From: Nitrososphaerota archaeon
GTDB taxonomy: Archaea > Thermoproteota > Bathyarchaeia > Bathyarchaeales > Bathycorpusculaceae
NCBI GenBank assembly: GCA_031256395.1
Contig: JAIRQQ010000033.1
Coordinates: 1-34,414, forward strand
Direction: 5' to 3'
Length of the DNA stretch: 34,414 bases
In this document: one piece after another, positions 1-34,414 of the stretch
Numbering within the stretch: position 1 is the stretch's first letter
How the letters are laid out: the number at the start of each line of letters is the position of its first letter
The notes under the pieces: generated by a model
What the model saw: only the letters and a program-made list of their open reading frames with translations
Told to the model about the DNA's origin: nothing
The model's database searches: none
Made by a program: the position numbers and the translations under genes

Positions 1-45
1 TTGACCGCCGCTGACGATTAATTCTACAACTTTTTTATCTGCCAT
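1..45 (-). CDS. rpl11: 50S ribosomal protein uL11 (L11), N-terminal fragment
   Basis: Only the first 15 codons lie inside the window, reading MADKKVVELIVSGGQ, which matches the archaeal L11 start. L11 forms the stalk base of the large ribosomal subunit where elongation factors bind. The ATG lies 11 bases after the spt5 stop codon, so it is the next gene in a secE-spt5-rpl11 operon, the standard archaeal order. The rest of the gene is outside the window. Confidence 0.85.
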   Translation of the reverse strand, partial: MADKKVVELIVSGGQ

Positions 46-56
46 AGATTTTCACT

Positions 57-530
57 TTATGCTTTTGCTTTTTCTACGAGTTTTACATAGTCTGAATGTA
101 CTGTGATGGGCAAAGTGAAAGTTGCCTCAAGCAATTCGAGGGTAACTTCACCTTTAGATTTGTCGAGCCGAGTGATTTTAGCACGCATACCCTTGAAGGG
201 ACCGCCGGTGATTTCAACCACATCATCCTCATTGAGGTCTTCCATAACGGGTTTACGGACGATATAGCGTTCAATTTCGTTAAAGCTAATCAATCCCGGA
301 ATTCGGCTTCGAACATGACGAATACCAGAGATTGCTTCTTCGACAAGATGAGGACCATCTGCTTCAATGAATACATAACCCTTGAGTGTATCTGGAACCA
401 GAAGAGCCTTTATCGAAATGTGGGTCATCTCTACTTTTGAGGCAATCAAACGCGCCACGTTACGTTCCTGTCCAGTGGTGGTTTTAATTGCAAATATTTT
501 TACTTGTGTGAGCCCTTCTTTTTTATCCAT
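57..530 (-). CDS. spt5: Transcription elongation factor Spt5 (NusG family)
   Basis: A 157-residue protein of normal archaeal Spt5 length. Residues 1-90 form the NGN domain (KIFAIKTTTGQERNVARLI start, GYVFIEADG strand), which in the family binds Spt4 and the RNA polymerase clamp. Residues about 100-150 form the KOW domain (ITGGPFKGMRAKI). The family acts as a processivity factor closing the DNA channel of RNA polymerase. The ATG lies 16 bases after the secE stop and 11 bases separate its own stop from rpl11, so the three are probably co-transcribed. Confidence 0.95.
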   Translation of the reverse strand: MDKKEGLTQVKIFAIKTTTGQERNVARLIASKVEMTHISIKALLVPDTLKGYVFIEADGPHLVEEAISGIRHVRSRIPGLISFNEIERYIVRKPVMEDLNEDDVVEITGGPFKGMRAKITRLDKSKGEVTLELLEATFTLPITVHSDYVKLVEKAKA

Positions 531-546
531 ATCAAGTCACTTTCGT

Positions 547-723
547 TTAAGCTACGGGCACGTTGAGAAAAGACGCAATCAGTTTGATTACAAATCCAAT
601 TAAGCCAACTGCGCCAATACCTAACAGGCTGATTTTAATTGAGAGCCAAAGCTCTTCACGTCCCGGTTTAACGGCTAACTTTAAGGTCCTTGCCGCTCGC
701 TGAAGCCAAGATTTGATTCCCAT
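547..723 (-). CDS. secE: Preprotein translocase subunit SecE (Sec61 gamma)
   Basis: A 58-residue ORF starting MGIKSWLQRAARTLKLA, with an amphipathic basic N-terminal helix and one membrane segment (about residues 30-52). That is the architecture and size of archaeal SecE, which clamps SecY in the translocon. The match rests on size, topology and position: it lies directly before spt5, as in most archaea. A purine-rich AAGGTG lies 9 bases before the ATG and serves as ribosome binding site. It is the first gene of the operon. Confidence 0.85.
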   Translation of the reverse strand: MGIKSWLQRAARTLKLAVKPGREELWLSIKISLLGIGAVGLIGFVIKLIASFLNVPVA

Positions 724-752
724 TTTTTACCGCACCTTCAAGATTTCACTTA

Positions 753-764
753 GATATAATAAAC
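753..764 (-). promoter_or_regulatory. TATA element of the secE-spt5-rpl11 operon
   Basis: On the minus strand this reads GTTTATTATATC, an archaeal TATA-type element. A start about 25 bases downstream would fall near 733, giving a short leader before the secE ATG at 723. Position and composition are seen; activity is inferred. Confidence 0.5.
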
Positions 765-988
765 ATTACTGTAATTTTTAAGTTTAAAAGCTACTCGATA
801 TGATCTATTAAACATTCCCCCATTGCTTCTTAGTGAAAATAATAACAGCCAACGCCATGGCCACTACATAGCAGAACACGATGACGTAACACAAAATGTG
901 ACAGGGCTAAAAACATCGACAGAAAGCCATCAGCAAGCTACTTACGCACACTGTTTTTGCATCAAACAACTGACAACCCCAAGCTAAC

Positions 989-1528
989 CTACTTTTTTTG
1001 TCTTGCAGTCTTACTTTTCTTATACACAAACGCAATACTCAGCATCGGCAGGATAATACACAGAATAATCACCAAACTATACTTAGTCAAATTAAACTCT
1101 GTCATTGGTGTATCTGTTTGTGAGTCAGTTTGCTCTGAGGCATAGATTGGGCCGGGCGTTGAATCAGATTGAGCAGGTGCTTCAGGACTGTGTGCAGGCA
1201 GATTCCCAGTTTGAGCAGGTGTTGTGTCTTTTGTGTTGATTATATCTTCGAATTCATATCCGGGGTCTTGGGCGGCTTTTTCTGCGCGCCACTGCTCTAC
1301 AAGTTGTTTAAAATAATCTGAATTTATTAGCTCCTGCAGTTGTCTTCCTAATTCGGCATCACCGGTAAATACTGCATCGTTACTTGAAGTATCGTTTGGT
1401 TTGGGTGGTGTTTGGGTGATTTCAGGTTCGGTGTCTTCGGCATTTGCTGGGGTAATTCCAGCAATCAACGCAAATGAGAGCAAGGTTATAACGAAAAGGG
1501 CAAATATAGTTTCTTTTTTCATTTCCAT
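989..1528 (-). CDS. Secreted, C-terminally membrane-anchored protein of unknown function
   Basis: 179 residues. An N-terminal signal peptide is visible (MKKETIFALFVITLLSFALI, probable cleavage after an ANA motif near residue 30). A Pro/Thr/Ser/Gln-rich extracellular stretch follows, with one more ordered segment around residues 60-90 (LGRQLQELINSDYFKQLVEQW). A single membrane segment near the end (about 150-170) is followed by a basic tail. The layout suggests a surface protein anchored by its C-terminus. I recognise no family. The second ATG (1522) is better spaced from the upstream GGGGA than the first and may be the true start. Confidence 0.7.
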   Translation of the reverse strand: MEMKKETIFALFVITLLSFALIAGITPANAEDTEPEITQTPPKPNDTSSNDAVFTGDAELGRQLQELINSDYFKQLVEQWRAEKAAQDPGYEFEDIINTKDTTPAQTGNLPAHSPEAPAQSDSTPGPIYASEQTDSQTDTPMTEFNLTKYSLVIILCIILPMLSIAFVYKKSKTARQKK

Positions 1529-1770
1529 TTTCCCCTTATCAGGCGTTTTAAATATTTCATTTTATTACACCTTTAGCACTAAACTACTCGTTTGTAGTTA
1601 GTTACTGTTAATAACCATGTCATATGAAGTTTACTCTCAGCATATCTATCAAAAATGTCCAGTCAGAATTTTATATTATTTTTCCCGCCAGAAAAATTAG
1701 CGCCTATACAAAAATATATCATAGACACCGTGCACCAGCAGACCAGCAGACAATCCACAACACAGCAGAA

Positions 1771-2598
1771 CTAAATTTTTTGACAGGGTAAGTCGGCTTG
1801 TTCCAATGCTGTGAGTATGTTGGGTTTGTCTTTGCTGGCGATACCTTTCCAGTCAAGCATCGCTAGGTGTACTGTCTCAGAGGTTTGTTTGATACATTGT
1901 TTGATCATAGCGGCGTCTATGTTGGAGAGTGCATATTTTGGAATCATATGTCCAAATGAGACAGTGCCGGTTAGTGAGAGGGTTGTAAATTTTTCGTTGT
2001 AGTGGGTTCCGCCGATGCCTAAAACTGCTGAGGCAGGTGTTTTTGTAAAGGTAGAGATGGCATTTAGGGCGCTGTGTGCGACGGCTTTTGCAGCGTATGT
2101 ATCGCGCCATTGTGCTGGTGAGCTACCCAGTTCTACAAACATGGCAGGCACAGCTAAGCTGGGTCCATGGTGGGTGCATTCGTAGGAAACTTGATAATCA
2201 TTCAGAGATAGATTTTCTTTGTAGTGCGCTAGGGCGCGTAGTGCTGTTTGCATGGCAAGGGCTGGGGCAATTGAGAGGGTTTTTGGGTAGCCGCCAAATT
2301 CTGCATTATCAAAGTTTCCTGGGGCGTGTACGGTTAGGGTGGGTTTGCCGCTTTGGCTGGTATGGCGTGAGATAAACACAATGAGTTCTGCATCTGGATA
2401 GTCGTCTGGGAGATATTGGGCACAGATTGCTTCTTTTTGAAGGGCAACCATGGTAGTTGGGTGGCCGTTGATATCGGCGGTGTAGAGGGGGAGGGTTTGG
2501 TAGGTTTGGGTGGATTTTGTGAAGGGGCAGTGTTTGAGAATTTGTTGAGCAATGTTTATGCCTGCAATATCAAGGGTTGAGTAGACTATCAGTATCAT
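1771..2598 (-). CDS. dtdA: D-aminoacyl-tRNA deacylase DtdA (GEK1 type)
   Basis: 275 residues, normal for the archaeal/plant DtdA family, which hydrolyses D-amino acids mischarged onto tRNA. Conserved blocks are visible: SRH at 77-79, HAPGNF at 91-96, CTHHGPS at 141-147 and GIGGTHY at 194-200, followed by GHMIPKY at 216-222. These His-containing motifs are the recognised metal/catalytic signature. The gene stands alone on the minus strand, divergent from the carbamoyltransferase gene, and has an inverted repeat over its probable start site. Confidence 0.93.
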   Translation of the reverse strand: MILIVYSTLDIAGINIAQQILKHCPFTKSTQTYQTLPLYTADINGHPTTMVALQKEAICAQYLPDDYPDAELIVFISRHTSQSGKPTLTVHAPGNFDNAEFGGYPKTLSIAPALAMQTALRALAHYKENLSLNDYQVSYECTHHGPSLAVPAMFVELGSSPAQWRDTYAAKAVAHSALNAISTFTKTPASAVLGIGGTHYNEKFTTLSLTGTVSFGHMIPKYALSNIDAAMIKQCIKQTSETVHLAMLDWKGIASKDKPNILTALEQADLPCQKI

Positions 2599-2623
2599 CG
2601 GAGTTCAAAGGTATCTGCATTTT

Positions 2624-2657
2624 GAGGGGTAAAAATTTTACCTCTCCACAATAAAAG
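2624..2657 (-). promoter_or_regulatory. dtdA promoter: TATA element plus inverted repeat
   Basis: On the minus strand a TATA-like CTTTTATT (2650-2657) is followed by an inverted repeat at 2624-2646: arms GAGGGGTAAAA and TTTTACCTCTC (plus strand), one mismatch, one base between them. The repeat lies where transcription should begin, 25-30 bases after the TATA element and before the dtdA ATG at 2598. A repressor site is the simplest reading. No candidate regulator is adjacent. Confidence 0.4.
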
Positions 2658-2781
2658 CAAACCGCAGGTGCCTCACTGAGACAAGATTTACGGTATTAGG
2701 TGTTAGAAGTTTGTTAGAGTTAAGCGTTGTTTGGGAGCACTAAGCTTATTATTGTTTGGCTGATTGAATTGCTGGATAAAG

Positions 2782-3705
2782 ATGCATTTAATTAACTTTA
2801 AGGGATTTACGGGTCAAGATCTTGAGGCGTTTGTGGATTTAGCCATAGAAACAAAGCAGAATCCCGCCAAGTTTCTCAAAGTTCTTGAGGGCAAATCGGC
2901 GGCATTGATTTTTCAGAAAACAAGTACTCGTACCCGGGTTAGTTTTGAGGTTGCAATGACCCAGTTGGGTGGGCATGCACTCTTTATTGATTGGAAAAGC
3001 ACAAACTTTACCTTAGCTGATATAGGCGATGAAATCGCGTTTCTTTCACGTAATGTAGACTGTATCATGGCAAGGTTGCTCTTTAACAGTGATTTACAGA
3101 AAATGACGGCGGTGTCACGGGTGCCTATAGTTAATGGTTGTGATGAAAAGTATCATCCCAGTCAAGTTTTAGCTGATTTGGTCACCATAAAAGAAACGCG
3201 CGGCAAGCTTGCGGGGGCTAAGCTGGTCTATATTGGGGTGCATAACAATGTTACCAACAGTCTCATCGAAGCGACCTCTAAAACAGGGATTAAACTGACC
3301 ACTGTAACTCCACTCTTTAATGAGGCGGCACGTGATGACGCGTTGCTCTTGGAGGCAAAAAAGACTGGGCTTTGGGAAGAGAGTCTAGATGTCAAAAAAG
3401 CTGTAGCTGAGGCAGATTTTGTCTACACTGATACTTGGATTGATATGGAATTCTTTACCGATCCTAAATTTGAGACGGAAAAAGAGAAACGCATCAAACT
3501 CATGATGCCCTACCAAATCAACTCTGATCTGCTAAGGGGTAGTGAAGCCATCATTATGCATGATATGCCTATTCATCGCGGTTATGAAATCAGCCCTGAG
3601 GTCATCAACAATTCTAAATCGGTGATTTATCAGCAATCAGAGAATCGCTTGTATGCAGCAAAAGCCATCTATCTCAAACTTATGACCATGGGCAGTGTTT
3701 TTTAG
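2782..3705 (+). CDS. argF: Ornithine carbamoyltransferase-like protein with altered active-site motifs
   Basis: 307 residues from the ATG at 2782; an in-frame TTG at 2764 would add six residues. The carbamoyl-phosphate signature STRTR (48-52) and the HPSQ motif (125-128) are intact, so this belongs to the aspartate/ornithine transcarbamylase superfamily. The amino-acid-binding side is unusual: the OTC motif HCLP reads HDMP (260-263), replacing the active-site cysteine, and the SMG loop reads DME (221-223, in TDTWIDMEFF). The family normally makes citrulline from ornithine in arginine synthesis. The true second substrate here is uncertain. No other arginine genes are nearby. It converges on the WbqC-like gene with a 4-base overlap of stop codons. 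Confidence 0.8.
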   Translation: MHLINFKGFTGQDLEAFVDLAIETKQNPAKFLKVLEGKSAALIFQKTSTRTRVSFEVAMTQLGGHALFIDWKSTNFTLADIGDEIAFLSRNVDCIMARLLFNSDLQKMTAVSRVPIVNGCDEKYHPSQVLADLVTIKETRGKLAGAKLVYIGVHNNVTNSLIEATSKTGIKLTTVTPLFNEAARDDALLLEAKKTGLWEESLDVKKAVAEADFVYTDTWIDMEFFTDPKFETEKEKRIKLMMPYQINSDLLRGSEAIIMHDMPIHRGYEISPEVINNSKSVIYQQSENRLYAAKAIYLKLMTMGSVF

Positions 3706-4520
3706 CTGTTTAGATAGTTGACGCTGTATTCTTCGCCGTTAACCAGCACTTTTATGAGTTCTCGACGGATGTTTAGGATTTCGAGAACTTTTTGGGGCGG
3801 ATAGAGCATAAGAGGAGTTAAAATAGAGACCTCTGAGAAGGGATGAGGCGGAGTATAGGTAACTATGGCCAAGGTGGAATTGGTTAGGTGTTCATATTTT
3901 TTCATATCTAAATATTTGAGACCGCCCTTGCCTGCTAGATATACAACTGAGCCATAGGCACTAAACTGGGAAGCCACCCGCTCAGTTGTATCAACCCCCT
4001 CTGCCCCATAGGAGATGGAGAGATAAGTTTTGATACCCAACAAATCCCGCAACCAAAGTATCAACCTAAGGTTGAGCTCCCAAAGATAGGTATATCCCAA
4101 AAAAATCTCTTTTAAGGCATCTTTGTATTGGCTCCACATTGGATATTTGTGATAGACATGTTCGAGTTCAGACCAGCGCTCGCTCATCAAGTTAGTTTTA
4201 AGTTTAGCCGCCATAATCGTGCAGCCACTGGAGGCCTCAAGAGGCAGGGTAAGCCACCTCCAGCTGGTATCGGTGCCGATTTTGACGCGGTGTTGATAGC
4301 GATCGCTGTGACGACTCAGCGGATCGTAGGGACAAATATCCATAATGTTTGAATGGTACATACGGTAGAAAAATCCGGGGTAGGGCAGAAAAGTAGGCTG
4401 GTGACCACTTAAAATCAGTGCTCTATCCAGCGTTAAAACTTGATGATTGGCGGGTTGTGTCTGGGGTTGAGCACCACTAAGAGATGACAGGCCAGCCTTC
4501 TGCAGGATTACTCTATTCAA
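3702..4520 (-). CDS. WbqC-like family protein
   Basis: 272 residues from a TTG start. The WbqC hallmark HQPTFLPYPGFF lies at residues 40-51, followed by a WRWLTLPLE segment near 90 and an aromatic-rich helical region (YHKYPMWSQYKDALKEIF). WbqC-like proteins occur in surface-polysaccharide clusters and are thought to act in sugar modification or transfer; the exact reaction is not established. The gene is divergent from an AT3 acyltransferase, which supports a cell-surface glycan role. The first 30 residues are poorly conserved in style, so a later start is possible. Confidence 0.75.
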   Translation of the reverse strand: MNRVILQKAGLSSLSGAQPQTQPANHQVLTLDRALILSGHQPTFLPYPGFFYRMYHSNIMDICPYDPLSRHSDRYQHRVKIGTDTSWRWLTLPLEASSGCTIMAAKLKTNLMSERWSELEHVYHKYPMWSQYKDALKEIFLGYTYLWELNLRLILWLRDLLGIKTYLSISYGAEGVDTTERVASQFSAYGSVVYLAGKGGLKYLDMKKYEHLTNSTLAIVTYTPPHPFSEVSILTPLMLYPPQKVLEILNIRRELIKVLVNGEEYSVNYLNS

Positions 4521-4668
4521 AAAAAGCCCTTTCTTAATAAAAGCTCAGATGGCGCCACATATAAGCCTGCGCAATAACACATTGCAGCCACAAGGGGCAT
4601 AAAACAGATAATAGAACCTCACAAACAACTGCTAAAATCAATATTGATTTTTGTGGTTTAATAATAAA

Positions 4669-4677
4669 ACTATATAA
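4669..4677 (+). promoter_or_regulatory. TATA element of the AT3 acyltransferase gene
   Basis: CTATATAAC lies about 36 bases before the ATG at 4710. A start 25-26 bases downstream gives a leader of about 10 bases containing AGGTTA next to the start codon. Confidence 0.45.
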
Positions 4678-4709
4678 CATTAGGGTTTGTTTTTTGAATT
4701 TAGGTTAAG

Positions 4710-5801
4710 ATGGAGAGGCTTAATCAGATTAAACTAAGCAATGTCCATATTGATTTGCTTAAGACCGTAGCAATCATAGCGGCGATTATGGTTCATGTTG
4801 CAGGCCGATGGTCCATAAGTGGTCAAGAGTTAAATCAGCTAACACCAGTGGCAATGACAAGCTGGTCGGTAGTGCTTATCTATCAAAGTTTTGCAGTATT
4901 GGGTGTGCCTCTGTTTTTAATGGTGTCTGGGTTACTTTTGTTGCATCCTGAGAAAATCAAAGAAAACGAGACCCTTAGAGAGTTTTTCAAAAAACGTGTC
5001 GCTCGAATCGGTAAGCCTTTTTTATTTTGGACGGGCATTTATTTTGTCTGGGTGTTTTTAGTTCAAAACAGACCCTTTAGCTTAGGCGTTCTTGTGCAGG
5101 GCACCCTAAATGGAGCCTACACCCAGTTCTGGTATGTCTATGTGCTTTTTGGGCTCTACATTTTAACGCCTCTTCTGCGGGTAATCATGACCCATGCAAG
5201 CCAGACGCTTATCAAGTATTTTATGGCAATATGGTTCATCAGTGTGTCTATTTTGCCCTTTATAGGACCCATGTTTCCCTATCAGCTCAACAGCAATGTC
5301 TTCATTATGTCAGGTTATATAGGCTACTTTGTTTTAGGCATATACCTCTGCTCGGTACAGGTCCGTCGCAGAATAACAGGAGCATTGATGCTTCTGGGAA
5401 TCTCATTAACGGCCCTAGCCACATATGTACTAGCGGCTTCAGGTGCGGGAGAAGGCATGTATCTCTTCCAAGCATACCTTAGTCCTACAGTACTTTTTAC
5501 AGCTGTTATGGCGTTTCTACTCTTAAAAGATAAGACTTCAGCACCAGAACAAAAAACCAATCCGGCCAGCAGAGGGAATAAACTCTTAGAATTAGTTAGT
5601 GCCAACACATTTGGCATCTTTTTTGTTCATGTTATTGTGCTTGAAACTATCCAGCAGGGTTACTTGGGCTTTATGCTCAACCGTGAAATACTCAATCCCA
5701 TAATTGAGGTTCCGTTGCTTACGGTTATCACGCTGTTTGTTTCATTGGGTATAATTCTTGTGCTTAGAAAAATACCTGGGTTAGATAAGGTAGTCAACTA
5801 A
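4710..5801 (+). CDS. Acyltransferase family 3 (OafA-like) integral membrane protein
   Basis: 363 residues with about ten hydrophobic segments spread over the whole length. The N-terminal block NVHIDLLKTVAIIAAIMVHV carries the family's Asp (D15) and catalytic His (H29). AT3 enzymes O-acylate extracytoplasmic sugars such as O-antigen, peptidoglycan or exopolysaccharide, using acyl donors from the cytoplasm. The SGNH hydrolase gene follows in the same direction. In bacteria AT3 domains are often fused to an SGNH domain that completes acyl transfer, so a split AT3/SGNH pair is plausible. Confidence 0.85.
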   Translation: MERLNQIKLSNVHIDLLKTVAIIAAIMVHVAGRWSISGQELNQLTPVAMTSWSVVLIYQSFAVLGVPLFLMVSGLLLLHPEKIKENETLREFFKKRVARIGKPFLFWTGIYFVWVFLVQNRPFSLGVLVQGTLNGAYTQFWYVYVLFGLYILTPLLRVIMTHASQTLIKYFMAIWFISVSILPFIGPMFPYQLNSNVFIMSGYIGYFVLGIYLCSVQVRRRITGALMLLGISLTALATYVLAASGAGEGMYLFQAYLSPTVLFTAVMAFLLLKDKTSAPEQKTNPASRGNKLLELVSANTFGIFFVHVIVLETIQQGYLGFMLNREILNPIIEVPLLTVITLFVSLGIILVLRKIPGLDKVVN

Positions 5802-5897
5802 CAATCTGCAGATGAATGGGGTTGTGAAAAATTTATATTTAGAGTTCGCTATAGTCAATATAGAGTCTAGGACGATATATTACTGTGAGATGCTAAA

Positions 5898-6608
5898 TTG
5901 AATAAAAAGTTGTCTCGTATAGTATCAGTAGGTATAATCATCTTGCTTGCATCATCGGGTATAACAGCATGTTTAATTGGCTTTATTGGCCAAACCAATG
6001 ACACAGATCATAATCATGATCACTCAGGTATTCGAGTTGCATGTGTTGGAGATAGTCTCACGCAATCAACCGAGTATCCCTATCAGCTTATGGGAAAACT
6101 AGGCAAAGGTTATGATTTGCATAATTTTGGGGTTGGCGGCACCACCGTTGCCTTGGCATCGGAGACGCCCTATATGAATACAAAGGCGTTTCTAAGTGCC
6201 CTAGACTTTAACCCCGAGATAGTGATTATCATGCTGGGGACAAATGATGCCCAGCCCAGTCTGTTTCAATACAATACCACCTTTGTGGATGATTACACTG
6301 CGCTAATTCGGTCTTTCCAGAGGTTGCCAAGTAATCCAAAAATTTGGCTGGTGCAACCCCCGCCAATTTTTAGCGATTGTGGAGGAGCTATAAGCCCCAC
6401 ATACTTTGAGCAGACCATTCTGCCCAGCATCAAACAAGTGGGAAGCAACACAAATCTTCAGGTTATTGATGTGTATTCGCTTTTGGTGGATCATCCCGAA
6501 TATTTCCCTGATGGTATTCATCCGACACAGTCACCTGATATCAGTGGTAATGAGCCTGCCGCGCAAATAATTGCCACAGCAATACACAAAGCCATAACTG
6601 CACCCTAA
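5898..6608 (+). CDS. Secreted SGNH/GDSL-type hydrolase
   Basis: 236 residues from a TTG start. A hydrophobic signal or anchor segment spans residues 9-30. The SGNH blocks are complete: GDSL with nucleophile Ser53, GVGGTT at 78-83 (block II Gly), GTND with Asn116 (block III) and DGIHPT with Asp205 and His208 (block V). A predicted extracytoplasmic ester hydrolase or acyl transferase. A His/Asp-rich stretch (DTDHNHDHS, 35-43) just after the membrane segment could bind metal, though this is speculative. It lies 96 bases after the AT3 gene and probably works on the same surface glycan. Confidence 0.85.
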   Translation: MNKKLSRIVSVGIIILLASSGITACLIGFIGQTNDTDHNHDHSGIRVACVGDSLTQSTEYPYQLMGKLGKGYDLHNFGVGGTTVALASETPYMNTKAFLSALDFNPEIVIIMLGTNDAQPSLFQYNTTFVDDYTALIRSFQRLPSNPKIWLVQPPPIFSDCGGAISPTYFEQTILPSIKQVGSNTNLQVIDVYSLLVDHPEYFPDGIHPTQSPDISGNEPAAQIIATAIHKAITAP

Positions 6609-6653
6609 CTACCCTTTTATGGGTTGGTTACTGGTGCAACAGATCCATTCTTT

Positions 6654-7946
6654 TTAGTTGGTGAGGATTTTTCCTTTTAGATATGTTTGAGAGGCATCAA
6701 CTATTTCAACTTGCAGAGTTTTGCCCAGCAACAGGGTGTTGCTTTGGATGACTATGGGTTTGTAGGCAAAGTTTCGGCTGATCCAAGTGTTGGGTATTTT
6801 GCCTTTTTCATCTACTAGTACTTCGCCGCTCCAGCCGATCCAGGTTTTGTTGCGTTGGGTGGAGATTTGTTTGGCTAGTTCGGCGGTGAGGGTGCTTCGG
6901 TGTTTGATTTCTTCTTTATCTACTAATCCTTCGCGTATGTGCCAGGCGGGGGTTTTTGGTCGGGCGAAGAATTTTGAGACGTTGATGATGTCGGGTTGGG
7001 TTTTTTTTAGGATGTTTAGGGTGTTGTTGAAGGCTTGGGTTGTTTCGCCTGGGAAGCCTACGATAATATCGGTTGCTAGGGTTAGGTTGGGGAATGTTTC
7101 TTTGAAGGTTTGGGTGATTGTTTGGAAGTCTTCTGCGGTGTAGAATCGGTTCATGGCGGCTAGGATGGTGTTGTCGCCGCTTTGGAGGGGTAGGTGTAGG
7201 AATTTAAAGATTCGGGGGTTTTTTAGTGCGTTGATGAGTTGGGGTTGTATGGGTGTGACTAGGTTGGGGGTCATCATGCCGATTCGGATGTAAAAGTTTC
7301 CGGGGATGGTTTGGATTGTGTGGAGTAGTTCTGTGAGGTTTGTGTTTATGTCTTGGCCGTAGCTGGCGGTGTCTTGGGAGGTTAGCCAGAATTCTTGGTA
7401 GCCTGTTTGATGGTCGGTTTGGATGCGTTGGGTGATTTGGGGTATGGTGTAGCTTTGGAGGTGGCCTCGGGCGTGTACGACACAGCAGTAGGAGCATTTT
7501 CCTAGGCATCCATTGTTTATGGGGATTATGCTGATGAGGGGGTTTGTTGGGAGTTTGGGTAGGGTGAGGGGGGGTTTTTCTTTGGGTGGTGTTAGGAGTA
7601 TGGGTTTTTGGTTTTGTAGGATTTGTTGGATTATGTTTGGGAGTTCTTTGCCGGTTGAGGGTCCTGTGGCGGCGTCGAAGTGGACTTCTTTGGTTAGGCG
7701 TTCGAGGCTGATTTTGGGTAGGCATCCGGTGAGGATGATTTTTTTGTTTTTGGGAGTTTTTTTTATGTCGCTTATGATACGGTTTTCTGTTGGGCCTTTG
7801 ACTGCGCAGGTGTTGTAGATTATGATGTCGGCTTCTGTTTCGTTTGTGCTGAGGGGGTAGCCTGCTTGTTTTAGACATCCTGCGATTGTTTCGGCGTCGG
7901 CGGTGTTGCTGGCGCAGCCATAGTTTTTTATGAAAACGGTGTGCAT
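6654..7946 (-). CDS. Archaeal MiaB/MtaB-type tRNA methylthiotransferase (e-MtaB/CDKAL1-like)
   Basis: 430 residues. The N-terminal UPF0004 domain carries three iron-sulfur cysteines (C11, C47, C75). The radical-SAM motif CLGKCSYC places the second cluster at C147, C151 and C154. A TRAM-like RNA-binding domain ends the protein (about 366-428). Archaeal members of this family convert t6A at tRNA position 37 to ms2t6A. That fits this window, which also encodes three KEOPS subunits that make t6A. The coding strand is strongly A/C-rich: 49 of 60 plus-strand bases at 7741-7800 are G or T. It is divergent from the RHH operon at 8149. Confidence 0.9.
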   Translation of the reverse strand: MHTVFIKNYGCASNTADAETIAGCLKQAGYPLSTNETEADIIIYNTCAVKGPTENRIISDIKKTPKNKKIILTGCLPKISLERLTKEVHFDAATGPSTGKELPNIIQQILQNQKPILLTPPKEKPPLTLPKLPTNPLISIIPINNGCLGKCSYCCVVHARGHLQSYTIPQITQRIQTDHQTGYQEFWLTSQDTASYGQDINTNLTELLHTIQTIPGNFYIRIGMMTPNLVTPIQPQLINALKNPRIFKFLHLPLQSGDNTILAAMNRFYTAEDFQTITQTFKETFPNLTLATDIIVGFPGETTQAFNNTLNILKKTQPDIINVSKFFARPKTPAWHIREGLVDKEEIKHRSTLTAELAKQISTQRNKTWIGWSGEVLVDEKGKIPNTWISRNFAYKPIVIQSNTLLLGKTLQVEIVDASQTYLKGKILTN

Positions 7947-8012
7947 TTGTTTTCTTGCTAGTTGCTACTTCTGGGCATAAAAATGTGTTGTGTGTTTGTC
8001 GGGAATTGACAG

Positions 8013-8100
8013 ATATGTGACATATGAATGTTTTTTTATTTATAAGGAATGTAACCAACATGTTATGTACATATTTGTCACATAATATGTAGAAGTATAA
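8013..8100 (+). promoter_or_regulatory. Palindrome-rich promoter/operator region of the RHH operon
   Basis: A 9-bp inverted repeat, TATGTGACA (8014-8022) and TGTCACATA (8076-8084), brackets two adjacent 8-bp palindromes: AACATGTT (8057-8064) and ATGTACAT (8065-8072). TATA-like elements lie at 8036-8044 (TTATTTATA) and 8094-8099 (AGTATA). RHH dimers bind short symmetric half-sites, so autoregulation by the 51-residue RHH protein encoded just downstream is likely. The region also lies between this operon and the divergent methylthiotransferase gene. The repeats are seen directly; their binding role is inferred. Confidence 0.5.
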
Positions 8101-8148
8101 GGGCCCAATAACGTTGTATAGCTGTAAGCCGCAGGGAAGAATAACCAC

Positions 8149-8304
8149 TTGAAACTAATCACTCTGTATCTACCTGAAACGTATATTAAAGCTTTGGATC
8201 AGCTGGTAGACGAAAGATTCTACCCCAACCGAGCCGAAGCTATCCGAGTAGCCATACGAGACCTAATCAGCGCAGAAGTCTGGAGGCGCAAAGGCGTTGA
8301 CTAA
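8149..8304 (+). CDS. Short ribbon-helix-helix DNA-binding protein (CdrS-like size)
   Basis: 51 residues from a TTG start. An N-terminal beta strand (MKLITLYLP) is followed by two helices with the RHH turn signature PNRAEAIRVAIRDLI. The protein is almost only the RHH fold, like the short CdrS regulators that precede ftsZ in halophilic archaea, but no ftsZ follows here. It probably dimerises and binds the palindromes upstream. Its last codons overlap the next gene by 8 bases, so the two are likely translationally coupled. It is a different subtype from the RHH pair near 31.3-32.1 kb. Confidence 0.8.
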   Translation: MKLITLYLPETYIKALDQLVDERFYPNRAEAIRVAIRDLISAEVWRRKGVD

Positions 8305-8581
8305 ACACCTCGACGAATTAAAATGCAACCTCACCCCTGACGACGCAAAAATCGAAGTTGCACCCACAATCATCGAGACCCCCCTAGCCATAACCGCACC
8401 AGGCATAACCCGCAAACCCAAAGCGGCAAAAACAAAAACAAGGATGGTTAAAGCCAAAATGACAACAAAAAAGAGCACCATCGAAAACGTCACAAGCAGC
8501 CTCTATGACCTAGAAGACTGCCACGGTCCAGAAAAAACCCTCAACCTCGATCTGGACCTCTATCAAATGGAAGACTACTAA
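8297..8581 (+). CDS. Hypothetical protein coupled to the RHH gene
   Basis: 94 residues from a TTG that overlaps the RHH gene by 8 bases. The sequence splits into a mixed N-terminal part, a very basic Lys/Thr/Ala/Pro-rich middle (about 45-68) and an acidic, Leu/Asp/Tyr-rich tail (SSLYDLEDCHGPEKTLNLDL). No family recognised. The basic middle suggests a flexible nucleic-acid or protein contact; the short acidic tail resembles a peptide that docks onto a partner. Coupling to the RHH gene suggests they work together. Confidence 0.6.
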   Translation: MTKHLDELKCNLTPDDAKIEVAPTIIETPLAITAPGITRKPKAAKTKTRMVKAKMTTKKSTIENVTSSLYDLEDCHGPEKTLNLDLDLYQMEDY

Positions 8582-8730
8582 CTTCCAACCCCCAAAATTT
8601 TAACAAATTCTCAGAGCATGTGCATATTTCAATTTATCAACCACCACACAAGTTATAGATAGCACACCATAAAACTCAACATATTGAATTTTTCAACTTT
8701 CTATTAGAGCATAACCACATCACATACAGA

Positions 8731-8765
8731 TTTTTTATTGTTCCGCATCTGGAACAGTATGTTCC
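8731..8765 (+). promoter_or_regulatory. Promoter and TGTTCC/GGAACA operator of the beta-helix gene
   Basis: A T-rich TATA-like stretch (8731-8738) is followed by TGTTCC at 8739-8744, GGAACA at 8751-8756 (6-base spacer, a perfect inverted repeat) and a third TGTTCC half-site at 8760-8765. A start 25-26 bases after the TATA-like stretch would fall inside this array. A repressor binding across the start is likely. Confidence 0.45.
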
Positions 8766-8815
8766 AAACGTAGAACTAAAAACAGGGCTATGCATCCACA
8801 CATCAGGGAACACTT

Positions 8816-9931
8816 GTGAAAAACAGCACCATTGCAATAACGTTGACTATACTACTATTAACATGTTCTTTTGGCATAGTTATCAAAAGCGCAAATGCGC
8901 AAGTTTCAGTCATCACAATATTACCCGATGGCACTGTTGACCCACCAAGCGGCATTCAAAAAGACGATGACACCTATACCTTAACAGCCGATCTCACATT
9001 GCCTATTGAGATCAAAAGAGACAACATTACACTAAACGGAGCCAACCACACCCTCCAAGGATCAGCAGGCACAGCCATATCGCTGTGGGCAAGCAACATA
9101 ACCATCACCAACTGCCGCATAATCGGCTGGACCGCAGGCATATATGGTGCATACAACAATAACACCATAACAGCCAACCTATTTACTGACAACTATCGAG
9201 CCATTACAATATACGCCGCAAACTATATCATCAGTAAAAATATCATACAACAAAACACTCAAGGAATCTACATTAAAACTGATGCAGTAATCAGCACCGG
9301 AGACAACAATCTAATAATTAACAATCAAATAACCAACAACGGTCAGGCATTTGAGATACTAAACAGCGACGGAACAACAATAACCCAAAACAACATCACC
9401 AACAACAATATGGTATTGGACTTGGGTAATAAAGTTGGAAGCAACACTGCAGGACAACAGGTAATATATCTAAATAACTTCGTGAACAACACACAAATGC
9501 TCAGAGTCCATTCCAACACTCAGCCCGGCATGCCAATTAGTCCCCCAATGTCACCGTCTGGAAACTGGGACAATGGTACAAGAGGAAACTATTGGAATGA
9601 CTACACCACAAAATACCCCAATGCCACTGAGAGATACAATTCAGGCATAGGCGACACCGCCTATTTTATCAAATTTGTATTTGGAACAGACATCTGGAAT
9701 GGCACTGACCACTACTGGGGCGGCGAAAGCGTAGATCACTATCCACTCATGCATGCCTATGACCTACCCAATGAAATGGGACCACAAGACCCCTCACTCA
9801 CATCACCTGCCCCAGATGAACCAAACACAGTAAAGGACATACCCATCGAGTATATCCTCGCAACCATAGTAACACTTGTTGTCTTAGCCGCAGTATCGCT
9901 TATGATCATCAGAAAAAAAGAAAGACGATAA
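8816..9931 (+). CDS. Secreted right-handed beta-helix (NosD-like) surface protein with C-terminal membrane anchor
   Basis: 371 residues from a GTG start. A signal peptide (cleavage after ANA near residue 28) precedes a parallel beta-helix of short turns such as NNTITANLF and NNLIINNQITNN, spanning about 60-220. The closing motif GNYWNDY with later DHYPLM is the usual end of archaeal NosD-type repeat proteins. One membrane segment (about 345-365, IEYILATIVTLVVLAAVSLM) and an RKKERR tail anchor it. Beta-helix proteins of this type often bind or process carbohydrates, but no catalytic residues can be assigned. The upstream operator suggests regulated expression. Confidence 0.85.
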   Translation: MKNSTIAITLTILLLTCSFGIVIKSANAQVSVITILPDGTVDPPSGIQKDDDTYTLTADLTLPIEIKRDNITLNGANHTLQGSAGTAISLWASNITITNCRIIGWTAGIYGAYNNNTITANLFTDNYRAITIYAANYIISKNIIQQNTQGIYIKTDAVISTGDNNLIINNQITNNGQAFEILNSDGTTITQNNITNNNMVLDLGNKVGSNTAGQQVIYLNNFVNNTQMLRVHSNTQPGMPISPPMSPSGNWDNGTRGNYWNDYTTKYPNATERYNSGIGDTAYFIKFVFGTDIWNGTDHYWGGESVDHYPLMHAYDLPNEMGPQDPSLTSPAPDEPNTVKDIPIEYILATIVTLVVLAAVSLMIIRKKERR

Positions 9932-9975
9932 CAGCCAAATCCACACGTAAACAAAGGTAGAAAGAAAACTCAAAT

Positions 9976-10563
9976 TCAGAACCGCTCTTTATTGGTTGAA
10001 TCCATACTGATGACTGTATCGGGAGCTACTGTAGCAGAGACAGGAGGTTTCATTTTAAAAAAGGCACTTGCAAGCACTAGAAAACCCACCCCCAGAACTA
10101 TAATAGGTAAAACAAGTATGAAAAGTAAAGCGCCAAAGTATAGCAACCGACCAGCGGTTACAAATTGAGACACACCTGAACGCGCGGCAAGTTCATTTAG
10201 AGAACGTTGCACAAAAACCGCCGCAATTATAAAAAACACTATTGATACACCAAGAAATAGCAAAAGGCTAACAAAATAAGTTACACTGACGGTTGTTGGT
10301 AAAAGAAATACACCCCATACCGCACCAAAAATAGTGCCAACTATTGCCACTATAGCACCCAATTTTGCATTGGTAAATATGGACTGGACTTGGTAAAAAT
10401 TTGCTAAATTATAAAGACTGAACAAAACAAAGACAATACCAAGGATACGCAGTATACCATAGAAAGCAACACCTGTAAAGGAAGTCACTAATGTTGGAAT
10501 CACTTCAAGGAAAATTAATAATGAACCTATACCGCCTAAAAGTTTGCATGTTTTAAAATCCAT
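9976..10563 (-). CDS. DUF996-type integral membrane protein
   Basis: 195 residues with about five membrane segments. The start (MDFKTCKLLGGIGSLLIFL) and the later small-residue-rich helices resemble the DUF996 family common in archaea; its function is unknown. A strong GGAGGAGG ribosome binding site precedes the ATG. No neighbour suggests a role. Confidence 0.65.
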   Translation of the reverse strand: MDFKTCKLLGGIGSLLIFLEVIPTLVTSFTGVAFYGILRILGIVFVLFSLYNLANFYQVQSIFTNAKLGAIVAIVGTIFGAVWGVFLLPTTVSVTYFVSLLLFLGVSIVFFIIAAVFVQRSLNELAARSGVSQFVTAGRLLYFGALLFILVLPIIVLGVGFLVLASAFFKMKPPVSATVAPDTVISMDSTNKERF

Positions 10564-10734
10564 TTATTACTGTCCTCCTCCCACCCCATCAGATATAGCA
10601 ACATATGCATATTAACCCCATATATGTCAATGCGAATCATAGCAAAGCAAGTTGTTTCTGCAACAGATAAGTTCTTTTTTTAAACTGCACCGTCAGCTTA
10701 CATCATAAATTTCAAGGCGCACAACGCCTCAAAT

Positions 10735-11295
10735 TTATTCGTAGAATATGAGGTTGGTTTCTTCGAGTAGGGTGTGCAGTTTTTCTACTGAGATATAGAC
10801 GTCTGCTTCTTTTTTGGCGCCTGTGCAGACGAGTTTGCCGCTGGCAAAGAGCAGGATTACTACTTTGGGGTCGGTCATGCGGTAGATTAGGCCGGGGAAT
10901 TGTTCGGGTTCATACATTGCATGACCTAGGGTGTAAGCGGCTTTTTCGAGGTCTATCATGCCGCCTAGGATGCCGGATGCTACGATGTTTTGGATTTTTA
11001 GTTCGGGTTTGCTTATGATTATTATGCCGCCTTTTTTGAGTTCTTTGATTACTTTTACGACGGCACGTTTGGCTTCTTTTTCTGATTTGGCGCCTGTGCA
11101 GACCATTTTGCCTGAGCTAAAGATCAGGGTGGCGGTTTTTGGGCGTTTTAGTCGGAAAACTAGGCCGGGGAATTGTTGGGGACGGTATTCTACTCCGGGG
11201 TAGCCTTTAACGACGGAGTTTAGATCCACTTTTTGGTTGAGCGTTGCGGACGCAACAACGTTTTCGATACTTATTGAAGCTTTAAGTTCAGGCAA
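10735..11295 (-). CDS. tbp: TATA-box binding protein (TBP)
   Basis: 186 residues in two imperfect direct repeats (about 6-88 and 98-180), each with the strand block QFPGLVFR or QFPGLIYR and a second block IFSSGKMVCTGAKSEKEA or LFASGKLVCTGAKKEADV. This is the TBP saddle that binds the TATA box and recruits TFB. Length is normal for archaea. Translation starts at a TTG with AGGAG seven bases upstream. The promoter carries a perfect 9-bp inverted repeat over the probable start site, so TBP expression may be repressed by a dedicated factor or by TBP itself. Confidence 0.97.
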   Translation of the reverse strand: MPELKASISIENVVASATLNQKVDLNSVVKGYPGVEYRPQQFPGLVFRLKRPKTATLIFSSGKMVCTGAKSEKEAKRAVVKVIKELKKGGIIIISKPELKIQNIVASGILGGMIDLEKAAYTLGHAMYEPEQFPGLIYRMTDPKVVILLFASGKLVCTGAKKEADVYISVEKLHTLLEETNLIFYE

Positions 11296-11315
11296 TCAGT
11301 TCTCCTCTATGCCAA

Positions 11316-11352
11316 CAATCAATAGTCACTTATTGATTGCTTGTTATAAATA
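11316..11352 (-). promoter_or_regulatory. tbp promoter: TATA box and 24-bp palindromic operator
   Basis: On the minus strand GTATTTATAA (11343-11352) is a TATA box. Directly downstream lies a perfect inverted repeat: CAATCAATA (11316-11324), six bases, TATTGATTG (11331-11339). A start about 26 bases after the TATA centre falls near 11322, inside the repeat. The tbp TTG at 11295 then has a leader of roughly 25 bases containing AGGAG. Confidence 0.6.
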
Positions 11353-11601
11353 CATCTATGGCGTGGCATGAGCTATTTGTGGTTGTTTTGGGTATTGTTT
11401 TTTTGTTTTGTGTTTTGATTAGGGGGATGACAAATTCGGTGGTGATAAGCAGGGTGAGCAGTATTATGAGGTTGGGTAGTGGGTTAGGGGTCTTTGATGG
11501 TGCGGGTGATTCAACGGGTTTTGTGAGTTGAGTGTGTGGGTTTTAAGGTTAGTTTTAGATAAAGAAAAATAGAGAGTGCTTCGATTGCACTTTTTGTGTG
11601 T
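11353..11601. other. Gene-poor stretch with possible remnant
   Basis: No convincing gene. A minus-strand frame (about 11335-11545) reads a Pro/Ser-rich segment followed by a hydrophobic helix (PNLIILLTLLITTEFVIPLI), which looks like the C-terminal anchor of a surface protein. It has no start codon and no upstream ectodomain, so it may be a decayed end of such a gene or chance. Confidence 0.25.
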
Positions 11602-11772
11602 TTAGATTTTGCTTTTGCTTAAGACTTCGCGGAATACGTTGCTGCATTTGGAGCATTCGTAGAGGCCGATTTCTAGTTGCATTCGTTTGCCTGCTTTATC
11701 TGGGCGGCCTGCCATTTTCCAGGTTTTTTTTGGTTTGGCAACTTCTGTTCCGCATTTTGGACATTTAGCCAT
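11602..11772 (-). CDS. Small zinc-ribbon protein
   Basis: 56 residues. Two CPKC/CSKC knuckles, C4-x2-C7 and C40-x2-C43, flank a basic middle (KPKKTWKMAGRPDKAGKRM), giving a compact zinc ribbon likely to bind nucleic acid. Similar short zinc ribbons are widespread in archaea without a settled function; I do not assign one. GGAGGA lies about ten bases before the ATG and supports the start. A longer frame across the same bases (11673-11924) lacks these features. Confidence 0.75.
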   Translation of the reverse strand: MAKCPKCGTEVAKPKKTWKMAGRPDKAGKRMQLEIGLYECSKCSNVFREVLSKSKI

Positions 11773-12096
11773 TGTACAAATTTCCTCCGTATTATCGCTT
11801 CATGCCCTTTAGCAGGATAGAATAAAAGAGTTTCCATAGTTTTTTCACAGATATTTTCTTTTTTTCCATAGATATTAGACAGGTTTATGTCAATTCTATA
11901 GAAGCATATTGATTTACATGTCAAAAGTATTCATAAACAAATACAGAATTATCACAAAAACACCAATAAAACCCAACCTTTTAACAAAAAAACCAAACAA
12001 TATTTTATAGCACAACCAAACCTCACTAACAACGAGACCACCACAAAATACAAACACCACCACTAAAGCCGCTTAAAGGGGGTTTTGCTCTATATG
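11773..12096. other. Intergenic region without a recognised gene
   Basis: A/C-rich on the plus strand between about 11925 and 12065. The only plus-strand ORF is a 30-codon frame starting near 11918 with low-complexity Lys/Thr/Asn/Pro content, which I do not call. The segment next to 11772 contains the leader of the zinc-ribbon gene. Confidence 0.3.
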
Positions 12097-12978
12097 TCAG
12101 GGTTTTGTAAAATATCTTGATATCAGATAGATAGCTTCGATTAGGGTTAAGGTGATAACGGCAAGTATGGGGACCCAGTTGTAGGCATACATTTGGGTGA
12201 TGATGCTTCCTTGGACTTGTGTTTGTAGAAAGGTTTGGCCGATGTTTTGGTAGAAGAAAAACGGAACATTAAGCGCAACGATAAAACCGATGCTTGCAAG
12301 CACCGTTTTAGGCAATGCGACTCGGCTGTACCAGATTAGCAATGGCAAGGCCAACAGAACAATGCGAGGGTCAAAACATGCAACACCCACCATAAACGCG
12401 CAGAGCCAGGGTTTTTTAGTGTAAGCAAAGTATAGAGCGCCCACAATTAGGGCGGTTTGGAGTATGTGGGCATTTGCCATGGTGTAGCCCCAGTAGTAGC
12501 CTTGAAAAATGATTTTAGCATCAAAGCTCAGTGCAGCAGGGGCCAGCAAAATCACAAGGATCGCAATGCTTGATAGGATGAGGTTTTTGTTTTTGACAAG
12601 GTGGTAAGTAAAAAAGGCGGAGGCAAAAACTGAGAGAAACTGGAGGATATCAAAGAGGTTTAGTGCATCTTGATAGCTAAGTGCCAAAAGGGGGGTAAAA
12701 AACACCAAAAAGGAGGGTGTGTATTTGAATATTTGTGGGGTTGGTTCGATTAGATAATCGCCGGGGAGATGGTGGCCAGATGCGTAGATTTGGGTGGGGT
12801 TGTGGAAAAGCCGCCAGGCACCGATGTAGTAGGCAGAGAAATCGTTAGCGTACTCTTCTAGAACCGCGGAGGATGCTGAGGAGTAGCCCAGAGTGAAGGT
12901 GTAGGTGTTTAGGGCCAAGGCTATTAGGATTATCGTGAGCAGGATCTTTGGTTTATGCTCGATAATCACATACATCAT
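12097..12978 (-). CDS. GT87/DUF2029-like integral membrane protein
   Basis: 293 residues with about eight membrane segments. The first loop after helix 1 carries NDFSAYYIGAWRLFHNPTQIY around residues 45-65, the acidic-aromatic motif (DF..YY.GA) typical of GT87/DUF2029 polyprenyl-phosphate-dependent mannosyl or arabinosyl transferases. The protein is shorter than the usual ~400 residues and ends soon after the later helices, so it may be a reduced member. It probably adds sugars from a lipid carrier on the outer side of the membrane. Confidence 0.7.
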   Translation of the reverse strand: MMYVIIEHKPKILLTIILIALALNTYTFTLGYSSASSAVLEEYANDFSAYYIGAWRLFHNPTQIYASGHHLPGDYLIEPTPQIFKYTPSFLVFFTPLLALSYQDALNLFDILQFLSVFASAFFTYHLVKNKNLILSSIAILVILLAPAALSFDAKIIFQGYYWGYTMANAHILQTALIVGALYFAYTKKPWLCAFMVGVACFDPRIVLLALPLLIWYSRVALPKTVLASIGFIVALNVPFFFYQNIGQTFLQTQVQGSIITQMYAYNWVPILAVITLTLIEAIYLISRYFTKP

Positions 12979-13107
12979 GCCTTTGAAAAATTATCGGGAA
13001 CTTATTTAGCTGTTTTGCAACGCTTAAACAGGTTAACAGCACCTTTTTAAGTGTAGAACCGTCTATTCTGTTGGTTGTTTGCGCTTGTTGCACAAGGAGA
13101 GGAACAT

Positions 13108-13434
13108 GTGGAAATAAGCCGAAAAAAACTGCGCGAAGAAATTTTAGAACGTATAAAATTCATAAAAACCTGCGTCATGGCCCGAGAACTCTGCCTGCTA
13201 ATACGCACCCAAAGAGCGGTCCTAGAACCCCAAGACGTCAAAGAAATCTGCCAATACATCTCAGAACTATGCGCCAAAGAAGGATGCCGCGAACCAAGCC
13301 AATTATGCGCCAAAGCCGCCGCTATCGTTGTAGAAAACGAAGAAAAATACATTGATCTCTGTGCACAAAGCTGCAATAAATGCGGAGAAGCACGCAGACC
13401 CCACCAAACCAAAAAAGAAACCTACGTAACCTAA
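13108..13434 (+). CDS. Nine-cysteine, all-helical small protein (possible metal-binding bundle)
   Basis: 108 residues from a GTG preceded by AAGGAGAGG; a longer reading from 13075 has no binding site. The sequence is helical with cysteines at 22, 29, 48, 55, 60, 67, 85, 89 and 92. Three pairs are seven residues apart (22/29, 48/55, 60/67), which places them on one face of each helix. A four-helix bundle with a cysteine-lined core recalls Csp copper-storage or DUF326 proteins, but the spacing is not identical and I only suggest it. The aKMT-like gene follows 26 bases later in the same operon. Confidence 0.6.
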   Translation: MEISRKKLREEILERIKFIKTCVMARELCLLIRTQRAVLEPQDVKEICQYISELCAKEGCREPSQLCAKAAAIVVENEEKYIDLCAQSCNKCGEARRPHQTKKETYVT

Positions 13435-13460
13435 AACCATACAACTGGAGGATGAATAGA

Positions 13461-13943
13461 ATGTCTCTCTCCCCGTTTGTTCCAAGCTCAAATAGTGTTG
13501 TAGAGTACATGCTAAAACTCGCAGAGTTAAAACCCAAAGAAGTTTTCGTCGATATAGGTGCAGGCGATGGGCGAACAGTTATTATGGCCGCAAAACTTTT
13601 TGGCGCCCAAAGCATCGGCATCGAACTCCGCGAAGACCTAGCAAAAAAAGCACTCACCACCATCCACGAAAACGGCTTAGAAAACCAAGTAACCATCATA
13701 AACGATGACATATTCAATGTCAGCCTAATCACCGCCGATGTAGTCTACCTATATTTAACAACAAGCGCCAACGAAAAAATCAAACCCAAACTAGAACGCG
13801 ACCTCAAACCAGGAACACGCATAATATCACACGATTACGAAATCATGGGATGGCACCCAGAAAAAATTGAGAAATTCTGTGAAAACCCACAACTAGGTCA
13901 CCCATCACACACAATTTACCTCTACATCAAGCAGGCTACTTAA
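13461..13943 (+). CDS. aKMT/FAM173-like protein lysine methyltransferase
   Basis: 160 residues, the size of Sulfolobus aKMT. The start at 13461 has GGAGG nine bases upstream; earlier in-frame ATGs lack this. Features: PFVPSSNSVVEYML (5-18), SAM motif I VDIGAGDGR (30-38), GIEL acidic turn (53-56), then LYLTTSANEKIKPKLERDL and PGTRIISHDYEIMGW. These blocks match the archaeal aKMT and mitochondrial ATPSC-KMT families, which methylate lysines of many proteins, including chromatin proteins in Sulfolobus. Targets here cannot be read from sequence. Confidence 0.85.
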   Translation: MSLSPFVPSSNSVVEYMLKLAELKPKEVFVDIGAGDGRTVIMAAKLFGAQSIGIELREDLAKKALTTIHENGLENQVTIINDDIFNVSLITADVVYLYLTTSANEKIKPKLERDLKPGTRIISHDYEIMGWHPEKIEKFCENPQLGHPSHTIYLYIKQAT

Positions 13944-14143
13944 CAATACTTCTAAGCCGTAAAACCACACATGTCTCAGCTTATATATGGGTACATAGAT
14001 AAACCAGTAATAAAAACAAACACTAACATCAACATATTAGGCTCTTTTTAATAAGATCAACAGGTTTGTGACCTTCCCAGTATTGGTGTTATAACCTATG
14101 GGCAAAAGTGCCAAGTTCAGGCTTTAATAAAAAAATAAAAAGG

Positions 14144-17100
14144 TTATTGTGTGTCGAATGTAGGTGCAGAGGAGTTAGGCTCCTCTGTGTTGTCTGCATT
14201 GCTGTTCTTTTGGTGTTTGAAGACAAATGCTATGGCTATGATCTGTACTGCAAATATTATGACATTCACGATAGTCCAGCCATCTACTAGAGTCATTGTT
14301 CTGCTCATGTCTTCGGTGAGTAGGAATACGATGATGCCTGCTATGCCCATGGCAAGTGCTACAGCTAGCCAGAGGTTGCGGTGTTGGCTTTTCTGTTTTT
14401 GGTTTTCTTTGTTGTTGGGTTGGCTTTCGTTGTTGTTGGGTTGGGTTGTTTTCTTTTGTTTTTTCTTGTGTTGTAGTAGTACGCAGATGCCTATTGCTAT
14501 GGCTAGTATTAGACCTGCTATGCTTAGCACCAAGTTTACAAGAGCCCACATCTGCACGGGTTCCGCAGTATTGTTGCTTGAGGGCGGAGGTGTGGTTGGA
14601 GGCGGGGTTGTGGTTGTTGGTGGGGGTGGGGTGGTTGTAGGTTTTGTCTGAGATCCGCCGTTACCGCCTCCGCTGTTGCTCCCGCTACCGCCTCCGCTGT
14701 TTCCGCCTCCGCCGCCGCCAGAAGTAGACGTGGTGTAGTAGAATATGATGGCGTTATCAGTGACGTTTAGAGTTGCAGTTATGGTTGTGGGTGCAATGGC
14801 AGTGTAGCCTGGGATGGTTATAGCGGTTTCAGTTACTGTGGTACCCAGAGTTTGGCCGGTTATGGTTTTGCTTAGAGCTAAAGAAGTGGTGGTGTTTTGC
14901 AGATAATAGTGAACGGTGTATTGGATGTTTGGGGTGTAGTAGAATATGATAGCGTTATCGGTTGCGTTTAGGATGGCGGTTGTGGTTGTGGGTGGGAGTG
15001 GGGTGTAGCCTGGGATGGTTATAGCGGTTTCAGTTACTGTGGTACCCAGAGTTTGGCCGGTTATGGTTTTGCTTAGAGCTAAAGAAGTGGTGGTGTTTTG
15101 CAGATAGTAATACACAGTATATTGAATGTTGGTGCTTGGAGTGTAGTAGAATATAATTGTGTTATCGGTGATGTTTAGGGTGGTGGTTATGGTTGTAGGC
15201 GCAACAGCAGTGTAGCCTGGGATGGTTATAGCTGATTCGGTTATGGTGTTTTCTAGGGTTTGGTCGGTTATGGTTTTGCTTGGGGCTAAAGAGATTGCTG
15301 TGTTTTCCAAGTAGTAGTGTACGGTGTATTGGATGTTGGTGTTTGGGGTGTAGTAGAATGTGATGGTGTTGTCGGTTGCGTTTAGGGTTGTTGTTATGGT
15401 TGTGGGTGCAATGGCAGTGTAGCCTAGGATGGTTATAGCGGTTTCAGTTATTGGGGTGTTTATTTGTCCGGTTAGGGTTTTGCTTGTGGCTAGGGGAATT
15501 TTTGAGTTTTGTAGGTAATAGTGTACGTGATAGGTAACTGTGTCAGGTGACCAGATGGCAGTTAGGGTAAAATCGCCGGTTGATCCAACAGCAAGGCTAT
15601 AGTTGGTCTCTGGACCAAAACTATCTGCGTTATTTTTAATCATCCAACCTTGAAAGTCATATCCAGTTTTAGTTGGATCAACTATGAGGCAGGGAAGATC
15701 GTTTTCATTGTATGTATGCGGATTGTTATCGTTATTGATGCCTCCGTTTAGCTCATATTCGATAGTATATTTATCGTCTAAGGTTAGATATCTAAACTCA
15801 GCACCCGCAATACCCTCCACAGGAGTTGTTTTAGAACTCATAAAGTAACCCGCAGGGTATATTACTAGGTTTTCATTATTGAAAATGCGTCCGTTTCCTG
15901 ACTGGTAACGACCCAACCCCCTATGGGTATCTAGACCTGTTTCAAGTTGCAAAGGAGAGGATAGGATAATTGCGGTACCCGTCTTGCCCCAGAAAACACC
16001 GTTAGTAATGGTTTCAAGAACCCCACCTCTACCGCCATATTCATAGCAGTAAAGGGCATTTTGTTCACCAATAATCGTGCCACCCGAAATCTCATTGATT
16101 ATACCCCTGTTTGAAATAGCATAGGTATAAGTAGTCGTAATCGTGCCGCCGGAAATCAGTTTGATTGTTCCCGCATTTGCAATACTTTGTAAACCGCTTG
16201 AGTAGATGTTACCGCCACTGATTTCATTAATTTGACCGTAACTTTGACTGTCTGTATAATAGTTGTAGATGGCATATGAGGTTGTGCCGCTTATTTTCAC
16301 ATTTCCACTGATTTTGTTGATGGTGCCTGCGTTTAGTATGCCTTGACTTCCAGTGATGGTTCCACCTGAAATCTCACCCACATAAGTGTTCACATCAGGC
16401 TGCAGGCCAACACCAGCTCCTTGGATGTAGCCGCCGCTAATGAGATTAATCCGAGGGCCGCTAGTAGATCCGAAATAATTTATCAACAGTATACCAAAGC
16501 GTGCGCCTCCGTGGAAATAGCCTCCAAAAATCGTACCGATACCAGTTTTAAGGTTACGTTCAGCCTCGATGCGAACCACCGAATTCCAAAAGTCGGGGTC
16601 ATCCCCATCTTGAACTGTGCCTTTGCGGGTGGCTACAAATTCGCCGCCGCTGATTTTATCGACCCAGCCGCCGCGGATTATGTACAAGGCGCTGTTGCGC
16701 ACCGCCTCAAAGTAGCCGCCAGAGATTTCGCCAATGGTCGCATTATTGTCCACACAAAAGGTCAGGCCATGGTACGCCAGATCAGGGTTGGTCTGATAAA
16801 AGGCGCCATTAGAGATTTTTTCAATCTGGGTATAGTTTCCAGTTAAATATACTGTTTCTTGTGCGCTATAGAATGCTCCGCCGCTGATTTCGCTTAATTG
16901 GGCTCCATTTTCCATATACAGCGCTATAGTTCCTTTAATGATACCACCGTTTATTGCCCCGTTTGCGTTTGGACCTGATAGGTGTATTGCATAGGTGGTG
17001 CTGGTTAGTTTTACGCCATTTTGAATATTGATTTCTCCATCTGTGACCACTATGTTGCCTAAAATTGTCAAAAGATTTGTATTGGTGCCATCGCCTAAGG

Positions 17101-17431
17101 TGAGTATGCCACCGTCTTTTACTTGAAATTTGCCGTTTGAAATAGTGTGTTGCCCATTGATACCAATTATTGCAATATTTGATGTAATAGTGATGCCGCC
17201 TTTCACAGTTACATCAGTTGTAATTTCAATAATGGCAGAATCCATACTGTTTGCTTGCGTAACAGCTTCTTCTAATGTAGTATTTTCATCAACTGTTATT
17301 CGTGTTGGTTCGTTTGCTGCAAAAACTACCGGTTGCAACACACAAATCAACAGACTGATTAACAGTATTGCTGTTATTGCCTTTCTGGCTGAATTTAGCC
17401 TTATAGGTTTGTTTAGTTTTTGATTAACCAT
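14144..17431 (-). CDS. Large adhesin-like surface protein (beta-helix, InlB-type and MucBP-like repeats)
   Basis: 1095 residues. Order: signal peptide (1-39); parallel beta-helix of EISGGxI-type turns (about 80-480); one InlB/Listeria-Bacteroides repeat (555-630, YELNGG then GYDFQGWM and FTLTAIW); four MucBP-like repeats (633-900, Y-V-HYYLQN through FYYTP); Gly/Ser- then Pro/Thr-rich stalk (901-954); three membrane segments (961-987, 1019-1039, 1051-1073) separated by a Lys/Gln/Asn-rich loop. Such proteins mediate attachment to host, sediment or partner cells in gut methanogens and bacteria. The multi-helix C-terminal anchor differs from the single helix usual for surface proteins. Paired direct repeats precede the gene. 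Confidence 0.9.
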   Translation of the reverse strand: MVNQKLNKPIRLNSARKAITAILLISLLICVLQPVVFAANEPTRITVDENTTLEEAVTQANSMDSAIIEITTDVTVKGGITITSNIAIIGINGQHTISNGKFQVKDGGILTLGDGTNTNLLTILGNIVVTDGEINIQNGVKLTSTTYAIHLSGPNANGAINGGIIKGTIALYMENGAQLSEISGGAFYSAQETVYLTGNYTQIEKISNGAFYQTNPDLAYHGLTFCVDNNATIGEISGGYFEAVRNSALYIIRGGWVDKISGGEFVATRKGTVQDGDDPDFWNSVVRIEAERNLKTGIGTIFGGYFHGGARFGILLINYFGSTSGPRINLISGGYIQGAGVGLQPDVNTYVGEISGGTITGSQGILNAGTINKISGNVKISGTTSYAIYNYYTDSQSYGQINEISGGNIYSSGLQSIANAGTIKLISGGTITTTYTYAISNRGIINEISGGTIIGEQNALYCYEYGGRGGVLETITNGVFWGKTGTAIILSSPLQLETGLDTHRGLGRYQSGNGRIFNNENLVIYPAGYFMSSKTTPVEGIAGAEFRYLTLDDKYTIEYELNGGINNDNNPHTYNENDLPCLIVDPTKTGYDFQGWMIKNNADSFGPETNYSLAVGSTGDFTLTAIWSPDTVTYHVHYYLQNSKIPLATSKTLTGQINTPITETAITILGYTAIAPTTITTTLNATDNTITFYYTPNTNIQYTVHYYLENTAISLAPSKTITDQTLENTITESAITIPGYTAVAPTTITTTLNITDNTIIFYYTPSTNIQYTVYYYLQNTTTSLALSKTITGQTLGTTVTETAITIPGYTPLPPTTTTAILNATDNAIIFYYTPNIQYTVHYYLQNTTTSLALSKTITGQTLGTTVTETAITIPGYTAIAPTTITATLNVTDNAIIFYYTTSTSGGGGGGNSGGGSGSNSGGGNGGSQTKPTTTPPPPTTTTPPPTTPPPSSNNTAEPVQMWALVNLVLSIAGLILAIAIGICVLLQHKKKQKKTTQPNNNESQPNNKENQKQKSQHRNLWLAVALAMGIAGIIVFLLTEDMSRTMTLVDGWTIVNVIIFAVQIIAIAFVFKHQKNSNADNTEEPNSSAPTFDTQ
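14732..15535 (-). repeat. Four tandem MucBP-like coding repeats, about 201 bp each
   Basis: The repeats encode residues 633-900 of the adhesin. The two C-terminal copies share a block identical at every base over 104 bp: 14802-14905 and 15003-15106, offset 201 bp. The other two have diverged. Copy number is probably variable by recombination. Confidence 0.85.
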
Positions 17432-17482
17432 AGTTTATCCCGGCATAGGTATTGAAATACTGTGGTTTAATGCTAAGTACGC

Positions 17483-17527
17483 GAACAAAATGTTCAACAA
17501 ATAGACAGAGAGTTCAACAATTAGACA
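17483..17527 (-). promoter_or_regulatory. Direct repeats upstream of the adhesin gene
   Basis: GTTCAACAAATAGACA (17492-17507) and GTTCAACAATTAGACA (17512-17527) are 16-bp copies with one mismatch, spaced 20 bp, about two helical turns. The first overlaps GAACAAAATGTTC (17483-17495), a small inverted repeat. They lie 50-100 bases upstream of the adhesin ATG at 17431, just beyond a TTAAAC-like TATA element near 17466, the usual place for an activator or repressor. Confidence 0.45.
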
Positions 17528-17901
17528 CCAAAAAACAAACCCGATAATCAATCGGAAAACAATTAGTGACAGAACAAAACAAGTTTAAATTTTTAAGGCA
17601 AGGATTTAACACAATTATTTAATTCAAATATTTGGACAGAATTAAATGTTTATTAAATTTTATGTCAAAAAACTCGACTAAACTCACAATCTAATAGAAC
17701 CATCAGGAATACGGCAAATATTTTTTTCATTCCATCCCCCAGATGGATATGTTTCTGCATTGGATGTAGCGCTTATGGCAATACAATAGGCAAACACGAC
17801 AAGTTTTTAGCTTCTGCAAGGCACCAAATCGGCGATAACTGCAATTTAATGAGTATTATCGGAGGCTATTTTTAAGAAACCACCCAAAATTAGTTGTTCA
17901 T
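17528..17901. other. Intergenic region without a recognised gene
   Basis: An A/T-rich stretch between the adhesin and pcc1 with no ORF or RNA gene that I can support. Confidence 0.3.
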
Positions 17902-18156
17902 TTAGATTTGTTCGATTGTTTTGAGGGTTTTTTCTGCTGTGGAAGCGCAAAAGAGCAGGTCGTCTATGGTTGCTGTGAAGGTGGAGAGCTTGCCTTCGTA
18001 GGTGATTTCGGTTAGGACTTTGTTGTTTTCTTTGGTGGTTTGGATTTGTAATCCGGGTGGGGTTTTTAGGTTGTCGGGTGAGATTGCTTTGGCGACTGCT
18101 TGGGCAGTTTTTTGGTTTGGGTATTCAAGGGTTATTGTTGCTTGCAAGTTTTTCAC
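17902..18156 (-). CDS. pcc1: KEOPS complex subunit Pcc1
   Basis: 84 residues, the standard size. The pattern LQATITLEYPNQKTAQAVAKAISPDN then TEITYEGKLSTFTATIDDLL is typical of Pcc1, the small dimerising subunit that bridges Kae1 units in KEOPS, the t6A37 tRNA-modifying complex. It overlaps the recJ gene by 32 bases and follows rps15-recJ, an arrangement known in other archaea. Kae1 and Bud32 are encoded 4 kb away; Cgi121 is not in the window. Confidence 0.92.
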   Translation of the reverse strand: MKNLQATITLEYPNQKTAQAVAKAISPDNLKTPPGLQIQTTKENNKVLTEITYEGKLSTFTATIDDLLFCASTAEKTLKTIEQI

Positions 18157-19600
18157 CGTTTAGTTGTCGTCCAACGAGTTCGTCAGCTGTTTTTATGAAG
18201 GCTTCGATTTTGTCTATGGGGACTTGTGCACCTGCGGCTATGTTGTGTCCGCCGCCTTTGCCGCCGTGAGTTTCGGAGGCTATGCGCATTACATCGCTTA
18301 GGTTTATGCCTTTTGAGAGTGCGGCTTCGGTGGTTCGGCCGGAGAATTTGGCAACTTTTTCGGCTTCGATGTTGGCGTATGCTATGAGGGGTTTTTGGTT
18401 GTTGGTTAGGGTGGAGACTAGGATGCTTGAGACGGTGCCGATGATTTTTTCGTTTATGGCGTTTTCGCCGTAGATGACATAGATGTTTTGGTGTTCTTGG
18501 AGGCGTTCGGGTTTTTCTTGGACCCAGGTGAGGTATTTGTTGATGTTTTTGCGGTAGTCTTCTAAGAGTTTGTTGGCTTCTTCTAGGGCGGTTTTGCGGT
18601 CGCCCATGCAGATGGCTATGCCCAGACTTGGGTGATCCATTCGGCCGGTTGAGTTAAGTAACACAGAGAATTCGCGTCCGTCTCTAAGGGCAGTGTGGGG
18701 TTCTTCTTTGGTTAGGATGTAGATGCATCCGATGAGGTTGTCGATTTCTAGGTGGAGGTCTTTTGAGAGCATGTAGTCTGCTAGTGCGGTGCAGAGGGTT
18801 TTTCGTTCTTGGGGGTCTAGGTCGCAGAGGGAGCGGAGTTTGTCGTTTTGTTTTATGGGAAAGCCCAGATTTGTGATAAAGTTTAGGGCTTGGGTTTCTT
18901 GTCCGCTTAGGCCGGGGATGAAGGGGTTTGTGGTGGTTGCTATCATGCGGTGGAGGGGGCGGGTTTCGCGGCCAAAGAAGGTGAGATCTTTTTCTACTTT
19001 GAGTAATCCGGCGTTTATGGCGTCGTTTACGATGAGTTCGTTTAAGCTTTTCATGCTGCGTTGTTCGTATTTGTCTTGCATATCGCCTAGGGCGCCTATT
19101 AGGGCGATGGGTGCGAGGTCGGTGTTGGTTGGGTCGAGGGCTTTGGCGGCGAAGTAGGCTACGCCTGAGCCGCTGACATCGGTTGCGCCGTCGATGTTGT
19201 AGGTGTGGGGGTTTAGCATGGTAATGTTGGGGTTGGTGGTGGTGCCGGTTATTTGGTGGTGGTCTAGGATGACGATTGGGGTGTTGGGGATTTTTTCGTT
19301 GAGTAGGTCTAGGTAGCCGCTACCAAAGTCTGATAGGATGACTAGTTGGGGTTTGTCGGAGGTGATTTCTGTTATGATTTTTTCGTCGACCCATTGCATG
19401 ACTCTGATGCGGTAGCGGGCGTCTAGGCGTTGGAGCATTTTTGCTACGATACCTGCGGCGGCTACGCCGTCGGCGTCTAGGTGGCTAAAGCAACTGATGA
19501 AGCCGTCTTTTTGGGTGGTTTCTTTGATGATTTTTGCGGCTTCTTGGGCTTGGGTTAGAAAGTTTGTGATGTTTTCGGACTGGGGCTGGGGCTCGGCCAT
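18125..19600 (-). CDS. recJ: Archaeal RecJ-like DHH-family nuclease (GAN type)
   Basis: 491 residues from the ATG at 19600, which has GTGATC five bases upstream; an in-frame GTG at 19609 would add three residues. DHH phosphoesterase motifs: HLDADG (40-45), DFGSG (91-95), DHHQ (113-116), and the DHHA1 glycine motif GGKGGGHNIAAG near 450-460. Archaeal RecJ proteins are 5'-3' single-strand nucleases; one class binds GINS at the replication fork and others act in repair or RNA decay, which I cannot separate here. It lies between rps15 and pcc1. Confidence 0.92.
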   Translation of the reverse strand: MAEPQPQSENITNFLTQAQEAAKIIKETTQKDGFISCFSHLDADGVAAAGIVAKMLQRLDARYRIRVMQWVDEKIITEITSDKPQLVILSDFGSGYLDLLNEKIPNTPIVILDHHQITGTTTNPNITMLNPHTYNIDGATDVSGSGVAYFAAKALDPTNTDLAPIALIGALGDMQDKYEQRSMKSLNELIVNDAINAGLLKVEKDLTFFGRETRPLHRMIATTTNPFIPGLSGQETQALNFITNLGFPIKQNDKLRSLCDLDPQERKTLCTALADYMLSKDLHLEIDNLIGCIYILTKEEPHTALRDGREFSVLLNSTGRMDHPSLGIAICMGDRKTALEEANKLLEDYRKNINKYLTWVQEKPERLQEHQNIYVIYGENAINEKIIGTVSSILVSTLTNNQKPLIAYANIEAEKVAKFSGRTTEAALSKGINLSDVMRIASETHGGKGGGHNIAAGAQVPIDKIEAFIKTADELVGRQLNGEKLASNNNP

Positions 19601-19682
19601 ATAGATCACTTTTCAAAGTTAGGACTGAGGGATTTAAGTTTGGTGTAGAAGAATAAGGGTGAAAAATGTTGGTTAGAGAAAT

Positions 19683-20123
19683 TTAGGTTACGGAAGCGAT
19701 TTTTGCTTCGTATTTAAATTTCTTGTCGATTACGCCTTCACGTTTGTAGTAGCGGCCGAGTTTGTGGATGCGTGCTTCGATGATTTGCATATTGCGTTTG
19801 TTGTGAAGGTCTTTTTTGTTTTTGTCCATGTGGACTGCGAGGCCCTGAGCTTTTTTGACGAGGTTTGCAAGGTCCTCAGGCATGGTTGGTGCGAGGTTTG
19901 CGGCTTTTAGGGTATCGCTTATGCTTTTGCCGATTATGGGTTTAACTAGCGGGATGGCGTATTGATCACGCAGAATTGTACCTATGGAACTTGTATTGTG
20001 ACCTTCTTTGGCGAGTTTTATGATGAAGGCTTCAACTTCTTCAGGCTGGTATTTGCACCAGCTTGGAGGGCGTCTGCTTACTGGCCGAGTTGAATGAGAC
20101 TTTCCTTTTTCTTGCTTTGGCAT
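19683..20123 (-). CDS. rps15: 30S ribosomal protein uS15 (S15)
   Basis: 146 residues. The archaeal/eukaryal N-terminal extension (RPVSRRPPSWCKYQPEEVEAF) precedes the S15 core, ending IEARIHKLGRYYKREGVID. It binds the central domain of 16S rRNA. The ATG at 20123 has AGGTG six bases upstream; the longer frame from 20162 would begin within the TATA box, so I reject it. Confidence 0.97.
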   Translation of the reverse strand: MPKQEKGKSHSTRPVSRRPPSWCKYQPEEVEAFIIKLAKEGHNTSSIGTILRDQYAIPLVKPIIGKSISDTLKAANLAPTMPEDLANLVKKAQGLAVHMDKNKKDLHNKRNMQIIEARIHKLGRYYKREGVIDKKFKYEAKIASVT

Positions 20124-20160
20124 CGTTACACCTATTGTGCACCTAAACCACACTGCACAC

Positions 20161-20171
20161 ATATTTAAAAG
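20161..20171 (-). promoter_or_regulatory. TATA box of the rps15-recJ-pcc1 operon
   Basis: The minus strand reads CTTTTAAATAT. A start near 20140 gives a 17-base leader carrying AGGTG before the rps15 ATG. Confidence 0.55.
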
Positions 20172-20252
20172 TAACTAATGCCGGCTTAACGTAACCATCA
20201 ATACAGAGAACAAATAAACCACCAAAAGTCCTCAACTGGCAAACAATCAGCA

Positions 20253-20264
20253 TTTGCCGGCAAA
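20253..20264. promoter_or_regulatory. 12-bp perfect palindrome TTTGCCGGCAAA
   Basis: A GC-centred palindrome in the 265-bp divergent space between rps15 and the secreted protein at 20428. It could be a protein-binding site for either gene, but it lies about 90 bases upstream of the rps15 TATA box and 160 bases from the other start. Confidence 0.3.
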
Positions 20265-20427
20265 CAAAGCACCAAAGGAAGCCGCACAGGAGGTGTTTTG
20301 TTGTTTGGGGTTCAATTTGTAAATGCTGGGGCAAGTGCATAGAAGCAAGTTTAATATTGTCCTTCTTATTAGAGTATTTTATTCAAACCTAAAAAAATAA
20401 CATGTCAGGCGTATTAGGTGTGAAGAT

Positions 20428-20784
20428 ATGAGATATTCGAAATATGTAATTATCCTAATAGCAATTGGCCTAGCATCATGTCTAGTTCTATTCGAATATT
20501 ACACAATAGCAGCACCCAAAAACTCCCAAATCCAAATCCAATCCCCCCAAGAAAACACCACCTACCAAACAAAAGACATCCCACTCAAAATCACAACAAC
20601 CCACACAAACGCAAAAATCACCTACAGCATAGAAGGCATAGACAAATACCAAAACATCAAATACACAGAAGAAACAACACTCAACCTAAACCCAGCCACC
20701 TACAAACTAACCATCTACGCACACGACACAGACGGAAACCTCAAAGAAACCAAAACCACCACCTTCACCATCACAAACCCATAA
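20428..20784 (+). CDS. Small secreted or membrane-anchored Ig-like protein
   Basis: 118 residues. One hydrophobic segment (6-25) acts as signal or anchor; the rest looks like a single beta-sandwich domain (IQSPQENTTYQTKDIPLKI, ITYSIEG, YKLTIYAHDTDGN, TTTFTI), the pattern of Ig-like/PKD-type modules in archaeal surface proteins. The coding strand is extremely A/C-rich: 52 of 60 bases at 20521-20580. No family assigned. Confidence 0.65.
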   Translation: MRYSKYVIILIAIGLASCLVLFEYYTIAAPKNSQIQIQSPQENTTYQTKDIPLKITTTHTNAKITYSIEGIDKYQNIKYTEETTLNLNPATYKLTIYAHDTDGNLKETKTTTFTITNP

Positions 20785-20858
20785 CCCAACAACAAACACA
20801 AACACCACCAACACATAACCAAAGAAACAACAACTAAACCACGACATCAACAACAATT

Positions 20859-21057
20859 AAGTGGAAACTATATGGAGCACTAATTCCATTGGTGCTATGG
20901 ATTTTTAGCTATGTAGCTCATTTTTATTGTTATCATAACCAGTGTTATGATTGTTGGAGATGTCATCATATCCATCCCAATATTTTACCAACAAACAGTA
21001 AGAAACATGGAAACTAATGAAAAGTACAATTCAGACCCGCACAAACCAACAGCGTGA
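20859..21057 (+). pseudogene. Possible frameshifted remnant of a small membrane protein
   Basis: One plus-strand frame (from about 20859) reads KWKLYGALIPLVLWIFSYVA; the adjacent frame continues from about 20917 with a second hydrophobic helix (FIVIITSVMIVGDVIISIPI) and a polar tail, and stops at 21057. Joined by a single-base shift near 20919 they would make a two-helix membrane protein of about 65 residues. There is no clear start codon. The remainder of 20785-21148 holds nothing else I recognise. Confidence 0.25.
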
Positions 21058-21148
21058 AATGTTCTAAGCAACTGTAAAAATCTAAAAACACACTAAGGCC
21101 AGATATAGACATAGAAAAATATGCAAAAAAGATACCAACACCAGCCAA

Positions 21149-21766
21149 CTATGGAACGAAGCTGGTTTTGTACCATTGGGCAAATTTGTTGAGAGCTTCT
21201 GCACGGTGAGAATATGAATTTTTTTCTTGCATAGTCATCTCAGCAAAAGTTTTGGAACTGTTGTTTGGTTGAAAGATAGGATCAAAACCAAACGCAGGTT
21301 TGCCTGGTTCTTGGCGTTCTTGTGAGGTGATAACTCCTTTTGATTGACCAAAAAAGCTTAGCGGATCCAGAGGAGTTTGGTTGTCACAATAGGAAATGAT
21401 GGATTGAAAGGTTGCGTTACGGTTTTCTTTGGTTTCTAAGAGCTTGAGAATACCGCTGTTGTGAATGGTTTTGTATGCATAAGCCGCATAGGGCCCGGGA
21501 AAACCCTCAAGGGCATCGATGAATAAACCGGCGTCTTCTACAATGATGGGCAGGCCGCATTTTTTGTAGGCGCTTTGGACGCTTTTTTCTGCGATTTCTT
21601 GGAGACTCTCACTTTGGATTTCATCCCCTTTGAGTTTGAGCATACCAACTCCTATGCCCAAGTTACCCAAGATACGGCGGGCTTCGTTAAATTTGTTAGT
21701 GTTGGCGGTTGCGAAAAAAATCATTTTGCCCTTTAGGGGGAATTCATTGTTTGCGTTCTTCAACAT
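21149..21766 (-). CDS. rdgB: XTP/dITP pyrophosphatase (RdgB/HAM1 family)
   Basis: 205 residues. Motifs: FFATANTNKFNEA near the N-terminus, EDAGLFIDAL, GFPGPYAAY, then FGFDPIF and the terminal SHRAEAL. The enzyme hydrolyses deaminated purine triphosphates to monophosphates and keeps them out of DNA and RNA. The start at 21766 has GAGG five bases upstream and overlaps bud32 by 23 bases; a second ATG at 21724 would trim 14 residues and leave a more usual N-terminus. Confidence 0.94.
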   Translation of the reverse strand: MLKNANNEFPLKGKMIFFATANTNKFNEARRILGNLGIGVGMLKLKGDEIQSESLQEIAEKSVQSAYKKCGLPIIVEDAGLFIDALEGFPGPYAAYAYKTIHNSGILKLLETKENRNATFQSIISYCDNQTPLDPLSFFGQSKGVITSQERQEPGKPAFGFDPIFQPNNSSKTFAEMTMQEKNSYSHRAEALNKFAQWYKTSFVP

Positions 21767-22412
21767 AGCGTCCTCGGCTCTCTATTTGGCGGGTTTTCTC
21801 ATAAACCTTTTCTGATAGCGCCTCGCCTCGAATGGAGGTGTAGCCGCACAGTACACTTGATAGGCAGTCTTCCCAGAAGCTAAAATGGGTGCTCTGAAGC
21901 GCGCGCTTAAACAGATGCAAATCAACCCCCTGAGCTTCTAGTTCAGCATTTTTTTCGCCTAATCCGAAGTCTATGAAATAGATTTGGCCGTTTTGGGCTT
22001 GGATCATATTTGAGGTTGTGAGATCGCCATGGATTAAGCCAGAGTTGTGCAGATGTGCGATTGATTTGCCGATTTGGAGGCAGAGGGCGTGTTGGTTGGG
22101 TTGGTCGAGGTTGTTTAGCAGGGTTTTAATTTGGGGTCCTTTTATGTATTGCATAATAATGGTTGATTGGGGAACATTTACCATATAGATAAGTGGGGTG
22201 GCTATACCTGCTGTTTTGGCGTGATGCATTAGTTGGGGTTCGTGGATGGTGCGGTAGCGGCGGATTTGTTGGTCAAGAGTGGGGGGGCGGTATTTTTTGG
22301 GAATGCGCACTTTGATGATTGCTTCTTTGCCATACCATTGGGTGAGAAAGAGACTGGCTTCGGCGCCTTTTTTTAGTAGCTGGGTTTTGGGGGTTTTGTC
22401 TACTGTATCCAT
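21744..22412 (-). CDS. bud32: Kae1-associated kinase Bud32 (PRPK)
   Basis: 222 residues, the small kinase-like family size. KKGAEASLF (14-22) forms the nucleotide loop, K34 the ATP lysine, HGDLTTSN (128-135) the catalytic loop with D130 and N135, and IDFGLG (147-152) the metal site. Bud32 is the KEOPS ATPase that supports Kae1 in t6A synthesis. It overlaps kae1 by 13 bases and rdgB by 23. In some archaea Kae1 and Bud32 are one fused protein; here they are separate. Confidence 0.95.
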   Translation of the reverse strand: MDTVDKTPKTQLLKKGAEASLFLTQWYGKEAIIKVRIPKKYRPPTLDQQIRRYRTIHEPQLMHHAKTAGIATPLIYMVNVPQSTIIMQYIKGPQIKTLLNNLDQPNQHALCLQIGKSIAHLHNSGLIHGDLTTSNMIQAQNGQIYFIDFGLGEKNAELEAQGVDLHLFKRALQSTHFSFWEDCLSSVLCGYTSIRGEALSEKVYEKTRQIESRGRYVEERKQ

Positions 22413-23449
22413 GGTACATCTACCTTGTCGACTCGCCAGCGCAGCTTGACCATACTCTTTGCAATTGGGGTAATCAGCCCAAATTTGTAGGCTAATGTTC
22501 CGGTCCAGGCAATCATGGCGCCGTTATCAGTTGCGTATTGTTTGGGAACGACGCTAAAGGCGGCGTTGTGTTCCTCGGCTATAAGAGAGAGCATGGTTTG
22601 GAGGCGTTTGTTTGCGGCGACTCCGCCTGTTAGCAGAAGGGTTTTTTTCTCTGTGTGGGCCAAGGCACGCTCCGTAACTTCGCTGACCATTGCAAAGGCA
22701 TGTTCTTGGAGACTGTAGCACACATCCTCTAAACTATGAGATGGCTGGCAGGTAGAGGTTTTTGGGGTTTGAAGGGTGGTGGTTGCAGCGGTTAGAAGGC
22801 CGCTAAGGGAGAGATCCATGCCTTTGACCACATAGGGTAGAGAGATTAGGGTTTGTTGGCTGTTTTGTGCTAGTTGCTCTATGGCGGCGCCTATGGGTAG
22901 GCCTTGTTTTGCTTTTAAGCCGGCTTCGCGTCCAAAAACATCTAGACAATTACCCAAAGCGATGTCGAGGGTCTCGCCAAAAACGCGGTAACGCCCAGCA
23001 GTGTAGGCTGTTACCATGGTGTTGCCGCCTGAGGCATAGAGGGTAAGAGGATCTTGGGCGCCGGTTGTGAGTTTACCAATTTCAATATGCGCCACTGAGT
23101 GATTAACCCCTACCAAAGGAATTTCAAGATATGCTGCTAGGGCGCGTGCAACGGTTGCGCCTGTGCGAAGACTAGGTCCTAAACCGGGGCCTTGTGAGAA
23201 TGCAATGCAGCTTAGTTTGTTTGGTTTGATATCAGCTTGGTTTAGGGCTTGCTGTAATATGCTATCTGCAACCTCGGCGTGGTGTCGGGCGGCTTCTCTT
23301 GGGTGAATTCCGCCTTCTTGGGGGATGTAGCTATCTGAGCAGTTAGCTAAAAGGGTGCCATCAAAATCAGCAATACCCACTCCAAAATCATCTGCAGAGG
23401 ACTCAATACCTAGGCAATATTTACCATCTGAGCGCGCAATTTTAACCAT
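22400..23449 (-). CDS. kae1: tRNA N6-threonylcarbamoyladenosine synthase subunit Kae1 (TsaD family)
   Basis: 349 residues from the ATG at 23449. An in-frame TTG at 23494 lies upstream of the start site predicted from the TATA element and adds 15 untypical residues, so I prefer 23449. ASKHA features: CLGIESSADDFGVGI (12-26), metal-binding HSVAH with H117 and H121, SGGNT (140-144), and GGVAANKRL near the C-terminus. Kae1 transfers threonylcarbamoyl to A37 of ANN-decoding tRNAs as the catalytic subunit of KEOPS. First gene of kae1-bud32-rdgB. Confidence 0.95.
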   Translation of the reverse strand: MVKIARSDGKYCLGIESSADDFGVGIADFDGTLLANCSDSYIPQEGGIHPREAARHHAEVADSILQQALNQADIKPNKLSCIAFSQGPGLGPSLRTGATVARALAAYLEIPLVGVNHSVAHIEIGKLTTGAQDPLTLYASGGNTMVTAYTAGRYRVFGETLDIALGNCLDVFGREAGLKAKQGLPIGAAIEQLAQNSQQTLISLPYVVKGMDLSLSGLLTAATTTLQTPKTSTCQPSHSLEDVCYSLQEHAFAMVSEVTERALAHTEKKTLLLTGGVAANKRLQTMLSLIAEEHNAAFSVVPKQYATDNGAMIAWTGTLAYKFGLITPIAKSMVKLRWRVDKVDVPWIQ

Positions 23450-23499
23450 GAGATTTCTCAGCCGCTTGGGGATACATATTTTTATCTCATCCAAAGCTT

Positions 23500-23514
23500 A
23501 TAATACTGTATTAT
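23500..23514. promoter_or_regulatory. Palindromic TATA element shared by kae1 and the TFE-beta gene
   Basis: ATAATAC-T-GTATTAT is a perfect 7-1-7 palindrome in the 81-bp divergent gap. Read on the minus strand it predicts a start near 23481, 32 bases before the kae1 ATG. Read on the plus strand it predicts a start near 23533, essentially at the ATG at 23531, so that message would be leaderless. Confidence 0.45.
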
Positions 23515-23530
23515 TGGAACTGATAACAAA

Positions 23531-23974
23531 ATGCCAAAGCGTAACGACCTTGAACAGAAAGCACTCCACTATGTTGTAAACACCGGTTATCAGGGTGTGC
23601 TTCAATCCGATTTATGGCGAGAACTAGGCGCCAGTAGCCGTGAAGGCAGCCGCGTCTCTATCAAACTAGAAGAAAAAGGGCTTATTCGAAGAGAAAAAGA
23701 ACTCCAAGAAGGCAGATGGACCTACCGTCTCTACCCCAAAAGACTCCCCGCCTCAATTGAAACCATCATAGACTGTCCCTGCCTGCTCTGCCCCGACAAC
23801 GCACGATGCGACCCCACCACAGCCATCTCACCCAAAAGTTGCCCCCGACTCACCGAGTGGATCATAAACCTTGGAAAAGAAATACCCGAATCAGACCAAG
23901 ACCCCGATGAACTAATAGAAGAAGAATTCAACCTATCTGAGGATGATGCCGACGCCGAAAGCATGGATCCGTGA
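23531..23974 (+). CDS. Transcription factor TFE-beta / RPC39 (RPC34)-like protein with Fe-S cysteine cluster
   Basis: 147 residues. Residues 5-70 form a winged helix (LWRELGASSREGSRVSIKLEEKGLI; wing EGRWTYRLYP). C84-x2-C87-x5-C93-x10-C104, with ISPKSC and TEWI around the last cysteine, matches the spacing in human POLR3F, where it binds a 4Fe-4S cluster. Archaeal TFE-beta pairs with TFE-alpha to help open DNA during initiation. An acidic tail (115-147) follows. It probably begins as a leaderless message and overlaps the next gene by 32 bases. Confidence 0.85.
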   Translation: MPKRNDLEQKALHYVVNTGYQGVLQSDLWRELGASSREGSRVSIKLEEKGLIRREKELQEGRWTYRLYPKRLPASIETIIDCPCLLCPDNARCDPTTAISPKSCPRLTEWIINLGKEIPESDQDPDELIEEEFNLSEDDADAESMDP

Positions 23975-24578
23975 ACGTAAAAACGAGTTTTACTACAAAA
24001 AAGCCAAAGAAGAAAACTATCGTAGCCGCTCCACCTACAAACTAGTCCAAGCCAACAACAAATACAGCTTTATAAAACTCCACGACATCGTGGTGGACCT
24101 AGGAGCCGCACCCGGCGGATGGGTTCAAGCTGCACGCAAAATGACGGGCAAACATGGCTTTGTATTGGGTGTTGATCTAAAACCCATTGAACCCTTCACC
24201 CAAGAATATATACGCACTATAGTCGCTGACCTAACCGAACCCAACATCACCGAGCAAATTCTCTCCTTTCTGCCCCGCGCCCCCGATGTTGTCCTATCAG
24301 ATGCTGCACCCAACGTAACAGGCGTATGGGAAGTCGACCACGCATGCCAAATCGATCTCGCAAGCAACGCCTTAAAAATTGCCAAGTGCATCCTAAAGCC
24401 AGGCGGCAACTTTTTTGTCAAAGTCTTCCAAGGCGATCTCCTAAACGATTTCACCGCAGAAATGAAAGGCAGCTTTGAATCGGTACGCATCGTTAAACCA
24501 CAAGCAAGCCGTGCCAAAAGCTCCGAAGAATACCTTTTAGCTCTGGGCCTAACAAAAAATAACACCCCCGAAAACTAA
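23943..24578 (+). CDS. rlmE: FtsJ/RrmJ-family rRNA 2'-O-methyltransferase
   Basis: 211 residues. The K-D-K-E catalytic set is visible: K33 (STYKL), D120 (LSDAAPN), K160 (FFVKVFQG) and E196 (SSEEYLLALG). SAM motif I is VDLGAAPGGW (51-60). The family methylates 2'-O of U2552-type positions in large-subunit rRNA. Two consecutive ATGs start the frame; GAGG lies just upstream. It overlaps the TFE-beta gene by 32 bases, so the two are probably translationally coupled. Confidence 0.93.
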   Translation: MMPTPKAWIRERKNEFYYKKAKEENYRSRSTYKLVQANNKYSFIKLHDIVVDLGAAPGGWVQAARKMTGKHGFVLGVDLKPIEPFTQEYIRTIVADLTEPNITEQILSFLPRAPDVVLSDAAPNVTGVWEVDHACQIDLASNALKIAKCILKPGGNFFVKVFQGDLLNDFTAEMKGSFESVRIVKPQASRAKSSEEYLLALGLTKNNTPEN

Positions 24579-24801
24579 ACCCCTTCTTATTTTAACAGAC
24601 CAAACACCAACACATCTCAAATAACCATCAAACAACAGTTTCTGCTAAAAGGCAGGTAAACAAGAAACTCGACTAACAGCAGGACTAAAAGGTGTTTACT
24701 AACAGGGGTTTATACAGAGTTTGGAAAGGTTAAATTGTTTGAAACTCTATTTGTCTAAAGAGGGTTGTTACCCTTAATTGTGTCGATAAGAAGGTAAATT
24801 G

Positions 24802-25392
24802 ATGAAGTATCCGCAGTTCTGGCTTAAGGCTTCGCCAAGACGCAAGCGCGTCTATTCTATATTTGCAGTGTTTATATTGTCTTTGTTGGTAACTTTAATT
24901 GGTGCTTTGGTTCCAGTCAGTCCTGAAACCGCCAAGGTTATCAGCGATCAGCTCAATCAGACCGTTACTGAGGGACAATCTCAGGGTACTTTGAATTTAG
25001 ATATTTTTGTAAACAATTTTTCATTGTGTCTGCTTATGTTTATCCCCATTGCAGGGTTTTTCATAGGTATGTTTATTCTCTTTAGCACCGGACAAGCCTT
25101 CCGAGCTGTTTTTGAGGTGCAAATGGCAAGCGGTGTAGCAACAGCAACCCCTGATGTTTCCATAGCGACAACAACTCTAGTTCTAGTTCTCATAGGAGTA
25201 GGAGCCGTGTTTTTACTCGAGTTCATAACGTATGCCATCGGCATGACAGAAAGCCTGTGGATGTTTCGCCGTATACTGCAAAATAAATGGAAACGTGAAC
25301 TCAAGTGGTTTATCATATTTATCGGAATAGCAGCTTTACTGCTTGTTATCGGCGCCATTGTGGAAACAGCCACAATATCACTTCAACTCTAA
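24802..25392 (+). CDS. SpoIIM/DUF95-family membrane protein
   Basis: 196 residues from the ATG at 24802, next to an in-frame TTG. Four to five membrane segments. The pattern of an N-terminal helix, a polar loop (VSPETAKVISDQLNQ), then LDIFVNNFSLCLLMFIPIAGFFIGMF is typical of SpoIIM-like proteins, with the family's NN-F in the core and FLLEFITYAIGM later. In sporulating bacteria this fold takes part in engulfment; archaeal members have no known role. It is a single-gene unit. Confidence 0.8.
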   Translation: MKYPQFWLKASPRRKRVYSIFAVFILSLLVTLIGALVPVSPETAKVISDQLNQTVTEGQSQGTLNLDIFVNNFSLCLLMFIPIAGFFIGMFILFSTGQAFRAVFEVQMASGVATATPDVSIATTTLVLVLIGVGAVFLLEFITYAIGMTESLWMFRRILQNKWKRELKWFIIFIGIAALLLVIGAIVETATISLQL

Positions 25393-25889
25393 CCAACCAT
25401 CCCCTCATTTATTATAATCAGACATCTGAGACTACCATTTGAGGCGTTATGAGAGCACCGCCTGAAATTGTTGCAGTCCACCCCACAAAAACATAACCCT
25501 CACACGCTATGGAGGGCAGATTACCAGAAGAACAGCCAAAATCTACCAGCATACGCGCAGGGGTTGAGGCTATCGTATTTGAATCATACTATTAACATAA
25601 CGACACAACCGTCAAGCGCGCACCTGCAGAATAGCGGATAGCATAGTTGTTGTATTTCTGAGTGAAGGGTACAGTCCAATTAGTCCCCTAGATTTGCGCA
25701 CTATAGGTTAGATCGCCGAGGGTTTAGCTTGTATGCCGCTGAGGTACGATTATCTGAAAACACAACCCCGCAACAACAGAAGTCCAATCAAACCAAACAA
25801 TGAAAGGATAGGGTCAGCACCGACTACCAGTAGACTCTAAAACTGAACAATCAACAAATAACAGATAACCCTCAGGGTGAATTATAGGT
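25393..25889. other. 497-bp region without an intact gene
   Basis: No ORF of note, no tRNA that I can fold by eye. One minus-strand frame (25418-25760) reads fragments with a surface-protein look, such as NWTVPFTQKYNNYAIRYSAG and CEGYVFVGWTATISGG, but it has about four stops in 100 codons, no better than chance. It may be a decayed InlB-type repeat gene; I do not call it. Confidence 0.25.
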
Positions 25890-26768
25890 TCATACATTTT
25901 TTACTATTTCTAGGCTTATGTCGAGGGCTTTTACGCTATGAGTTAGTCCACCTATGCTGATTATATTGATGTCAGCGTTTGCATATTCGAGGAGGTTGTG
26001 GGGGGTTATGCCTCCGCTGACTTCGAGCAGGACTTTGGTGTGGCCTGCTTGGCGTAGTGTTTGGGCGGTTTCTTTGGCTTGTTGGGGGGAGAAATTATCT
26101 AGCATAATAATGTCGGCGCCGCCTTCGGCTGCTTTTAGAGCGTCTTCTGGAGTGGTGACTTCGATTTCGATTTTTTTGCTAAAGGAGGTGTGGGTTTTGG
26201 CTTTTTTCAGGGCTTCTTCTACGCTACCGCTGAGGGCTAGGTGGTTGTCTTTTATTAGCACCATGTCGTCTAGGTGAAGTCGGTGGGGGTCGCCTCCGCC
26301 TATGAGAACGGCTTTTTTGTCAAAGTAAAGCAGGCCGGGGGCGGATTTGCGGGTGGCTGCAATTCGGATATTGGGATTGTTGTTGTGGGTTATGGTGAGG
26401 GTGGTTTGGAGTTGTTGGGTGAGAGTGTGGGTTTGGGTTGCGATGCCGCTCATGCGTGAGAGAAGATTTAGTAGGGTGCGTTCGGCGACAAGGATGGTTT
26501 GGGCGGGTCCGGTGAGTTTGAGGAGGATTTGGTTTTGGTGTATTTGTTGGCCATCTGTGGTTTGGGTTTGGGTTTTAAGTCCTAGGGCTTCGGCTAGTAT
26601 GGTGGCTTCTTCTATGCCGGCAAGTGTGCCGTTTTCTTTGGCGATGACGTGTGCGGTGGCAACTAAGTTTGGGGGGATAAGTGCGGTTGCTGTGATGTCG
26701 CCTTGGCCTAGGTCGTCTGTTAGGAAGTTGAGGAGTTTTTGCTCCACGATTTGTCGGGGCATAAACAT
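25890..26768 (-). CDS. nadC: Nicotinate-nucleotide pyrophosphorylase (quinolinate phosphoribosyltransferase)
   Basis: 292 residues. Conserved elements: DDLGQGDITATAL near residue 16, AKENGTLAG, ATRKSAPGLLYFDKKAV, HRLHLDDMVLIKDNHLAL, and the barrel-end motifs EVTTPEDALKAAEGGADIIMLDNFSP and EVSGGI. The enzyme converts quinolinate and PRPP to nicotinate mononucleotide in de novo NAD synthesis. Neither nadA nor nadB is nearby. The coding strand is A/C-rich. Confidence 0.95.
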   Translation of the reverse strand: MFMPRQIVEQKLLNFLTDDLGQGDITATALIPPNLVATAHVIAKENGTLAGIEEATILAEALGLKTQTQTTDGQQIHQNQILLKLTGPAQTILVAERTLLNLLSRMSGIATQTHTLTQQLQTTLTITHNNNPNIRIAATRKSAPGLLYFDKKAVLIGGGDPHRLHLDDMVLIKDNHLALSGSVEEALKKAKTHTSFSKKIEIEVTTPEDALKAAEGGADIIMLDNFSPQQAKETAQTLRQAGHTKVLLEVSGGITPHNLLEYANADINIISIGGLTHSVKALDISLEIVKNV

Positions 26769-26826
26769 GGTTTCTATGTGGTTGTTTAGGCTTAAAATGC
26801 TTGCGTGGCTGGGGGTGGGTGGTTAT

Positions 26827-26836
26827 TCAAATATAG
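26827..26836 (+). promoter_or_regulatory. TATA element of the glycosyltransferase gene
   Basis: TCAAATATAG lies with its centre about 26 bases before the ATG at 26858. Transcription would begin at the start codon, giving a leaderless message. Confidence 0.4.
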
Positions 26837-26857
26837 TTGTGTATGCACTATGGGGGT

Positions 26858-27997
26858 ATGCGTCTGTTGTTGTGTTGTTCTGAGCTTGGGTTGGGTCATG
26901 TTTCGCGTCTTATTGTGTTAGGTAAGCGGCTTGAGCAACAGGGTCATGAATTATTTTTTTTTAGCGGCGGTCGCGCATATGAGTTGCTTACAAAAGAGTT
27001 TGGGAATGTGGGGCGGGTTACGCCGGTTTCTTGGTATGAGAATGCGTATGGGATTTTGGCGTCTGCGTCGTTGTTGAATTTGTTTTTGCCTTTGCCGCTT
27101 TTTAATGGGGAGCAGGGGAAATTTGAGATAAAAAATTCCAATGCTTATGAGACGATTCATCGTTACTATGATTTACGTGAAAATATTCGCCGTATAGCAC
27201 CAGATATGCTTATTGCTGATGGGGATATAAATGCACTGCGCTTAGCAGGGAATTGGAAGATTCCTGCGGTTTATGTGGAGAATTTGATTCGGCCCAGCTA
27301 TGGTTTTGCTTCGCTTCTAAGTCCAGGCGAGCGCTTTATTGAGCGCTACTATCGAGTATGTAAAAAGGTAATCATTCCGGATAATCCTCCGCCCTACACG
27401 GTATCGGAGTACAGTATTGGCAATATTGAGCAGTTAGGTATAGCCGATAGAACGGAGTATGTGGGTTCGTTTTTGGATACCCAACCCATCCAAGGCGAGC
27501 AAAAACATATTTTTATACCCATCAGCGGACCTATTGGTACGCGCAGCCGATTATTAAAAGTGATTCAGCCCCTCTTGGAGAGAGCCAAAGAGAGGGTTAT
27601 TATCAGTTTAGGCACGCCGGGCAAAAAGACCACGGCTAAAAAGGGTAACTGTGAGATTCATAATTGGCTAACCGCCCAAGAACGCGCTGAAGCTATGCGC
27701 AACGCTAAATTTGTGATTTTTAGCGGGGGCCATGCCACCTGCTTTGAAACCATCAAATACGGCAAACCCACCATCTGCCTCCCCACCCAGCCCGAACAGT
27801 TAGGCAACGCAGCCAAACTAGAAAAGATGAACTGCAGCATTGTTGCCAAAAACCAAAAACAACTTCAAACTGCCGTTAACAAACTAGAAACCAATCTAGA
27901 CCGCTACACCAAAACCGCTGAAGCCCTCTCAGGGTTTTCAGGTCGATACCACGGGTTAGATCGAGCTGTAGAAATCATTGAAACCGCATTGGGTTAA
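26858..27997 (+). CDS. GT-B glycosyltransferase (MurG/MJ1255-like)
   Basis: 379 residues from the ATG at 26858; a TTG at 26837 in frame lies before the predicted start site. The N-terminal Rossmann domain begins MRLLLCCSELGLGHVSR, with the Gly-rich acceptor loop GLGHVSR and SGGRAYELL. The C-terminal half holds the donor site FSGGHATCFETIKYGKPTICLP and QPEQLGNA. The family transfers sugar from UDP- or GDP-sugars; the acceptor cannot be read here. It converges with the AMMECR1 gene, sharing 4 bases at the stops. Base composition changes along the gene: G/T-rich at its 5' end, A/C-rich at its 3' end. Confidence 0.85.
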   Translation: MRLLLCCSELGLGHVSRLIVLGKRLEQQGHELFFFSGGRAYELLTKEFGNVGRVTPVSWYENAYGILASASLLNLFLPLPLFNGEQGKFEIKNSNAYETIHRYYDLRENIRRIAPDMLIADGDINALRLAGNWKIPAVYVENLIRPSYGFASLLSPGERFIERYYRVCKKVIIPDNPPPYTVSEYSIGNIEQLGIADRTEYVGSFLDTQPIQGEQKHIFIPISGPIGTRSRLLKVIQPLLERAKERVIISLGTPGKKTTAKKGNCEIHNWLTAQERAEAMRNAKFVIFSGGHATCFETIKYGKPTICLPTQPEQLGNAAKLEKMNCSIVAKNQKQLQTAVNKLETNLDRYTKTAEALSGFSGRYHGLDRAVEIIETALG

Positions 27998-28629
27998 ACG
28001 GGCGCTAGGTTTAGTCGTTTGACGGATCCGTTTGGGGTTTGTTCTTCAAAGATTAGGGCTTGGAACTTGTAGAGTTGGGCGTCTTTGGTTAGCCAGTTAT
28101 CGGGGGGTAAACCGGCTTTGATGCAACATTGGCAGAGAAATTCTTCTGTGTCCCAGTTCCACTCAAGGGGCACCTGAGGTAAAAGCAGGCCCTTGCGCCA
28201 GCCGCGCTGGATGATTAAGCCGTCTTGGCCGACTTTGATTTTGCTTAGATACTCTTTTGGGTTGGGGGTTTGTATCAGCTCAGGAGGGGTTAGAACGCTG
28301 ACTTCGAAAATTATCTGGTCTAGTTCAGCAATTGTGAGGGGTTCAAAGCGTGGGTCTTCGGTGGCGGCATTTAGAGCAGAGTCGATAACTGCCTCTATGA
28401 GGGGGCTTGTGGGATAGGGATAGCCGATGCATCCCCGCAAATCCTTCGTCCCTTCGGCAGCGTTTAGGGTGCTAAGGGTGACAAATACGCCGCATTTTTC
28501 AAGCAACTTGGGGGAGGACTTGGGGGGTTGGAGTCGTTTGCCTGTGGTTAAGTAGAGCTTAACAGCACTTCGAGCTAAATGAACCAGAAATTCACCTTCC
28601 AAATCAGAGAGTTCAAACGACACAAACAT
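27994..28629 (-). CDS. AMMECR1-domain protein
   Basis: 211 residues. The family hallmark LRGCIG lies at 64-69, followed by DPRF (92-95) and the long LIIQRGWRKGLLLPQVPLEW block near 160. AMMECR1 proteins are conserved across archaea and eukaryotes and have no settled biochemical role; archaeal members are sometimes linked to Memo-like proteins and radical-SAM genes. No Memo-like gene is present in this window. Confidence 0.93.
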   Translation of the reverse strand: MFVSFELSDLEGEFLVHLARSAVKLYLTTGKRLQPPKSSPKLLEKCGVFVTLSTLNAAEGTKDLRGCIGYPYPTSPLIEAVIDSALNAATEDPRFEPLTIAELDQIIFEVSVLTPPELIQTPNPKEYLSKIKVGQDGLIIQRGWRKGLLLPQVPLEWNWDTEEFLCQCCIKAGLPPDNWLTKDAQLYKFQALIFEEQTPNGSVKRLNLAPV

Positions 28630-28684
28630 ACCTCAAATAGCCTGAACGCTTATCTAAAAATAAAAATAATTAAAAAGAAGAAGG

Positions 28685-29395
28685 TTAGAATTTTGTGGAT
28701 TCTTCGGTGATGCCATCCTTTGTTATAATAACAAAGTCTAGGCCGTCGCCGCTCATGGCGTCTCGGTTGATGGCTGCTTTGACTGCGCGTGTGACCAGAG
28801 TTTTGGCTTCTTCTAAGGTCAGGTTGTCTTTGAAGCCTTCTTCGATAACACCCATGGCTGTTTCGGTGCCTGAGCCTACTACGGCGTATTTGTCGGGGAT
28901 AAGAGAGCCCAACACATCAAGAATATAGAGGGATGGTCCTTCCTCATCTAAGCCGCCCACGATGGTTTGTGTGATAAGAGGAGCGTAGCGGCGGTTGAAG
29001 AGTACGTTTGCTAAGAGTTTAGCTGAGCTACGCACACTTATGGGTCTGCCAACATCCATGCTGTAGAGTTTAGCTTGAGCTTCCATTTCACGCGCAAGAA
29101 TTTGCATATCTCCGATGAGACCTGCACAGGCGACACCGATGCAGTCTGTGACTTTGAAAACTTTTCTGCCGCTTCGGCTCATGATAAAGCCGCCATAGGT
29201 AACTCGTTTTTCAGCTGCTAGAAGAACACCGCCTTGGAAGACGACACCGACGGTGGTGGCGCCCGGCATCCAACCGGCTCCGTGCTGGGCTTGATTGCCC
29301 TGCGCCTGCTGATCTTGGGGGGCTTGTACCAGCGGCATAAGTGGAATTTGTGGAATTTGGGGTAACTGAGGGAATTGTGATCCATATCCGTCCAT
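28685..29395 (-). CDS. psmB: Proteasome beta-type subunit lacking the canonical Thr1
   Basis: 236 residues from the ATG at 29395 (an upstream in-frame start at 29425 would add ten). A Pro/Gln-rich leader (1-45) precedes the NTN-hydrolase fold. Aligned with Thermoplasma beta (TTTVG), this protein reads ATTVG, so position 1 is Ala46. Glu17, Lys33, Gly-Ser-Gly near 130, Asp167 and Ser170 keep the expected spacing when Ala46 is 1. It therefore resembles the non-catalytic Sulfolobus beta1 (PATAIG), including the YGGF/YGGY segment after residue 20. Thr47 could serve only if the register shifts by one. A second, active beta gene is expected elsewhere in the genome. Confidence 0.9.
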   Translation of the reverse strand: MDGYGSQFPQLPQIPQIPLMPLVQAPQDQQAQGNQAQHGAGWMPGATTVGVVFQGGVLLAAEKRVTYGGFIMSRSGRKVFKVTDCIGVACAGLIGDMQILAREMEAQAKLYSMDVGRPISVRSSAKLLANVLFNRRYAPLITQTIVGGLDEEGPSLYILDVLGSLIPDKYAVVGSGTETAMGVIEEGFKDNLTLEEAKTLVTRAVKAAINRDAMSGDGLDFVIITKDGITEESTKF

Positions 29396-29641
29396 AATTA
29401 TCGCCTTTTCGATTTTAATACACAAGACAATCTATTAAGGTTACTTATATCTATTAATCAAGTTGAAAACAAAGGCCCAAGTAAGAAGAACAGCTAAACA
29501 CAAAAACACCCAACCCGCAGAGAGGCATTTGGAAACAAATTTTTGAAGCAAAATCCGAGTCACCAGGATGTTTTATATCAACACCTGTTCCTGGAGGGTG
29601 TTTTGGGTAAGCTTTAACATCGATTAGGGGTATGTTCACTG

Positions 29642-30238
29642 GTGGTTTGTGTGATTAAGGTTTACGTTAAAAATGTTGAGGGAGTCTGGTTTGCGGTTGC
29701 TTTTGAGGATGGAGAGATCATAAAATTGGCTTTTAGCTCTGACCAGAAAATAGCAACAGATACCATACGGGATAGTTTTGCAGAAAAAGAATCCTTCGAG
29801 GTGTTCACGCAACCGCTTCAGCAGTTTAGTGCCTTGTTTGCTGCATTAAAAGAGTTATATGATGGAAAAACCCCTGAATACAGTTTTATTTTAGCGGATA
29901 CCAATCTGCCAGTTTATAGTCAAAAAGTGTTAAGGGCGGTCTCAGCCATACCCATTGGTTATGTTACCTCGTATGGTGCGGTTGCTAAAGCTGTGGGTGG
30001 AGGTGCTAGAGCGGTGGGAAATGTTATGGCTTCCAATATGTTGCCGCTTATTGTGCCGTGTCATCGGGTGGTAAAATCAGATTTTGGGTTAGGCGGTTAT
30101 GGTGCAGGGGGTTTAGGGGTAAAACTTGAGCTGTTAAAACGTGAACAGCACGGCTACAATGAACTCAAAGAAATCAACATTGACAAAGGTGTGCTCAAAG
30201 TTTTTCCAACTGAAACAGTTGTAAAAAAATACTGCTAA
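29642..30238 (+). CDS. ogt: Methylated-DNA--protein-cysteine methyltransferase (Ogt/AGT)
   Basis: 198 residues from a GTG; a second GTG at 29651 gives MIKVYVKN and is about as plausible. The active-site motif VPCHRVV (138-144, Cys140), the recognition helix region SYGAVAKAVGGGARAVGNVMASN (111-132) and the C-terminal GLGGYGAGG are typical. The protein transfers alkyl groups from O6-alkylguanine to its own cysteine. The last 25 residues extend a little beyond the family average. Transcribed alone. Confidence 0.94.
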   Translation: MVCVIKVYVKNVEGVWFAVAFEDGEIIKLAFSSDQKIATDTIRDSFAEKESFEVFTQPLQQFSALFAALKELYDGKTPEYSFILADTNLPVYSQKVLRAVSAIPIGYVTSYGAVAKAVGGGARAVGNVMASNMLPLIVPCHRVVKSDFGLGGYGAGGLGVKLELLKREQHGYNELKEINIDKGVLKVFPTETVVKKYC

Positions 30239-30390
30239 ACTAACGACTAATCGTCTTTGCATTTCGTGGCAGATACTGGTAAACGTATGTACCAAAACTG
30301 CTATTAGTTATATGAAGGGGTAGTAGTGATTACAGATGTATTATTTGAGCAGATTTGTTTTCGGGATGGGCGTCTGTGGGGTGTCTAAAA

Positions 30391-30648
30391 ATGGAGAAAG
30401 TTGAGCAGAAAAAGAGGACCGTTAAGCAGGCTCTTGCTGAGGGTGAGGTTTTGGTTACTTTGTGTTTTGGTGAGGTTTTGCATTTTAAAATTGAGAATCA
30501 ATTGAATAAAACAAATGCACAGGACGAGTGGGCGTTAAATCTTGACAGCTACTTTGTGACCAATACCTTGGGCTTTGCACTCAAGATGGGGCAGTTGAGG
30601 ATGTGTGTACAAAAGCAATGCAATACATACGAAATAAACAAGAAATAG
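30391..30648 (+). CDS. Small hypothetical protein
   Basis: 85 residues from the ATG at 30391, which has GGGGTG seven bases upstream; a longer reading from 30355 lacks a site. Mixed sequence beginning MEKVEQKKRTVKQALAEGEV, then a beta-rich LVTLCFGEVLHFKI segment and DSYFVTNTLGFALKMGQLRM. No membrane segment and no family recognised. It overlaps the following membrane-protein gene by 31-46 bases. Confidence 0.5.
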   Translation: MEKVEQKKRTVKQALAEGEVLVTLCFGEVLHFKIENQLNKTNAQDEWALNLDSYFVTNTLGFALKMGQLRMCVQKQCNTYEINKK

Positions 30649-31157
30649 TAGCACACTACAATTCTGCATCCAGAGAACACCGAACAAGTAAGCTTCTGGG
30701 AGGATTAATTGTTTTAACGCTTATGTCCACAGGTTGGCCTATTTTTGGGCTGTTAACCAGTTATTCCGCATTACAGATAATGACCTATCCAATGTTTCAT
30801 ATTGGTGCTGTAAATGTAGCGGTCATTCTTGGAATCCGTGCGGTTTTGATGTATTCTATGGTTATACTGTGGACGGGGTTACTTAAAGTGTTAGTCAGCT
30901 TTAGCTTACTTAGAGGCAAATCATTTGCTTACAAGTTGGGTTTAGGAATTCCCATAATACTGTTAATAATCAACAGTACATATGTTGTGCTGTTTCTATT
31001 TGCAACTATAGACAGGTTTTTTTATTTTAGTCCACTGTCTTGTGTGTTGTTTTTTGGGTGGTTTTTTGGCAGTGGGATTGTTTGGGTCATTATCAATTGG
31101 CATTATCTTAGAAAATCTTGGGTGAGGGAGTTTTTGGGTGTATCTGTGCGGGTTTGA
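30603..31157 (+). CDS. Four-helix integral membrane protein of unknown function
   Basis: 184 residues from a GTG; an ATG at 30618 is an alternative. A charged N-terminal part (about 1-30) is followed by membrane segments near 32-52, 68-95, 112-132 and 143-168, and a short basic tail. No conserved motif identified. It overlaps the preceding hypothetical gene, so the two probably form an operon. Immediately downstream lies the RHH/TFB/ParB cluster. Confidence 0.55.
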   Translation: MCTKAMQYIRNKQEIVAHYNSASREHRTSKLLGGLIVLTLMSTGWPIFGLLTSYSALQIMTYPMFHIGAVNVAVILGIRAVLMYSMVILWTGLLKVLVSFSLLRGKSFAYKLGLGIPIILLIINSTYVVLFLFATIDRFFYFSPLSCVLFFGWFFGSGIVWVIINWHYLRKSWVREFLGVSVRV

Positions 31158-31202
31158 TATATTTTTTATTTACATATATCAAGTCTCGCGAAACACTCGA
31201 GA
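31156..31202 (+). promoter_or_regulatory. Inverted repeats upstream of the first RHH gene of the TFB/ParB cluster
   Basis: GATATAT (31156-31162) and ATATATC (31174-31180) form a 7-bp inverted repeat with an 11-base spacer across a TATA-rich stretch. Next to it TCTCG (31184-31188) and CGAGA (31198-31202) form a second, 5-bp inverted repeat. Both lie about 90-135 bases before the RHH ATG at 31293. Autoregulation by an RHH protein is a natural guess. Confidence 0.4.
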
Positions 31203-31292
31203 ATCGAAATAATTTTTTTAAATTTCAAACCCTACATGGTTTCATTGGACATACGACAAGAAGGTACCATGGGAGTGTGAAGAGTAAAAATA

Positions 31293-31478
31293 ATGAACGG
31301 AAAAAGAATTAAAAGAATTCTGCTGCATGTTCCATCAAATTTTTTAGAAGAATTTGACCGAGAAATCTCGGGAGTGTATGCAAGCAGAAATGAAGCTATC
31401 AGAGCAGGCATGACCCTTGTGCTAAAAGCTGAAAAGAGAAGACAAACACAAAAAAGAAGAACACACGAAAACACATAA
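31293..31478 (+). CDS. Ribbon-helix-helix protein, first of a related pair
   Basis: 61 residues. The strand RILLHVPSNFLEEFD is followed by the RHH helix pair with ASRNEAIRAGMTLVLK and a basic tail (KRRQTQKRR) that may add DNA contact. It shares VP-NFLE-FD and SR-EAIR with the next RHH protein (31817-32071), so the two are paralogs from a local duplication. It probably acts as a DNA-binding dimer, perhaps as operon repressor or centromere-binding protein of the ParB-like module downstream. Confidence 0.8.
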   Translation: MNGKRIKRILLHVPSNFLEEFDREISGVYASRNEAIRAGMTLVLKAEKRRQTQKRRTHENT

Positions 31479-31816
31479 CGACGATCGGGCACCTATTCAT
31501 TTTTGATTCAGCACAAGGATTAACGAGTTTGACCAGCGTTGTAAAATGGTTATGACAAACAGCAACCAGTCAAAGCAAAAGATTCTGCTCACCTTCACCA
31601 CCCCCAGTTTTTATTAGTTGTTAGCTAAAAGTGAAACAAGAAAGCCACATAACAAAAATGCATCGTTAATGGATCAGAATCGTTCGGCCGCAACAGCAAC
31701 GCTTCAGTCTACAGGCATATTTAATGGTATATTCAATGCATTATTACTAGTAGTATATGTGTTTATATCATTATTGTCACATGAATTATCAGATATTGTA
31801 TGATAGTGTGAGGAAA
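31479..31816. other. Spacer between the two RHH genes
   Basis: A plus-strand ORF at 31618-31803 (61 codons, TTG start) ends with a hydrophobic helix (IFNALLLVVYVFISLLS). It has no ribosome binding site and its 3' half covers the promoter of the next gene, so I treat it as doubtful. The segment 31761-31782 holds a TATA-like GTTTATATC and TTGTCACAT, the 9-mer also found in the 8.0-kb RHH promoter. Confidence 0.3.
31761..31782 (+). promoter_or_regulatory. Promoter and shared TTGTCACAT element of the RHH-TFB-ParB operon
   Basis: TATA-like GTTTATATC (31761-31769) is followed by TTGTCACAT at 31774-31782, between it and the predicted start near 31791. The same nine bases occur at 8075-8083 before the other RHH operon. 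A flanking TATCAT (31766-31771) and ATGATA further downstream add loose symmetry. Confidence 0.4.
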
Positions 31817-32071
31817 TTGAAGAATAAACAAAAAACTCAGGATTTGTCAAAAATATGGCTACTTGTTCCCAAGAATTTTCTAGAACAATTCGACACCGCA
31901 ACCAAAAACACCCACACCTCACGCAGTGAAGCAATCCGATACGCAATGCAACTCACATTCAAAGAAATAAAACAACAAAAAACCCACACTCCAAAAACCC
32001 AACCACTCAGCTCACAACCAAACACAACCCTAACCACCACCCAGCTAAAAATACGGAGAACACCCACATGA
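31817..32071 (+). CDS. Ribbon-helix-helix protein, second of the pair
   Basis: 84 residues from the TTG at 31817 with GAGG just upstream; an ATG at 31781 in frame would add 12 residues and start near the predicted transcription start. The RHH fold is KIWLLVPKNFLEQFD then TSRSEAIRYAMQLTFKEIKQQ, followed by a Thr/Gln/Pro-rich tail. It is paralogous to the RHH at 31293. Its stop overlaps the next ATG (ATGA), the first link of the coupled chain leading to the TFB and ParB-like genes. Confidence 0.7.
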   Translation: MKNKQKTQDLSKIWLLVPKNFLEQFDTATKNTHTSRSEAIRYAMQLTFKEIKQQKTHTPKTQPLSSQPNTTLTTTQLKIRRTPT

Positions 32072-32190
32072 AACTCCAAACTCAAAACAAAAACCAACCC
32101 AAAACCACAGTCCAACCCGCAAGCCAAAGAATCACAACAACTACACAGTCACCATTAACACACCACCCAAAGGAGATCTATTATGAGTGA
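32068..32190 (+). CDS. 40-residue ORF bridging the RHH and TFB genes
   Basis: Starts at an ATG overlapping the RHH stop and ends 8 bases inside the TFB gene. The product is a low-complexity Gln/Thr/Pro peptide (MKLQTQNKNQPKTTVQPASQ at its start). It has no visible fold. It may serve only to carry ribosomes to the TFB start (leader-type coupling) or may be chance. Confidence 0.35.
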   Translation: MKLQTQNKNQPKTTVQPASQRITTTTQSPLTHHPKEIYYE

Positions 32191-33070
32191 AAGTGAAAAA
32201 TGCCCCGAATGCAACAACAAAAACATCAGAGACGATAATGCAAACGGGGAAAGAGTATGCATGACTTGTGGGTTGGTATTGGGTAGCGCTGAATTTGCAC
32301 CACCCGCAGACCGCATCCCCAAAACAGACCCCGCCAACCCCATAGTATTCACCAGCACTTCTGTGGGTACAGAGATTGAATCAGCACACCGTATCGAACT
32401 CAACACTGCCCATGATATCAATCGTGTAATCCAAAAATTAGAGTTACCCCGCCACTTAGAGCCGCTGGCTATTAATTATGTACGAAAACTCCGCCACCAA
32501 ATGAAACAACAAAACAATCACAAAATCCGCTTAACACGAACTGAACTAACCACTTGGTCAATTTGGACGGCTATAAAACGAACCAACTATCCTCTGAGTG
32601 CAGATCAATACATAAAAAAACTTCAACCCCTCCTCAAAGTCAAGAACCTGATGAAAATTGAGCAACGTGCAGGTCAGTTTATAAAAAATGAAAACCGCAT
32701 CCCCGATGCCTCCCTTGTAGTGGGGCATATTAATCAAATAGCAACCAAACTCGAAAATAACCATCTTATCAACAACACCTATGCAAATAAAATCAGCAGT
32801 TATGCAATTCAAATTGTTCAAGCAAACCCGGGCAGTATAACGAACCGAAAAGCAAACCTTGTTGCCGCTTCAGCACTCCTAGCGGCGGATAACTTGCTGG
32901 CAAATCAACTGCGTTTAAAATCTCTGGCCCAAGCAGCAAGCACTGGAACGGGCAGGTTATCAAAACTATCAGAAACCTACAGGTATTACGCGCCCGCCCT
33001 GCCCAAAGAGTGGGCCGCTATCAAATTTAGCATCTATCTCTTTGAGAGGAGTGTCTATGCTACAACTTAG
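32183..33070 (+). CDS. tfb: Divergent transcription initiation factor B (TFB/TFIIB paralog)
   Basis: 295 residues, near normal TFB length. The zinc ribbon uses C7, C10, C26 and C29 (CPEC, CMTC). A reader/linker region (35-75) lacks the usual strong sequence. Two cyclin-type repeats follow (about 78-175 and 180-290). The second ends NLVAASALLAADNLLANQ and SKLSETYRYYAP, like TFB. The first is weakly conserved. TFB bridges TBP and RNA polymerase. The divergence and the operon with a ParB-like gene suggest a specialised TFB rather than the housekeeping one. GGAG lies seven bases upstream; overlaps the next gene by 14 bases. Confidence 0.85.
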   Translation: MSESEKCPECNNKNIRDDNANGERVCMTCGLVLGSAEFAPPADRIPKTDPANPIVFTSTSVGTEIESAHRIELNTAHDINRVIQKLELPRHLEPLAINYVRKLRHQMKQQNNHKIRLTRTELTTWSIWTAIKRTNYPLSADQYIKKLQPLLKVKNLMKIEQRAGQFIKNENRIPDASLVVGHINQIATKLENNHLINNTYANKISSYAIQIVQANPGSITNRKANLVAASALLAADNLLANQLRLKSLAQAASTGTGRLSKLSETYRYYAPALPKEWAAIKFSIYLFERSVYATT

Positions 33071-34181
33071 AATAGACCAAATTCGGGCAAACCCGTGGAA
33101 CTGTAACGTTTTAGGGGCTCAAGAAAAGCAGAAGCTCAAACAACGAATGAGCGAAGACGGCTCCGAAAAGACACCTCCGGTTGTAGTGCGAAAAATACAA
33201 GACAGCTATGAATTGGTAGATGGGGAACAGCGGTGGACGATTGCAAAAGAACTCAACTGGGAAACCCTAAACGCCCTTGAGCGCGAAGCTGATGATATAC
33301 AAACAAGAACACTCTGTGTTAGCTATAATCGTTGGCGAGGACACCTAAATTGGTTTAAACTCTACGACATAGTAAAAAAAGATCAAGAGGAAGGGATAGA
33401 TCTATGGGAAGCTTATCAAAATGCACTTTCAAATAAAGAGTTGGAGTGGGTGCTCTCTCTTGGGAATTTAGTTTTTGAGGCACGACTAACATTGGAAGAG
33501 GCCCTAAAAAAATATCCTGAAATTACCCTAGAACAGCTGTATTTGCTTTCTCTGTTTCCGGCTTCTCAACAAGAGAGTTTAGTAGAAAAATTTAAAACAC
33601 CAGTAGCATCCCAAGCGCTACTGCAGATTTTAAACCCCCTGCTGGCAAAAAATCCTGCATCAACCTATTGTAATCAAAACCTAAAGTACCCCCCAGAAAA
33701 AGCTACCAACCCGCTATTCTCAGAGCTAACCACTCAGGGATTAGATGCACACACAAACCAAACGTATAATGTACAGGCAAACCTACCTGCGAATTTGAGA
33801 TCCAACAATAGAGGGGAGCTAAACTCAAATCACGCCTTAGCGAAAATAGACCCAGATGTAGAGCAGACCTCAAGTGGAGCAGAGGCAGAGTGGCAACAGG
33901 CTAAACTAATAGAGCAGAGTTATGATTGTGAATGTGGTCAACATTATCGGGTTAATTTTAAGAATGACACAGTTGTTATACAGAAACAAAATTTGTTGTT
34001 TGAGCATATAAATCTCAAACCGCGGGTGTTTCAGGTGTATTGTAGGAAATGTGCTTCGGAGCAGGAATTTATTATAGACTATGCTACAGAAGAGACCAAA
34101 CAGGTTTTCTGCAGGCGATGTAGACCCCCAAGAGAGGGTATTTTAGATGCTGACACCCGAGAAGTTACCTGGATCATCTAG
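33057..34181 (+). CDS. ParB-N domain protein with C-terminal zinc-ribbon-like region
   Basis: 374 residues from the ATG at 33057 (GGAG five bases upstream). Residues 1-90 form a ParB/Srx N domain: IDQIRANPWN, PPVVVRKI, and DGEQRWTIAKEL (55-66), the Box II equivalent of GERR. A helical region (95-200) is followed by a Pro/Asn-rich linker (200-285). The end holds C291-x-C293, C329-x2-C332 and C352-x2-C355, probably a zinc-binding ribbon. ParB-N folds bind CTP in chromosome partition or act as nucleases. No ParA is visible in the window. It overlaps TFB and the next ORF. Confidence 0.8.
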   Translation: MLQLRIDQIRANPWNCNVLGAQEKQKLKQRMSEDGSEKTPPVVVRKIQDSYELVDGEQRWTIAKELNWETLNALEREADDIQTRTLCVSYNRWRGHLNWFKLYDIVKKDQEEGIDLWEAYQNALSNKELEWVLSLGNLVFEARLTLEEALKKYPEITLEQLYLLSLFPASQQESLVEKFKTPVASQALLQILNPLLAKNPASTYCNQNLKYPPEKATNPLFSELTTQGLDAHTNQTYNVQANLPANLRSNNRGELNSNHALAKIDPDVEQTSSGAEAEWQQAKLIEQSYDCECGQHYRVNFKNDTVVIQKQNLLFEHINLKPRVFQVYCRKCASEQEFIIDYATEETKQVFCRRCRPPREGILDADTREVTWII

Positions 34182-34389
34182 CAGGCTGGGCAGGCGAGAA
34201 AAAAGGCTACTTTTGCTTATGCTACACAGTGATGAACCTCCGGGGAAACCCAATCCCATTTGGTTTGATGTCTACAAAGAATTTGAAATAAATTATAGAG
34301 AGTGTTCACCTAAAGATATACATCATTTGATTTTGCCATTGTTGAAAAATTTCAGGCATAGTCAAAGCACACCACAAACGAATAGTTAA
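34147..34389 (+). CDS. Small hypothetical protein ending the RHH-TFB-ParB operon
   Basis: 80 residues from an ATG 35 bases inside the ParB-like gene. The sequence begins MLTPEKLPGSSSRLGRREKR and continues with a helical, possibly winged-helix-like segment (KRLLLLMLHSD, PIWFDVYKEFEINY, SPKDIHHLILPLLKNF). No family recognised. The deep overlap suggests translational coupling to the ParB-like gene. It ends 25 bases before the window edge, so what follows is unknown. Confidence 0.6.
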   Translation: MLTPEKLPGSSSRLGRREKRLLLLMLHSDEPPGKPNPIWFDVYKEFEINYRECSPKDIHHLILPLLKNFRHSQSTPQTNS

Positions 34390-34414
34390 ATCCACCATAA
34401 CAGAACTCTTAGAC

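Follow-up and report, generated by a model that had tools for sequence, protein, structure and literature searches.

Integrative conjugative elements (ICEs) of Thaumarchaeota are the closest described counterparts of the locus analyzed here. All of these elements encode TFIIB, in most cases immediately upstream of ParB and likely within one operon, and the coupling to ParB has been considered to be specific to thaumarchaeal ICEs (Krupovic et al., 2019, PMC6563490); the paper makes no mention of TBP. It is a general assumption that archaeal mobile elements rely on the TBP and TFB of the host. In haloarchaea, extra TBP and TFB genes are located on mobile replicons and can define subsets of promoters; to our knowledge, these sets are not tied to ParB or to an integrase–type IV secretion system (T4SS) module, and they belong to a different lineage, the resemblance lying in an extra TBP and TFB on mobile replicons. 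KorB of the conjugative plasmid RK2 is likewise comparable as a transcriptional repressor with a ParB fold, which works against sigma-70 promoters; however, it is bacterial and has another C-terminal domain. In Sulfolobales, the divergent TFB paralogue TFB3 controls DNA-transfer genes, according to the part of PMC9905601 that cites Feng et al. (2018). However, TFB3 is chromosomal and uncoupled from ParB. Its domain loss also differs from that of the TFB described below.

In this study, a stretch of 34,414 nucleotides (the window) was analyzed, which is contig C88 of a genome of 135 contigs that is 90% complete. The genome is that of a Candidatus Bathycorpusculum, one of the Bathyarchaeia of the termite gut, and the genus is counted among the arthropod-gut archaea (PMC10684969). 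Questions on this genome were answered by sequence search, and the gene starts of host and element were called by a script. The contig ends at position 34414, 233 bp past a ParB gene that directly follows a TFB gene, and the named relatives of this TFB are mostly Candidatus Bathycorpusculum MAGs. Since TFB upstream of ParB has already been described in thaumarchaeal ICEs (PMC6563490), the pair is not new; an earlier note on this DNA had known of no description of such a set. The thaumarchaeal elements are alike in VirB4, VirB6, pilins, prepilin peptidase and TFIIB upstream of ParB (PMC6563490), whereas the locus described here differs in its Bathyarchaeia host, a conserved third gene, an element-borne TBP and a conserved gene order. 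The occurrence of the pair in Bathyarchaeia and the addition of a third gene widen a TFB–ParB coupling that had been regarded as particular to Thaumarchaeota. The TFB–ParB pair of the module in PMC6563490 was found in the window itself, and the integrase and T4SS were found in relatives, whereas the contig of the window shows neither. Overall, the locus is best explained, with slightly better than even confidence, as the control operon of a Bathyarchaeia ICE with a proposed transcription switch.

The operon lies on the forward (+) strand and is preceded by a promoter-like site (31205–31231, +; matrix score 16.0) in which a GAAATAA–T-rich inverted-repeat half runs into a TTTTTTTAAA box. The first RHH-like gene (31293–31478, 61 amino acids) is 86% identical to its counterpart in G013, has related copies in G009 and G011, and gave no Pfam match. 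The second (31757–32071, 104 amino acids), the real start of which is probably downstream of the annotated one, is a paralogue of the first (42% identity across 52 residues) and matched Pfam RHH_1 with 13.9 bits, below the cut-off of 20.5. The RHH identity therefore rests on pattern, Pfam support being sub-threshold for one gene and absent for the other; of the two paralogous RHH genes proposed earlier, the paralogy stands and the family assignment is at the level of pattern. Outside the closest relatives and G011, no recognizable RHH genes were found, and the first ORF of the operon in these other relatives looks, by eye, like a degenerate RHH form. The second RHH-like gene and TFB are bridged by a low-complexity ORF of 40 codons (32068–32190), which gave marginal low-complexity matches (E 0.001) and holds the TFB ribosome-binding site, AAAGGAG, upstream of the TFB ATG; in G011 the frame of the second RHH-like gene itself reads into the TFB start. 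The ORF had been listed as a separate gene, a status that it loses on these grounds, and it is at most a translational-coupling leader. TFB (32183–33070, 295 amino acids) and ParB (33057–34181, 374 amino acids) overlap by 14 bp. TFB start codons are frequently TTG or GTG.

ParB is followed by the 5′ part (about 50 codons) of a third operon gene (34147–34297, +), which encodes about 205 amino acids in relatives; homology ends at 34297. The final 117 bp of the window (34298–34414, no strand assigned) recur, with 97–100% identity, at the ends of eight further contigs of this genome. They are the terminus of a multicopy insertion sequence, so that the third gene is disrupted by this sequence, within which the assembly breaks off. 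The ORF of 80 residues previously described at 34147–34389 is thus the third gene cut at 34297/34298, and a genuine 80-amino-acid gene was rejected in favour of a truncated protein of about 205 amino acids. The third protein had no credible Pfam match and none among solved structures; on visual inspection, a winged-helix protein is possible.

The zinc ribbon of the TFB was recognized by Pfam (PF08271, 33.9 bits; cut-off 29), and its four Cys are invariant. Cyclin repeats were not found by Pfam sequence profiles. The AlphaFold2 model (21 homologues, mean pLDDT 79) contains the ribbon and two five-helix domains, its top Foldseek matches are TFIIB in initiation complexes, and its target-normalized TM-score against the Pyrococcus TFB core (1d3u_B) is 0.69; two cyclin-fold repeats are predicted from this model. 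The PF08271 score and the match to TFIIB/TFB structures bear out the naming of the gene as a divergent TFB. Compared with both host TFBs, the alignment shows a linker between ribbon and core that is reduced by about 45 residues and is without the segment WRLRKWQ, which we take to be the B-linker; a full-length B-reader/B-linker is thus absent between ribbon and core, and the protein may therefore not open promoters alone. Two canonical TFBs, with both cyclin repeats far above the Pfam cut-off, are encoded elsewhere in the genome. The window TFB is therefore an extra, third divergent paralogue; a housekeeping role was rejected, and the objection that it might be the only TFB in the genome does not hold.

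ParB contains an N-terminal domain of the CTP-binding type (ParB_N, PF02195, 33.5 bits; cut-off 26.3) and an HTH domain. Foldseek matched its AlphaFold2 model to ParB/Noc/KorB proteins across about 200 residues, including KorB (8qa9, TMt 0.66), and more weakly to pNOB8-like ParB. The usual C-terminal dimerization domain is absent, and a long disordered linker and a beta-rich domain with six nearly invariant Cys (C291, C293, C329, C332, C352 and C355) are present instead, in agreement with the earlier description of a ParB-N protein with a six-Cys C-terminal region.

TFB was found directly upstream of ParB at 22 loci in 15 genomes, with the gene for the protein of about 205 amino acids next at 19 of them; two of the remaining three are cut by contig ends. 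This ParB is present in 13 of the 32 genomes of the genus, and a single genome can have as many as four copies. Pieces of ParB without TFB (L057, L068 and L069) start at contig ends, and away from contig ends the two genes co-occur in relatives without exception. Integrase, TFB, ParB and the third gene also occur together in G422, which belongs to another family of the same order, and G445, of another class (Nitrososphaeria-like), has an overlapping TFB–ParB pair near a relative of the large membrane protein of the element. Judged from this gene order, TFB, ParB and usually the third gene are clearly inherited as a unit. A chance arrangement was rejected because the order is conserved at 22 loci; the neighbours do not differ in all relatives, as the earlier note had allowed that they might. 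Of the co-occurrence that it had proposed for RHH, TFB and ParB, the TFB–ParB part is borne out, whereas recognizable RHH genes were found in the closest relatives and G011 alone. A scan of IMG/VR with TFB gave no relatives, and a search of PLSDB with ParB gave only weak bacterial ParB matches, none of which covers 80% of the query.

In relatives, a tyrosine integrase (PF00589) adjoins a tRNA gene (Ser, Thr, Asn, Glu or Asp), and on the other side of the operon are genes for a T4SS pilin (PF18895), a membrane protein of 780 amino acids, prepilin peptidase, a PrgI-like protein, a VirB4/TraG-type ATPase, Dam, N6/N4 methylases and ArdA. Because in relatives it is flanked by the tRNA-linked integrase on one side and by genes for type IV secretion on the other, the operon very probably belongs to an ICE, and the suggestion that it is part of an integrated mobile element is thereby strengthened. 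No convincing right-hand att repeats were found in the contigs of four tRNA-linked elements, since the elements exceed their contigs.

A divergent TBP is encoded on related elements. In G021 its gene (PF00352, E 1e-37) lies between VirB4 and prepilin peptidase; in other genomes, relatives of this protein with about 54–76% identity are encoded next to VirB4, peptidase or nearby genes of the element, whereas the identity of host TBPs to it is only 33–39%. A substantial TBP of the element type is present in nine of the 13 genomes of the genus with TFB–ParB and in two of the 19 without, a count that omits short fragments in G014 and G039; the Fisher p-value of 0.0016 is only a guide because the genomes are related. 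G445 has a single TBP and no element TBP. Searches of the open-licence literature turned up no account of an archaeal ICE with a TBP, and a divergent TBP on Bathycorpusculum elements, within the secretion module of sister elements, appears from these searches to be new here.

Two promoter signals were distinguished. An inverted repeat (GAAA..TTTC) upstream of the TFB operon abuts a TATA-like box, and the roughly 450 kb searched contain nine matches to its strict pattern, each at a TFB operon. A matrix from the TFB-operon promoters of relatives also recovers the window, L039 and L050, with a weak match at L040; nearly all matrix sites scoring above 13 in 468 kb are upstream of TFB operons. Since it marks TFB operons only, this motif was rejected as an element-wide signal. 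The second signal, a [T/C]TTTTAA box chosen after inspection of element promoters, was found in 31 of 39 element promoters (those of TBP and secretion genes) versus nine of 86 host promoters, the latter being the chance level (shuffle expectation 9.2); as the promoter copies are homologous, the independent evidence consists of four gene families, not 39 sites. By family, the box is present in 15 of 17 TBP promoters, eight of eight for c417, six of six for c9, two of three for c24 and none of five for PrgI. It is also present in the operon promoters of the window and L039. Together with the TBP of sister elements, this distribution favours a private TBP–TFB pair that may serve the promoters of the element.

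For the switch itself, we give about an even chance to a mechanism in which TFB and TBP drive the element promoters and the switch is under the control of ParB and the RHH-like proteins. The element TFB, together with the element TBP or otherwise the host TBP, would recruit host RNA polymerase to promoters marked by [T/C]TTTTAA, and the secretion, TBP and TFB operons would be turned on as a batch, as by a phage-encoded sigma factor. ParB and the RHH-like proteins, being products of the same operon, would bind to DNA of the element, among other sites to the inverted repeat in the operon promoter, and would repress or time the switch in the manner of KorB, a plasmid repressor of the ParB type. 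Transcription, maintenance and transfer would thereby be coupled. A module-specific initiation factor, as conceived in the earlier note, is made more plausible by the TBP of sister elements and by the shared box. A tentative reading, to which we give somewhat less than even odds, is that a private TBP–TFB pair reads its own promoter class and redirects host RNA polymerase to the conjugation genes, with ParB as repressor or timer; as part of it, and no more firmly held, such an ICE would by analogy be an archaeal counterpart of phage-encoded sigma factors, with the two core-promoter factors both exchanged. If this is true, orthogonal transcription by an archaeal mobile element becomes directly testable, and there would be a reason for the recurrence of TFB and ParB on ICEs in two archaeal classes.

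The points against the control operon with a transcription switch are the short TFB linker, the lack of an element TBP in the window genome and in G445, and the PrgI promoters without the box. Because of the shortened linker, its closest rival is that, within the same ICE operon, the TFB is no full initiation factor but a TFB3-like trans-activator, which is without part of what initiation requires and acts beside a host TFB, mainly on its own operon. The specific inverted-repeat promoter, present at its own operon only, fits such a role, for which there is a precedent in the activation of DNA-transfer (Ced) genes by a TFB paralogue in Sulfolobales, as far as the part of PMC9905601 that cites this work goes. 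However, two complete cyclin-fold domains are predicted, and the linked element TBPs and the box common to several unrelated element operons suggest a broader use; we regard a trans-activator as rather unlikely. A role in maintenance, with ParB as a partition protein, TFB only ensuring that the partition genes are expressed on entry into a new host and no element-wide promoter class, is less probable still. The ParB_N and HTH domains and the overlap of the TFB and ParB genes in all lineages, including G445, would be expected of such a module, whereas no ParA was found among the ORFs of these incomplete elements scanned with Pfam, the C-terminal domain of ParB differs from the usual dimerization domain, and the TBP gene and shared box are left without explanation.

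The copy in the window calls for a separate judgement. Its site, next to an MGMT-like gene rather than a tRNA gene, is the one also used in G013 and G009, and in G038, G034, G031 and G015 the MGMT-like gene is followed by other genes and no element. It looks, from sequence comparison, to be vertically inherited and under purifying selection, with the third gene now broken. For this copy only, there is a substantial possibility, somewhat below even, that it is an immobile, decaying or domesticated remnant that is kept vertically and in which the operon no longer serves conjugation. The use of the same non-tRNA site in G000, G013 and G009 is consistent with this, as are the divergence of TFB (80% and 71%), which matches that of the neighbouring MGMT-like host gene (81% and 70%), the left flank, on which no integrase was found, and the insertion sequence in the third gene. 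VirB4 was not found in the window genome at E 1e-5, which shows little in a fragmented assembly, nor was an element TBP found in this fragmented, 90% complete genome. Decay is opposed by the dN/dS of 0.13 for both TFB and ParB against G013 and by the intact third gene and pilin operon at this site in G013 and G009; the right end of the window copy, moreover, is missing from the assembly. A second, partial copy of the element is located on contig C79 of the same genome.

In many of the elements (L042 and L048–L053, loci of relatives), the operon opens with a short and apparently degenerate RHH-like leader ORF located upstream of the TFB gene. The stop codon of this leader overlaps the TFB start, which suggests that the two genes are translationally coupled. 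The element contig of G070, a related genome, carries two TFB-type genes: the divergent TFB and a second TFB-like gene (L059:528-1475), the repeats of which look canonical by eye. With regard to TBPs, the window encodes one of the host's own (10735-11295, minus strand), which was found by sequence comparison to share 36% identity with the divergent TBP of the sister elements, and a second host TBP lies on contig C29 of the same genome.

The sister elements also carry several other genes. An ArdA antirestriction protein, a Dam-type methylase and an N6/N4 DNA methylase are encoded by the G021 element (at L074:285-950, L074:4455-4853 and L074:7146-8153, listed by position), suggesting counter-defence during transfer. 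A two-gene cargo present in two elements (L069:1954-3671 and L049:5165-6885) looks by eye like an AbiE-type toxin–antitoxin pair of a nucleotidyltransferase and a regulator. In the G038 element, the gene for an 865-aa LRR-Roc-COR protein (L047:4618-7215) is flanked by pilin genes on one side and the TFB–ParB operon on the other; such a ROCO-type GTPase is an unusual cargo for an archaeal integrative conjugative element.

The window contains, at 34298-34414, the end of a multicopy insertion sequence that is also found at the ends of other contigs of the same genome (C22, C23, C53, C56, C59, C66, C108 and C115), and owing to which the assembly breaks at many contig ends.
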